Source of the DNA: Zoogloea oleivorans
Lineage (GTDB): Bacteria > Pseudomonadota > Gammaproteobacteria > Burkholderiales > Rhodocyclaceae
Reading direction: 5' to 3'
DNA length: 64,000 nt
Assembly (NCBI GenBank): GCA_030157785.1
Contig: JAOAUC010000019.1
Coordinates: 1 to 64,000 of the forward strand
Part shown: piece after piece, positions 1 to 64,000 of the stretch
How the letters are laid out: the number at the start of each line of letters is the position of its first letter
How positions within the stretch are numbered: the first letter of the stretch is position 1
Position numbers and translations under genes: made by a program
The notes under the pieces: generated by a model
Seen by the model: only the letters and a program-made list of their open reading frames with translations
The model's database searches: none
What the model was told of the DNA's origin: nothing

Positions 1-55
1 CAATCGAACGCCGTCAACATCATTACTAAAATAAATTCACAACACCCGCAATCGC

Positions 56-1456
56 TCAGTAATCCGGCCCCGAGCCAGTGTACGTTCCCGTGTAATTTTC
101 AAAACGGGTGAACTCACCGAGAAATGTCATTCGGATCGTTCCCGTAGAGCCGTTCCTGTGTTTAGAAATAATCAATTCAGCCATCCCCTTGTCCGGCGAG
201 TCCGGATTGTAGATTTCATCACGGTAAATAAACATAATGATGTCAGCATCCTGCTCAATAGCACCCGACTCCCGCAAGTCAGACGCAACCGGGCGCTTGT
301 TCGGACGTTGCTCAAGACTTCGATTCAGCTGGGACAAGGCAATAATAGGAACGTGCAGCTCTTTGGCGAGAGACTTCACAGAACGAGAAATCTCCGAAAG
401 CTCGGCAGAACGGTTATCACTCTCCTTCAGCGAGGTCATCAGCTGCAGATAGTCGATGACAATCAACCCAAGGCGACCGCATTGGCGATGCAAGCGCCGA
501 CAGCGAGCACGTAAATCGGTGGGGTTTAGCCCAGGCGTCTCGTCAATAAAGATCGGAGCCTCATGAAGCTTGCCCAAAGCGTAAGTCAGGCGCTGCCACT
601 CTTCATCGGTAAGCTTACCCGTACGGATCTTGTGCTGGTCAATCCGCCCCACTGAGGACAAGAAACGAGTTGCCAACTGGGCACCCGGCATTTCCATCGA
701 AAACACGGCAACCGGCAGGCCGGCCTCGACAGCCACGTTCTCAGCAATATTCAGCGCTAACGATGTCTTGCCCATGCCAGGACGAGCGGCAAGCACAATC
801 ATGTCAGAGGGCTGAAGACCGGACGTTTTCTCATCCAGATCAGTCAGACCCGTAGGAACGCCTGTAATACCCGAAGGCGAATCCCGGTCGTAGAGCTCCT
901 GAATACGATCAACAACCTGCCCGAGAATGGGCTGAATGGGCACAAAGCCGCTTACCGTGCGTGCCCCCGCCTCAGCAATCTCGAAGACCTTGGCTTCAGC
1001 CTCGTCAAGAAGCGTCTTGGCATCCTTGCCGGAGGGCGTGAGAGCACTGGCAGCGATCTGATCGCCCACAGACACAAGCTTCCGAAGGATCGCCCGTTCA
1101 CGAATGATCTCGCCGTAACGACGGACGTTGGCTGCAGACGGAGTGCTATTGGCAATCTCGCCAAGGTAAGCCAACCCGCCAACGTGCTCTGCCTCACCGT
1201 TCTTTTCCAGGGCCTCGTAGACGGTCACCACATCAGCAGGCTTACCGTATTCGATCAGCTTGGCAATATGCCGGAAAATCCGGCGATGATCGTCCCGATA
1301 AAAATCTGCCTCATTAACAATATCCCCGACCCGCTCCCAGACCGTGTTGTCAATCAACAAGCCCCCGAGCAAAGACTGCTCCGCCTCGATGGAGTGCGGA
1401 GGCAGACGCAGGGCGGACATGACCGGATCATCGACATGATTTTGAGATTTACGCAT
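56..1456 (-). CDS. dnaB: Replicative DNA helicase DnaB
   Basis: 466 aa ORF; Walker A (ARPGMGKTSLALNIAENVA), Walker B-like LIVIDYLQLM and SDLRESGAIEQDADIIMFIYRDE typical of DnaB. Confidence 0.97.
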   Translation of the reverse strand: MRKSQNHVDDPVMSALRLPPHSIEAEQSLLGGLLIDNTVWERVGDIVNEADFYRDDHRRIFRHIAKLIEYGKPADVVTVYEALEKNGEAEHVGGLAYLGEIANSTPSAANVRRYGEIIRERAILRKLVSVGDQIAASALTPSGKDAKTLLDEAEAKVFEIAEAGARTVSGFVPIQPILGQVVDRIQELYDRDSPSGITGVPTGLTDLDEKTSGLQPSDMIVLAARPGMGKTSLALNIAENVAVEAGLPVAVFSMEMPGAQLATRFLSSVGRIDQHKIRTGKLTDEEWQRLTYALGKLHEAPIFIDETPGLNPTDLRARCRRLHRQCGRLGLIVIDYLQLMTSLKESDNRSAELSEISRSVKSLAKELHVPIIALSQLNRSLEQRPNKRPVASDLRESGAIEQDADIIMFIYRDEIYNPDSPDKGMAELIISKHRNGSTGTIRMTFLGEFTRFENYTGTYTGSGPDY

Positions 1457-1506
1457 GGTCCCTCAGCAAAGCAAGCGGCCCGAAACAGCGCTCCGGGCCG
1501 AAAAAC

Positions 1507-1535
1507 AAAAAGGGCTGCACAAGGCAGCCCTTTTT
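1507..1535 (-). terminator. Rho-independent terminator downstream of rplI
   Basis: aaaaagggctgc-acaag-gcagcccttttt inverted repeat with T tract, between rplI and dnaB. Confidence 0.85.
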
Positions 1536-1563
1536 CGATGGTGAGCCGAAGCCCTCCTTCAGA

Positions 1564-2013
1564 TCAGCTCTCGCCAACCACTGCTACGGTGATGGTAGCA
1601 GTCACGTCGGTGTGCAGGGAGACAACGAGTTGCGTCTCGCCAACAACCTTCAACGGACCTTCCGGCATACGGACAGCGGACTTTTCGACGGCAAAACCAG
1701 CAGCCTTCAGGGCATCGGCAACGTCAGCGTTGGTCACAGAACCAAACAGACGACCATCCACACCCGCCTTGCGACCGATCTTGACAGCCTGACCTTCGAG
1801 CTTGGCGCCCTCAGCCTGGGCGGCAACCAACTGCTCGGCGGCAATACGCTCAAGCTCAACGCGACGAGCTTCGAACTCAGCCAGATTGGCGGTATTGGCA
1901 CGCTTAGCCTTACCCTGCGGGATCAGGTAGTTACGAGCGTAACCGTCCTTGACCTTAACCACATCACCCAGACCACCCAGGTTGACGACCTTATCCAAAA
2001 GAATGATTTGCAT
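1564..2013 (-). CDS. rplI: 50S ribosomal protein L9
   Basis: [36 protein letters not shown]. Confidence 0.98.
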
Positions 2014-2028
2014 GCTGTCTCTCCAGGA

Positions 2029-2298
2029 TTACTGATGCAGGTCGGTGTACGGCAGGAGCGCGAGAAAACGCGCACGCTTGATCGCGGTGGACAGCTGACG
2101 CTGGTAACCGGACTTGGTGCCGGTGATGCGAGCCGGCATGATCTTGGCGTTTTCGGTAACGAAATCCTTGAGGATATCCACATCCTTGTAATCGATCTCT
2201 TCGATCTTTTCTGCGCTAAAGCGGCAGAACTTGCGACGCTTGAAGAGACTGCGACCACCACGGTCGTCTTTACGCTTCGTTGCTGGCTTGAATGCCAT
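2029..2298 (-). CDS. rpsR: 30S ribosomal protein S18
   Basis: [39 protein letters not shown]...; start trimmed from the longer ORF 2029..2460. Confidence 0.96.
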
Positions 2299-2614
2299 GA
2301 TTCGTTCCTTCCAAAAATTCGATCGTATCGATATGCAGCACAGGCACCCTGCTGCGCAGACTTTTCGCTGCAAAGAAACCAGTGAGCCGGGCGGGGCTTC
2401 CGAGCCGGGCAACAGCAAGCAATTTTGCTTTGTCACCGACCGCCACCACCTGCAGCTCAAGCTCTACGTCACGCGAGAGCCCCGCTTCCACCTGCTTCGA
2501 ACGGTGCTCGATGCGCCCTGCCAGCACCGGCACGCCGCCGGGGGAGTAGCGCATCTGACCGATCTCGGCCAGGATGCCATCTATCTCAAAACTGTTGCGA
2601 CCTGCTTCCTGCAA
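2270..2614 (-). CDS. priB: Primosomal replication protein N (PriB)
   Basis: OB-fold-type small protein located between rpsF and rpsR, the canonical priB position; overlaps rpsR start by 29 bp. Confidence 0.85.
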
Positions 2615-2615
2615 A

Positions 2616-2996
2616 TCAGGCGGCGGGCTGCTGCTCGGCCGGCTTGACCTCTTCAGAGGAAGTCAGGGAGCGAGCTTTTTCTTCCTTCATCATCGGCGAC
2701 GGCGTCGTGACGGCGCGCTTCATGCGGATGGAGAGATGGCGCAGGATGGCGTCGTTGAACTTGAAGCCATGCTCCAGTTCGGCGATGGTGGGCTGATCGC
2801 ACTCGATGTTCATCAGCACGTAGTGAGCCTTGTGGATCTTGTCGATCGGGTAGGCCAACTGACGGCGACCCCAGTCTTCCAGACGATGAATCTGGCCGCC
2901 CTGGGTGGTAACGAGGCTACGGTAACGCTCGATCATGGCGGGCACCTGCTCGCTTTGATCGGGGTGGACAATGAATACGACTTCGTAATGACGCAT
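2616..2996 (-). CDS. rpsF: 30S ribosomal protein S6
   Basis: [26 protein letters not shown]...[25 protein letters not shown]; start trimmed from ORF 2616..3098. Confidence 0.97.
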
Positions 2997-3018
2997 GAAA
3001 TCTCCTTCTGGATCAAAA

Positions 3019-3042
3019 CCCTCCGTCATGCGAACGGTAGGG
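3019..3042 (-). promoter_or_regulatory. Hairpin in rpsF 5' leader (candidate S6:S18 autoregulatory element)
   Basis: Minus strand CCCT-A-CCG-TTCGCATGA-CGG-AGGG stem just upstream of rpsF. Confidence 0.4.
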
Positions 3043-3118
3043 CAAGGTAAAAAATCGTCCGAACGAGGCAATGCGTGCGCCAATACTGCCTGGCACACGC
3101 AAACCTTTCGGGGGAATT

Positions 3119-3211
<93 letters not shown>

Positions 3212-3248
3212 AGATGGAGGCAGCACTATATATGAAAAAATCTGGAAG

Positions 3249-5303
3249 TCAAAGACTATTTTCAGCTTCGCGCATTCTGCCGGCCCGATCGGGGAGTCGC
3301 ACGTAGTCCACCAGCGCCTGAACTTCAGCGGAGGGAGGTGGCGTAAGAAGGCTCACGATGGCGATGACGACGAAACCAACGGGCACACCGAACACCCCGC
3401 TGGAGATCGGATGAATATCGAGCCAAGCATCACCCATGTTTCCGCCAAAGAACGGATGAGTCCGCACAATGTAGTAAAGCGTGATTCCCAGGCCCGCGAT
3501 CATGCCGGCAACGGCACCCCATTTGTTCGCCCTTCTCCAGAAAATACCCAGAACAAGAGCCGGAAAGAAGGCCGAAGCCGCGATGGAAAAGGCCAGGCCC
3601 ACCATCAGGAGGATGCTGTCCGGACGCAAGGAAGCCACCCACGCAGCCACGACCGCCACGACCAACAACTGGGACTTGGTGATAACAAGTCGCCTCTGGG
3701 TGGAGGCCTGGGGATTAACCATCTTGTAGTAGAGATCGTGGGACAGGGAGTGGGAAATAGTGAGCAGCAGCCCGTCCGCGGTAGACAAGGCCGCAGCCAG
3801 CCCGCCGGCAGCCACGAGCCCCGAAACCACGTACGGCAGGCCTGCAATTTCGGGGACCAGGAGCAGGATCACGTCACTGTTCAGGGTGAGTTCAGCAAGC
3901 TGGAGAATACCGTCGCCGTTGATGTCCTCCACCTTTACGAGTCCTACCCGCCCCCAGGAGGCCACCCAGTGCGGCAAGGTGCCAATGTTCGAGCCAACGA
4001 GGTTGCTGTACACCTCCCATTTGGCAAAAACCGCATAGGCCGGCGCTGTAACATAGAGGAGAAATATGAAAAATAGCGACCAAAACACGGAACGTCGTGC
4101 CGCGCTCACACTCGGCGTCGTGTAGTAGCGCACCAGGATGTGCGGCAAGGCTGCGGTTCCGACCATCAGCACGAAGGTCAGGGCAATAAAGTTATTGCGC
4201 ACACTGTCTCGGCTCGCCTGATCAGCCCCCGGATGGGCCTCGGCGTGGGGAGCGGGATGGACTGCCCGGGTCAGACTGTCCTGCCGGCCCCTCTCCCACT
4301 TCAGACGAGCTTCGTCGGGCGTGCGGGGCAAGTCCCGGAGGGTCCGCTCGGCTGCGGAGATATCACGGGCCGGCGCGCCCTGTGTACGTAACTCGGTCAC
4401 CCGCTGCACCTGCCCGATACGCTCGGCAGCCAGGGAGTCGGGCAGATCGGCAATCTTGCGGGCGTACTCCTCGGCGCGATAGCGGTACTGAGCCCGCACC
4501 TCGTTTTCCCGCGGTTCGGAGAAGAGCTCAAGCTCTTTGACACCCAGATCCTGCAGAACCTTGCCGTACATCACCTGAGGCACAGGAACCCCGGTCACTT
4601 TGTAGGACAGAATCGTTACTGGCACCAAGTAGGCAATGATCAGAATCAGGTACTGGGCGACCTGGGTCCAGGTGACGGCACGCATGCCGCCGAGAAAAGA
4701 ACAAACCAGTATCCCGGCCAAGCCGACAAAAACACCAATCTCGAACTCAATCCCGATAAAGCGGCTGGTGATCAAACCCACACCATAGATCTGCGCAACC
4801 ACATAGACGAAGCTGGCCAGCACACCTGCAAACACGCCGACGACCCGGGCGAAGTGCCCCTCGTAACGGGCACCGAGAAAATCGGGAATGGTGAACTGGC
4901 CAAATTTACGCAAAAAAGGCGCCAGTAGTAGCGCGACCAGAACATAGCCGCCAGTCCAGCCCGTCACGAAGGCCAAGCCCTCAAAACCCGAGTAATACAA
5001 GGTGCCGGCCAGCCCGATGAAGGACGCGGCACTCATCCAGTCAGCAGCCGTGGCCATGCCGTTGAACAATGCCGGAACCCGCCGTCCGGCCACGTAATAC
5101 TCGGAGACGTCGGAGGTCCGGCTCATGACCCCGATCGAGGCATAGATCGCAATGGTCGCGAAAAGAAAGATCTGCCCGATCCACCTGGGCGACAGGCCGA
5201 GCTGCTCGGCGACCGCGAGCAAACCCACCAGGCTGACAAAGCCTGCAACGTAAAGTATGTAGTAGCGCCCGAGGCGGCGGAACAGCGCGGGGGTCGTACT
5301 CAT
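3249..5303 (-). CDS. Sodium:solute symporter (SLC5/SSS family, VC_2705-like, ActP-related)
   Basis: 684 aa multi-TM protein; SDVSEYYVAGRRVPALFNGMATAADWMSAASFIGLAGTLY; long hydrophilic insert; pairs with DUF4212 gene. Confidence 0.88.
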   Translation of the reverse strand: MSTTPALFRRLGRYYILYVAGFVSLVGLLAVAEQLGLSPRWIGQIFLFATIAIYASIGVMSRTSDVSEYYVAGRRVPALFNGMATAADWMSAASFIGLAGTLYYSGFEGLAFVTGWTGGYVLVALLLAPFLRKFGQFTIPDFLGARYEGHFARVVGVFAGVLASFVYVVAQIYGVGLITSRFIGIEFEIGVFVGLAGILVCSFLGGMRAVTWTQVAQYLILIIAYLVPVTILSYKVTGVPVPQVMYGKVLQDLGVKELELFSEPRENEVRAQYRYRAEEYARKIADLPDSLAAERIGQVQRVTELRTQGAPARDISAAERTLRDLPRTPDEARLKWERGRQDSLTRAVHPAPHAEAHPGADQASRDSVRNNFIALTFVLMVGTAALPHILVRYYTTPSVSAARRSVFWSLFFIFLLYVTAPAYAVFAKWEVYSNLVGSNIGTLPHWVASWGRVGLVKVEDINGDGILQLAELTLNSDVILLLVPEIAGLPYVVSGLVAAGGLAAALSTADGLLLTISHSLSHDLYYKMVNPQASTQRRLVITKSQLLVVAVVAAWVASLRPDSILLMVGLAFSIAASAFFPALVLGIFWRRANKWGAVAGMIAGLGITLYYIVRTHPFFGGNMGDAWLDIHPISSGVFGVPVGFVVIAIVSLLTPPPSAEVQALVDYVRLPDRAGRMREAENSL

Positions 5304-5315
5304 CCTAAGCCGCTC

Positions 5316-5621
5316 TCAATCCTCGTTATACATGCCATAGCGCCGCTCGAGCCGGGTCATCCAGCGGTCGTAAAGCCAGACAATCAGTAGAAAAACGATC
5401 AGCGCGCCCTGCGCCGCCATGTAGAAACCCAGGGGCCAGCCGAGAAAAATCACCGAATTCATTTCGTCTGCAAACCAGCCCGGCAGGAAGCTCACGCTGG
5501 CCCAGACAAGCAAGAGGACTCCCGTCAGGCGCAACGTGGCCCGCCAATAGGCCTGCTGTCTTGCGGCGGTATCGCTCACTCTCCACTCCCCTCCGGCCCG
5601 ACTCAGGGCCGCTGTAATCAC
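5316..5621 (-). CDS. DUF4212 small membrane subunit associated with the symporter
   Basis: 101 aa, two TM segments; YWRATLRLTGVLLLVWASVSFLPGWFADEMN...GWPLGFYMAAQGALIVFLLIVWLYDRWM. Confidence 0.85.
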   Translation of the reverse strand: MITAALSRAGGEWRVSDTAARQQAYWRATLRLTGVLLLVWASVSFLPGWFADEMNSVIFLGWPLGFYMAAQGALIVFLLIVWLYDRWMTRLERRYGMYNED

Positions 5622-5651
5622 CGCCGAGTATAGCGTCGCCGGACCAAAGCC

Positions 5652-7091
5652 CTATAGTTGATAGCGAATTTGGAGTTTTTGCTGAAGCTTGCGGGCTTGG
5701 CGGAACGACTCTTTCAAGAAGGATCGCTCAAGCTCGTTGAGATCGTCCGGTGCAAGCAGATTGGGCGGTGTGCCGGGTACTCTTTGCCGACGCAACCTCA
5801 TCTGCTGAATGACGTTCAGCGCCTCGACCAGGGCATCAGTTTCCCTGGGCGCCCAACGCAGCATGGCCCCCGCCGCCCGTAACCGACCCGCAGTGGACGT
5901 CTCTCCAATACCCAAAGCCAGTGCATAAATACGGGCCGCATCGACAAAAGGCCGGGTGCCATCACGTTTCAGATCAAGAAAACCGGTCTCCCGATCCACC
6001 ACGAAATCGCGGATGCGGCCCAATGGCGGACCGCTGCGCAAGGCATTGCCGGCCATGAACCGAAGAAACAGGGGGTTGTCGGCCGCCGTGGAGAGGAGCC
6101 AGTCTTTCAGGTCGACGGCCAGCGCCCCTTCACCGGCAAGAGGCCGGAAGTCGAAAAAAATGGTCGCATTGAGGAGATCATCCGGACTCGCAGAACGCAT
6201 CCACTCGACGAACTGCCCCCGCCACTCCCCAAGGGACAGGCACCACTTCGGATTACCCGCCATCACCCCCCCCTTGCAGAGAGGAAAACCGCACTCGTCG
6301 AGCAGCTCATTGACCCGCCGGGCAAAGGGCAGGAAGCGGACGCGCAGCCCTTCGGCTTCTTGCTCGGATTCCGACGCAAAGATGAGACCGTTGTCCTGAT
6401 CTGTATCGAGAGTCTGTTCGAGACGCCCTTCAGAACCGAAAGTCAGCCAGCACCAGCGTACGAGAGGCAACTCGAACTCCGTCTCGGCAATATCGATGGC
6501 CGCTAATACGATCAGATCGTTGAGAATCGCGATCCATTCGCTGACGTGTTCGGCACCGGCCCCCTCATCGACCAGCGCTCCTGCAGCTTCGCGTACCCGT
6601 CCGGCCACCCTGGCAAGGCCGGGCGCATCGGTGGCGGCCTGGATCGCTTCAACGAGATCTTCCGTTTCGAGACGCCTGGTGGCGTAAAGATCACCTCGGG
6701 ATACGACGCCGACAAAGCGGCCGGCACCGTCAAGCACGACCAGATGACGCAGGTCGTAACGGGCCATGGCGAGCCGCGCTTGGTGGACACTGGCCGACAG
6801 CGGCAGGGAGATCACACCTCCGGTCATTACGCCGGCTACCGGCTCGTCGAGATCGCCGGCAACCAGGGCCACCCGCTCGATGGCATCGCGCTGAGTCAGG
6901 ATGCCGAGGGGCCGCAGGCTGGCCGGATCGACCACCACGACTGTCCCGACACGTGCAGCGCACATGCGCCCGAGTGCTTCGCGGACACTGCTATCGGGCC
7001 CCACGTGCACCGGATTACGCCGCAAAAACCCACCGAGACAGCCAGACAACCGGGGCTCGTCCACATCCTCCTCGAACAATTCGGCGGCCAC
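5652..7091 (-). CDS. CBS-domain pair plus DUF294 nucleotidyltransferase-like signalling protein
   Basis: N-terminal tandem CBS; NTase-like motif FGSEGRLEQTLDTDQDNGLIF; C-terminal DUF294_C-like helical region. Confidence 0.85.
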   Translation of the reverse strand: MAAELFEEDVDEPRLSGCLGGFLRRNPVHVGPDSSVREALGRMCAARVGTVVVVDPASLRPLGILTQRDAIERVALVAGDLDEPVAGVMTGGVISLPLSASVHQARLAMARYDLRHLVVLDGAGRFVGVVSRGDLYATRRLETEDLVEAIQAATDAPGLARVAGRVREAAGALVDEGAGAEHVSEWIAILNDLIVLAAIDIAETEFELPLVRWCWLTFGSEGRLEQTLDTDQDNGLIFASESEQEAEGLRVRFLPFARRVNELLDECGFPLCKGGVMAGNPKWCLSLGEWRGQFVEWMRSASPDDLLNATIFFDFRPLAGEGALAVDLKDWLLSTAADNPLFLRFMAGNALRSGPPLGRIRDFVVDRETGFLDLKRDGTRPFVDAARIYALALGIGETSTAGRLRAAGAMLRWAPRETDALVEALNVIQQMRLRRQRVPGTPPNLLAPDDLNELERSFLKESFRQARKLQQKLQIRYQL

Positions 7092-7103
7092 TGCGCCTCC
7101 GAT

Positions 7104-9269
7104 CTAGTACTTGACCCGTGCGTAGTAGGTCTTTTCAGACGCCCGGCGAGCCTCACCAAGAGTCCGGATACCCATCTCCGCCAGCAGCGGGATCATGCGC
7201 AGGAAAACCTCCCCGGTGACGATCGCATCGCCGATTGCCGTGTGGCGCCCCATGATGTTCACCCCCATACGTTCGCAGATCGCCTCCAGCCGGTGGGACT
7301 CCTGAGAAGGATGAATCACGGCCGAGAGCAGCAGGGTATCCAGCACCGGCTGGGCGAAGCGGATGCCCGTACCCTCTTCCTTGAGCTGCAGGAAACGCAT
7401 GTCGAAAGCGGCGTTGTGGGCAACCAGCACCGTATCCTCGGCAAAGGCATGGAAGGCCGGCAGCACCTTGCTCATCGGCGGCTGCCCCAGAAGCATTTCG
7501 GGCGTAATCCCGTGAATCTTAGTGGAAGACTCAGGCAGTTCGCGGAGGGGATCGACCAGTTGATCGAAGGACTCCGACTTGAGAAGCTTTCCGTTAACAA
7601 TCCGTGTCGCACCGATCTGGATGATCTCGTCGCCCTCGGAAGGATTGAGGCCGGTGGTCTCGGTATCAAAGACCGTAAAGGCCAGCTCGGCGAGCGGACG
7701 ATCGTCGAGTTCGTGACTGGCTTCGGTCTGCTTGAAGAGATCGAAGTCGTAATACTCCGGACGGCTGTCCTGTTTCAGGTAGGCCGACGCGTCCACCTGA
7801 TCCTGGGGCGTAGCCGACGGAAGGAGCAGACGGAAGAAGGCTCGGTGCTGGGTTTTCTCCCGCTGCAACCACATTTCACCGTCGTGGCGGGCAATCACAT
7901 CGCGCACCGTCAAGGGTGAGCTTTCGCCGGCAAAGGCCATCGGCTCCAGCTCCCAGGACATCACGGTTTCCGTGCTCATGGCCTGCCCCGACCAGATCAG
8001 ATCCAGGTGCACCAGACGTCCGGCCGAGGTCAGGCGGAAACGAACCTCGCGCACCTCGAACTCGTCGGATAAACGACTGGCCAGATAGCTGATCGCCTGC
8101 AGCAGAGAGAAGCTGTCCACCTTCACCCACACGTCGGGGTCCACGTCTTCCAGCTTGGTGGGCAGACCGAGCTTCTTTTCGACACGACGCTGGGCCGCCG
8201 CCACCAGATCGGCCCCGAGCATTTCGTCGAGAGGCCAACGTGTTTTGAGGGAGTCGGCGAAAGTATTGGCAGTTTCATCAAGCCGGCTGCTCATCCCCTG
8301 CACTTCGTCGCGAATCACCTTCAGGAAACGATCCTTCAGTTCCGTATCGAGATCCGGATACTCCAGCATCTCGGCTGCTGCCCGCAGATTGGCGAGGGAC
8401 GAGCGGCTCCCCTCGGTGAGGGAGTGCAACATCTGGTCGCGCTTGGTCTCGGCCTCAAAGTTGCGCGTGATGTTGTCGAGCATCAGCACAAAGCCGGACA
8501 CCGTCGACTCGGTCTCACCCTCAACGGCCGACAAAACGGGCGCCATCTGCACCCGCAGCAACTGCCCGGCGCGGGTGGTTGTCACAAAGTTGGCGACGGG
8601 CTGGGCGCTCTGCCGGCGAATGCGCTCCTGGATGCTCTCCAGCGCATGCACGATCAGGTTGCGCTCGAAAACCATGTAGATCGAACGTCCGAGCCCGATG
8701 ATCTCACCCCCGCCAGCCGCCGTGGGGGCATCCGACAGGGCCTTGAACTGCAGCCTCGCCCGGTTGTTGTAGAGCAGGATGCGGCCATCCAGATTGCACA
8801 CAACGACGCTCTGGTTCAGCTCGGACATCAACGCGGCCAGCCTGTTACGCTCCTCCTCCACCGACAGACGCGCCTCACGGACACGCACCTCCACGTCTTC
8901 CTGAAGACTGCGGCGCTGGTCGGCAAGCAGATTGACCGACTCGGCAATGCGCTGGAGTTCGGGCGAGCCCGTCGGCTTCAGGCGCCGGGCCGGGTCAGTG
9001 CCGACAATCAGGCCGAGCTCATCAGCCAGCATGGCGGGCGCAGCCAGGTTCTCCTGGACGAAGGATTTCATCATCACCGCCGCCGCCCCGGCCCCCACCA
9101 GCCCGATCATGATCAGCAAACCGAGCCGGGGATTCAGAATCGGCTCCAGCACCTCCCGCTCGTATGGACTGAAATCGCGCCACACAGTAATGCCGGCGGC
9201 CGCCAGCACACCCACAACCAGGACGCAGGCCGAAAGGATCGCCAGCGCCTGCCTTGACTTGAGGCTCAT
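7104..9269 (-). CDS. Membrane sensor (2 TM, HAMP/PAS-like, degenerate histidine-kinase module) fused to C-terminal DEDDh 3'-5' exonuclease
   Basis: 721 aa; N-terminal TM segments, PAS-like region, HisKA-like helix without an H-box His, C-terminal FTVFDTETTGLNPSEGDEIIQIGATRI...VAHNAAFDMRFL...GRHTAIGDAIVTGEVFL (DnaQ-type ExoI/II/III). Confidence 0.85.
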   Translation of the reverse strand: MSLKSRQALAILSACVLVVGVLAAAGITVWRDFSPYEREVLEPILNPRLGLLIMIGLVGAGAAAVMMKSFVQENLAAPAMLADELGLIVGTDPARRLKPTGSPELQRIAESVNLLADQRRSLQEDVEVRVREARLSVEEERNRLAALMSELNQSVVVCNLDGRILLYNNRARLQFKALSDAPTAAGGGEIIGLGRSIYMVFERNLIVHALESIQERIRRQSAQPVANFVTTTRAGQLLRVQMAPVLSAVEGETESTVSGFVLMLDNITRNFEAETKRDQMLHSLTEGSRSSLANLRAAAEMLEYPDLDTELKDRFLKVIRDEVQGMSSRLDETANTFADSLKTRWPLDEMLGADLVAAAQRRVEKKLGLPTKLEDVDPDVWVKVDSFSLLQAISYLASRLSDEFEVREVRFRLTSAGRLVHLDLIWSGQAMSTETVMSWELEPMAFAGESSPLTVRDVIARHDGEMWLQREKTQHRAFFRLLLPSATPQDQVDASAYLKQDSRPEYYDFDLFKQTEASHELDDRPLAELAFTVFDTETTGLNPSEGDEIIQIGATRIVNGKLLKSESFDQLVDPLRELPESSTKIHGITPEMLLGQPPMSKVLPAFHAFAEDTVLVAHNAAFDMRFLQLKEEGTGIRFAQPVLDTLLLSAVIHPSQESHRLEAICERMGVNIMGRHTAIGDAIVTGEVFLRMIPLLAEMGIRTLGEARRASEKTYYARVKY

Positions 9270-9276
9270 TGCGGGC

Positions 9277-9651
9277 TCAGGCCGGAATATCCAGCAGGAA
9301 TTTCACCTTGGACACCAGCTCCCGCGTCGAGAACGGCTTGGTCATGTAGGCATCCGCCCCCATCGCCATGCCCTTGGTCACCTCGGTCTCACGGCCCTTG
9401 GCCGTCAGCATCAGAATCCGCGTCCCCTGCAGGGCCGGCTCGGCACGTATTTCCTGGCACACCTCATAGCCGTTCTTGCGCGGCATCATCACATCAAGCA
9501 GCACCAGATCGGGCGACTCGCTGCGTACCAGATCAAGCGCCTCCTGGCCGTCATTGGCGATACACACAATGAAGCCCTCACGCTTCATCAGGAATTCCAG
9601 AGAAATGACGATGTTTTGCTCGTCATCAGCGATCAATATTTTTTTGGTCAT
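9277..9651 (-). CDS. Single-domain response regulator (CheY-like receiver)
   Basis: 124 aa; KILIADDEQNIVISLEFLMKREG...PDLVLLDVMMPRKNGYEV...MLTAKG...GADAYMTKPFS. Confidence 0.93.
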   Translation of the reverse strand: MTKKILIADDEQNIVISLEFLMKREGFIVCIANDGQEALDLVRSESPDLVLLDVMMPRKNGYEVCQEIRAEPALQGTRILMLTAKGRETEVTKGMAMGADAYMTKPFSTRELVSKVKFLLDIPA

Positions 9652-9730
9652 TCGGTCCCCTCCCTCTCATCGTCATCCGGAGCAGGGCTGCAGACATGCG
9701 AGCCTCATCCCCGGCGCGAGAATTCGTAGT

Positions 9731-12484
9731 TTATCCTGCCTCATCTTTCGTTTCTGTTGATTTGCCGCAAGGCATCAGAAACGAGAAGGTTGCCCCCTCC
9801 CCGGCGACACTTTCTACCCACAGACGGCCGCCGTAATGCTCGACGATCTGGCGGCTGATCGGCAGGCCGAGCCCGGTGCCCTGAGGCTTGTCGGTCATCG
9901 TGTTGCCGCCCTGCCGGAATTTTTCGAAAACGATCTGCTGCTCGGTCGGCGTCAGGCCTGGGCCATTGTCACGCACATCCACGCGCAAACCCTCGTCGGC
10001 TTCGGACAAAGTCACCGACACCACCCCTTTGCCCCGGGCCACAAATTTCACCGCATTGGAGAGGAGGTTGAGCATCACCTGAACAAGCCGGTCACGGTCC
10101 GCCAGCAAGCTCGGTACAGTGCCCGGCAGGCGCATCTCCAGGGCCACGCCCTTGTCCTTGAACAACTGGCTGGTGGACGCGGCTGCCTGCTCGATGACCT
10201 CGACCAGATTCACCTCGCCATTGTCCCAATCGGCATGACCCGACTCGATCTTGGCCATATCGAGGACCTGGTTGACCAGGCGCGTCAGGCGTTCGGTCTC
10301 ACTGACAATGATGCCCAGGAAACGCCTTCGGTCCGCCAGATCGATTCTCGGATCCTCCAGCAACATCTCCGAGAAGGCCCGGATCGACGTCAGCGGCGTA
10401 CGCAGTTCGTGGGTTACCGAGGACATGAAATCGTCCTTCAGGCGGTCCAGCTCCTTGAGGCGCTCGTTGGCGCTGCGCAATTCGCGGGTTGCCGCCTCCA
10501 GCTCGAGGGATTTCTGTTCGAGGCGTTTCGAATAAGCCCGTACCTGGGACGCTTCATCGAGGATGTTCAGTACCTCGTCGAGCCCCAGCGGCTCCTCCTG
10601 CACCACCGAGGCCACCATCACCCGCGCCGACGCACTCCCGATGGCACCCGCCAGCGTCGTCTCGGCAAAATGCACCAGCCCGGCATCTGCCTGCAACGCT
10701 TCCACGCTGGCCACGCCGCGCGTCCGGGCGTAATCCGCAAAAGCACTCCGCGCCCGTTCCCTGCCGATGAAACGCCCGATCAGCGGCAGCAAATCGGCCA
10801 CTTTGGCGCTCCCGCGCCAAAAAGCACCACCCGACGGCAGACTTTGCTTGAAGACATCCACAAACAGGGTCGCCTGACCAGCCTCGACAGCATTCGGCCG
10901 ACGCATCAGCGACACCCACACGTAGGCACTGATGTTGACCAGCAAACTCCAGAACAGGCTGTGGGCAATCTGGTCCACGCCCTTCAGGCCAAACAGTTCA
11001 TGGGGGCGCAGCAATTCCAGCCCGAACAGACCGTTCTGCAGGAAGCCGGTTGGCAGCCAGCCGGACTTGGCGAAGGACGGCAACAACAGCGTGTACAGCC
11101 ACACGGCAAAGCCACCCAAGAGCCCCGCCAACGCCCCACTCCGGGTCGCACCACGCCAGTACATCCCGCCGATCATTGCCGGCGCAAACTGGGCCACTGC
11201 CGCAAAACTTATCAAGCCGATACTGACCAGCGCATGCGCCTCGCCGGCCAGACGAAAGTAAAGGTAACCAAGCAACAGGATGAAAATGATCGCACCACGC
11301 CGGATCCCCAGCAGCAGGCCGGAGAGATCCTCCTCCCCCTGCAGCGCCAACCAGCGGTAACGCAACAGCAAGGGCATCACCAGGTCGTTGCAGACCATCG
11401 TCGACAATGCGATGGTTTCCACGATTACCATCCCGGTGGCCGCCGAAAGGCCGCCGATGAATACCAGCAAGGCCAGCCAGCCATGCCCGTAGGCCATCGG
11501 CAAGGTCAGCACGAAGGTGTCCGCATCCACATCCCGCCCGGCAAAATGCATCAGCCCACCCAGGGCGATCGGCAGAACGAAGATGTTGATCAGCAACAGG
11601 TAAAGGGGAAACAGCCAGATCGCGCGGCGCAAATGGTTTTCATTGACGTTCTCGACCACCGCCACCTGAAACTGGCGCGGCAGGAACATCACCGCCAGCA
11701 TCGACAGCAGGGTCAGCGCAAACCAGTTGCCATAGCCGTTGCCGCCAGCCCCCATCGTCATCAAGGCCTGCAGGTTCGGGTCCTGGGCGGCTCGCGAGAA
11801 CAGATCACCGAAACCGTCGAAGATACCGAAGGTTACGTAGATGCCGACCCCCATGAAGATCAACAGCTTGACCAATGACTCAAAGGCCACCGCCGCCACC
11901 ATGCCTTCGTGGCGCTCCGTGGCGTCGAGATGGCGGGTCCCGAAGAGAATGGTGAAAGCCGCCATGATCAGGGCGATATAGAGCGTCGTGTCGGCCAGCC
12001 ACGGAACCGTGCCGGCCTTGGCAGGCATGACGATTGCGGGGTAACTGGTCAGGATCGTGAAGCTGTTCGAGACAGCCTTGAGCTGCAGCGCGATATAGGG
12101 AATCACGCCCAGCACGGCGATGATCGTGACCAGACCGCCCAGCAAGTGACTCTTGCCATAGCGCGAGGCGACAAAGTCGGCGATGGAGGTGATCCGGTTG
12201 GTCTTGCCGATGCGGACCATTTTCAGCATCACGAACCACCACAGGGCGACAACCAGTGTCGGCCCGAGGAAGATCGGCGCAAAACCTAGCCCCGACGACG
12301 CAGCCCGCCCGACGCTGCCGTAGTACGTCCAGGTGGTGCAATACACCGCCAGAGACAGGGCGTAGATGGTCGGGTTGGCGATGATCGAGCGGCCGGCATC
12401 GGCCCGCTTGTCACCGATATACGCCACCGCAAAGAGCAGCGCGAGATACAGGAAGGAGACGGCGACAATGGTGGAGCCGGTCAC
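9731..12484 (-). CDS. Sensor histidine kinase with N-terminal SLC5/PutP-like transporter domain (CrbS/CbrA-like)
   Basis: 917 aa; multi-TM symporter-like N-terminus; H-box SSVTHELRTPLTSIRAFSEML; N-box NLLSNAVKFV; DNGPGL and GTGLGLPISRQIVEHYGG. Confidence 0.92.
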   Translation of the reverse strand: MTGSTIVAVSFLYLALLFAVAYIGDKRADAGRSIIANPTIYALSLAVYCTTWTYYGSVGRAASSGLGFAPIFLGPTLVVALWWFVMLKMVRIGKTNRITSIADFVASRYGKSHLLGGLVTIIAVLGVIPYIALQLKAVSNSFTILTSYPAIVMPAKAGTVPWLADTTLYIALIMAAFTILFGTRHLDATERHEGMVAAVAFESLVKLLIFMGVGIYVTFGIFDGFGDLFSRAAQDPNLQALMTMGAGGNGYGNWFALTLLSMLAVMFLPRQFQVAVVENVNENHLRRAIWLFPLYLLLINIFVLPIALGGLMHFAGRDVDADTFVLTLPMAYGHGWLALLVFIGGLSAATGMVIVETIALSTMVCNDLVMPLLLRYRWLALQGEEDLSGLLLGIRRGAIIFILLLGYLYFRLAGEAHALVSIGLISFAAVAQFAPAMIGGMYWRGATRSGALAGLLGGFAVWLYTLLLPSFAKSGWLPTGFLQNGLFGLELLRPHELFGLKGVDQIAHSLFWSLLVNISAYVWVSLMRRPNAVEAGQATLFVDVFKQSLPSGGAFWRGSAKVADLLPLIGRFIGRERARSAFADYARTRGVASVEALQADAGLVHFAETTLAGAIGSASARVMVASVVQEEPLGLDEVLNILDEASQVRAYSKRLEQKSLELEAATRELRSANERLKELDRLKDDFMSSVTHELRTPLTSIRAFSEMLLEDPRIDLADRRRFLGIIVSETERLTRLVNQVLDMAKIESGHADWDNGEVNLVEVIEQAAASTSQLFKDKGVALEMRLPGTVPSLLADRDRLVQVMLNLLSNAVKFVARGKGVVSVTLSEADEGLRVDVRDNGPGLTPTEQQIVFEKFRQGGNTMTDKPQGTGLGLPISRQIVEHYGGRLWVESVAGEGATFSFLMPCGKSTETKDEAG

Positions 12485-12530
12485 AGCCCGCCTCTCCGAC
12501 GCAAATGAAGCAAGCCCATGGCGCCGTGCC

Positions 12531-12722
12531 TCATCGTTCGATGATCCATGCCATCAGGGCGATGGCAGCAGCCCACACGCCGAAGACATAAAGGTAGAGA
12601 ACGGGGATTCCGAACCACGCCCGCGGCACATCGAAGACCGACAGGATCGGATAGTTCACGAGAACCCAGCCGAGCAGGAACAGCGCAACCAGACGCTGGC
12701 CGGTCAACGTAGCCTTTATCAT
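12531..12722 (-). CDS. Small hydrophobic membrane protein upstream of the sensor kinase
   Basis: 63 aa with two predicted TM helices, same strand immediately upstream of the SLC5-histidine kinase. Confidence 0.6.
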   Translation of the reverse strand: MIKATLTGQRLVALFLLGWVLVNYPILSVFDVPRAWFGIPVLYLYVFGVWAAAIALMAWIIER

Positions 12723-12886
12723 CTCCCCTCCTCTACACAGCTTTTTTTGTTTGTCCGGAACTTATAAACCGAAAAACGGAGCTTGGCGAGCACTACGGGG
12801 AAAATCCCTGCACAGCCCGTCCAGCGTTGATGCATGTCACCAATAACAAGACCACCGTCGTATCCGGCACGCAAACAATGGACGAA

Positions 12887-12913
12887 AAAAAGGCGCGAAA
12901 AACGCGCCTTTTT
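12887..12913 (-). terminator. Rho-independent terminator downstream of acs
   Basis: aaaaaggcgcg-aaaaa-cgcgccttttt. Confidence 0.75.
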
Positions 12914-13054
12914 CTCCCCCTCAACCCCCGGCCTGACTGCACCGGGTTCCTCCCCTGTTTTTTCTTTTCGACGATCCGCGCTATTTTTATTTCGGCTGCT
13001 GCCGATTGCGAACCGCCCCCGGCCGGGTGGCCGGGGCAGTAACAACGAACCGGA

Positions 13055-15013
13055 TTACTTGAGCTGTTCCAGGATGCCCGGGTTTTCCAGCGTCGAGGTG
13101 TCCTGGGTGATTTCCTCGCCCTTGGCCAACTGACGGAGCAGACGACGCATGATCTTGCCGGAACGGGTCTTCGGCAGGTTTTCACCGAAACGAATGTCCT
13201 TCGGCTTGGCGATCGGGCCGATTTCCTGGCCAACCCAGTTCTGCAGTTCCTTGATCATCGCGGTGGCTGCATCGCCGGTCGGACGGGCGCCCTTCAGCAC
13301 CACGAAGGCCACGATGGCTTCACCGGTCAGATCATCCGGACGGCCAACCACCGCGGCTTCGGCAACCTTCTCGTGGGCAACCAGCGCGGATTCGATTTCC
13401 ATCGTTCCCATGCGGTGACCAGAAACGTTCAGCACGTCATCGATACGGCCGGTGATGGTGAAGTAGCCGGTGTCCTTGTCACGGATCGCGCCGTCGCCAG
13501 CCAGGTACAGCTTGCCCTGGAAGTCAGCCGGGTAGTAGGACTTCACGAAACGGTCCGGGTCGCCCCAGATGTTGCGGATCATCGACGGCCACGGACGCTT
13601 CACGACCAGGATACCGCCCTGGCCCCAAGGCACTTCGGTGCCGGTTTCGTCGACCACGGCAGCCATGATGCCCGGGAAGGCCAGGGTGCAGGAGCCGGGA
13701 ATCAGCGGGGTCGCGCCGGGCAGCGGGGTGATCATGTGGCCGCCGGTTTCGGTCTGCCAGAAGGTATCGACGATCGGGCAGCGGCTGCCGCCGACGTTCT
13801 CGTAGTACCACTCCCAGGCTGCCGGGTTGATCGGCTCGCCCACGGAACCGAGGATGCGCAGGGAAGACAGATCGTATTTCTTCGGATGGACGGCCGGGGT
13901 GTTGTCCGCAGCCTTGATCAGCGAACGGATCGCGGTCGGGGCGGTGTAGAACACGGTGACCTTGTGATCCTGGATCATCTTCCAGAAACGACCGGCGTCC
14001 GGGTAGGTCGGCACGCCTTCGAACACGATTTCGGTCGCGCCGCAGGCAAGCGGGCCGTAGGTGATGTAGGTGTGACCGGTAACCCAGCCAATGTCGGCCG
14101 TGCACCAGAAGACGTCGTTCGGCTTGATGTCGAACGTGTACTTCATGGTCAGGATGGCATGCAGCAGGTAGCCGCCGGTGGAGTGCTGAACCCCCTTCGG
14201 CTTGCCGGTGGAACCGGACGTGTAGAGCAGGAACAGGGGGTGTTCGGCTTCGACCCACTCCGGTTCGCAAACGTCAGACTGGGTGGCGAGCAGGTCGTCG
14301 GCCCAGACGTCACGGCCGGCAACCATGGCGGTTTCGCCACCGGTGCGCTTCACGACGATCACGTTCTTGATGGTGGGGCAGCCGCTGGCCAGCGCTTCAT
14401 CGGCGATGGACTTGAGGGGCAGCGCCTTGCCGCCGCGGTTCTGGCCGTCGGAGGTAATCAGGGCCACTGCGCCGGCATCGTTGATGCGGTCGGACAGGGA
14501 CTGGGCAGAGAAGCCGCCGAACACGATGGAGTGGGTTGCGCCGATACGGGCACAAGCCTGCATGGCCACCACGCCTTCGATGGACATCGGCAGATAGATG
14601 ACGACGCGGTCGCCCTTCTTGACGCCGAGGCTGCGCAGGCCGTTGGCAAACTTGCTGACACGGCTGAGCAGATCGCTATAGGTAACCTTGGCGATGTCGC
14701 CCTTGTCGCCTTCAAAAATCAGCGCAACCTTGTCGCCCAGACCGTTTTTGACCTGACGATCAAGACAGTTGTAAGAAACATTTAGCTTGCCATCGGCAAA
14801 CCACTTGAAGAAAGGCGCATTGCTTTCATCAAGAACCTCGGTAAACGGTGTCTGCCAGTCGATCAGTTCCTTGGCCCGCTTGCCCCAAAAGCCTTCGTAA
14901 TCCTGCTCGGCCTCCGCACACAAGGCCTTGTACGCTTCCATGCCCGACACGGCAGCGTTTTTTACCACCTCTTCAGACGGATAGTAGAAATTCTGGGTGG
15001 TTTCGCTCGTCAT
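13055..15013 (-). CDS. acs: Acetyl-CoA synthetase
   Basis: [81 protein letters not shown] 15013 chosen (SD AGGAGAGG upstream) over GTG 15022. Confidence 0.96.
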
Positions 15014-15321
15014 TTTTTTCACCTCTCCTCGTGTTTTGAGTGTGCAACGTTGATAGCTTTGAAACCTTGCTGGCGGGGGCCACGATCGTTTGGCAGCACG
15101 TTCACCATGTTGTGTTTTTCTTGGAGAACCGATCCTGGATCCGCCTAGTATTAAAGGCGATCAATCTTACACATGACTTACACCTGACAGCTCTGCTTCC
15201 CATACCGGGCAATCATTACCCCTTCGAAATCGCGGGGCGGCCTCCTCCGCACAACGCAACACCACAAAACAATCTTTTTGACATAAACTTTAATGACAAA
15301 GGCACAAAACAAAACAAATAG

Positions 15322-17175
15322 ATGATCCATCGCTCTCATCTGCTGCTGGTCCTGGCTATCTCGGTAGCCGCCTGCTCGTCCCGGCCACCCGCGCAGACAT
15401 CGACAAGCCACCTGCGCGCCGAGGACGCACGGAGCACGCCGGCCAGCATCCCGCCGCTGGTGCCCCACGTCCTCCCCCTGCCCCGTCCGGTGCCCGCCCC
15501 GAAAACCGAAACCTACTCGGTCGTCGTCACCAATGTGCGCATCCAGGACCTGCTGTTCGCCCTCGCCCGCGACGCCCGCATCAACGTGGACATTCACCCG
15601 GGCCTGACCGGCAGCGTCACCCTCAACGCCATCGACCAGACCCTGCCGCAGATCCTCAACCGCCTGGCGCGACAAACGGACATGCGCTTCGAGTTCGATG
15701 GACCGAACCTGATGGTGATGCCTGACTCGCCCTTCCTGCGCACGTACCGCATCGACTACGTCAATCTCAGCCGCAACGTATCGGGTACTGTCAGCACCAA
15801 CACGCAAATTGCCACCAGCGGCACCGGCAGCACGCAGGCGGCCGGCAGCGGCATGACGGCCGCAGGGCTATCCAGCGGTGGCAACGTATCCGCCACGCGC
15901 ATCGAGAACGCATCGCGCAACCAGTTCTGGGAATCGGTTGAAAAGAACCTTCGCGACCTCCTGCGTGAAACCGACAAAATCCTCCCCGAAGGCTCCAGCG
16001 AAACGATCACCGAAAACCTCGAAACCTCCAGCACCACCGGCACAGGTATCGCCGCCACGAACACGGGCTCAAACAGCCGCAATCGCAGCCGCAACAACCC
16101 GCAACCGGCCGGCCTGGCGGCCAGCCCCAACCCTGCTGCGATGCAGAACACCTCAACCACGGTCGTCCACAAAGCCACTTTCCGCGAAGCCGCATCGGTC
16201 ATCGCCAACCGCGAGACTGGCGTGGTAACCGTCCGCGCAACCGGCCGCCAGCATGACAAAGTCCGCGAATTCATCGACGAGGTGATGAGCGCCGCCCGCC
16301 GCCAGGTGCTCATCGAAGCCACCATCGTCGAGGTCAGCCTCGGCGACACCTATCGCCAGGGCATCGAATGGAGCCGGGTGCTCAGCAGCGGCACCCGCTT
16401 CGGCATCACCGGGCCAAGCCTCGGCACCAGTGCAGGCAACACCCTCAATCCGTTCAGCCTGGCCTACAAGAGTGCCGACGGCATCGATTCGACGGTAAAG
16501 CTCCTGGAGGGCTTCGGCACCGTCAAGGTCCTCTCCAGCCCCAAGCTCTCGGTTCTCAACAACCAGACCGCTGCGATCAAGGTGGTCGAAGAGTACGTCT
16601 ACTTCAACGTCAAGGCCGACACCACCCAGACCGCCAACACGGGGGCGCTCACCACTGTCACCACCACTCCCCAGGCCGTCTCGGTCGGGCTGGTAATGAC
16701 CGTCACTGCGCAGATCAGCGAGAACGACGAAATCATCCTCAACGTTCGCCCCACGATCTCCAGCATCTCCGATTTCCGGCGCGACCCGAACCCCAACATT
16801 CCATCCACCATCGCCAACCTCGTCCCGCAAATCCGGACCCGTGAAATCGAATCCATCCTGCGCATCGAAAACGGAGAAACTGCCATCCTCGGTGGCCTGA
16901 TGGAGGACCGCATCGATTACAAGACCGGGCGCATCCCGCTGATCAGCGCCATCCCACTCCTCGGCGAGCTGTTCACCAACCGCGACAACGCGATCCAGAA
17001 AACCGAACTGGTCATCTTCCTGCGCCCGGTCGTCGTCCGTGAACCGAGGCTCGTCGCCGCTACCGCCCATCTGCGCGAGCACCTCCCGGACGATGGCTTC
17101 TTCAATGACCAGCCCCGGCCAGGGAAACGCAACTTCCCTGCTCCGCTCCCCGACATCGAGGCAAGCGCCCCGTGA
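15322..17175 (+). CDS. Secretin lipoprotein, MSHA-type pilus/T2SS-like (MshL-like)
   Basis: 617 aa; lipobox-like LAISVAACSS; secretin core VLSSPKLSVLNNQTAAIKVVEEYVYF...ETAILGGLMEDRIDYKTGRIPLISAIPLLGELFTNR. Confidence 0.88.
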   Translation: MIHRSHLLLVLAISVAACSSRPPAQTSTSHLRAEDARSTPASIPPLVPHVLPLPRPVPAPKTETYSVVVTNVRIQDLLFALARDARINVDIHPGLTGSVTLNAIDQTLPQILNRLARQTDMRFEFDGPNLMVMPDSPFLRTYRIDYVNLSRNVSGTVSTNTQIATSGTGSTQAAGSGMTAAGLSSGGNVSATRIENASRNQFWESVEKNLRDLLRETDKILPEGSSETITENLETSSTTGTGIAATNTGSNSRNRSRNNPQPAGLAASPNPAAMQNTSTTVVHKATFREAASVIANRETGVVTVRATGRQHDKVREFIDEVMSAARRQVLIEATIVEVSLGDTYRQGIEWSRVLSSGTRFGITGPSLGTSAGNTLNPFSLAYKSADGIDSTVKLLEGFGTVKVLSSPKLSVLNNQTAAIKVVEEYVYFNVKADTTQTANTGALTTVTTTPQAVSVGLVMTVTAQISENDEIILNVRPTISSISDFRRDPNPNIPSTIANLVPQIRTREIESILRIENGETAILGGLMEDRIDYKTGRIPLISAIPLLGELFTNRDNAIQKTELVIFLRPVVVREPRLVAATAHLREHLPDDGFFNDQPRPGKRNFPAPLPDIEASAP

Positions 17176-18284
17176 GCCTGCTGATGGACGTCCTGCGCAA
17201 GGCCGAAGAAGGCCGCCACACGCCGCAAGCTGCCATCGTGCACGCAGCCATCTTCACCCGTGACATCGAACTGGAGCCCCTTGCCGCTCAGGCTGGCAGC
17301 GCCAGTGTCGGCGTTCCACCCGCCGCAGTGCCGGCCCCTCGCCCCGTCGAATCCTCCGCCGTCCCCGCCAGTCCATGTGCACCCGAAGCCATGCGAACAA
17401 GCTGGCGGCTGCTCGGCGGGGCCGGTCTCGGTGCCGCCTTTGCCGTAGCCGGCTGGATCTGGTTCGAGGCCCGCGCGACAGCGCAAGCCTACGCCCCGCC
17501 GCCAGCCGCCCCGGTTGTATTCCCACCCCTCATCCCAATCACCAGCAACGAGCAGCCAACCCACCCGCCAGAAGACATCCTGCCAGTGCCGAATCCCGTT
17601 CGACGCCCAGCCCCACAACGCCTAAGCGCAGACAGGCGTCACGCACCAATCGACGCGCCCGATGAAGAGCCGCTGCAGTTACGCCCGGGCCAGCCCGCCC
17701 CCAGCGGCGCCTCACATCTCCTCCTGAGCGCCCACGACGCCTATACCGCCGGCGACCTGCCCCACGCGCAAACGCAGTACCGGCAAGTCCTGCAGAACGA
17801 CCCGGCCAACCTCGACGCCCTCAACGGGATGGGTGCCATCGCACTGCAACAGGGCCAGCCGGAGCAAGCCGAATCCCTTTTTCGGCGCGCCCTCCGGCTC
17901 AATCCCCACGATCCGGTCGCCCTCGCCGGCCTCAGCCAGACCCATGCACCAAATTTGCCGCGCGCCGAAACCCGGCTCCGGGTAAGCCTCGCCGAACAAC
18001 CCGACGCCCTTGCCACGCGAATCGCACTCGGTGACAGCCTGGCCGGCCAGCAGCGCTGGGCCGAAGCCCAGCAAGCCTACTTTCAGGCCCATTCCCTGGC
18101 GCCGAACGATCCCGATCTCGCCTACAACCTGGCGGTCAGCCTCGATCACCTGGGCCAGCGCCAGCCCGCCGTCACCTACTACCGCAAGGCACTCGAACTC
18201 GCCGAGCATCACCCTGCCCGCTTCGCACGAACACAAGGCGAAGCCCGCCTGCACACCCTTATCCCCCAGGAGCCCAGGCCATGA
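17172..18284 (+). CDS. TPR-repeat inner membrane protein (MshN-like)
   Basis: MSLLMDVLRKAEEGRHTP N-terminus, single TM, C-terminal TPRs; GTG start overlaps the secretin stop (GTGA). Confidence 0.75.
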   Translation: MSLLMDVLRKAEEGRHTPQAAIVHAAIFTRDIELEPLAAQAGSASVGVPPAAVPAPRPVESSAVPASPCAPEAMRTSWRLLGGAGLGAAFAVAGWIWFEARATAQAYAPPPAAPVVFPPLIPITSNEQPTHPPEDILPVPNPVRRPAPQRLSADRRHAPIDAPDEEPLQLRPGQPAPSGASHLLLSAHDAYTAGDLPHAQTQYRQVLQNDPANLDALNGMGAIALQQGQPEQAESLFRRALRLNPHDPVALAGLSQTHAPNLPRAETRLRVSLAEQPDALATRIALGDSLAGQQRWAEAQQAYFQAHSLAPNDPDLAYNLAVSLDHLGQRQPAVTYYRKALELAEHHPARFARTQGEARLHTLIPQEPRP

Positions 18285-19990
18285 GCCCGGATGCCACCCC
18301 CCGCCGAATCGGCGAAACCCTGATCCACATGGGGCTGATCACCGCCGACCAACTCCACATCGCCCTGCATGAACAAAGTCGCAGCGGCGAAGCCATCGGC
18401 CGCCAGCTCGTACGCCTCGGCTTCCTGTCCGAAGCCACCCTGCGCGACGCCCTCGCCCGCACCCTCGACCGACCCAGTGTCGATCTGTCCACCCTGCTCC
18501 CCGACGCGGAGGCCCTCGCACTCATACCGCAGCACATCGCGCGGCGCCTCGACCTCATCCCCCTCAGCTACGACACCGGCCGGCGCCACCTCGTCATCGC
18601 CTCGAGCGACATCAACAACGTCGTCGCCCAGGACCAACTGCGCAGCCTCCTGCCCGACGGCTGCAGCATCGAAACCCTGCTCGCCGGCGACTCGGAAATC
18701 GCCCGCACCATCGACCTGCTGTATGGCCACGAACTGTCCATCGACGGCATCCTCCACGAAATCGAAACCGGCGAAAGCGACATCCGCAGCCTGGCCGCCC
18801 GGGGCGACGGCTACGCCCAACCGGTGGTCCGCCTCATCGACGCCCTGCTCACCGACGCGGTCAAACGCGACGCCTCCGACCTGCATTTCGAGCCCGAAGC
18901 CGCCTTCCTGCGCATCCGCTACCGCATCGACGGCCTGCTGCGCCAGATCCGCGCCCTGCACAAATCCTACTGGCCAGCCATGGCGGTCCGCCTGAAGGTC
19001 ATGGCCGGGCTCAACATCGCCGAGACCCGCGCGCCCCAAGACGGACGCATCTCCCTGCTGGTCAGCGGGCGCCCGGTGGACTTCCGGGTGTCCACCCAAC
19101 CCACCATCCATGGCGAAAACATCGTCCTGCGCGTCCTCGACCGCCAGAAAGGCATCGTCGGGCTGCACGAGCTCGGCCTCACCGAACCCCAGCTCGACCT
19201 TCTCAAGCTGATGATCGCCCGCCCCGAAGGCCTGATTCTCGTCACCGGCCCCACCGGCAGCGGCAAGACCACAACCCTGTACTCCATCCTCGGCCACATC
19301 AACGCCGAGGGCATCAACATCATGACCCTCGAGGATCCGGTGGAATACCCGATGGCGATGATCCGCCAGACCGCTGTTTCCGAAAGCACCCGCCTCGACT
19401 TCGCCAATGGTGTGCGAGCCATGCTGCGGCAGGATCCGGACGTGATCCTGGTCGGCGAAATCCGCGATGCCGACACTGCCCGCATGGCCCTTCAGGCTGC
19501 CATGACCGGCCACCAGGTGTTCTCCACGCTGCACACCAGTTCGGCCATTGGCGCCATTCCGCGGCTGCTCGACATCGGGATCCTGCCCGACATCCTGGCC
19601 GGCAACGTGATCGGCATCGTCGCCCAGCGCCTCGTCCGGCGGCTCTGCCCGGCCTGCCGCGAGGCCCACCCGGCCGAAGACTACGAACTGCGCCTGCTCG
19701 CCCGATCCGGCGCACAAGCGCGCCCCGTGCTGCACAGGGCCAAAGGCTGCCCGACCTGCGCCTTCACGGGCTACCGGGGGCGGATGGCCATCATGGAACT
19801 GATCCGCATGGACCCCGACCTCGACGAACTGATCGCCCGCCGAGCCACCGCCAAGGAGATCCGCAGCGCCGCCCAGGCCCGGGGTTTCGTCAGTCTGGCC
19901 GAAGACGGCACCCGTCGCGTCCTCGAAGGCAGCACCTCCCTGGACGAACTCGCCCGGGTCATCGATCTCACCGAGCGCATGTTCCAGTGA
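18281..19990 (+). CDS. GspE/PilB/MshE-type secretion ATPase
   Basis: LILVTGPTGSGKTTTLYSILGHIN; MLRQDPDVILVGEIRDADTARMALQAAMTGHQVFSTLHT; LCPAC...GCPTCAFTGYRGR zinc motif; ATGA overlap. Confidence 0.93.
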   Translation: MSPDATPRRIGETLIHMGLITADQLHIALHEQSRSGEAIGRQLVRLGFLSEATLRDALARTLDRPSVDLSTLLPDAEALALIPQHIARRLDLIPLSYDTGRRHLVIASSDINNVVAQDQLRSLLPDGCSIETLLAGDSEIARTIDLLYGHELSIDGILHEIETGESDIRSLAARGDGYAQPVVRLIDALLTDAVKRDASDLHFEPEAAFLRIRYRIDGLLRQIRALHKSYWPAMAVRLKVMAGLNIAETRAPQDGRISLLVSGRPVDFRVSTQPTIHGENIVLRVLDRQKGIVGLHELGLTEPQLDLLKLMIARPEGLILVTGPTGSGKTTTLYSILGHINAEGINIMTLEDPVEYPMAMIRQTAVSESTRLDFANGVRAMLRQDPDVILVGEIRDADTARMALQAAMTGHQVFSTLHTSSAIGAIPRLLDIGILPDILAGNVIGIVAQRLVRRLCPACREAHPAEDYELRLLARSGAQARPVLHRAKGCPTCAFTGYRGRMAIMELIRMDPDLDELIARRATAKEIRSAAQARGFVSLAEDGTRRVLEGSTSLDELARVIDLTERMFQ

Positions 19991-21189
19991 GCGCCTTCGC
20001 CTACCGCGCCATGGATCCCCGCGGGCGAATCGTGCGCGGCCGGGTCGACGCTGCCAACCTGGTCGACCTCGAGCTGCGCCTGCGCCGCCTGAACCTCGAT
20101 CTCGTCAATGGCGGGCCGGTACGGCCGCGCTTCTGGCAGGCCCAAAAGGGCGTGTCCCGACGCGAACTGATCAAGTTCTGCTTCCACCTCGAACAATTTC
20201 TGCGCGCTGGCGTCCCGATCATCGAAAGCCTCGCCGACCTGCGCGACGCCATCAGCAAACCCCAGTTTCGGCAGGTGATCGCCACCGCGGTGGAGGCCAT
20301 TGAAGGCGGCCTCACCCTGTCCCAGGCCCTCGAACAACACCCGGTCGTTTTCGATAGCGTCTTCTGCAGCCTGATCCGCGCCGGCGAGCACACCGGCCGG
20401 CTTCCCGATGTGCTCCACGCCCTCTCCGAATCCCTCAAGCGCGACGACGAACTCGCCGCCTACGCCCGGCGCATCGCCATCTACCCGGCCATCGTCGGAC
20501 TGATCATCCTCGCCGCCCTGGGTGTCGCACTGATCTATGTCGTGCCCGAGCTCGCCCGCCTGTTTCGCACCGTGGGCCAGACCCTCCCGTGGCAAACGCG
20601 CTTTCTCATTGCCGTATCCGGCGTCCTCATCGACTACGGCTGGGCGCTGCTCGCCCTCATCGCGGCCACCGCCATTGGCGCCCGCCACGCGCTCAACACT
20701 CGCCCCCAAGTCCGGTTGCGCTTCGACGCCGCCATGCTCCGCCTGCCCATCCTCGGCGCCGTGCGCCGCAAGATCATCCTGGCCCGCTTCACCGGGCTCT
20801 TTGCCATGATGTACGCCTCCGGCATCACCATCGTCGACGCCCTGCGGATCGCCGAAGACGTGGTCGGCAATAGCGCTCTCAAAGACGGTCTGCAGCAGGT
20901 CGGGCGCGGTATCGAGCAAGGCTGGAAGGTCTCCGAAGCCTTCCGTGCCGTCGAACTCTTCCCCCCCCTCGTCACCCGCATGCTGCGCGTCGGCGAAAGC
21001 ACCGGCGCCCTCGACACCGCACTGGCCAACGTCAGCTACTTCTACGACCGGGACGTGCGCGAAGCCATCGAGCGCCTGCAGGCCAGCATCGAACCAACCC
21101 TCACGCTGGTCCTCGGCGGCCTGCTTCTGGCTGTGATGAGCGCCGTCATGATGCCGGTCTACGACATCGTCACCCGAATGAAATTCTGA
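19987..21189 (+). CDS. GspF/PilC/MshG-type inner membrane platform protein
   Basis: 400 aa; FCFHLEQFLRAGVPIIESL; LPDVLHALSESLKRDDEL; typical T2SSF duplication. Confidence 0.92.
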   Translation: MSAFAYRAMDPRGRIVRGRVDAANLVDLELRLRRLNLDLVNGGPVRPRFWQAQKGVSRRELIKFCFHLEQFLRAGVPIIESLADLRDAISKPQFRQVIATAVEAIEGGLTLSQALEQHPVVFDSVFCSLIRAGEHTGRLPDVLHALSESLKRDDELAAYARRIAIYPAIVGLIILAALGVALIYVVPELARLFRTVGQTLPWQTRFLIAVSGVLIDYGWALLALIAATAIGARHALNTRPQVRLRFDAAMLRLPILGAVRRKIILARFTGLFAMMYASGITIVDALRIAEDVVGNSALKDGLQQVGRGIEQGWKVSEAFRAVELFPPLVTRMLRVGESTGALDTALANVSYFYDRDVREAIERLQASIEPTLTLVLGGLLLAVMSAVMMPVYDIVTRMKF

Positions 21190-21191
21190 CT

Positions 21192-22703
21192 ATGGCCGGG
21201 CAACGCATCCTCTACCTCACAACGGAAGGGCTCATCCCCTTTATCCTTGATCGCGGCGAGACCCGCAGCCCGCCGCCCTTCCCCACCGGAGAGCTGGGGC
21301 TTGCCGCCTTCGAAGCCTATCTGCGGGAATGCCCGCCCGATGCCCCTCTGACCCTCCTCATCGACCTGCCCGACGAGAGCCATCAACGGGAATCCGTGCC
21401 CTTCATACGGGGTCGGGACCGCCAACCGATGCTCGCCCGCCGCCTCAACCAGCTGTTTGGCGACACGCCGTATCGCACTCACCAGTCCCTCGGCCGGGAA
21501 GCCGAAGGCCGCCGGGACGAGCAGATACTTTTCGCCGCCCTCACCCGGCCATCCGCCCTCCAGCCCTGGCTCGAGCGAATTCGCCAATCCCCCTGCATCC
21601 TGACCCGGATGGTCTCGGTCCCCTTTCTCTCCCAGGCCCTGATCGCGACGCAACAGCCCTCCGCCGCACCCTTCCTGCTGGCCCACCTCACTCCTGCGGG
21701 GCTGCGGGTTTCCTGCTTCGACAAAGGCCGACTGCGCTTCAGCCGCCTCACCGGACTCAAATCCGGAGCCAGCCGCCCTTCCAGCGAACTCCTGCGGGCG
21801 GAGGTCCAGCGCAGCTTCGACTACCTGACCGGTCAGCGCATCCTGCCGCGCAAGGGGAAGACCATCGTGCAGGTTCTCGCCCTGCCGGACGACGCAGCGG
21901 CGCTCATCGCCGGCGAGGACACCGGGCACGGGCTGGCTTTCGAGGCTCTGGATCCGACACAACTCTCCCAGACCCTGCGCCTGCGCAACAAACCCGTCAC
22001 CTCCGACAGCCTAGCGCTTTTACTGCAGACCCTTGCCGCCAAGCCCCGCCTCCCCCAGTTTGCGCCTGCCGACGCCCTGGCCGGGCATCGCTTTCAGCGT
22101 GTCGGCCGGCTCATCGGCGCCACCGGAGCCGTCGCCCTGCTGGTCAGCCTCGGCATCAGCACCGCCAACCTGATCGACGCTCGCGCACAACGGCACATCG
22201 CCGAGGCCACCATTCAGCAGGTCCGACTCCAGGAAGCCCGATTGAAGGCCGTGACCGACGCAATACCGGCAACGCCCCTACCGCTCGACCAGCTGCAACG
22301 GAGCGTAGCCTTCGCCAATGCCCTCGCCGCCAGCACCTCCGGCCCCGAGCCAAGCCTGCGCCAGCTTGCTGCCGCACTGGCCCCCTTGCCCGACTTCCAG
22401 CTCCTCCACATGGAATGGGCGCTCATCGAGCCAGCCAAGGACAGCCCCGCCAACACGCTGCCCGCCCAGGCACTCCGCCTTCAATTCTCCCTGCCTGCCG
22501 GCACCGAAAACGCCCGCAGCAGGGTTGCCCGGGCCGAAGCGCTCCTCGCCGCCCTGCGCGGGATCCGCGATGCAGAAGTTTCGATAGAAAAACAGCCCGC
22601 CGAAATGAACGACACTCAGCCCCTGCGCCTCGCCGAACTCCAGCCCGGCACCGGGGGGCCGCAGCTCGCGGTGCGCCTCCAGCTCCCGGCACCTCGCCCA
22701 TGA
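21192..22703 (+). CDS. PilM/GspL/MshI-like assembly protein with one TM helix
   Basis: 503 aa; position in operon, single TM near residue 310, periplasmic PilN-like tail. Confidence 0.55.
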   Translation: MAGQRILYLTTEGLIPFILDRGETRSPPPFPTGELGLAAFEAYLRECPPDAPLTLLIDLPDESHQRESVPFIRGRDRQPMLARRLNQLFGDTPYRTHQSLGREAEGRRDEQILFAALTRPSALQPWLERIRQSPCILTRMVSVPFLSQALIATQQPSAAPFLLAHLTPAGLRVSCFDKGRLRFSRLTGLKSGASRPSSELLRAEVQRSFDYLTGQRILPRKGKTIVQVLALPDDAAALIAGEDTGHGLAFEALDPTQLSQTLRLRNKPVTSDSLALLLQTLAAKPRLPQFAPADALAGHRFQRVGRLIGATGAVALLVSLGISTANLIDARAQRHIAEATIQQVRLQEARLKAVTDAIPATPLPLDQLQRSVAFANALAASTSGPEPSLRQLAAALAPLPDFQLLHMEWALIEPAKDSPANTLPAQALRLQFSLPAGTENARSRVARAEALLAALRGIRDAEVSIEKQPAEMNDTQPLRLAELQPGTGGPQLAVRLQLPAPRP

Positions 22704-23287
22704 CCCCCAAGGCTTCAGCCTATCGGCGCCTGCGCACGCCCCTGATCATCAGTGTGCTGATGCTCCTCAGCGGCATCGGTCTGGTGTGGGGAAGCCGCCA
22801 CCTGCTCACCACCGCCGGGCAAACCACCCGCTTGGCCACAGCGCGTCTGGCCGAAACCGAAACCAAGCTTCGTCAGGCCGAGGAAGCCGATCGCCTGACC
22901 CGCGACGCCCTGGCGGGCTACACAGCCCTCCAGAGAGCCGGCATCCAGCGGCCGGTGGACCGGGTCGCCTGGCAGGAAAATCTCCAGGCCACACAAAAGG
23001 CGCTGCAGATCGAAGCATTCAGCTACGAAATTGGCGCAGAACGCCCCCTCCCTGTCACCGGCGACACCACCGACAACAAGCCGACGATGTTCACAAGCAC
23101 CCTGCACCTGCGGGCCGAGCTTCGCCATGAAGACGCATTCCTGGCACTGCTCCATGCCCTGAAGCAACCCGGCGCATCCCTGCGCCCAACCCGTTGCGTG
23201 CTGTCCCGCCAGGCATCCCCGGCACCGGCCCTGGCCCTGGCCGCCAGTTGCGAGATCGACTGGATTCACATGCGGACGATGCCCTGA
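22700..23287 (+). CDS. PilO/GspM/MshJ-like assembly protein
   Basis: 195 aa; single N-terminal TM followed by coiled-coil; ATGA overlap with the preceding gene. Confidence 0.55.
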   Translation: MTPKASAYRRLRTPLIISVLMLLSGIGLVWGSRHLLTTAGQTTRLATARLAETETKLRQAEEADRLTRDALAGYTALQRAGIQRPVDRVAWQENLQATQKALQIEAFSYEIGAERPLPVTGDTTDNKPTMFTSTLHLRAELRHEDAFLALLHALKQPGASLRPTRCVLSRQASPAPALALAASCEIDWIHMRTMP

Positions 23288-23291
23288 CGTA

Positions 23292-23317
23292 AAAATGGCG
23301 CCCGACGGCGCCATTTT
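23292..23317. terminator. Bidirectional terminator between convergent secretion operon and argJ
   Basis: aaaatggcgcc-cgac-ggcgccatttt perfect dyad between convergent genes. Confidence 0.85.
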
Positions 23318-23335
23318 CATCGAGCAAGCAGAGTC

Positions 23336-24574
23336 TCAGGAACGATAGTCAGCGTTGATCTTCACGTAATCGTAGGAAAAATCGCAGGACCACAGCGTCG
23401 CCGCAACAGCCCCCCGCGCCAGATCCACACGCACGGTGATTTCCGCTTCCTTCATGACGCGGGAGCCGGCCTCTTCCCGGTAGCTCTCAGCCCGCCCGCC
23501 CTTCTCGGCCACCAGCACCTCTTCGCCGGCACTGCCCAGCCAGACACGGATTTTCGATACATCCAGATCATCAATACCCGCGTAGCCGATGGCTGCCAGG
23601 ATCCGCCCGAGATTGGGATCGGAGGCAAAGAACGCCGTCTTGACCAGCGGCGAGTGGCCAATGGCATAGCCCACCTTGCGGCACTCGTCGCGATCCTTGC
23701 CGCCCTCGATTTGCAGGGTGATGAACTTGGTCGCCCCCTCTCCATCGCGGACGATGGCCTGGGCCAGCCAGATCGACAGGTCTAGCACGGCAGCACGGAA
23801 GGCAGCGTAATCGGCCGACCCCGTATCGGCGATCGTCGGATTGCCGGCCTGGCCGGTGGCGATCAGGATGAAGCTGTCGTTGGTGGAGGTGTCGCCGTCG
23901 ACGGTAATGCTGTTGAAGGACAGGTCGGCCACTTCCTTCAGCAACGCATTGAGCACCGGCTGGGCCACGTCGGCATCGGTCGCAAGGAAACCAAGCATGG
24001 TCGCCATGTTGGGCTTGATCATGCCGGCGCCCTTGGAGATGCCGGTCAGGGTTACCGTCTTGCCGCCAATGCTCACCTGGCGGGAAGCGGCCTTCGGCAC
24101 GGTGTCGGTGGTCATGATGCCGTGACAGGCATCGAACCAGCCATCGGCCTTGAGGGCATCGCGGGCCGCCGGCAAGCCGGCCACCAGCTTGTCCACCGGC
24201 AGGGGCTCGAGAATCACACCCGTCGAGAAGGGCAGCACCTGGTCCGCCTCGATGCCAAGCAGGTCAGCCACTGCAGCACAGGTGCTCTGCGCAGCGACGA
24301 GGCCGGGCTCACCGGTGCCCGCATTCGCCACGCCAGTGTTGATCACCAGGGCACGAATCTCCCCAGCTTGCAGATGGGTCTTGCACACCTGGACCGGCGC
24401 GGCACAGAAACGGTTCTGGGTGAATACACCCGCCACCCGGGCGCCCGGCGCCAGCTCGATGAGGGTGAGATCCCGGCGGTTGAGCTTGCGGATGGCCGCC
24501 TCGGTCACACCGAGTCGGACACCGGGGACCGGCAGCAGGGCGACGGCATCGGGAGGGGAAAGCAGAACGGGCAT
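23336..24574 (-). CDS. argJ: Bifunctional glutamate N-acetyltransferase / amino-acid acetyltransferase ArgJ
   Basis: 412 aa; self-cleavage region [33 protein letters not shown]. Confidence 0.96.
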
Positions 24575-24670
24575 GACAGGAACTCCAGGAACAGGCCGAA
24601 TGGCAAAGTTGGCGATGATAATCCCGGGAGGGCGCGCGAAGCACCCTCCAGGTTAGGCATCAGGCGTCAG

Positions 24671-25891
24671 TCAGACACCCTGCCGCAGGGCATCGACGAT
24701 GGGCGTACGGATGATTTTCCGGGCGGGCAGAATGGCCGCCAGAACGGTGGCGATGAATCCGATGAACCAGGCGTGCAGCACCGTCCCGGGAACCACTCTC
24801 ACAAAAGCCGTGTAGCCGACGTTGGCGTTCGGCGGCGGCGGCATGGGAATCCCGATGGCGGAAATGGCCAGCGCAGCCCCCACACCAAGCAGCACGCCAA
24901 TCGTCGCTCCCAGCACACCGAGGATCACGCTTTCAATCATCAGCAGCATGAACACGCCCCGTTGCCGGTTGCCCAGGGCCTGCAGCGTGCCGAACTCACT
25001 CATGCGCTCAAAAGTGCTCATATTCACGCTGTTGATTACCGACAGCAGCACCATGAACAGGATGATCCACTGCAGTACACCAAACTGCCGGTCATACAGC
25101 TCGATCGTCTTGTCGTAGAAGTCCGACAACTGGTTCCAGCTGCGCAAATCGAGTTGTTTGCCAAGAATGGCCTGGATGCCCTTGAAGCTCCTGGCGGTGT
25201 CCTCGGTCTTCTTGAGCGACACCACGAGGAGGTTGGCCCCCTTGGTAAGCATCAGTTCCTGCGCGGAGGCCAGCGGAATCCGTACCGCCCGCGCATCGTA
25301 GTCCTTCGAGAAACTCTGAAAGACGCCAACCAGTTCGAAGTCAAGGGAGTTCAGGGTTCCCTCGGCAGCGTTCATGACCAGGGTCACCTGGTCGCCGGGC
25401 TTGAGGCCGAGCGCATGCGCCACGCCCTGCCCCACCATCAGGCCGAACTTGTCGCGGGATTCCAGCTGTCGCCCGGCCGTGACTTTCAGGTAAGTCCCCA
25501 GCTGGGCTTCCTTTTCCGGCTCGATGCCCTCGCCGATGATGGCCAGATCCCGCCGGCCGTTGTTGAGCAGGCCGGCGAAATTCAGGCGGGCCGTTACATC
25601 CGACACGCCATCGACCTGGCGAATTCGTTCGGCGACCCCCTTCGGATCGGCAATGACGAACTTCTCAGGCTGGCGGGTGCCCTTGTCCAGAAAGTCCCGG
25701 TTGAAGACCTGCACATGACCCGTCTGGGAGTGAATGATCGCCTCACCCAGCTGGATGAAGATGTCCTGTACAAAGCCACCAGCCAGGATCAGGCCGGCCA
25801 CGCCGGAGACGATGGCAATGAGCGTAATGGCCGTCCGCACCTTCTGGCGGAAGACGTTACGCAGGGCGAGGGTAAAAAGAATGTGGTTCAT
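24671..25891 (-). CDS. ABC transporter permease, FtsX/LolCE-MacB type
   Basis: 406 aa; LALRNVFRQKVRTAITLIAIVSGVAGLILAGGF; C-terminal FtsX TM block GAALAISAIGIPMPPPPNAN. Confidence 0.85.
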   Translation of the reverse strand: MNHILFTLALRNVFRQKVRTAITLIAIVSGVAGLILAGGFVQDIFIQLGEAIIHSQTGHVQVFNRDFLDKGTRQPEKFVIADPKGVAERIRQVDGVSDVTARLNFAGLLNNGRRDLAIIGEGIEPEKEAQLGTYLKVTAGRQLESRDKFGLMVGQGVAHALGLKPGDQVTLVMNAAEGTLNSLDFELVGVFQSFSKDYDARAVRIPLASAQELMLTKGANLLVVSLKKTEDTARSFKGIQAILGKQLDLRSWNQLSDFYDKTIELYDRQFGVLQWIILFMVLLSVINSVNMSTFERMSEFGTLQALGNRQRGVFMLLMIESVILGVLGATIGVLLGVGAALAISAIGIPMPPPPNANVGYTAFVRVVPGTVLHAWFIGFIATVLAAILPARKIIRTPIVDALRQGV

Positions 25892-27132
25892 TGCTGATGG
25901 CGCAGGGCATCAACGATATTCATGCGGGATGCTTTCCAGGCCGGGAAGACACTGGCCAGCAGCGTAGTCAGAAAGGCCAGCAAAAACCCGTCCATGGCCA
26001 GAGCGGGCGAAATCAGGATCTCGCCGATATAGCCGCGGGCCATGCCAGGCGGCGGAGGCATGGGAATGCCGATGTGCGAGATGAGAGCCCCGAGCGACAT
26101 GCCCCCCGCCACGCCGATCACGCCGCCGACGACACCGAGGATCACGCCTTCAAGAATGAACATGCCCAGGATTCCCTTGCGCCGCACACCGATGGCCATT
26201 GACGTCCCGATTTCATTGGTCCGCTCGATCACCGACATGGTCAGCGTATTGGAAATGCTCAGGATGACGATGAGGGCAATCAGCAGGCGGACAACGCCGA
26301 CCTGCTTGGAGAACAACTCGACCGTCTTGTTATAGAAGTCAGCCAGATCGCTCCACGGAATGATCTCGAAGGCCTTCGGATCCAGGCCCTCCCTGAGAAA
26401 CGCCACCACACCGCGGGTGTCCTCGGTTTTCGAAAGGAGCACCACCCAGGTGGTCGCGCCTTCAACACGCATCAACTTGCGCGCCACGTCGATCGGTGCA
26501 CGCAGCACAGCATCGTCGTAAGCCTTGGTAATGGTTGCAAAAATCCCCGTGACCGTCAGCTCGACAGCATTGACGCTGCCGCTGCTCGTCGTAGCCATCA
26601 GCACGACCCGATCACCAACCGTCGCCCCCAGGTTGGAAGCCAGCCCTTCGCCGAGTGACACCGAAAGAGGCGGGCTTTCATGCAGCGCCTTGCCCTTCAC
26701 GATGGTGATGGCGCGGGAAATGGATGCTTCCTTGACCGGATCGATACCCTCGCCAAGAAAGGAGATTGTTTCTTCACCCTTGCTCAGGAGTCCGCTGAAG
26801 GCCAGCCGCGGCGTAGTGGTAACGATCCGCGGATCCTGGGGAACACCATCCAGCCTGGACGGCAGCAGGAACTTGTAGGGATCGCCCAGGCCGTGGTCGA
26901 GATAGCCCGGACGGGTAATCTGCACATGCCCGAGCTGGGAATGGATCGTGGCTTCCCGCAGATCCTGGAAAATCCAGTGGATGAATCCTCCGGCGAGAAG
27001 AAAGGCCATGACGCCGCCGCTGACCGTCGTCAACGCCAGCACGCTGCGCTTCCTCTGGCGGGCAAGATTCTTCACGGCCAACTGGACCTGCAACCAGACC
27101 CGCGGGAGTTGAGCTTTGATGGAATCGAGCAT
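25888..27132 (-). CDS. ABC transporter permease, FtsX/LolCE-MacB type (paralogue of neighbour)
   Basis: LAVKNLARQRKRSVLALTTVSGGVMAFLLAGGF; shares IGIPMPPPP with neighbour; ATGA overlap; start at MLDSIK. Confidence 0.85.
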   Translation of the reverse strand: MLDSIKAQLPRVWLQVQLAVKNLARQRKRSVLALTTVSGGVMAFLLAGGFIHWIFQDLREATIHSQLGHVQITRPGYLDHGLGDPYKFLLPSRLDGVPQDPRIVTTTPRLAFSGLLSKGEETISFLGEGIDPVKEASISRAITIVKGKALHESPPLSVSLGEGLASNLGATVGDRVVLMATTSSGSVNAVELTVTGIFATITKAYDDAVLRAPIDVARKLMRVEGATTWVVLLSKTEDTRGVVAFLREGLDPKAFEIIPWSDLADFYNKTVELFSKQVGVVRLLIALIVILSISNTLTMSVIERTNEIGTSMAIGVRRKGILGMFILEGVILGVVGGVIGVAGGMSLGALISHIGIPMPPPPGMARGYIGEILISPALAMDGFLLAFLTTLLASVFPAWKASRMNIVDALRHQQ

Positions 27133-27220
27133 GGGGGCGACTGTTCGGAAAGGCCTAGTGCATAAACGCATTCATTGAACACGATGCCGGACATTCACGC
27201 AACTGCGCTCCCCCAAACAT

Positions 27221-28255
27221 TCAGGCGGCACCAAACACTTTGGAGAGGGGCAGACGCAGGGAGCGCACGGGCGTTCGCGTCGGTTTTCCAACCCGGAGCA
27301 TGATGTGAAGCCGCTCGCCCCGCCCAAGTCCCAGGTGTGCCGACAGACCATCCACGGCCTTGCGGACCCGGGGCTCCCAAGGCGAGGAAGCCAGACGTCC
27401 ATCCTGAAGCCGGGTCTGCTGATCCGCGATCACGTAATACGGGTGCACCGCCCAGCCCCGGCGGTTCAGTTCGATCCAGGCCCTCTGCATGAGACGGCCC
27501 GCATCCGGGATATCGGGCGTAGCGCCGGAACCCACCACCGAGACGATCATTGAGGCGTTGGTCAGCGACTGGATCTCGGCCTGCGCCATGATCCGGTAAA
27601 TGTGCAGTTTGTTGAGCACCGCCATGCGCGACCAGTCCTGAATGAAGCGCATGAACAGCCCGCCACCAGGGGGAAGATTCACCGTCCGGATGTCGAGCCC
27701 GTCACCTCGGGCGACTTCCTCCTCGCCGAAGCGCAAGCTACCCATCAGCCACTCATGAAGATCGCGGGTACAAAACCGGGCATGGCAACAAACTCGCGCG
27801 GCCGATGCCAGCGGCTCGAACGAAGGGGCACCGACCGCCAGGTGCAAGCGCGCCGCCCCCTGCGTCATCGCCCCCAGCGTACCGAGCAAATCGGCCTCCG
27901 GCGCTGGCGTAGTGAACGGAAAACGATTGGTATGCCGGGCAAACAGGGGATGATCCAGGTCACCAGGGAAAGGAGAAGCCGGAATCTGCGCCCTGAAGTA
28001 AGGCGCTCCATCCATCTCCCGACGCCACGCCACCGCGCTCAGGCCGCTGATCTGGGCCAGATTCTCCGCGACAGCACCTACCGAAATCAGGGTTCCATGC
28101 CCTGCAACACCAAAGGGATCCTTCCCCTCGTGAGGCCGGTAGCTGACTTCGATTTCATCTCCAAGCTGCTCGATCCGGCACGGCTGGCTGTTGTCCGCCG
28201 ACGGAGCAGCGGACATCGCCCGGGCGGCCATCAGAAAACGGTTCATCTCGTTCAT
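27221..28255 (-). CDS. Nitroreductase-like (Acg-type) protein
   Basis: MNEMNRFLMAARAMSAAPSADNSQPCRIEQLGDEIEVSYRP (SADNSQPW-like flavin motif); RHTNRFPF; start trimmed to 28255. Confidence 0.65.
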   Translation of the reverse strand: MNEMNRFLMAARAMSAAPSADNSQPCRIEQLGDEIEVSYRPHEGKDPFGVAGHGTLISVGAVAENLAQISGLSAVAWRREMDGAPYFRAQIPASPFPGDLDHPLFARHTNRFPFTTPAPEADLLGTLGAMTQGAARLHLAVGAPSFEPLASAARVCCHARFCTRDLHEWLMGSLRFGEEEVARGDGLDIRTVNLPPGGGLFMRFIQDWSRMAVLNKLHIYRIMAQAEIQSLTNASMIVSVVGSGATPDIPDAGRLMQRAWIELNRRGWAVHPYYVIADQQTRLQDGRLASSPWEPRVRKAVDGLSAHLGLGRGERLHIMLRVGKPTRTPVRSLRLPLSKVFGAA

Positions 28256-28362
28256 ACAGGGTTCCGATCTAGCAGGGATGGAGAAGAGAAAGAGTCGCGG
28301 CAAGCTCCGGCTTTTCCAACAGCTAGTTTAACAACAGCTATCAAATCATCATTTCAAAAGGC

Positions 28363-28396
28363 AAAAAAAAACCGCTGCAAACGCAGCGGCTTTTCT
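28363..28396 (-). terminator. Rho-independent terminator downstream of PEP-CTERM gene
   Basis: aaaaaaaaaccgctgc-aaac-gcagcggctttt; long T tract on minus strand. Confidence 0.8.
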
Positions 28397-28436
28397 GTCG
28401 GTGACCGATTTGCATCGGTCACAGGCAAGGCCAATA

Positions 28437-29210
28437 TTACTTGGCGCTGCGACGACGGGCGAAACCCAGACCAGCGATGCCCAGAGCGGACAGCAGCAGG
28501 GAGGCGGGCTCAGGGATGGAGTTACCCTTCAGTTCGCCCGTGCCGAACAGGCCGAAACCGTCCGGGGTCACGTAGCCGTTCGGGAGCGGCTGGTAGGAGG
28601 AGCTGAAGGAGAAGTCAGCGCCGTGGCCGTCGTTAGCCTTCACGGAATTGGTGTTGAAGTTGGCTGCAGCCAGGCCGCCAACAACGTCGAAGAGGCCAGC
28701 GCCGCTGCCGTCGTCATTGCCCGTGCCCAGGGTGCCCTTGGCGATTTCGCCGAACAGGCTGGTCACCCAACCGTTGGCCTGGATGTCGTTGTAACCAACC
28801 AGGTCAAGCCACAGCACGCCGTCGGTGGCAGTGGTCTTGGCGTCAGCATCGAAATCCGGGGTGGTGTCCACGTAGATCTTGAGCCAGCCGCCGGTGAAGC
28901 CGAGGATGTCGTCGGTCGCGGAGGTGGTGGTATCAACGTAGGTCAGGGTGTGGCCGCCGAATTCGAAGGTCAGCTCGCAGCCCGGGCAGAAAACGCCAGC
29001 GCCGGTGTTGTTGAGGGTTTGCACCACACCGATACCACCCAGAGCGCCGCCCGGGGCCACGGCGGATTCAAAGATCGAACCTTGGGAAGTAAAGTCGAAA
29101 CCGGAAGCCGGGTTCCAGACAACACCACCGATGTTGATGGCGGCGAAAGCGTTAACGCTGGCAGCGGCGAAGAGGCCGACAGCAATCTTGGTCAGAGTGG
29201 TTTTTTTCAT
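28437..29210 (-). CDS. PEP-CTERM sorting-domain protein (exosortase substrate)
   Basis: Signal peptide MKKTTLTKIAVGLFAAASVNAFA; C-terminus SIPEPASLLLSALGIAGLGFARRRSAK. Confidence 0.92.
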   Translation of the reverse strand: MKKTTLTKIAVGLFAAASVNAFAAINIGGVVWNPASGFDFTSQGSIFESAVAPGGALGGIGVVQTLNNTGAGVFCPGCELTFEFGGHTLTYVDTTTSATDDILGFTGGWLKIYVDTTPDFDADAKTTATDGVLWLDLVGYNDIQANGWVTSLFGEIAKGTLGTGNDDGSGAGLFDVVGGLAAANFNTNSVKANDGHGADFSFSSSYQPLPNGYVTPDGFGLFGTGELKGNSIPEPASLLLSALGIAGLGFARRRSAK

Positions 29211-29440
29211 GGTTTAGTGTCCTATTGGCTGAGTTGAGAACCGCGATCTACATTAGCAGCATTCATGCCAACCACTGCGAAAGAAAAAATATGCAAAAAA
29301 ATCATGGTGTTAAAAATTCAGAAAAATGAGCCGATTTGCAAATGTAAAAATTATCGACAGTTCACCTCTGGTTTGACATCTGCCTCAAAGCACCTCGACA
29401 AACCACGGCCTACCGAAAGACCGGCAGGCATGCCGAGCCC

Positions 29441-30871
29441 CTAGCGGGATGGGCTTGAAGCAGCCTCGATTTCCAGTGCCAGACTGGCCTGCAGGGCAAA
29501 TTGCCGTACCGCACGACAGCCATCGTCATCCATCGGTTTGCCGTTGCGGTCAGCGTAGAGCACGCCAATCCGCTGGACGGAAGTACCGAAAGGCACCAGG
29601 AGCCCCTCATCGCAGGCCGTCACCTGAATCAGGCGCTTGGTGCCTGGCGTGTTCGGGCGGGTGGCATGAATGTGACAAGACTGTCCGCTGTCGATCGCTG
29701 CATCCAGCACATCATCGGGCTCGCCCTCCATCGGAAAGACAAAGCGCCCACACAGCGCGTCGGCACCGCTCCCCAGCGCCACGCGCCCGACAAGTTTGAG
29801 CCGGTCTTCAGCCAGAAATGCAATGACAACCCGCTCGCAGCCGGCGCCGCGATACACGCCTTCGACAACCAGTTGCAGGATGTCGACGATGCGCGCATGA
29901 CTCATGATCATCTCGCTCAGATCCTGGAGGATGCGCAGTTGAAGCTGCGCATCGGGTCCGGACGGCACGGGCGGCGCGATCGACTCGGACGGCAGCTCGC
30001 TCCGGGGGATCATCTTCGCGGCTTCCGGCGCGCCGAAGGTACGGGCAATCCTGGCCGCCTCTCCGGCGTTGGCGAGAATTTCAGCCTGCATGGCGGCGGC
30101 AGGCAACCCGACGTAATCGGCCACGTCCCGAAGGCATTGCCGGCCAGCCGGCGTATCCCAGCCCTCCTCGGCTGCGCGGGCAAGGCGCTGCCCCAGCATC
30201 ACAGCCCGCTCCGGCCCGCGGCTGCGCGGATCCTGCTCAAGAGCGGCACCGACCAGCGCGCCCAGTTTCCACTCCCGCACCAGGCCAACGGAAAGCTGCC
30301 GCAGTGGAAAACCCAGCACGATCTGCTGGGCTTCCTCGTCCCGGATAGGTGACTGAAGCAGGCAGCGGTCGAGGCTTTTTGCCTGCTCGCCCCCGAAGCA
30401 CCAAAAGGCCATTTCGCCCACACGGGCCAAAAGCGCCGCAATGAATACTTCCTCGCCACCGCCTTCGCCCCGCCGCTGCGCCACCCAGCGGGACTGCACT
30501 GCGGCATGGAAACTGCGGGCCATCTCGGCATGAACCCGGCCGCGAAGGCCGCCGGTGAGCAGCGAATCAATCAGAGAAACGGAGAGTGCGAGTTCGGCGA
30601 CCGGGTTGAAACCGAGCACAACAATAGCCCGGGAGACGGTACTCACCCCCTGCCGGCCATGGTTGAAGAAGGCACTGTTGGCGAGCCGCAGCACCTTCGA
30701 TGTCATCGGCGCGTCCATCAGGATCACCTTGGCCAGCGCCGACGCCGACGCCCGGTCGTCTCCGAGGATGGTGCGCAGGGATTCAATCGTATGACTGAAC
30801 ACGGGCATCTCGCGACCGCGTATGCGGGCGATCCATCCGGTCAGGTCGAGGGGATGTTCATTCTGTGTCAT
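29441..30871 (-). CDS. HDOD-domain plus GAF-domain signalling protein
   Basis: HDOD core LAKVILMDAPMTSKVLRLANSAFFNHGRQGVSTVSRAIVVLGFNPVAELALSVSL; C-terminal GAF-like region; start at MTQNEHPL. Confidence 0.82.
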   Translation of the reverse strand: MTQNEHPLDLTGWIARIRGREMPVFSHTIESLRTILGDDRASASALAKVILMDAPMTSKVLRLANSAFFNHGRQGVSTVSRAIVVLGFNPVAELALSVSLIDSLLTGGLRGRVHAEMARSFHAAVQSRWVAQRRGEGGGEEVFIAALLARVGEMAFWCFGGEQAKSLDRCLLQSPIRDEEAQQIVLGFPLRQLSVGLVREWKLGALVGAALEQDPRSRGPERAVMLGQRLARAAEEGWDTPAGRQCLRDVADYVGLPAAAMQAEILANAGEAARIARTFGAPEAAKMIPRSELPSESIAPPVPSGPDAQLQLRILQDLSEMIMSHARIVDILQLVVEGVYRGAGCERVVIAFLAEDRLKLVGRVALGSGADALCGRFVFPMEGEPDDVLDAAIDSGQSCHIHATRPNTPGTKRLIQVTACDEGLLVPFGTSVQRIGVLYADRNGKPMDDDGCRAVRQFALQASLALEIEAASSPSR

Positions 30872-30931
30872 TGGCTTACCTCTTCCCGATATCGGCAGGG
30901 CGCCCTTGTAGCTTGAGGCGGGAAGTAAACG

Positions 30932-30960
30932 CACAAAGCCGGCCCAGGGCCGGCTTTGTG
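30932..30960. terminator. Hairpin terminator between secA and HDOD gene
   Basis: cacaaagccggcc-cag-ggccggctttgtg inverted repeat. Confidence 0.6.
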
Positions 30961-30976
30961 TTCAAATCATCCAGAC

Positions 30977-33703
<2,727 letters not shown>

Positions 33704-33850
33704 TTGATTTGGAAGGAGAAAACGCGGCAAAGGGCGGATTCTATCATGGTGCCCGAAAGCAGCCGTGACAGAGGGCCGGACAGCATGAAAGCTTGTCCGA
33801 CCCGGGCATTGCACCTAGGATGGGGGCGCATTTGCAAATTCCAAGCCCCC

Positions 33851-34282
33851 ATGGCCACCAGTTCGATCGACAATTACCTGGGAAGTGGCGATGCCCTCTC
33901 CCGCCTGCAAGCCCATGCAGGTCGCTTGCTGCGCCTGCAAAGGCAGCTTTCCGAGTTGCTGCCCGACTACATGGCGAGCGCCTGCAAGGTGGCAAACCTG
34001 AAGGGCGATGAACTGGTGATATTGGTCGACAGCCAGGGGCTGGCAGTCAAGCTGCGCCAGGCAGTGCCGAGCCTGCTGGTGGATTTTTCGAGGATCGGCG
34101 TGCTGCTGCGCGACATCAAGGTGAAGGTGGCTGTGCGGGAATACCGTCAACCTCCGCCGCCCATCCCTCAGCGCCACGTTAGCGACACGACGCGCTCCGG
34201 CCTTGGCGATCTGGCGGCATCCCTGCCCGCCGACTCACCACTGGCCAAAGCGCTCCAGCGCTTCGTCAAACAGGCCGGCTAG
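33851..34282 (+). CDS. DUF721 (DciA-like) protein
   Basis: 143 aa; conserved position next to secA, divergent from it; core ACKVANLKGDELVILVDSQGLAVKLRQAVPSLL. Confidence 0.7.
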   Translation: MATSSIDNYLGSGDALSRLQAHAGRLLRLQRQLSELLPDYMASACKVANLKGDELVILVDSQGLAVKLRQAVPSLLVDFSRIGVLLRDIKVKVAVREYRQPPPPIPQRHVSDTTRSGLGDLAASLPADSPLAKALQRFVKQAG

Positions 34283-34509
34283 ACCAGCGGCACCAGAACC
34301 CGCTCGAGTATCAGCAGCGCAAAGAAAACCAGCGCGGCGATCAACCCGAAGCGGAACAGGCGCCAAGCCAGCGCCAGATAGCGGGGCTCGCGGGTAAACA
34401 GGAAGGCAAACACCGAAGCCCCGATCCCGATTCCCACCAGCACGGCAACAATACGCAGGATCAGCACGGCAACGGCCTCAAGCGGCAGCGAGGTCGAACA
34501 GGTGTGCAA
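34279..34509 (-). CDS. Small two-TM membrane protein
   Basis: Up to 76 aa, hydrophobic; overlaps 3' end of lpxC; true start may be an internal GTG. Confidence 0.5.
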
Positions 34510-35395
34510 CGGCCGCCGGGGTGCTCGCCTCGTCCTCGAAAGTCACAATTTCCCAAGCCGTGCGATCTTCCAGCAAGACGCGCAGGATCTGGTTGTTGAG
34601 GGCGTGACCGGCCTTGTAGGCGCTGTAGGAGGCGAGCAGCGAATGCCCGGCCAGGTAAAGATCGCCAATGGCATCGAGCACTTTGTGCTTCACGAATTCG
34701 TCGGCGTAGCGCAATCCGTCCGCGTTGAGCACCCGGTATTCGTCCATCACGATCGCGTTATCGAGGCTACCCCCCAGACCGAGGCCGTTGGCGCGCATGA
34801 ACTCCACGTCCTGCATGAAACCGAAGGTCCGGGCACGCGCGACTTCGCGCACGTAAGAATTATTGGCGAAATCCACCGTCACCGAGGTACCGGTGCTATC
34901 GATGGCCGGGTGGTTGAAGAGGATTGAGAAGCTCAGCTTGAAGCCATCGTAGGGCTCAAGACGCACCCACTTGTCACCTTCCACGTACTCCACCGGCTTC
35001 GTCACACGCAAAAATCGCTTGGGCGCCTTTTGCTCCTCGATGCCGGCAGACTGGATCAGGAAGACGAAAGGCCCGGCGCTACCATCGAGAATCGGGATTT
35101 CGGCCGCATCCACGTCGATGTGGGCGTTATCTACCCCCAGCCCGGCCAGGGCCGACATAAGGTGTTCAACCGTATTGACCTTGGCACCATCGCGCTGCAG
35201 GCCCGAACACATGCGGGTGTCGCAAACAGCGTAGGGATCAGCCGGCAGATCGACCACCGGATCGAGATCCACTCGATGGAAGACGATGCCTGTGTCCGGT
35301 GCAGCCGGACGCAGGGTGAGCGTGACCTTGTTGCCGCTGTGGAGACCCACGCCGGTAGCACTGACAACGGTTTTGAGGGTGCGCTGCTTCAACAT
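34478..35395 (-). CDS. lpxC: UDP-3-O-acyl-N-acetylglucosamine deacetylase LpxC
   Basis: [62 protein letters not shown]. Confidence 0.97.
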
Positions 35396-35485
35396 GATCC
35401 GGTTCCGCGTTCAAGTCATTGAATTTTAACATACGCGCGATGCTGCATCGCAGCACACACCACGCAGTGTTGCGGCCGTACAAAA

Positions 35486-35530
35486 GACAAACGCGCAGCG
35501 GACGGAGGCACGTCCCGCTGCGCGTTTGTC
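35486..35530 (-). terminator. Long hairpin downstream of ftsZ
   Basis: gacaaacgcgcagcggacg...cgtcccgctgcgcgtttgtc; 15-bp perfect outer stem plus inner dyad. Confidence 0.75.
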
Positions 35531-35556
35531 AGAGCCACCGAAGCGGCCCGACCCGG

Positions 35557-36693
35557 TCAGTCTGCCTGCTTGCGCAGGAAGGCCGGGATGTCCAGCGTGG
35601 ACATGCCGTTGGCGCTCATGGCTTCAACGGTAGTACGGGACGTGCGGCGAATGACGGCCGGCAGTTCCAGGCTGCCGTAATCCACTTCCATACCGATGTT
35701 ATCGGTACCCGTCCGGATGACTTCCATCTTGCGGGGCATCGCGGCAGCGCGCACAGCACCAAGGCCGGTGGCGACCACGGTCACGCGGATGCGGTCTTCC
35801 ATGCTTTCTTCAAACACGGTGCCGTACTTGACGAAGGCTTCGGAGGCGGCAAAAGCCTGCACGGTGCGCACGGCATCGCGGACTTCCGACATCTTCAGGT
35901 TGCGGCTGGCGGTGATGTTGATCAGCACGCAACGGGCGCCGGACAGCTCGGTACCTTCGAGCAGCGGCGACACGGCAGCCTGTTCGGCGGCGATGCGGGC
36001 ACGGTCGAGACCGGAAGCCTGGGCGGAGCCCATCATTGCGCGGCCCATTTCGGCCATGGCGGTACGCACGTCCTGGAAGTCCACGTTCACCAGGCCGGGA
36101 ACGTTGATGATCTCGGCGATGCCACCCACGGCGCTGGTCAGCACGTTGTCGGCGGAGCGGAAGCAGTCTTCGAAGCCGGCATCGTCGCCATAGACTTCGA
36201 GCAGCTTGTCGTTGAGCACGACGATCAGGGAGTCCACCTGCTTGGAGAGCTCTTCCACGCCGCTTTCAGCAACACGGATACGGTTCTCGAAGTCGAAGGG
36301 CTTGGTGACCACGGCCACGGTAAGGATGCCCATTTCCTTGGCGATCTCGGCAACCACCGGTGCAGCGCCCGTGCCCGTACCACCGCCCATGCCGGCGGTG
36401 ATGAAGCACATGTGCGCGCCTTCGAGGGCGGCAGCGATGGCGTCGCGGGATTCCTGGGCGGCCGCACGGCCGGCTTCCGGCTTGGAGCCGGCGCCGAGCC
36501 CTGTCTTGCCAAGCTGGACCTTGGTCGGCGACAGGCAGCGCGACAGCGCCTGGGCATCCGTGTTGGCGGTGATGAAATCCACGCCCTGAACGCCTTCGCG
36601 GATCATGTGATCGACGGCATTGCCGCCCGCACCACCGACACCTATCACCTTGATATTGGTGCCGCCGGATGCCTTCTCAACAATTTCAAACAT
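35557..36693 (-). CDS. ftsZ: Cell division protein FtsZ
   Basis: IKVIGVGGAGGNAVDHMI; AGMGGGTGTGAAPVVAEIAKE; C-terminal LDIPAFLRKQ. Confidence 0.98.
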   Translation of the reverse strand: MFEIVEKASGGTNIKVIGVGGAGGNAVDHMIREGVQGVDFITANTDAQALSRCLSPTKVQLGKTGLGAGSKPEAGRAAAQESRDAIAAALEGAHMCFITAGMGGGTGTGAAPVVAEIAKEMGILTVAVVTKPFDFENRIRVAESGVEELSKQVDSLIVVLNDKLLEVYGDDAGFEDCFRSADNVLTSAVGGIAEIINVPGLVNVDFQDVRTAMAEMGRAMMGSAQASGLDRARIAAEQAAVSPLLEGTELSGARCVLINITASRNLKMSEVRDAVRTVQAFAASEAFVKYGTVFEESMEDRIRVTVVATGLGAVRAAAMPRKMEVIRTGTDNIGMEVDYGSLELPAVIRRTSRTTVEAMSANGMSTLDIPAFLRKQAD

Positions 36694-36844
36694 TTACCAC
36701 GCCTCCAAGTGAAACTGCGCTGATATTGCCATGCGCAACCGGAATCTATATTTAGTATTAACCTGAAATTTTACAACTAAATAAGAGGCCGCCACACACA
36801 ATTAGTCATATAAATTCAACCCGTTACACGGGCTTCGCTACCGC

Positions 36845-38074
36845 TCAGAAATTACGTTCGAACCAAGAACGCATTCTCGAAAAAACCTGCCCCACATTCC
36901 GCGTCTGACGGGCCTGCAGGCCGCGCCGCTTCTGGGCGGCACCTTCCATGACAAGACCCATCGCATTGGCGTAGCGCGGCTCGCACACCACGCCCGCAAT
37001 GGCCCCGGAATACTTCGGATAGCCGATGCGCACAGGCATGTGAAACACTTCTTCACCCAGCTCGACCATGCCCTGCATCACGGCCGCACCGCCGGCCAGC
37101 ACAATGCCGGAGGACAGCAGCTCTTCGTAGCCGCTGCGACGCAGTTCAGCCTGGACCAATTCATACAGTTCGCACACCCGCGGCTCGATCACGTCGGCCA
37201 GCGCCTGACGGGAGAGCTTGCGCGGCGGACGGTCGCCAACGCCGGGCACTTCGATCATTTCGGACGCATCGGCCAGCGTGTGCATGGCCACACCGTGACG
37301 GATCTTGATCTCCTCGGCCTCGGCGGTCGGAGTGCGCAAGGCCATCGCTATGTCGTTGGTGATCTGGTCGCCGGCGATTGGAATCACCGCGGTATGGCGG
37401 ATCGCGCCCTGGGTGAACACGGCCAGGTCGGTAGTGCCGCCGCCGATATCCACCAGGCACACGCCCAGCTCCTTCTCGTCCTCGGACAGCGTCGCATAAC
37501 TGGAGGCCAGCGGCTGCAAGACCAAATCGAGCACTTCGAGGCCGCAACGGCGAACACACTTGACGATGTTCTGGGCGGCGGAAACGGCGCCGGTGACGAT
37601 ATGCACCTTCACCTCGAGCCGCACGCCACTCATGCCGATCGGCTCACGCACGCCGTCCTGGCCGTCGATGATGAATTCCTGGGTCAGGATGTGCAGGATC
37701 TGCTGATCGGCCGGCAGGGGCATCGCCCGGGCGGTTTCAATGACCCGCTCCACGTCGAGGGGCGAGACTTCCTTGTCCTTGATCGCCACCATGCCGTTGG
37801 AGTTGAAACTGCGGATGTGGCTGCCGGCGATGCCCGTGTAGACATCGCGAATCTTGCAGTCGGCCATCAGCTCGACTTCCTGGATCACCCGGGAAATGGC
37901 GTCCACGGTGGCCTCGATATTGACGACCACCCCTTTCTTCAGGCCCGAAGAGGGCTGGGTGCCGAGGCCCACCACATCCATGCGGCCGTCCGGCTTGAGC
38001 TCGGCCACCACGCAGGTGATCTTGGAGGTGCCGATGTCGAGGCCGACGATCAGTTCCTTGTACTCTTTGCTCAT
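36845..38074 (-). CDS. ftsA: Cell division protein FtsA
   Basis: ELIVGLDIGTSKITCVVAE; GVCLVDIGGGTTDLAVF; C-terminal amphipathic MRSWFERNF. Confidence 0.97.
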   Translation of the reverse strand: MSKEYKELIVGLDIGTSKITCVVAELKPDGRMDVVGLGTQPSSGLKKGVVVNIEATVDAISRVIQEVELMADCKIRDVYTGIAGSHIRSFNSNGMVAIKDKEVSPLDVERVIETARAMPLPADQQILHILTQEFIIDGQDGVREPIGMSGVRLEVKVHIVTGAVSAAQNIVKCVRRCGLEVLDLVLQPLASSYATLSEDEKELGVCLVDIGGGTTDLAVFTQGAIRHTAVIPIAGDQITNDIAMALRTPTAEAEEIKIRHGVAMHTLADASEMIEVPGVGDRPPRKLSRQALADVIEPRVCELYELVQAELRRSGYEELLSSGIVLAGGAAVMQGMVELGEEVFHMPVRIGYPKYSGAIAGVVCEPRYANAMGLVMEGAAQKRRGLQARQTRNVGQVFSRMRSWFERNF

Positions 38075-38946
38075 CGCTTCCCTTTGCTTTCTTGCTTGCC
38101 TGCCGGCGCGGCGGGCGCTACCGGACGAAGGGCAAAACCACTGGGGTAGCGGAGATCCACTACCGCCACATTCATGTTCAGTTGCGCCCGCGCCTTGGCG
38201 TAATGGCTGACGAAGCGGGCCAGCCGCTCATCGATGGGCGCCTTGGGCTGGTCGTGGCCGAGCTCGATGGTCATGCCGTCTTCCATCTTGAGCTGCCAGG
38301 CTTCCCGCGCAGACAGGGAGACACCCACCAGTTGCTTGCCCAGCGGGCCGAGCTTGTGCGTGAACTCGTCGAACTTGGAGAGCAGGATTCCCGATGCGCC
38401 TTCCGGCCCGCTGAAAACCGGCATGCGCGCGTTGCTGGCTGCAGTGAAGACTTCGCCGTAGCGGTTCACCAGACGCATGTCGCCGGTTTCGCCAACCCGC
38501 CAGTAGGCCGAGGCCACGTGCTCTTCGAGGCGCACTTCGATACCGCCCGGCCAGCGCCGGCGCACATCGGCGCGGCGCACCCACGGCAGCTTTTCGAAAG
38601 CGCCGCGAACATCATCCAGATCCACTGTGAAAAAATTGCCGCGCAACGACGAGCGCGCCGCGTATTCCAGCTGGGCGGTGGTCACCTGCGCCAGCGGCGT
38701 TGTAACCACCACTTCCCGCAGGGGATACACCGGCAGACGGGATACCGACGCCACCGCCGCATAACCGAGCCCGGCGGCACCGACCACCATCAGGGTGTCG
38801 GCGATCAGATTGAGGAGCTGGGGACGATCCCACAGCCCGTTGCCAGCCCCGTCCCGCACCGGACGCGCGCCGCGCGCACGCTTCCCGCCGCCGGCTTTGG
38901 TGCCGACTTCGGGCGGAACGTTGGAGGTGCTGCGCTGATCAGCCAA
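38071..38946 (-). CDS. ftsQ: Cell division protein FtsQ
   Basis: Single TM then POTRA ([59 protein letters not shown]); between ddl and ftsA. Confidence 0.93.
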
Positions 38947-39871
38947 GGCGCGCTCCAGCCAGGATTTGCAGGCACAGCTCTTCGAAGGACAGCCCGGACA
39001 CCCGGGCCGACATGGGCACCAGGGAGTGGTTGGTCATGCCCGGCGCAGTATTGATTTCCAGCAGGGTGAAGCTGCCGTCGTCGCGCAGAATCAGGTCGGC
39101 ACGCCCCCAGCCACGGCAGCCGAGTACCTTGGCACTGCGCACGATGGCCGCCTGGATATCCTTCTCCAGGGCCTCCGGCAGACCGCTCGGACAGAAATAC
39201 TGGGTGTCGTCGGTGAAATACTTGTTCTGGTAATCGTAGTTGCCACCCGGCGCGACGATGCGCACCAGCGGCAGCGCCCGCTCGCCCAGGAAAGGCGCGG
39301 TCAGCTCCTGACCGGTGACAAACTCTTCGGCCAGCACCAGCGAATCGAACTTGGCGGCCAGCTCCCAGGCGCCCTTCAGCTGGCTAGCTTCGGTCACCTT
39401 GGTGGCGCCCATGCTGGAGCCTTCATGCACCGGCTTGACGAAGATCGGCAGGCCCAGATCGGCCACCACGGCTTCCCAGTCGGTATTGGCATCGAGAATC
39501 GCGAAGCGCGGCGTGGGCAGGCCGGAGGCCATCCACACCAGCTTGGTCCGCCACTTGTCCATGGCAATGGCGGAGGCCATCACACCACTGCCGGTGTAGG
39601 GAATACCCATCAGCTCAAGGGCCCCCTGAACAGTGCCATCCTCGCCGCCGCGGCCATGCAGCGCAATGAAGGCGCGGTCGTAACCCTGCTCCTTGAGGAT
39701 GTGCAGATCGGTCTCGGCCGGGTCAAAGGCGTGGGCATCCACGCCAGCCGCCTGCAGCGCAGCCAGCACTGCACCGCCCGACATCAGGGAAATCTCGCGC
39801 TCGGCGGAAGTTCCACCCAGCAACACCGCCACTTTTCCGAATTGACTGCTCACGTCCTTAAACCTCGCCAC
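38939..39871 (-). CDS. ddlB: D-alanine--D-alanine ligase
   Basis: [70 protein letters not shown]. Confidence 0.97.
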
Positions 39872-41252
39872 TCACCAGTTTGCCCGGCACGCCGCCGATA
39901 CTGCCGGCACCCATGGTGATCACCACGTCGCCATCCTGCGCCGCGGACAGAATCGCCCCCGGCATGTCTTCGATGTTCTCCACGAACACCGGCTCGATCT
40001 TGCCCGCCACGCGCAGCGCCCGCGCCAGCGAACGGCCATCCGCCGCAACCACGGGCGGCTCGCCGGCGGCATATACCTCGCTCAGCAGCAGCGCATCGAC
40101 GGTGGACAGAACCTTTACGAAATCTTCGAAACAATCCCGCGTGCGGGTGTAGCGGTGGGGCTGGAAGGCCAGCACTAGGCGCTTGTCGGGGAAGGCTCCG
40201 CGCGCAGCGGCGATGGTGGCTGCCATTTCAACGGGGTGATGGCCGTAGTCATCGACGATGGTGGCAGTGCCGCCGTTCGGCAACGCCACTTCGCCATAAC
40301 GCTGGAAGCGCCGGCCAACGCCCTTGAACTCGGCCAGGGCCTTGATGATGGCTTCGTCGGAGACGCCCACTTCGGTCGCCACGGCAATCGCCGCCAGCGC
40401 ATTGAGCACGTTGTGGCGGCCCGGCAGGTTGAGCACCACCGAGATGCGGCTGGTGGTGCCATTGACGCGCACCACGTCGAAGGTCATCTTGCCGTCGGCC
40501 GCATGGATGTTCTCGGCACGCACGTTGGCGGATTCGGAAAAACCGTAACGAACGATCTGCTTGGACACCAGCGGCATGATCGAGCGCACGTGCTTGTCGT
40601 CGTCGCACAGCACGGCAACACCGTAGAACGGCAAGTGCTGCAGGAAATCGACGAAGGACTGCTTGAGCCGCGCGAAATCGTGGCCGTAGGTTTCCATGTG
40701 ATCGGCGTCGATGTTGGTGACCACCGAAATGACCGGGGTCAGCAACAGGAAGGACGCATCGGACTCGTCGGCTTCGGCCACCAGGAAGTCACCCTTGCCG
40801 AGCCGCGCGTTGGCGCCGGCGGCGTTGAGCTTGCCGCCGATCACGAAGGTCGGATCAAGCCCGCCCTCGGCGAGGATGCTCGCCGCCAGGGACGTGGTGG
40901 TGGTCTTGCCGTGGGTGCCGGCGATGGCGATGCCCTGCTTGAGGCGCATCAGTTCGGCCAGCATCTGGGCGCGGGGCACCACCGGGATGCCACGGGCACG
41001 GGCGGCGATCACTTCCGGGTTGTCGCCCTTGACGGCCGTGGAGGTCACCACGGCATCGGCGTCGGCCACGTTTTCGGCACCATGGCCCTGGATTACGCGG
41101 GCACCAAGCGCCTTGAGGCGGCGGGTGGCGACGTTGTCACCCAGATCGGAGCCACTGACTTCGTAGCCGAGGTTGAGCAGCACTTCGGCGATACCGCTCA
41201 TGCCGGCACCGCCAATGCCAACAAAGTGAATACTTTTGACTTTATGTTTCAC
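39858..41252 (-). CDS. murC: UDP-N-acetylmuramate--L-alanine ligase
   Basis: [50 protein letters not shown] start proposed at 41252. Confidence 0.96.
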
Positions 41253-41272
41253 GAGTTTTCCAGTTCTGGTCT

Positions 41273-42331
41273 TCAGGCCGCGAGGCCGGCGCATACATCG
41301 GCCACCCGGGCCGTCGCATCCGGCCTGGCACGCCCACGGGCCTTCTCGGCCATGTCCAGCAGACGTGTGCGGTTCATTTCCTGCAGCAGCGTGGCAAGAC
41401 GCTGTGGTGTCAGTTCGGTTTGGGGCAGCAGCACGGCGGCGCCAGCATCGGCCAGGAAACGGGCATTGCCGGTTTGATGGTCGTCTACCGCATGAGGGAA
41501 AGGCACCAGCACGCTGGCCACGCCGACCGCTGCCAGCTCGGCCACGGTGAGGGCGCCGGAGCGGCAGATCACCAGATCTGCAGCGCCGTAGCGCTCGGCC
41601 ATGTCGTCGATGAAGGGCAGGAGTTCGCCTTCCACGCCAGCCGACTTGTAGGCTGCGCGAAGTGCGTCGATCTGTTTGGTACCGGCCTGGTGGGTGACTT
41701 GCGGCCGCTCGGCGGGGGCAAGCAGCGCCAGCGCCTTGGGCATGGCATCGTTCAGGGCTGCCGCGCCGAGACTGCCGCCCACCACCAACACTTTCAGCGG
41801 ACCGCTGCGACCCGCAAAACGCACGGCGGGAGACGCAACGGCGGTGATCTCGGCACGCACCGGATTGCCCGCCCATTCACCCTTTTTCAGCACATTGGGG
41901 AAACCGGTCACCACTTTGTCGGCCACCCGGGCCAGCACCCGGTTGGCGAGGCCGGCAACGGAATTCTGTTCATGCACGACGACCGGGCACCCCACCAGGG
42001 CCGCCATCATGCCGCCCGGAAAAGTGACGTAGCCGCCCATGCCAAGCACCACATCCGGCTTGACGCGACGGATCTGGCCGAGGGCCTGGGCAAAACCGCG
42101 CAGCAGGTTGAAAGGCAGCAGCACCTTGCGCAGCAAACCCTTGCCGCGCAGCGCCGTGAAGCGCACCCAGGCGACGTCATAGCCACTGGCCGGCACGATG
42201 CGGGCCTCCATCCCGTCCGGGTTACCCATCCACACCACCCGCCAGCCGCGCGCGCGCAGGGCGTCGGCAACGGCCAGGCCGGGGTAGATGTGGCCGCCGG
42301 TACCGCCAGCCATGACCATCAGGGTCGGCAT
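41273..42331 (-). CDS. murG: UDP-N-acetylglucosamine transferase MurG
   Basis: [74 protein letters not shown]. Confidence 0.97.
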
Positions 42332-43566
42332 CAGGCGTTACCCCCGCGCATGATCTGCCGGTTTTCCCAGTCGATCCGCAGCAGAATGGCGATGGCCACA
42401 CAGTTGGCCAGAATGCCCGAACCGCCAAAGCTCATCAGCGGCAGGGTGAGGCCCTTGGTGGGCAGCAGACCCATGTTCACGCCCATGTTGATGAAAGACT
42501 GCACGCCAATCCAGATGCCGATGCCCTGGGCGACCAGCGCCGCGTAGGTGCGCTCAAGCGTCACGGCCTGCTTGCCGATGGAGAAGGCACGCTGGATGAG
42601 AATCGCGAACAGCACCACCACGGTAAACACACCGGCAAAACCCAACTCTTCGGCAATCACGGCCAGCAGGAAGTCGGTATGAGCTTCCGGCAGATAGAAC
42701 AGCTTTTCGATGCTCCCGCCCAGGCCGACGCCAAACCACTCGCCCCGCCCGAAGGCGATCAGCGCATGGGACAGCTGGTAGCCCTTGCCGTAGGCGTCCT
42801 GCCAGGGGTCCATGAAACCGAGGATGCGCTGGCGGCGGTATTCGGAGAAGGTGATCAGCAGCACGAAGCCGATCGTCGCAACAATGGCCAGCAGGGCAAA
42901 CAGGCGCACGTTGATGCCGCCGAGGAAGAGCACCCCGAAGGCGATGGCGGTGATGACCACGAAGGCGCCGAAGTCCGGCTCCTTGAGCAGCAGGAAGCCA
43001 ACGAACAGGATGACGCCGGCCATCGGCAGGAAGCCCTGCTTGAAGCTGCCCATCAACGGCAGCTTGCGGGCGGTGTAGTCGGCGGCATAAAGGGCCGCGA
43101 AGAGCTTCATCAGCTCGGAAGGCTGCAGGTTGACCACGCCCAGGGGCAACCAGCGACGTGCGCCATTGACATCACGGCCCACGTGAGGGATCAGCACGAT
43201 GAGGAGCAGCACCACGCCGGCGATGAACAGCCAAGGGGCCATCTCCTGCCAGGCGCGCATGGGAATCTGGAACACCACCACCCCGGCAATCAGTCCGATG
43301 GCCAGGAAAACAGCGTGACGCACCAGAAAGTAGGCCGGCTGGTGCCCGAACATGCGGCTGCCTTCGGCTGTGGCGATGGAGGCCGAAAAGACCATCACCA
43401 AGCCAAGCAGCAGCAAGGCTGCCGCAGACCAGAGCAAAGCCGGATCGAGCTCCCGCTGCTGGCCGAGGGGGCGCATCAGGCGGCTGACCGCGCGGCTTGC
43501 CACCGGTGCGGCCACATCGCCGGCATGGCGGGCAAAAAAACCGGTCAGACTGGCAACGAGCTTCAT
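42331..43566 (-). CDS. ftsW: Peptidoglycan polymerase/lipid II flippase-type FtsW (SEDS)
   Basis: 411 aa SEDS protein; [66 protein letters not shown]. Confidence 0.95.
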
Positions 43567-44963
43567 GCTGCGCTCACTTCCGGCAGACGCTTCACCGCAT
43601 CGATGAACACCTGCGCGCGGTGCGCGTAGTTGCGGAACATGTCGAGACTGGCGCAGGCCGGCGACAGCAGCACCACGTCGCCCGCTGCGGCACGGAGGTT
43701 GGCTTCAAGCACCGCCGCATCCATGTCGACCGCGTGGATCAGCGGAACGCCGCAGCCGGTAACAGCCGCCTCGATGGCCCGCGCATCGCGGCCGATCAAG
43801 ACCACAGCACGGGCATAGCGGGCGAACGCTTCTTTCAGCGGAGAGAAATCCTGCCCCTTGCCGTCACCGCCGACGATCAGCACCACCTTGCGGCGCAGGC
43901 CTTCCAGTGCGGCGACGGTGGCACCCACGTTGGTGCCCTTCGAATCGTCGTAGTAGATGACGCCATCAGCACGCTCGGCAACCTTCTCGACCCGGTGCGG
44001 CAGACCGCGGAAGGCCTTCAGCGCCTCCAGCAGCGGCGCACGCGGCAAGCCGGCGGCTTCGCACAGGGCCAGAGCAGCCAGCGCGTTGGCCACGTTGTGG
44101 CTGCCCGCCAGCTGCATGTGTGCACGGTTGAGGAGTTTTTCGCTGCCACGCACCAGCCATTCGCCGCCGTCGGCATGCAGCACGCCGAAATCGTCGGCAC
44201 CTGCCGGCACATCAACGCCAAAGCTCAGCACCTGGCGGCCCGGCACCGCCATGGCCTTTACACGGGCATCTTCACGATTCAACACCTGCACACCCGAACC
44301 CTGGAAAACCGCGGCCTTGGTGGCTGCGTAATCGTCCAGATCGGTGTAACGATCAAGGTGATCGTCGGTGACATTGAGGACGGTGGCGGAGATGGCATCC
44401 AGCGCGGGGCGAGTCTCCAGCTGAAAACTGGAAAGCTCGAGCACCCACACCTGCGGCAGCGCCTGGCCGGCATCCAGCCGTTCCATCAGCACGTCCAGCG
44501 CGGCCGGGCTGATGTTGCCGGCAACCACACCATCAAGGCCCGTAGCACGAACCATCTCGCCGGCCAGCGTCGTGGTCGTCGTCTTGCCATTGGTGCCGGT
44601 GATGGCAATGATTCTGGTCTCGACACCCGACGCCTTCAGGGCCTCGGCAAGCAGATCCATCTCGCCGACAAGCGGGATGCCTCGTTCCTTCGCAACCTGC
44701 ACCAGCGGCTGGCGGGGGTCGAGCCCGGGGCTGATCGCAATGCGATCGACACCGTCGAGCAGCGCGGCAGAGAACGGGCCAGTGACGATTTCGGCAGCCG
44801 GCGCATTGGCGCGCAGGCGATCCACGCCCGGCGGCGTCTCGCGCGAATCGGCCACCCGCAAGGCCACGCCCTGGCGAGCCAGCCAGCGGGCCATGGCCAA
44901 GCCGGACTCACCGAGCCCGAGAACCAGCGTCAGGGAGGACTTGAAGGGCTCAATGCTCGCCAT
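43563..44963 (-). CDS. murD: UDP-N-acetylmuramoyl-L-alanine--D-glutamate ligase
   Basis: [58 protein letters not shown]. Confidence 0.97.
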
Positions 44964-44969
44964 ACCCGT

Positions 44970-46058
44970 TCACCGCAGCTTGAGGGTAGACAGCCCGAAC
45001 AGCACGAGCATGATGGTGATGATCCAGAAGCGAACGACCACCTGGGTTTCCTTCCAGCCGCCCAGTTCATAGTGATGGTGCAGTGGCGCCATGCGGAAGA
45101 TGCGCTTGCCGCCGGTGTACTTGAAGTACAGCACCTGGACCATCACCGACAGGGCTTCGGCCACAAACAGGCCGCCCATGATGAAAAGCACGATTTCCTG
45201 GCGGACGATCACCGCGATGGTCCCCATCGCCGCGCCGAGGGCCAGCGCGCCCACGTCGCCCATGAAGACTTCTGCCGGGTAGGCGTTGAACCACAGAAAG
45301 CCGAGACCTGCGCCGGCAATCGCCCCGCAAATCACCGCCAGCTCGCCTGCGCCCTGAATGTAGGGCACGCCGAGATACTTGGAGAAACCCACGTGACCCG
45401 CCACGTAGGCGAAGATCGCCAGCGCTGCACTGACCATCACGGTCGGCATGATCGCCAAGCCGTCGAGGCCGTCGGTGAGGTTCACCGAGTGGCTGGTGCC
45501 GTTGATGACGAAGTAGCTCAGGATGATGAAACCGATCACGCCCAGCGGATAGCTCACCGCCTTGAAGAAGGGCACGATCAGTTCGAGCTGGGCCGGGAGC
45601 GTGGCCGTGAGCCCGAGGAAACTTGCCGCGGCAAGGGCAATCGCCGAGGTCCAGAAATACTTCCAGCGGCTCGCCAGCCCCTTCGGGTCGCGGTACACCA
45701 CTTTCTTCCAGTCATCGACCCAGCCGACCACACCAAAACCGAGGGTGACAAAGAGCACCACCCACACGTACTTGTTGCGCAGATCGCCCCACAGCAGGGT
45801 GGTGACGGAAATCGAGATGAGGATCAGCACGCCGCCCATGGTCGGGGTGCCCGCCTTGGTGAGGTGCGACTTGGGGCCGTCGTCGCGCACGGCCTGACCG
45901 ATTTTCTTGGCGGCCAGCCAGCGGATCACGAGGGGCCCGAAAACCAGCGAAAGGACGAGCGCCGTACCCGCCGCCAGCATGGTGCGCAGCGTGATGTAAC
46001 CGAACACGTTGAAGAAACGCGCATCCTTGCCGAGCCACAGGGCCAGTTCAAGCAGCAT
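44970..46058 (-). CDS. mraY: Phospho-N-acetylmuramoyl-pentapeptide transferase
   Basis: [54 protein letters not shown]. Confidence 0.98.
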
Positions 46059-46118
46059 GACGTCGCCCCCGAATCGTTACGGAAGAAACTGCACTCATTC
46101 CTGCACTACAAAAACTCA

Positions 46119-47495
46119 TCAAACCTTCTCCGCGAGGGCGTCGACGACCCGTTCCATCTTCATGAAACGCGAGCCCTTGACGAGCACCACCGTGTTTTCG
46201 TTCAGTTCCGCCTTCACCGCCGCGACGAGATCGTCGAGCCGGGTGAAGTGGTAACCCCCTTCGCCGAAGTTGCGCGCGGCAACCTCGCTCATTTCACCCA
46301 GCCCGAACAGAAAATCGACGCCCTCGCTCTTCGCGTAGCCGCCGATCTCGTCGTGGTACTGGAAACTCTGTTCGCCAATCTCCCCCATGTCGCCGATCAC
46401 CAGGATCTTGCGGCCAGGAGTGGCTGCCAGCACCGCAATACCGGCGCGCATCGAATCGGGGTTGGCGTTGTAGCTGTCGTCGATGACCACGGCACCGCGG
46501 AAACCCTTGCGCAGGTGCAGGCGACCAGCGGTGCCGGTATAGCCGCCAAGCCCTTCGGCCACAGCTTCCAGCGACATGCCCGCAGCCAGGCAAGCCGCTG
46601 CTGCGGCAAGGGCGTTGCGTACATTGTGCTGGCCCGGCACCTGCAGGCGAAAGCGGGTCTCACCCTCCGGCGCGGTCAATATCACATCGCTGGCAAAGCC
46701 GTGGCTCGTGCATCGGGCGCTCACGTCGGCATCGGCAGTCAGACCGAAAGTCAGCGTCCGGCGACCGGCATTGAGGGCCTTCCAGTAGCCGGCAAAAGCG
46801 TCATCGGCATTGATCACGGCCACACCGTCCGGCGCCAGGCCTTCGTAAATCGCGCCCTTCTCCTGCGCCACCTCGTTCACGCTGCCCATGCCCTGCAGGT
46901 GCGCGCGCTGGGCGTTGTTCACCAGCGCCACGGTCGGTCGGGCCAGCTGGGTGAGATAGCCGATTTCGCCGGGATGATTCATGCCCATCTCGATCACCGC
47001 CGAACGATGATTGCCGGACATGCGCAGCAGCATCAGCGGCAGGCCGATGTCGTTGTTCAGATTGCCCTTGGTGGCCAGCACTGCCAGATCGGGGTCGAAA
47101 CCATCCAGGCGGGCCTGGGCACGCAGGATCGCCGCACACATTTCCTTGACGGTGGTCTTGCCGTTGCTGCCAGTCACGCCGATCAGCGGCAGATCGAAGC
47201 GGGTACGCCAGGCGGCAGCAAGCCTGCCGAGGCCAAGCCGGGTGTCTTCCACCACCAGCAGGGGCAAGGGCACCGGATTGCTGGCGGCCCAACTGCGATC
47301 CACCATGGCCGCCACGGCGCCCTGGGACGCCACGCTGGCGATGAATTCATGGCCGTCGAAACGGTCGCCGCGCAGGGCCACGAAGAGCTGATCGGACTGC
47401 ACGCTGCGGGAATCGGTACTGACCGACTGGAAGGAAGCATTGCCGCCCACCGCGGTCCCGTCGGTTGCCAGAGCGGCTTCCTGGAGATCCATCAT
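46119..47495 (-). CDS. murF: UDP-N-acetylmuramoyl-tripeptide--D-alanyl-D-alanine ligase
   Basis: GVTGSNGKTTVKEMCAAIL; IEMGMNHPGEIGYLTQLARPTVALVNNAQRAHLQG; VVIDDSYNANPDSMRAGIAVL. Confidence 0.97.
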   Translation of the reverse strand: MMDLQEAALATDGTAVGGNASFQSVSTDSRSVQSDQLFVALRGDRFDGHEFIASVASQGAVAAMVDRSWAASNPVPLPLLVVEDTRLGLGRLAAAWRTRFDLPLIGVTGSNGKTTVKEMCAAILRAQARLDGFDPDLAVLATKGNLNNDIGLPLMLLRMSGNHRSAVIEMGMNHPGEIGYLTQLARPTVALVNNAQRAHLQGMGSVNEVAQEKGAIYEGLAPDGVAVINADDAFAGYWKALNAGRRTLTFGLTADADVSARCTSHGFASDVILTAPEGETRFRLQVPGQHNVRNALAAAAACLAAGMSLEAVAEGLGGYTGTAGRLHLRKGFRGAVVIDDSYNANPDSMRAGIAVLAATPGRKILVIGDMGEIGEQSFQYHDEIGGYAKSEGVDFLFGLGEMSEVAARNFGEGGYHFTRLDDLVAAVKAELNENTVVLVKGSRFMKMERVVDALAEKV

Positions 47496-49012
47496 TTGAG
47501 TTCTCCCTGGGCGTCATTCCAGGCTTCGAGGGCGGCGCGCGTCTGCTCCACGTCCGAGAACGGATAGCGGACGCCATTGATTTCCTGATAGGGCTCGTGA
47601 CCCTTGCCGGCAATGACGATCACGTCGTCGGGGGCGGCACCCATGATGGCCTCGCGAATCGCCTCGGCGCGGTCGGGAATGATGCGGACGCGTTCGCCGG
47701 CAGCAGCCGCGATTTCACGCAGGATCGCTTCCGGGTCTTCGGCGCGGGGGTTGTCACAGGTCAGCACCACCTGGTCGGCCAGCCGGCTGGCGACTTCACC
47801 CATCAAGGGACGCTTGCCCGGATCCCGCTCGCCGCCGCAGCCGAATACACAGGTCATGCGCCCGCCGCGGGCAGTGACAGTGGCACGCACAGCGGTCAGG
47901 ACCTGTTCGAGCGCGTCCGGCGAATGAGCGTAATCGACCACCACCAGCGGATCGCCGATGCCACCGAGGGTCTGCATGCGGCCCTGAGGCGGCGTCAGGT
48001 CTTCGGCAACGGTCACGGCATCTTCAAGCGAAAAACCGGACGCCATCAGGGTGCCGATCACCGCCAGCAGGTTGGACACGTTGAACTGGCCCACCAGGTT
48101 CGGGTAGAGATCGGCGGACTCGTTGCCACAGCGGGCCGTAAAGCGGATGCCGGCGGCTGTGGTCGTCAGCTTGTCGGCAACAATCACCCGGTTCGCCGGG
48201 GCCGCATCGATATTCGTCGGGATGAGGGTGTAGCCGATCACCTCGATCCCGTGACCGGCCAGGCGGCGGGCCTGCTCCATGCCGAAACGGTCATCGAGAT
48301 TGAGCACCACCGAACGCAGCCCAGGCATATCGAACAGGCGAGCCTTGGCCGCGCCGTAGTTTTCCATGGTGCCGTGGTAATCGAGGTGGTCGCGGGTCAG
48401 GTTGGTGTGCACAGCCACGTCGAAACGCAGACCGTTGAGGCGCCCCTGATCGAGACCGATGGACGACACCTCCATGGCCACCGCCTGGGCGCCGGCCTCG
48501 CGAAAATCGGCCAGCGTGCGATGCACGGTCAGGCTGTCGGGCGTGGTGTTCAGGCTTTCGGAGAGTGCGCCGGGAAAACCGATACCCAGCGTGCCGATCA
48601 CGCCGCACTTGCGGCCAAGGGCGGCGAAGGCGCGGGACAGCCACTGGCTCACCGAGGTCTTGCCATTGGTACCCGTCACGCCCACCAGCCACAGGGCCTC
48701 GGAGGGACGACCATAGACTTCATGAGCCAGATAGCCGGACAGCTCGGCCAGACCATCGACCGGCAGATTCGCCACCTGCAGGGACGCATCCCAGACGTGC
48801 CCGTTACGCTCCCACAATACGGCGGCAGCGCCAGCCTGCACGGCATTCAGAATGAAGCGGCGGCCATCCACCCGATGCCCCGGAAAGGCGAGGAAAATAT
48901 CGCCCGCGCGCACCTGGCGCGAGTCGGCGCACAGGCGTGACACCTCGATGTCTTCGGCGGCCAGCCAGTCGAGAATCTCGCGAACCTTCTGCGGAGGGGC
49001 GCTGGTGCTCAC
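47492..49012 (-). CDS. murE: UDP-N-acetylmuramoyl-L-alanyl-D-glutamate--2,6-diaminopimelate ligase
   Basis: VTGTNGKTSVSQWLSRAF; CDNPRAEDPEAILREI (DNPR motif); VDYAHSPDALEQVL. Confidence 0.97.
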   Translation of the reverse strand: MSTSAPPQKVREILDWLAAEDIEVSRLCADSRQVRAGDIFLAFPGHRVDGRRFILNAVQAGAAAVLWERNGHVWDASLQVANLPVDGLAELSGYLAHEVYGRPSEALWLVGVTGTNGKTSVSQWLSRAFAALGRKCGVIGTLGIGFPGALSESLNTTPDSLTVHRTLADFREAGAQAVAMEVSSIGLDQGRLNGLRFDVAVHTNLTRDHLDYHGTMENYGAAKARLFDMPGLRSVVLNLDDRFGMEQARRLAGHGIEVIGYTLIPTNIDAAPANRVIVADKLTTTAAGIRFTARCGNESADLYPNLVGQFNVSNLLAVIGTLMASGFSLEDAVTVAEDLTPPQGRMQTLGGIGDPLVVVDYAHSPDALEQVLTAVRATVTARGGRMTCVFGCGGERDPGKRPLMGEVASRLADQVVLTCDNPRAEDPEAILREIAAAAGERVRIIPDRAEAIREAIMGAAPDDVIVIAGKGHEPYQEINGVRYPFSDVEQTRAALEAWNDAQGELK

Positions 49013-50769
49013 ATGGCCTCCCGGACGTAAGGAACCGGGGCTGTGCCCTGGCGTGCCACCTGCAGGGGCTTGAGCGGTGCATCGGCGGCAACCCCGAGGG
49101 TACGCAACGCACCACCCATCACCTGCGCGAACACCGGCCCGGCCACGTCACCACCGTAATGCTTGCCGTTGGTCGGCTCATCGATCATCACCGCAACAAT
49201 CAGGCGCGGATCGGAAATCGGCGCGATGCCGACAAATGACGCCACATACTTGAGGGCGTAACGCCCGCCAACCAGTTTCATTGCGGTACCCGTCTTGCCG
49301 CCCACGCGGTAGCCCGGAATATTGGCCTGCGGCGCGGTTCCGCCAGGCTGCACGACCATCTCGAGCATCTGCCGGACTTCCCGCGCGGTCTGCGGTGAAA
49401 ACACGCGGGTGCCGTGCAGTGGCGGTGCGTCCATGCGGGACAGGGACAAGGGCACCAGATCACCGTCTCGGGCGAAGACCTGATAAGCATTGGCCATCTG
49501 CATGAGGCTGACGGAAATGCCGTGGCCGTAAGACATGGTGGCCTGCTCGATCGGACGCCAGCTCTTGGCCGGACGCAGACGGCCGCCTGCCTCGCCGGGG
49601 AATCCGAGCTTGAGCGGGGAACCGAAACCCAGGTCGTCGAACATCTTCCACATCACCTCCGGCGGGAAGCTCAGGGCCATCTTGGCGGCACCGATATTGG
49701 AAGACTTCTGGATGACCTGAGCCACCGACAGGGCGCCATGGGGATGGGCGTCGGAGATGGTGGCAGAGCCGATGGTCATTCGGCCCGGGGCGCAATTGAC
49801 GATGGTATTGGCGGTAAATTTGCCATGATCCAGGGCCATCGCGGCGGTAAAGGGCTTCATCGTCGAGCCCGGCTCATAGGTGTCAGTCAGCGCCCGGTTA
49901 CGGAGCTGGTCACCAGTAAGCTTGACCCGGTTGTTCGGATTGAAGGTCGGCGCATTGGCCAGAGCGAGAACCTCACCGGTCTTCGCGTCGAGAACCACCA
50001 CACCACCGGCCTTGGCCTTGTGCTCGGTCATCGCCTGCTTCAGCGCTGCATGGGCGAGAAACTGGATCTTGTTGTCGATGGACAGGGCCACTTCACGGCC
50101 ATCCTGCGGCGGGCGGATCGACTGCACGTCCTCGACTACGTTGCCACGCCGGTCCTTCACGACCCGGCGGGAACCCGGCTTGCCGGCCAAAGCCGATTCG
50201 AAGGCCAGTTCGATGCCCTCCTGCCCCTTGTCGTCCACGCCAGTAAAGCCCAGCACGTGGGCCATCACGTCACCACCAGGGTAAAAGCGGCGATATTCCT
50301 TCTGGTCGTGAATGCCAGGCAGCTTGAGGGCCGCAATACGGTCCGCCAACTCGGGCGACACCTGACGCTTGAGATAGACGAAATCCTTGTCGGAGCCGAG
50401 CTTCTGATTGACCTCAGCGACATCCATCTCCAGCAGGCCGGCAAGCTGACGGGTCTGGGTCGGATTGAGGCGGGCATCCTCGGGGATCGCCCACAGCGAC
50501 TTGACCGGCGACGAGACAGCCAGCACATCGCCCTGCCGGTCGGTGATCTTGCCACGGGTGGCCGGCACATCCAGCACGCGGGCATAGCGGGATTCGCCCT
50601 TGGCCTGCAGGAACTGATCGTTCACGCCCTGCAGGTAGAACGCCCGGCCGACCAGCGCAAGGGAGCCGCCAAGCAGGCACAGCAGCACGAAGCGCGGCCG
50701 CCAGGCCGGCAACTCCGAACGCAGCAGGGGATTGAGATTGAAGGTGACGCCCTTCTTGGCCTTCTTCAT
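49009..50769 (-). CDS. ftsI: Peptidoglycan transpeptidase FtsI (PBP3)
   Basis: TYEPGSTMKPFTAAMAL (SxxK); YRVGGKTGTAMKL (KTG); start trimmed to MKKAKKGVTFN at 50769. Confidence 0.96.
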   Translation of the reverse strand: MKKAKKGVTFNLNPLLRSELPAWRPRFVLLCLLGGSLALVGRAFYLQGVNDQFLQAKGESRYARVLDVPATRGKITDRQGDVLAVSSPVKSLWAIPEDARLNPTQTRQLAGLLEMDVAEVNQKLGSDKDFVYLKRQVSPELADRIAALKLPGIHDQKEYRRFYPGGDVMAHVLGFTGVDDKGQEGIELAFESALAGKPGSRRVVKDRRGNVVEDVQSIRPPQDGREVALSIDNKIQFLAHAALKQAMTEHKAKAGGVVVLDAKTGEVLALANAPTFNPNNRVKLTGDQLRNRALTDTYEPGSTMKPFTAAMALDHGKFTANTIVNCAPGRMTIGSATISDAHPHGALSVAQVIQKSSNIGAAKMALSFPPEVMWKMFDDLGFGSPLKLGFPGEAGGRLRPAKSWRPIEQATMSYGHGISVSLMQMANAYQVFARDGDLVPLSLSRMDAPPLHGTRVFSPQTAREVRQMLEMVVQPGGTAPQANIPGYRVGGKTGTAMKLVGGRYALKYVASFVGIAPISDPRLIVAVMIDEPTNGKHYGGDVAGPVFAQVMGGALRTLGVAADAPLKPLQVARQGTAPVPYVREAM

Positions 50770-51032
50770 GGCCGCTCCTCGATGGCGATGATCTGCCCTG
50801 ACTGAGGTGGGCGCATCGCGAGTTTCTCGCGAGCGAGTTTTTCGATACGGGCGTGGGCAGCCCAGGTGCTTTGCTCCAGCTGGAGCTGACCCCACTCGAC
50901 TTCCAGTTGCAGGGAACGCTGTTGTTCCCGCTCGACGGCAGCATAAAGCTTGCGCGCCTGATGCTGCGAGGCAACGACGCCAAGGCTGCTCACTACCACC
51001 AGCAGCAACAGGAATCCGGTCAGACGGGCCAT
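50766..51032 (-). CDS. ftsL: Cell division protein FtsL
   Basis: 88 aa, N-terminal TM plus coiled-coil; between rsmH and ftsI. Confidence 0.9.
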   Translation of the reverse strand: MARLTGFLLLLVVVSSLGVVASQHQARKLYAAVEREQQRSLQLEVEWGQLQLEQSTWAAHARIEKLAREKLAMRPPQSGQIIAIEERP

Positions 51033-51036
51033 GGCC

Positions 51037-51969
51037 TCAGTCCTCTTCCTGCTTTTCGGCGATCCGCATTACCGCGCTGCGCGACCGCGGATTGGCTGAC
51101 ACCTCTGCATCGGACGGGCGCACGGGTTTACCGATCAGCGCCAGCTTCGGCCTCGGCATGTCGGCCGCACGCACCGGCAAACGGGCTGGCAACTGCGGCG
51201 GCCGCGACTCGTCACGCATGAAGCGTTTGACGATGCGGTCTTCGAGCGAATGAAAGCTGATCACGACGAGGCGGCCTCCCGGCGCCAGTGCTGCCACAAC
51301 CTGGGGCAGGACTAGCGACAGTTCTTCAAGCTCTTGATTGACGCAAATCCGTAGAGCCTGGAAGGTGCGCGTCGCAGGGTGCTGGCCCGGCTCGCGCTTC
51401 CAGACCGTCTCTTCCACGATCGCGGCAAGCTGTCCAGTGGTCGCAACAGCCCCCCCTGTCCGAGCAGCAATAACCGCCTTTGCAATCTCATAAGCAAACC
51501 GTTCTTCACCGTATTCCCTCAGCACGCGCGTTATGTCGGCGACCGGCGCTTCTGCCAGCCACTCTGCCGCGGTAATCCCGCGGGTCGTATCCATTCGCAT
51601 ATCCAGCGGCGCATCGAACCGAAAGCTCATGCCCCGCTCTGCTTCATCCAGTTGGGGAGACGAAACCCCCAGATCCAGCAGGACGCCGTCCACCTGCGTT
51701 ACACCCCGCTCTGCCAACGCCTCGGCAAAGTCCGAGAACGGCGCATGCACCAGTTCAAACCGAGGGTCACCAATAGCCTGACCGGCAGCCACTGCCACCG
51801 GATCCCGATCAAAAGCGATCAAGCGCCCCTGCGGCCCCAGCTGTGCCAGCACCAGGCGGCTGTGACCACCACGCCCGAAGGTGCCGTCCACATAGATACC
51901 GTCCGGCTTGATGGCCAGACCTTCCACCGCTTCTTGCAGCAGAACCGTGATGTGCGGCGTCGCGCTCAC
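51037..51969 (-). CDS. rsmH: 16S rRNA (cytosine1402-N4)-methyltransferase
   Basis: [66 protein letters not shown]. Confidence 0.97.
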
Positions 51970-52412
51970 AGCGGCAGGTTTTCCCAGCCGGCGGGCATGA
52001 GTTGGTCGCCGAGGGCGAAGATCGCCTCCTGCTGCTTCTGCCAGCCGGCGTCCGACCAGAGTTCGAAGTGATCACCCTGTCCCACCAAATGCACCTGCTT
52101 TTCAAGTTGGGCGAAGTTGCGCAGCTCGGGCGCGATCAGCACGCGGCCGGCCGAATCCACCTCTTCATCGCGGGCAAAACCCACCAGAAGACGTTTCAGC
52201 AATGCGGAATGCTGCTCAAGACTCGATCCGGCAAGCACTTTGCTGCGAATCGGTTCCCAGGCGGGAGCGGGATAAATCAGAAGACAGCGGTGGGGATGAG
52301 CCGTGAGGATCAACTGGTTCTCGGCGAGTTTTGTCAGCGCGTCCCGATGCCGCGCCGGTATCGCCAGGCGACCCTTCGCATCGAGAGTGAGCGCTGCTGC
52401 GCCTTGAAACAT
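51966..52412 (-). CDS. mraZ: Transcriptional regulator MraZ
   Basis: [52 protein letters not shown]; start trimmed to 52412. Confidence 0.95.
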
Positions 52413-52449
52413 GATTCCCCCACTTCTGCACTTGGACAAACGGGAAAAA

Positions 52450-52484
52450 CTCACTTTCTCCCACTTTCATCCACTCCATCCCAC
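52450..52484 (-). promoter_or_regulatory. MraZ operator: four direct repeats at 10-bp period upstream of mraZ
   Basis: Minus strand GTGGGATGGA GTGGATGAAA GTGGGAGAAA GTGAG (+ strand CTCAC/CCCAC/TCCAC/CCCAC at 52450/52460/52470/52480). Confidence 0.85.
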
Positions 52485-52760
52485 TTTAGAGCAAAAGAAA
52501 TACACGGTCAAGCTGACCGGAACGTAAATCTCTTTTGGACACAAGTACTTAGAGCAAGGAGGGGGTATTCCGGGAAATCCGCTTATAAATCAATGCTGAT
52601 AGAAAGCATTGCCAAAGTGCTGGATTAATTGCGGGAGCCTCGCCAGCAGCGAGGGGCAAACATCAGCCTTCAAGGCAGGAGGATGTTAAATCGCGTGTCT
52701 CCTGCCGACAGGCAACTGGAACGGGCCGATCGGTGGAGACGAGTGGAGGAAAACGGGAAG

Positions 52761-53150
52761 GGAAGTTCGCCGATAAGCCGGGTTCTGTCGAGCGAACCGA
52801 TCCGGAGATCGGCCCGCCGGGCAATCATTCCTCTGGTCGACGCGTTGCCACGTCGCTCTAGCAGCCTACCCGGGGACTCCGCGAGCAGCGTCAACGTCCC
52901 CCTATTTGGCCTTGCCCCGGATGGGGTTTGCCGTGCCGTCCGTGTCACCACGTCCGCGGTGGGCTCTTACCCCGCCGTTTCACCCTTGCCTGATCTCCGA
53001 AGAGCCATCGGCGGTTTGCTTTCTGTTGCACTTTCCGTCGCTTTGACCCGAAGGCTATGGCGCCCGGCCGTTAGCCGGCATCCTGCTCTATGGGGCCCGG
53101 ACTTTCCTCGATGTGCGAACACACCGCGATTGCCTAGCGAACTTCCCGGC
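52761..53150 (-). ncRNA. rnpB: RNase P RNA, bacterial type A
   Basis: Minus strand 5' GGAAGTTCGC...GAGGAAAGTCCGGGCCCC... and 3' ...CGACAGAACCCGGCTTATCGGCGAACTTCC; P1 ends pair. Confidence 0.93.
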
Positions 53151-53187
53151 GCGCAGTATAGCCGCTATGACCGCGACGCGCCGGGAA

Positions 53188-53625
53188 TCACTCCGACTCC
53201 CGCAAATCGGCAGCCTTGGCGATGACTTCCTCGATAACGCAATCCAGGCGCGAATAGAAACCGGGACTCTTCGAGTTACCCCACGCCGTGATCGAATCCC
53301 CCACCGCAACACCCACATCCAGCTTGCCGCAGCCCTCGTTGCCGGCCAGCCCCGGCAAGCGTCCAGCCACCTTGCGACCGAGATGCCCACCGTTGGCAAA
53401 GACCACCACCACGTCATCCGTCTGCCTATCCACGCCGAGGCTGCGGATACCGATAGCCCGCAACGCGGGGCCATGACGCACCTCCACCTGCTCGGCGATG
53501 GCCGGATCGGTCATCGCCCGACGATCAGGCATCCCGCCCTGCTGGAAATAAAGAACGACACCCACGGCAAGGAGCGTCAGGACACAGAGAGCAATGACAA
53601 GCTTGCGGACATCCATGGCGAACAA
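53188..53625 (-). CDS. Hypothetical protein with N-terminal membrane anchor
   Basis: 145 aa; VRKLVIALCVLTLLAVGVVLYF then hydrophilic domain. Confidence 0.6.
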   Translation of the reverse strand: MFAMDVRKLVIALCVLTLLAVGVVLYFQQGGMPDRRAMTDPAIAEQVEVRHGPALRAIGIRSLGVDRQTDDVVVVFANGGHLGRKVAGRLPGLAGNEGCGKLDVGVAVGDSITAWGNSKSPGFYSRLDCVIEEVIAKAADLRESE

Positions 53626-53694
53626 CGGAAGTTAATTCGCCATTTTCGCGCTTCTCGGCTCCATTTCAGCAAAATAAAACACCCGCCACCAAAG

Positions 53695-53740
53695 CGTAAG
53701 CAAATATTGCCAACAACCCATCTTGTCGTATTTGCTTACG
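53695..53740. repeat. 12-bp perfect inverted repeat in divergent intergenic region
   Basis: CGTAAGCAAATA (53695-53706) ... TATTTGCTTACG (53729-53740), 22-bp spacer. Confidence 0.8.
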
Positions 53741-53817
53741 TGTGTAGCCGCAGCCAACACATATTGGCGCCATTGGGGTGCTGCAATGAAGAAACCAAAG
53801 ACAGGAGTCCTGCCGCG

Positions 53818-54390
53818 ATGAAAACCCGACTCGTCAGCCATGCCCTGCTCGCCGTCCTTGCCGCGGCCAGCGCCCTTGCCACCCAGCCCGCACAGGCCGA
53901 CGGCCCCCGAGGCCGCGGGGGTCCGGGAGGCCATTGGGGGCCGCGCATGCACAACCCTGGCCCGAGCTACTCACATCATGGCTATCACGATGGTCGATGG
54001 GGCCTGTGGTGGCTGGCCGGCGCGACCTGGATGTTCTACCCGCAGGCGGTTTATCCCTACCCGCCGGTAGTGGTTCAACCGGCCCCGGTCGAACCGGTCA
54101 TCATCCAGCCCGCGCCGCAGGCCCCCGTCCAGAACTGGTACTACTGTGACAGTGCGAAGGCCTACTACCCCTATGTGCAGACCTGCACAGAAGGCTGGCG
54201 CGCGGTCCCGGCCTCGCCCCCCGCCAGCGGCCAGAACCCCGCCCCGGCCACCCCACAGAACAACTGGTACTACTGCGACAGCGCCAAGGCCTATTACCCC
54301 TACGTCCAAAGTTGCGCGGAAGGCTGGCGTGCAACACCCGCCAACCCGCCCGGCGGCACACCGAACGCTGAGGGAGGACGACAGCCATGA
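53818..54390 (+). CDS. Secreted/periplasmic protein with duplicated WYYC...YYPYV..C..GW motif
   Basis: Signal peptide MKTRLVSHALLAVLAAASALATQPAQA; two copies of NWYYCDSAKAYYPYVQxCxEGWRA. Confidence 0.7.
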   Translation: MKTRLVSHALLAVLAAASALATQPAQADGPRGRGGPGGHWGPRMHNPGPSYSHHGYHDGRWGLWWLAGATWMFYPQAVYPYPPVVVQPAPVEPVIIQPAPQAPVQNWYYCDSAKAYYPYVQTCTEGWRAVPASPPASGQNPAPATPQNNWYYCDSAKAYYPYVQSCAEGWRATPANPPGGTPNAEGGRQP

Positions 54391-54881
54391 AAACCCGCTA
54401 CCTGTTGATTCCCCTTGCCTTGCTGGCCGGCTGCGCCAGCCTGCCCAGCGGCCCGCGAGTGGCCGTCATGCCGGCGCCTGGAAAGCCATTCGAAGTCTTC
54501 GTGGCCGAAGATCACCAGTGCCGCAGCTTTGCTGAACAATCCATCGGTATGGCCCCGCAAGACCTGGCCACCCGGAACGTCGTCGGCAACGCCGCCGTCG
54601 GCACCGCAATTGGCGCGGCAGTCGGCGCGCTGGGCGGAGGACATAACGGCGCCGCGACCGGCGCAGCCGTCGGCATGGTTGCCGGCACCGCCAGCGGTGC
54701 GTCCCAGGCCGGCTATGCGGGCGCCGAAGCCCAGCGCCGCTACGACATTGCCTACCAGCAATGCATGTACGCCAAGGGCAACCAGCTTCCCAGCTACCCT
54801 TACGGTTATCGCCAGCCGGCCCCGGCCACCAGCGCGCCCTACTACGCTCCACCGCCCCCGCCGCCACCTCCCCCGCGCTAG
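54387..54881 (+). CDS. Glycine-zipper lipoprotein
   Basis: Lipobox LALLAGCASLP; NAAVGTAIGAAVGALGGGHNGAATGAAVGMVAGTASGA. Confidence 0.75.
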   Translation: MKTRYLLIPLALLAGCASLPSGPRVAVMPAPGKPFEVFVAEDHQCRSFAEQSIGMAPQDLATRNVVGNAAVGTAIGAAVGALGGGHNGAATGAAVGMVAGTASGASQAGYAGAEAQRRYDIAYQQCMYAKGNQLPSYPYGYRQPAPATSAPYYAPPPPPPPPPR

Positions 54882-54950
54882 GCCTTCAGACCCGTCGCGA
54901 GTGACTTCCCCTGCGCCCTCCGGCACAATCCGGGCGCAGGAGACCAGCGT

Positions 54951-56114
54951 ATGAAATTCGATGTACTCGTCGTAGGTGCCGGCCTTGCCGGCGCAGCCCT
55001 CGCAGCAGCCCTGCGCAGCAGCAGTCTCAAGGTGGGCATTATCGAAGCCCGCCCCCCGTCGCGCCCTGCCGGATGGGATCCGCGCATCTACGCCATCAGT
55101 CCCACCAACGTGGATTTCCTGGCCGACATCGGCATCTGGCAGCACCTCGACGCCAGCCGCATGGCCCCTGTCTACGACATGGAAATCCATGGTGACGCCG
55201 GCGGCAAACTGGATTTCTCAGCCTACGATTGCGGCCTGCGAGAACTCGCCTGGATCGTCGAATCGAGCCTGATGCAGCAGGAGCTGTGGGAAACGGTCAA
55301 ACGCCAGCACAACATCACGCTGCTCTGCCCCGCCGAACCCACCGCCCTCGTCATCGACGACAGCGCCGCGCGCCTCACCCTCGCCGATGGCCGACGCATC
55401 GAAGCCCGCCTGATCGTCGCCGCCGATGGTCGCGACTCATGGGTCCGCCAGGCGGCCGGCATCGGTGCACGCAACACACCCTACAACGAGAAAGGCGTCG
55501 TCGCCAACTTCCGCTGCGAAAAGCCCCATCGCAACACCGCCTTCCAGTGGTTCCGCAAGGACGGCGTGCTGGCCTATCTGCCGCTGCCGGACGGCCTCAT
55601 GTCGATGGTCTGGTCGGCACCGGACGAACTTGCCGACGAACTGCTCGCCCTGCCCCCTGCCGCCCTGTGCGCCAAGGTCGCCGAAGCCGGCGACTTCCGC
55701 CTCGGCGCGCTTGAGTTGGTCACCCCGGCAGCGGCCTTCCCGCTGCGCCTGATGCGCGTCGAAAGCGTGGTTCAGCCGCGCCTGGCCCTGATCGGCGACG
55801 CAGCACACGCCATTCATCCGCTGTCCGGCCACGGCATCAACCTGGGCTACCAGGACGCCCGCGTGCTGGCCGCCCAACTGGCCACACTACCCGCCTGGCG
55901 CGACCCGGGCGAGTTGTCCATCCTGCGTGCCTACGCCCGTGCCCGGGCCGAGGAAACCGCGCTCCTGCAATACACAACCCACGGCCTCAACCGGCTTTTC
56001 AAGCCCGCCGACCCGCTGCTGTCCGGCCTGCGCAATTTAGGACTGAACCTCACCAACCGCGTGCCGGTCCTACGCAATGCGCTGGTCCGCTATGCCATTG
56101 CGGGCCGCTTCTGA
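54951..56114 (+). CDS. UbiH/UbiF/VisC-family FAD-dependent ubiquinone biosynthesis hydroxylase
   Basis: VLVVGAGLAGAALAAALR; LIVAADGRDSWVRQAAG; LALIGDAAHAIHPLSGHGINLGYQDARVLA. Confidence 0.9.
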   Translation: MKFDVLVVGAGLAGAALAAALRSSSLKVGIIEARPPSRPAGWDPRIYAISPTNVDFLADIGIWQHLDASRMAPVYDMEIHGDAGGKLDFSAYDCGLRELAWIVESSLMQQELWETVKRQHNITLLCPAEPTALVIDDSAARLTLADGRRIEARLIVAADGRDSWVRQAAGIGARNTPYNEKGVVANFRCEKPHRNTAFQWFRKDGVLAYLPLPDGLMSMVWSAPDELADELLALPPAALCAKVAEAGDFRLGALELVTPAAAFPLRLMRVESVVQPRLALIGDAAHAIHPLSGHGINLGYQDARVLAAQLATLPAWRDPGELSILRAYARARAEETALLQYTTHGLNRLFKPADPLLSGLRNLGLNLTNRVPVLRNALVRYAIAGRF

Positions 56115-56156
56115 ACCCTCTCGCTTTTGAATCACCCTGCCCCCTGGAGATACTGG

Positions 56157-56885
56157 ATGAAACTCACCTTCGTGCGCTCGCTGCTTGCCACCCTTCTTTG
56201 TGCAGCGGGCCTCGCCCATGCGGCTGACGAAGCCTCGGTCAAGAAGAACCTGGAGAGCTTCCTCAACGCACCGGCCGTGGACAGCGTCAAGAAGACGCCC
56301 TACGGCGGGCTCTATGAAGTGGTGCTGAAATCCGGCGAGCTGCTGTACACCGACGCCAACGTGAGCTTCATCCTCGACGGCGCACTGATCGACGCCAAGA
56401 CCCGCAAGAACGTCACCCAGGCCCGCATGGCCCAACTGCAGAAGATCGACTTCGCCAGCCTGCCCCTCGATCAGGCGATCAAGCAGGTACGCGGCAACGG
56501 CAAGCGGGTCATCGCGAGCTTCGAAGATCCGAACTGCGGCTACTGCAAGCGCCTCGCCAAGGACCTGCAAGGGCTGAAGGACGCCACCGTTTACACCTTC
56601 CTGTACCCGATCCTCAGCCCGGACTCCACCGAGAAATCAAAGAACATCTGGTGTGCCAAAGATCGCTCCGCGGCCTGGAACGACTGGATGACGGCCGGCA
56701 AGGTACCCGCTGCCGCCGCGGCCGGCTGCGACACCAGCGCCGTCGACAAGAACGTCGCCCTCGGCCAGAAGATCAAGGTGAGCGGCACGCCGACCATCTT
56801 CACTGCCGACGGCAACCGTCTGCCCGGCGCCGTTCCCCTTGCCCAGCTGGAACAGGCCATGACCCAGGCCGCCGGCGGCAAGTAA
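56157..56885 (+). CDS. dsbC: DsbC family disulfide isomerase
   Basis: Signal peptide; FEDPNCGYCKRLAKDLQGL (CxxC); VSGTPTIFTADG cis-Pro. Confidence 0.9.
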   Translation: MKLTFVRSLLATLLCAAGLAHAADEASVKKNLESFLNAPAVDSVKKTPYGGLYEVVLKSGELLYTDANVSFILDGALIDAKTRKNVTQARMAQLQKIDFASLPLDQAIKQVRGNGKRVIASFEDPNCGYCKRLAKDLQGLKDATVYTFLYPILSPDSTEKSKNIWCAKDRSAAWNDWMTAGKVPAAAAAGCDTSAVDKNVALGQKIKVSGTPTIFTADGNRLPGAVPLAQLEQAMTQAAGGK

Positions 56886-56906
56886 GCCACCAGCCGGCCT
56901 GCACGC

Positions 56907-57773
56907 TCAGGCCGCCTCGCGAGGGCGGCGCGGCCTGGGCAGCGGCAGGCAGGCGGGCGCAGGACGCCCGACCAGATAGCCCTGCAGCCAATCCACGCCA
57001 GCATCCCGGGCCACCTGCAACTGCAAGGGATTTTCGATGCACTGGCAGGCCACCAGGGCACCCAGGCGGCGAATCTCCCCGTTGAGTTCCGTCATCACCC
57101 GCTTGGCCAGGCTCAGATGCCCGGCATGGCCAATCAAGCTGCGATCCAGCTTCACGATGTCCGGCGCCAAGGATTCCAGCCGCTCCAGATCCGCCGTGTG
57201 GCGCCCAAAGTTGTCGATGGCGATCCGGTAACCCCGCTCCCGGTAACCCGCCAGCGCCCGCACCAGCCGGGGCAGGTTCTCGAAACCGTCATCCGACACC
57301 TCCATCACGATCCGCTCCGGCGTCAGCCCGCAACGAGTCAGGATGGACTCGAACACCTGGCCATGGTGTTCGCGCACCGCACGCAGCAACTGGGGATGAA
57401 CGTTCAGGGACAGGAAGCCGCCGTGCTGCTCCCGCTCCTGCAAAAAGTTCAGGGCGTGCAGCGTGCGTACCAGGCGGTCGAGATGCACCAGCTCCTCATC
57501 ACCCCGGGCACTGAGGAAGACTGCCGACGGCGGCAAGTCGGGCTCACCGCCTTCCAGCAACTGGAGATGGGCCTCATGCCCGATCACCTGCCCGCTGGCA
57601 CTGGCCACCACCGGCTGGAACAGGGTGCCCAGCAAGCAGTTGCCGAATCGTACCTGTACCCGGCCATCGGCCAGTTCGAAACTGTCTTCACCCGCTCCAC
57701 CGCTGGTCAGCCGGCTGCGCTTGTTGAAGTAATGGACGAGTTCGGTCAGGGGCACGGGAGTCTCCGGATGCAT
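56907..57773 (-). CDS. EAL-domain protein, probably degenerate
   Basis: 288 aa; FQPVVASASGQVIGHEAHLQL, LSLNVHPQLL, IVMEVSDDG, YRIAIDNFG, PDIVKLDRSLIG. Confidence 0.8.
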   Translation of the reverse strand: MHPETPVPLTELVHYFNKRSRLTSGGAGEDSFELADGRVQVRFGNCLLGTLFQPVVASASGQVIGHEAHLQLLEGGEPDLPPSAVFLSARGDEELVHLDRLVRTLHALNFLQEREQHGGFLSLNVHPQLLRAVREHHGQVFESILTRCGLTPERIVMEVSDDGFENLPRLVRALAGYRERGYRIAIDNFGRHTADLERLESLAPDIVKLDRSLIGHAGHLSLAKRVMTELNGEIRRLGALVACQCIENPLQLQVARDAGVDWLQGYLVGRPAPACLPLPRPRRPREAA

Positions 57774-57893
57774 GCGAGTACGGTGGCGTCAAAAATACGG
57801 ACGCGAGCTTCGCACGATACGGGGCACGTCCAGACTGACGAACCAAGAATTTACGCAAAAGTTATTACAAATCTACGGACTCACCCATCCGCA

Positions 57894-59123
57894 CTAACGG
57901 GGCACCTGATCCCGCGGCCACAGCACCCACATTTCGCCCTTCTGACGCATTCGTCCGGCCAAAGCGCCGGCCTCGGCACCGAAACCCCAGTAGAAGTCGC
58001 CCCTGACACCGCCCTTGATCGCGCTGCCCGTATCCTGGGCCAGCATCAGCCGCTGCAGCGGCTGAGCGCTGTTCGGATGGGTGGTGGCCAGAAACACTGG
58101 CGCACCCAGCGGAATACTGCGCGGATCGACCGCCAGGCTGCGCCCTTCCGTCAACGGCTGGCCGAGCGCGCCCACCGGCCCGGCGTTCGAGCTCGGCCCT
58201 TCACGGAAAAAGATGTAGCTCGGGTTGGCATTGAGCATTTCCTGCAAGCGGTTCGGATTGGCTTTAGCCCAGTTCTTGATGCCCTCCATGGACGCCTGCT
58301 CGACCCGCAACTCCCCCTTGTCGGCCAACCAGCGACCGATCGACTGATAGGGATGGCCGTTGGTGTCCGCGTAGGCAAGGCGAACCACGCTGCCATCGGG
58401 CAACTGCACCCGCCCGGACCCCTGCACCTGCAGGAAAAACAACTCGACCGCATCCTCGGCATAGAGAATCGTCTTGCCGGCGAACTTGTCCTTGAGCCGG
58501 TCCACATCGGCACGGGAATAATACGGCACGACCTTGTTACCGACGAGCCGGCCACGCACCCGCTGGCCCTTCAGATCCGGATACACCTCTCCGAGATCAA
58601 CGCTCAACAGATCATCCGGCACCCCCAGCACCGGCCAGGCGTAAGCCTTCGAGCGGGTCCGGCTACCCTTGATCAAGGGCTCGTAATAGCCCGTGATGAG
58701 GCCTTCGCGGCTCCCGTCCGGATTCACCACGCGCCAGGGAAGCAGCCGCGCTTCCATGAAGCTGCGCACTGCCGCTACTGCGGGGCGTTCGCCCAGGCCG
58801 CGGGCCGCCTCGCACACCGGCTGCCACACGGCCTGCCTGGCCAGCGCCCGGCACGAAGCCTGGAAGGCCGGCCACGCCTCGCCCAGCGGATCATTCCCCC
58901 AGCCGGGCAGATCGCCCCAACTGGCTGACAGCAGCGGCCTGCCAAGGGGCAGCGGTGCCGGCGCCGTACCGGACGCAATCGGCGCGGTTGACGGCGTCGC
59001 CACCGGCGCAGCGGGCTTGCAGCCCGGGCAACCCGGCTCGCTTGCCGGCCTCGGCGCACTCGCGCAGGCCGACAGCAAAAGCACGGACAGAACAAGGGAA
59101 AGGCGGGGAAAAGTACTAAACAT
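57894..59123 (-). CDS. mltA: Membrane-bound lytic murein transglycosylase A
   Basis: Lipobox VLLLSACAS; LITGYYEPLIKGSRTRS; FFLQVQGSGRVQLPDGSVVRLAYADTNGHPYQSIGR; LAQDTGSAIKGGVRGDFYWGFG. Confidence 0.94.
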   Translation of the reverse strand: MFSTFPRLSLVLSVLLLSACASAPRPASEPGCPGCKPAAPVATPSTAPIASGTAPAPLPLGRPLLSASWGDLPGWGNDPLGEAWPAFQASCRALARQAVWQPVCEAARGLGERPAVAAVRSFMEARLLPWRVVNPDGSREGLITGYYEPLIKGSRTRSKAYAWPVLGVPDDLLSVDLGEVYPDLKGQRVRGRLVGNKVVPYYSRADVDRLKDKFAGKTILYAEDAVELFFLQVQGSGRVQLPDGSVVRLAYADTNGHPYQSIGRWLADKGELRVEQASMEGIKNWAKANPNRLQEMLNANPSYIFFREGPSSNAGPVGALGQPLTEGRSLAVDPRSIPLGAPVFLATTHPNSAQPLQRLMLAQDTGSAIKGGVRGDFYWGFGAEAGALAGRMRQKGEMWVLWPRDQVPR

Positions 59124-59233
59124 GGATGGGGTAAACTCGCGGTTTGCAATCAATACCCGCCCGAGTATAACCACCGGTTCGCCGGCCCGGGCCCTGCGCG
59201 GCCCGAAAAACAAGGATACGGACGCCCCTTCCC

Positions 59234-60097
59234 ATGACTGACCTGACCCAGTTCCTCACCCACGCCGAACAGCTCCTTGAGCGCCTCGAACACCTCCTCC
59301 CGGCCGCCCCGAGCGCCCCCGACTGGAACGCCTCGACCGCCTTCCGCTGGCGCCGCAAGGGCAACGGGGCCGCCCTGGTAGCGATCCCGCGCCCGCACCA
59401 GATCCGCCTCGACAACCTGCAGGACATCGACGACAAGAAGGAGCGCATCGTCGCCAACACGCGCCAGTTCCTGGCTGGCAAGCGGGCCAACAACGTGCTC
59501 CTAACCGGTGCCCGGGGCACTGGCAAGTCCTCGCTGGTCAAGGCCCTGCTGACCGAATTCGCCGACCAGGGCCTGCGCCTCATCGAGGTGGACAAGGACG
59601 ATCTGATCGACCTGGCCGACATCGTCGAGCTGGTCGAAGGCCGCCCCGAGCGCTTCATCATCTTTACCGACGACCTCTCGTTCGAGGACGGAGAGCCGGC
59701 CTACAAGGCCCTCAAGAGCGTCCTCGACGGCTCCGTCGCGGCGGTATCGGAGAACGTGCTGATCTACGCCACCTCCAACCGCCGTCACCTGATGCCGGAA
59801 TACTTCGACGAAAACGCTGCCACCAAGCACAAGGACGGCGAGGTGCATCCTGCCGAGGCGGTCGAAGAGAAGATCTCCCTGTCCGAGCGCTTCGGCCTGT
59901 GGATCTCCTTCTACCCCTTCAGCCAGGACGAATACCTGAAAGTGGTTAGCCACTGGCTGGGCGAATTCGGCGTGCCGGCCGACGCCATTCCCACATCCCG
60001 CGGCGAGGCCCTCCAATGGGCGCTCATGCGCGGCTCGCGCAGCGGCCGGGTGGCCTGGCAGTTCGCCCGCGACTACGCCGGACGGTTCGAAGCATGA
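59234..60097 (+). CDS. DUF815 AAA-type ATP-binding protein
   Basis: NNVLLTGARGTGKSSLVKALLTEFADQGLRLIEVDKDDLIDL; FIIFTDDLSFEDGEPAYKALKSVLDGSV; IYATSNRRHLMPEYF. Confidence 0.9.
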   Translation: MTDLTQFLTHAEQLLERLEHLLPAAPSAPDWNASTAFRWRRKGNGAALVAIPRPHQIRLDNLQDIDDKKERIVANTRQFLAGKRANNVLLTGARGTGKSSLVKALLTEFADQGLRLIEVDKDDLIDLADIVELVEGRPERFIIFTDDLSFEDGEPAYKALKSVLDGSVAAVSENVLIYATSNRRHLMPEYFDENAATKHKDGEVHPAEAVEEKISLSERFGLWISFYPFSQDEYLKVVSHWLGEFGVPADAIPTSRGEALQWALMRGSRSGRVAWQFARDYAGRFEA

Positions 60098-61032
60098 AGA
60101 AGATTGTGCATGTGGCGGCCGCGGTGATCACCCGGCCGGATGGCAGCTTCCTGGTCGGCCAGCGCGCCGCCGACACCTTCTACCCGGGCTACTGGGAGTT
60201 TCCCGGCGGCAAGGTCGAAGCCGGCGAAACTCCGCGGGAAGCCCTGATCCGTGAGCTGAACGAAGAGCTCGACATGGAAGTGGACGTAGCCTGGCCGTGG
60301 CTGACACGGGAGCACGTGTACGAACACGCCCACGTCAACCTGCACTTCTTCGAGGTGCCGGCCTGGCACGGCGAAATCCATGACCGCGTCCACGCCGCCC
60401 TGAGCTGGCAGCATGCCGACACAATGAGCGTCGCACCAATGCTGCCCGCCAACGGCCCTATCCTCAAGGCCCTGCGCCTGCCGCGGATCATGGGCATCAC
60501 CCACGCGGGCGAGATCGGCATCGACGCCCAACTGGCACAACTCGACACCGCCCTGACCGGCGGCCTGCGTCTGGTGCAGATCCGCGAGCCGGATCTGGCG
60601 CCGGCAGAACGGGAAGCCTTCGCCCGGGCTGTTGTTGGACGTTGCCGGCGCGCGGGCGCCATCGCGCTGGTGAACGGGGATCTCGAACTGGCCCGGCTTA
60701 TCGGCGCCGATGGCGTGCACCTGCCCGGCCATCAACTGACGGCGCTGGAGTCACGGCCGGATTTCGAATGGGTCGGGACCGCCTGCCACAGTCGCGCAGA
60801 GCTGGAAAAAGCCGCCGGACTCGAACTCGATTACGCGCTGCTCGGCGCCGTCAAACCGACCCTCACCCACCCGGAACGGCCGGCGCTCGGCTGGGAGGCC
60901 TTTAGCGAAATGGTGCGTACGCTGCCGCTGCCTGTGTTCGCCCTCGGCGGGCTGACACCCGAAGAGCTGAACACGGCGAAGGCCGCCGGTGCCCACGGCA
61001 TTGCGGCGATCCGGGCGATCTGGAAGGACTGA
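60094..61032 (+). CDS. Nudix (MutT-like) hydrolase fused to thiamine-phosphate-synthase (ThiE/TenI)-like domain
   Basis: Nudix box GKVEAGETPREALIRELNEEL; C-terminal LRLVQIREPDL...GADGVHLPGHQL...FALGGLTPEELNTAKAAGAHGIAAIRAIW. Confidence 0.9.
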   Translation: MKKIVHVAAAVITRPDGSFLVGQRAADTFYPGYWEFPGGKVEAGETPREALIRELNEELDMEVDVAWPWLTREHVYEHAHVNLHFFEVPAWHGEIHDRVHAALSWQHADTMSVAPMLPANGPILKALRLPRIMGITHAGEIGIDAQLAQLDTALTGGLRLVQIREPDLAPAEREAFARAVVGRCRRAGAIALVNGDLELARLIGADGVHLPGHQLTALESRPDFEWVGTACHSRAELEKAAGLELDYALLGAVKPTLTHPERPALGWEAFSEMVRTLPLPVFALGGLTPEELNTAKAAGAHGIAAIRAIWKD

Positions 61033-61068
61033 AAAGGGAGAGTGTGGACTGGGAGGCCCGACAGCCGC

Positions 61069-61275
61069 TCAGTGACCGGGACGGGCGAGCGGGTCGGTTT
61101 CGTCGTCGAGGGGCGTTTCCCCTTCAACCCGATAGGCATCCGAAGCCCAGGCGCCCAGATCGATCAGGCGGCAACGGTCGGAACAAAAGGGACGATGAGG
61201 GCTTTGCGGCCCCCACACGACACTGGCGCCACAAGTCGGGCATTTGACCTGGCGCGGCTTGGTGGTTTCGTTCAC
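61069..61275 (-). CDS. yacG: DNA gyrase inhibitor YacG (zinc-binding)
   Basis: [41 protein letters not shown]. Confidence 0.95.
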
Positions 61276-61677
61276 AGATTGCAGAAAGTAATATTGAAAA
61301 ACAACATAAGCTATTGTTTTTTATATAGGATTTAGAAGCCTATTTTCGGCAGCTACACATCCAGCTACACACATTCGCAGAGCGTCTGCTGACGTGCTCA
61401 GCGGCACGTTCTGCTGCGAGCTAGCTCACGAAGATGCTGTGTGCTCAAGAGCTTCGTGCTGATTATCGGTTGAGCACCCACGACGTGTTCACATCGTCTC
61501 GAGAACATGGCCTCTCGCAACAAGGCAAGGGACTAAGGAGACTCAGCCAAGCAGACGCAGACAGGCCGCGTTTGCTCCCACACCCGACGGAGAACGCCCT
61601 CTGAACTGGGCCAGACAGCAGGCTACATATACTAAACTGTACTACATTTTGTACATATCACTTAGCTGGAGCCTGCC

Positions 61678-61974
61678 ATGGCTTTCTCAGTCAATGACGT
61701 AATTCCACTTTCCCAAGCCAACCTGTCAGAGCTAGCCGACCAGGTCGAAGCCGGTGCAGAGAAGATCATCACCAAGAACGGCGAGAGCTACGTCGCTCTG
61801 ATCGACGCTCAACGACTCGATCACTACCACCGCATTGAGCGGGCTCAAATCTATCTTCAACTGCTCGATGAAGCAGGTAAAGGACTTGACGACATCGCAG
61901 CAGGTCGCGTTGCAGACGCCACGACTGCCTTGCAGGCAATCAAGCGACGCAGAGCACTCAAGACGAGCGGCTGA
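61678..61974 (+). CDS. Type II antitoxin, Phd/YefM family
   Basis: MAFSVNDVIPLSQANLSELADQVEAGAEKIITKNGESYVALIDAQRLDHYHRIERAQIYLQ. Confidence 0.88.
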   Translation: MAFSVNDVIPLSQANLSELADQVEAGAEKIITKNGESYVALIDAQRLDHYHRIERAQIYLQLLDEAGKGLDDIAAGRVADATTALQAIKRRRALKTSG

Positions 61975-61977
61975 CCA

Positions 61978-62049
61978 ATGCCGTCCGAGTAAAGCGCAGT
62001 CAAATTTACCAAACACTTTGAGTGCAATCTCAGGGACATCGAACGCCTC
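61978..62049 (+). pseudogene. 5' remnant of RelE/ParE-type toxin; in-frame TAA at codon 5 and cut off at the IS end
   Basis: ATG CCG TCC GAG TAA AGC GCA GTC AAA TTT ACC... reads MPSE*SAVKFTKHFECNLRDIERLS; 3 bp after the antitoxin. Confidence 0.6.
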
Positions 62050-62794
62050 TCAAACGCCCCAGGTTTCCTCGACGGTCCCGTTCCTCAAAAGATACCGCCG
62101 TTCGTACTCGACCAGCGACAGTTGGTCGTTGTTGCTGTGCCTGCGTTTCGGGCTATAGAACAACTCAATGTAATCGAACACATCCGCCCGTGCCGCGTCC
62201 AGGGTCAGGTAAATCTGGCGCTTGATCCGCTCTCGCTTGAGAAGCTGGAAGAAGCTCTCAACCACGGCATTGTCGTGGCAGTTTCCGCGCCGGCTCATGC
62301 TCGGTTTCAATTGATGCGCTTTGAGGAAGTCCTGCCAGTCGTGGCAGCTGAACTGGCTCCCCTGATCGGAATGCACCAGCACCTCCTGCACGGGTTTTCG
62401 GCGCCAGACCGCCATCAGCAAGGCGCCGATTCCATCCCGGCCCACGGCATGCGAGTGACCAGCCAACGATCTGCCGTGAGAACAGATCCAGCACCACCAA
62501 CAGATATAGCCAGCCCTCGTGCGTGCGGATGTAAGTGATGCCGGTTAACCAAACCGTGTTGAGTTCAGCAACATCCAAAGCCCGCTTGAGGTGGTTCGGT
62601 GCCACTACCGCCGGCTTCCCGCTGCGAAACCCGGGCCGACGAGCGTAGCCCGTCTGGGACCTCCAGCTGGCCTGACGCATCAGCCGGGCCGCCACTTCCG
62701 CGACCGGATGACCCCGATCCGTCACCTGACGGACCGCCTCGGTCTTGAACACTTCCGTGAAACGTTGCTGCGACTTCTTCGCTTCCATGAACAT
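62050..62794 (-). pseudogene. IS3-family transposase remnant (OrfA N-term joined to OrfB, frameshifted)
   Basis: MEAKKSQQRFTEVFKTEAVRQVTDRGHPVAEVAARL joined to RRPGFRSGKPAVVAPNHLKRALDVAELNTVWLTGITYIRTHEGWLYLLVVLDLFSRQIVGWS, then frameshift to VLVHSDQGSQF...NAVVESFFQLLKRERI. Confidence 0.88.
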
Positions 62795-62851
62795 CTCCGA
62801 TTTGCCTCAGTTGTGAGGCCACAGGGTGTCTAGGAAACCCGGGGCGATTCA
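62050..62851 (-). mobile_element. Degenerate IS3-family insertion element with terminal inverted repeats
   Basis: Imperfect TIRs cgccccaggtttcctcgac (62055-62073) and revcomp of gtctaggaaacccggggcg (62828-62846), 17/19 matching; OrfA and OrfB fragments between. Confidence 0.85.
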
Positions 62852-63002
62852 TTCTCAAGTTCGTACAAGACGATGAGTCAAACGCGCACCTCAACTTGTC
62901 GAAGCACGTTCTATCTACTATACATAGTTAGAAGTTTGTCCCGACTAAAGACTCACGCCAAGGGGCATACTCTTACCACATAACTCGCTCACAGGAGAGA
63001 TC

Positions 63003-63860
63003 ATGGCAAACCTTTGGCTTGACTCAATCATTGGCAACGCGGCACTTCAGACATCCGAGTACGGGCCGCTTGAGGACGCAGCTAAGTGTTTGTACCCTGA
63101 TGGTTTGTACAGTCAGGCCAAAACGCTTTTCAATCAGATCGCTACAAATACCGAAACATCGGACCGATCAGTAAAAATCGCGAGACTCGGACTCGCCGAT
63201 CTTGAAATGCTTGTCGGTGACATGCAGAATTCAAAGCAGCTTTATCTCTCCCTCCAACCAGCTTTTTCGACACACTCCGAGCCTGGCGCATCTGCATTGA
63301 TTCTCAAACGGCTGGGCTGGATTGCGGGAAGCTTCGATGATTTTAATGAGGCACAGAAGCACTTAGATGAGGGATTTAAGCTAGTAGCTTCTGGACAAAG
63401 CCCATATGCTCATGCGTTCCTTGAGTACGCACAGGCAATGGTCATTTTTAAGCAAGGGCGATTTTCTGACGCTCTTGCCTTCGCGACTCAATGCGAAGCA
63501 CGACGGTGGTCAATTGGTGACACACATGGGGTTGCAGCCGCTCGCGTTGGGATTGCGAAAATTTCATTCGCAATGGGGAATATCGGACGGGCATGTGAGG
63601 CCATGAACTCTGCCCTTGAGCTTTTCGCAACGTTGAAGAATGACGCCTGCGTGGCAGCTGTCTCTACGCACATGGGAGCTCTTGCGGGAGCCATTTTGAT
63701 AGATCGTGCGAAATTTGCTGGCGCTTTGCCTGGCTGCTCGGGTGCCGATGGAGGAGCCGCTATTCTGAAGGCACTGAAAGCGTTCACCAGCACGGGGAAG
63801 CGCACGGAGCCGAATCCAGTAAGAGTTGTCGTTCGATCTGTGGACTCGTGGCCGGGCTAA
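63003..63860 (+). CDS. TPR-like helical repeat protein, function unknown
   Basis: 285 aa; SD AGGAGAG upstream; repeats such as LGWIAGSFDDFNEAQKHLDEGFKLV / FLEYAQAMVIFKQGRFSDALAFATQCEARR / VGIAKISFAMGNIGRACEAMNSALELF. Confidence 0.65.
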   Translation: MANLWLDSIIGNAALQTSEYGPLEDAAKCLYPDGLYSQAKTLFNQIATNTETSDRSVKIARLGLADLEMLVGDMQNSKQLYLSLQPAFSTHSEPGASALILKRLGWIAGSFDDFNEAQKHLDEGFKLVASGQSPYAHAFLEYAQAMVIFKQGRFSDALAFATQCEARRWSIGDTHGVAAARVGIAKISFAMGNIGRACEAMNSALELFATLKNDACVAAVSTHMGALAGAILIDRAKFAGALPGCSGADGGAAILKALKAFTSTGKRTEPNPVRVVVRSVDSWPG

Positions 63861-63863
63861 CTT

Positions 63864-64000
63864 ATGAACCTGAGTGAGTTCTGCGTGCGCAAGAGCATTG
63901 AACTTGATGCGCTTCTCATGGAAATAAAGAACGAATTTTCACCAGAATTAGTTGTGATAGGGGGTTCGCTTGCCGAAGGATTCGGCAACGCGACCTCTGA
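63864..64000 (+). CDS. Partial nucleotidyltransferase-fold (minimal NTase) protein, truncated by window end
   Basis: MNLSEFCVRKSIELDALLMEIKNEFSPELVVIGGSLAEGFGNATS + GA (D/E); GGSxAxGxGxxTS[D] NTase signature; not in the supplied ORF track. Confidence 0.6.
   Translation, partial: MNLSEFCVRKSIELDALLMEIKNEFSPELVVIGGSLAEGFGNATS

Follow-up and report, generated by a model that had tools for sequence, protein, structure and literature searches.

A predicted membrane-tethered DEDDh exonuclease fused to a dead histidine-kinase core in an acetate/pyruvate-type locus of Zoogloea oleivorans

Why acetate and pyruvate uptake operons carry a DnaQ-like exonuclease together with a DUF294 nucleotidyltransferase is an open question. 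A handle on it is offered by the window analyzed here, a stretch of 64,000 nucleotides of Zoogloea oleivorans (contig JAOAUC010000019.1, positions 1 to 64,000), in which such an exonuclease is fused to a pseudo-histidine kinase. The role best known for pseudo-histidine kinases is the regulation of other kinases. In the protein described here, which we call EXO and which recurs in hundreds of related bacteria, one has seemingly been turned into the receiver-reading input of a nuclease. An earlier note, made from the nucleotide letters alone, had interpreted EXO as a membrane-tethered, signal-controlled nuclease whose dead kinase serves as a dimerization or receiver-docking module and which might act on incoming DNA, among other targets. 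The tethered exonuclease and the dead kinase core stood up to our analysis, and the idea of receiver docking gained support; incoming DNA as a target did not. With a probability of roughly 0.6, we propose that EXO is a membrane-tethered cytoplasmic DEDDh exonuclease that is gated by docking of a receiver protein (REC) on its pseudo-DHp and that acts as an output of an acetate/pyruvate SLC5-type kinase.

The open reading frame at 7104-9269 was confirmed. It lies on the minus strand, which had not been stated before, starts with ATG and encodes 721 aa, and all previously quoted motifs were found in its translation. Its parts are as follows.

7104..9269, minus strand: EXO, pseudo-histidine-kinase / DEDDh exonuclease fusion, 721 aa (Pfam, AlphaFold2, Foldseek; ~140 distinct homologues)
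9189..9245, minus strand: TM helix 1, residues 9-27 (hydropathy; model helix 3-32)
9066..9152, minus strand: TM helix 2, residues about 40-68 with hydrophobic core 40-58 (hydropathy; model helix 35-90)
8823..9062, minus strand: HAMP-like segment and coiled coil, residues 70-149 (model helices 35-90 and 103-149)
8472..8822, minus strand: PAS domain, residues 150-266 (weak PAS_4; PAS_9 in the Paracoccus orthologue; alpha/beta PAS fold)
8241..8468, minus strand: pseudo-DHp helical hairpin, residues 268-343, proposed REC docking site (helices 268-302 and 309-343; hhalign; REC co-occurrence)
8412..8414, minus strand: Glu286, replacing the phospho-acceptor His (E in 123 and D in 5 of 144 rows)
7812..8228, minus strand: degenerate CA (HATPase-like) domain, residues 348-486 (alignment, model, hhalign)
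7692..7808, minus strand: low-confidence linker with a conserved SRPE(Y/F)YDFDLF motif, residues 488-526 (alignment, model)
7170..7682, minus strand: predicted DEDDh 3'-5' exonuclease domain, residues 530-700, with D535, E537, D623, H676 and D681

The anticipated N-terminal membrane segments were recovered by hydropathy at residues 9-27 and 40-58, and two hydrophobic segments recur in 147/174 long forms and 36/37 short forms of the family. Pfam assigned RNase_T (PF00929, E 2.2e-34) and gave sub-threshold matches to PAS_4 (0.014) and HisKA (0.029); it returned no HATPase domain in EXO and no HAMP match at residues 70-149, where the likeness was judged by eye. The PAS-like region forms an alpha/beta PAS in the AlphaFold2 model, and its assignment is firmer because PAS_9 passes the Pfam cut-off in the Paracoccus orthologue. 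The model, a single chain with a mean pLDDT of 82.7 that was built on an alignment of 100 family sequences, displays two long N-terminal helices and the PAS fold, followed by a hairpin of two helices (268-343), a CA-like alpha/beta domain (348-486), a flexible linker (490-519) and, at the end, the exonuclease. Confidence is good within domains, and at a pTM of 0.52 their relative placement is unreliable. Foldseek matched the first part to WalK, VicK, ThkA-TrrA, HK853 and DivL and the last part to PolC/epsilon exonucleases.

The exonuclease domain appears intact, as had been supposed: D535, E537, D623, H676 and D681 are kept in 136/136, 14/14 and 37/37 members, the last group being the short forms. 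A loss of the DEDD residues across the family would have spoken against a nuclease, and they are lost in a single untruncated member (L012). The closest comparisons, the PolC exonuclease domain (2p1j) and E. coli epsilon (DnaQ), share the DEDDh fold and the catalytic residues at 31-42% identity in Foldseek. In contrast to these replication proofreaders, EXO is membrane-anchored and signalling-linked. We rejected the idea that it is the replicative epsilon itself, as it scores 124.8 bits against the proteobacterial DnaQ model TIGR01406 (cut-off 222.7) and a separate epsilon-like DnaQ (L003) is encoded in the same genome. The member that lost its catalytic residues (L012 / L174, G051:C78:692-2683) has kept TM-PAS-pseudo-DHp-CA and adjoins a receiver in which the acidic pair normally found near the N-terminus is absent; this relative of EXO may have regulation as its sole function.

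The kinase core is dead, in agreement with the replaced H-box and missing N and G boxes proposed earlier. Alignment of EXO with the neighbouring intact kinase by hhalign (99.3% probability, E 2.6e-19) placed Glu286 opposite His692. At this position His occurs in none of 144 aligned rows and none of 150 long forms, and the family alignment has no conserved His, Tyr, Ser or Thr there; about 90% of the ~140 distinct homologues carry Glu or Asp. The N-box Asn is mostly Arg (Arg399 in EXO), the G1 Asp has become a near-invariant Trp426 (142/144 rows) and the G2 box is gone. No homologue has regained an H-box; homologues with a canonical H-box and ATP-binding boxes were the other outcome that would have contradicted a dead kinase. 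EXO thus has the DHp hairpin and CA fold of a HisKA-type histidine kinase, as judged by model, Foldseek and hhalign, without the acceptor His and the N, G1 and G2 boxes, and it is predicted to be unable to transfer phosphate because the His is Glu and the ATP-binding boxes have disappeared. The core is nevertheless not a relic. Within Zoogloea, dN/dS is 0.02-0.20 for every EXO domain, 0.02-0.09 for the pseudo-DHp and near 0.05 for the CA remnant. Selection thus keeps the dead kinase in place, and a decaying remnant was rejected on this ground. Judged by these ratios, purifying selection is acting on all EXO domains. R289, W426 and G428 in the pseudo-DHp and CA are near-invariant in the family alignment.

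The genes around EXO give the fusion its context.

9277..9651, minus strand: REC-only response regulator, 124 aa, phospho-acceptor Asp53, 7 bp upstream of EXO (Pfam)
9731..12484, minus strand: SLC5-type (CrbS-like) histidine kinase, 917 aa, intact H/N/G1/G2 boxes, no fused REC
13055..15022, minus strand: acetyl-CoA synthetase acs, TIGR02188 (Pfam, TIGR)
5652..7091, minus strand: CBS pair, DUF294 nucleotidyltransferase and DUF294_C, 479 aa, 12 bp downstream of EXO (Pfam)
5316..5621, minus strand: DUF4212, small subunit of a sodium/substrate symporter, TIGR03647 (Pfam, TIGR)
3249..5303, minus strand: VC_2705-family sodium/solute symporter, large subunit, TIGR03648 (Pfam, TIGR)

Read along the minus strand, the order is acs, SLC5-type kinase, REC, EXO, CBS-DUF294, DUF4212 and the TIGR03648 symporter. 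The genes from kinase to symporter, separated by 79, 7, 12, 30 and 12 bp, are an operon-like run, and acs lies 570 bp further upstream. These neighbours (acs, SLC5-type kinase, symporter, DUF294) are indicative of acetate/pyruvate metabolism. As in the CrbS/R regulon, an SLC5-type kinase is found with acs, symporter and DUF294 genes, both in the window and at related loci. Whereas that regulon uses a DNA-binding regulator (ErdR/CrbR), the regulator adjacent to the kinase here is the 124-aa REC-only protein. The kinase resembles CrbS/CbrA-type SLC5 (STAC) kinases in architecture and acs context; EXO, in contrast, has no SLC5 part and appears to be a downstream component.

Related loci repeat this arrangement. 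The REC gene lies immediately 5' of EXO, mostly with a gap of -4 to +3 bp, and has Asp53 in 130/130 cases. The neighbouring SLC5-type kinase keeps its H, N, G1 and G2 boxes in 81/81 loci, and the NTase motif is present in 117/126 DUF294 genes near EXO loci. On plasmid 1 of Paracoccus denitrificans PD1222 (L306:2990-9890), DUF294 (PDEN_RS25395), a small ORF, the kinase (PDEN_RS25405), REC (PDEN_RS25410) and EXO (PDEN_RS25415) are found near cyoAB, and this locus has no acs or symporter gene. Its kinase, in which Pfam SSF reaches E 4e-4, is 59% identical to that of the window, and its EXO is 50% identical. The EXO genome of the window also carries a second DUF294 gene (G000:C27:71652-72071).

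If the pseudo-DHp is the docking site for REC, lineages without REC are expected to lose it. We compared 184 distinct loci, from Rhodobacteraceae-type genomes and elsewhere, all with flanks of 900 bp or more in both directions; absence of REC was judged within about 5 kb of flank, and the DHp was scored by segment length. Scoring by HMM alone was discarded after it misread five divergent REC-linked members as lacking the DHp. Wherever a REC gene was adjacent, the DHp had its full length of 70-80 aa (136/136 loci). Among the 48 loci with no adjacent REC, DHp and CA were absent in 34, the DHp was eroded in 10 and it was intact in 4. The 34 short forms consist of two TM segments, PAS and nuclease, and in the 10 eroded forms the DHp is cut to 7-54 aa and a CA remnant remains. 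Two of the four intact cases, L177 and L189, come from two-copy genomes (L177/L197 in G068, L189/L190 in G172), each with one REC-linked copy and one that is not, both with an intact DHp. L166 has a hybrid kinase nearby, and L186 is unexplained. The earlier idea that the dead kinase docks a receiver is therefore supported by the joint loss of the hairpin and the adjacent receiver gene. In the eroded forms (L160-L163, L246-L248, L251, L167, L168) the CA remnant measures about 119-151 aa; since it outlasts the eroded DHp, the CA has a role outside the docking model.

In the nuclease-domain tree, a single origin of DHp loss was rejected (p-AU 0.00027). The best tree has 5 changes, with 3 independent pairs on supported branches, all in the same direction; with three supported co-losses a formal sign test cannot reach significance. 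As the tree has only about 5 changes, we rejected treating the association as 184 independent data points. Mutual-information covariation gave no enrichment at the canonical docking surface for REC against the pseudo-DHp, nor did it for the positive control, REC against the intact kinase, and so speaks neither for nor against docking. The nuclease residues are intact in all forms, and the nuclease is therefore the constant element and the DHp-CA an optional input.

A precedent for such an input is DivL-DivK of Caulobacter (DivL structure 4q20), in which a pseudo-histidine kinase with PAS and DHp-CA has likewise had its acceptor His replaced. The partner, proposed in our case, is a single-domain REC in both systems. 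DivL orthologues are often without DHp-CA where DivK is missing (PMC4211667), and the same pattern, DHp-CA being kept only where a single-domain REC partner exists, recurs here (136/136 loci versus 4/48). EXO does not belong to the DivL family, however. In DivL the acceptor site is Tyr, rarely Ala, the CA still has its kinase motifs and an enzymatic output domain is lacking (PMC4211667), whereas EXO has Glu/Asp, has lost the N and G boxes and ends in an exonuclease. The two systems are also unlike in partner kinase, pathway and gene context.

We therefore envisage, from the sequence-based picture of architecture, residue loss and retention, selection, linkage and co-loss, the following course of events. 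The SLC5-type kinase would sense a carboxylic acid or its transport state and phosphorylate the REC-only protein encoded just 5' of EXO. We infer that REC~P would dock on the DHp hairpin, the dead kinase core acting as an input domain much as that of DivL does for DivK~P. REC binding, together with whatever the PAS senses, would alter the EXO dimer, and the predicted nuclease activity would be switched on or off, either sign being conceivable, at the membrane beside the symporter from the same operon. A two-component pathway would thereby gain a possible direct post-transcriptional output.

The best lead to the physiological role that EXO may have is, by analogy, the phenotype of PP_0353 of Pseudomonas putida. 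This protein, like its homologues of the CrbS/R (MxtR/ErdR) acetate regulon, is an RNase_T exonuclease that shares an operon with a CBS-DUF294 protein, next to actP and yjcH in some species, and is linked to an SLC5-type kinase. Unlike the fused EXO, PP_0353 is a stand-alone exonuclease by its published description. Its gene forms an operon with that of a CBS protein, to whose promoter ErdR binds. P. putida can do without PP_0353 on 20 mM acetate and requires it to grow normally on pyruvate; the protein had no role in DNA use, and the authors of that study speculate on mRNA degradation (PMC9927547). Given this, and the acetate/pyruvate context, we found nothing behind the suggestion that EXO targets incoming DNA. 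Its substrate is most likely RNA, for example mRNA of carbon-metabolism genes; DNA, a nucleotidylated protein or small nucleotides are alternatives.

Other explanations of the locus deserve consideration. Signal flow might run the other way, EXO being a sensor whose nuclease or PAS state is passed on through the pseudo-DHp to sequester or shield a REC with another target. Pseudo-kinases can act on the state of their partner, and the co-loss of REC and DHp would be equally expected. We regard this as unlikely, as the REC protein lacks an output domain, and nuclease and anchor outlast the loss of REC and DHp in the 34 short forms (catalytic residues 37/37), which suggests that the nuclease is the effector and the DHp an input it can do without. 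Our doubts are a little stronger for a scheme in which the two-component output is again a tethered exonuclease and not transcription, and in which the CBS-DUF294 protein writes and EXO erases a nucleotide mark. The mark would sit on a protein (a symporter subunit, REC or another) or on an RNA 3' end, and carboxylate sensing would, if this were true, set transport or expression through nucleotide addition and trimming. Epsilon-type DEDDh enzymes cleave nucleotide aryl esters such as pNP-TMP, which resemble nucleotidylated tyrosine. Genomic association fits: DUF294 is a neighbour of EXO in 33/33 short forms and most long forms, adjoins stand-alone relatives in 4/4 of those examined with DUF294 in view, persists in the minimal Paracoccus locus and is represented by a true gene in 32/33 EXO genomes of the family versus 3/8 without EXO. 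Moreover, DUF294_C groups with GlnD/GlnE-type domains (PMC3710099). Yet the EXO genome G608 has no true DUF294 gene and many Thauera/Azoarcus loci have none nearby, for which reason we rejected DUF294 as an obligate partner. In addition, pyruvate growth of P. putida is impaired by deletion of the nuclease and not of DUF294 (PMC9927547), where a simple writer and its eraser would be expected to have opposite effects.

EXO might also be an ordinary exonuclease, a repair enzyme or a second epsilon, fused to a decaying kinase remnant whose sole function is anchoring. This would agree with PolC and epsilon exonucleases being the nearest solved relatives and with the database names of EXO relatives ('exonuclease domain-containing protein' or 'DNA polymerase III subunit epsilon'). 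The strong purifying selection on pseudo-DHp and CA, the near-invariant residues there, the epsilon-like protein encoded elsewhere in the genome and a context of carbon metabolism and signalling, not repair, make this very improbable. We give even less credit to EXO retaining an unconventional kinase or phosphatase activity on REC. An acidic residue does occupy the His position in 124/136 REC-linked members, but the ATP-binding boxes are lost and the acceptor position has no conserved residue to phosphorylate; an ATP-independent phosphatase activity toward REC would be compatible with the sequence.

EXO was found in 33/41 sampled genomes of the family and 45/399 of the phylum, and close public homologues are present in Zoogloea, Azoarcus, Thauera, Rhodoferax, Hydrogenophaga, Paracoccus and Cupriavidus. 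Because close homologues span several classes, the fusion is not a chance event. We found no earlier description of it in the open-access literature. Both ingredients have precedents, a pseudo-kinase input domain in DivL and a stand-alone exonuclease in the acetate regulon; what appears to be new is their combination in one receiver-linked membrane protein. Thanks to the natural series of stand-alone, TM-PAS-exo and TM-PAS-DHp-CA-exo proteins, REC being present or absent, the docking model is open to direct tests in laboratory strains, among them Paracoccus denitrificans PD1222 and Pseudomonas putida KT2440.

Among the relatives, the locus L173:453-13217 (G126) encodes a stand-alone 203-aa exonuclease with DUF294, a 447-aa receiver-domain regulator, a CrbS-like kinase and acs, and is an unfused version of the EXO module. 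Short TM-PAS-exonuclease proteins with no kinase remnant (L266-L285, L290-L305) occur in many Rhodobacteraceae-type genomes, and both DUF294 and a symporter gene lie nearby in 33/33 with enough flank. Elsewhere in the window, at 15322-19990 on the plus strand, we noted by eye secretin-like, TPR and GspE/PilB-like open reading frames, possibly of a type IV pilus or type II secretion system.
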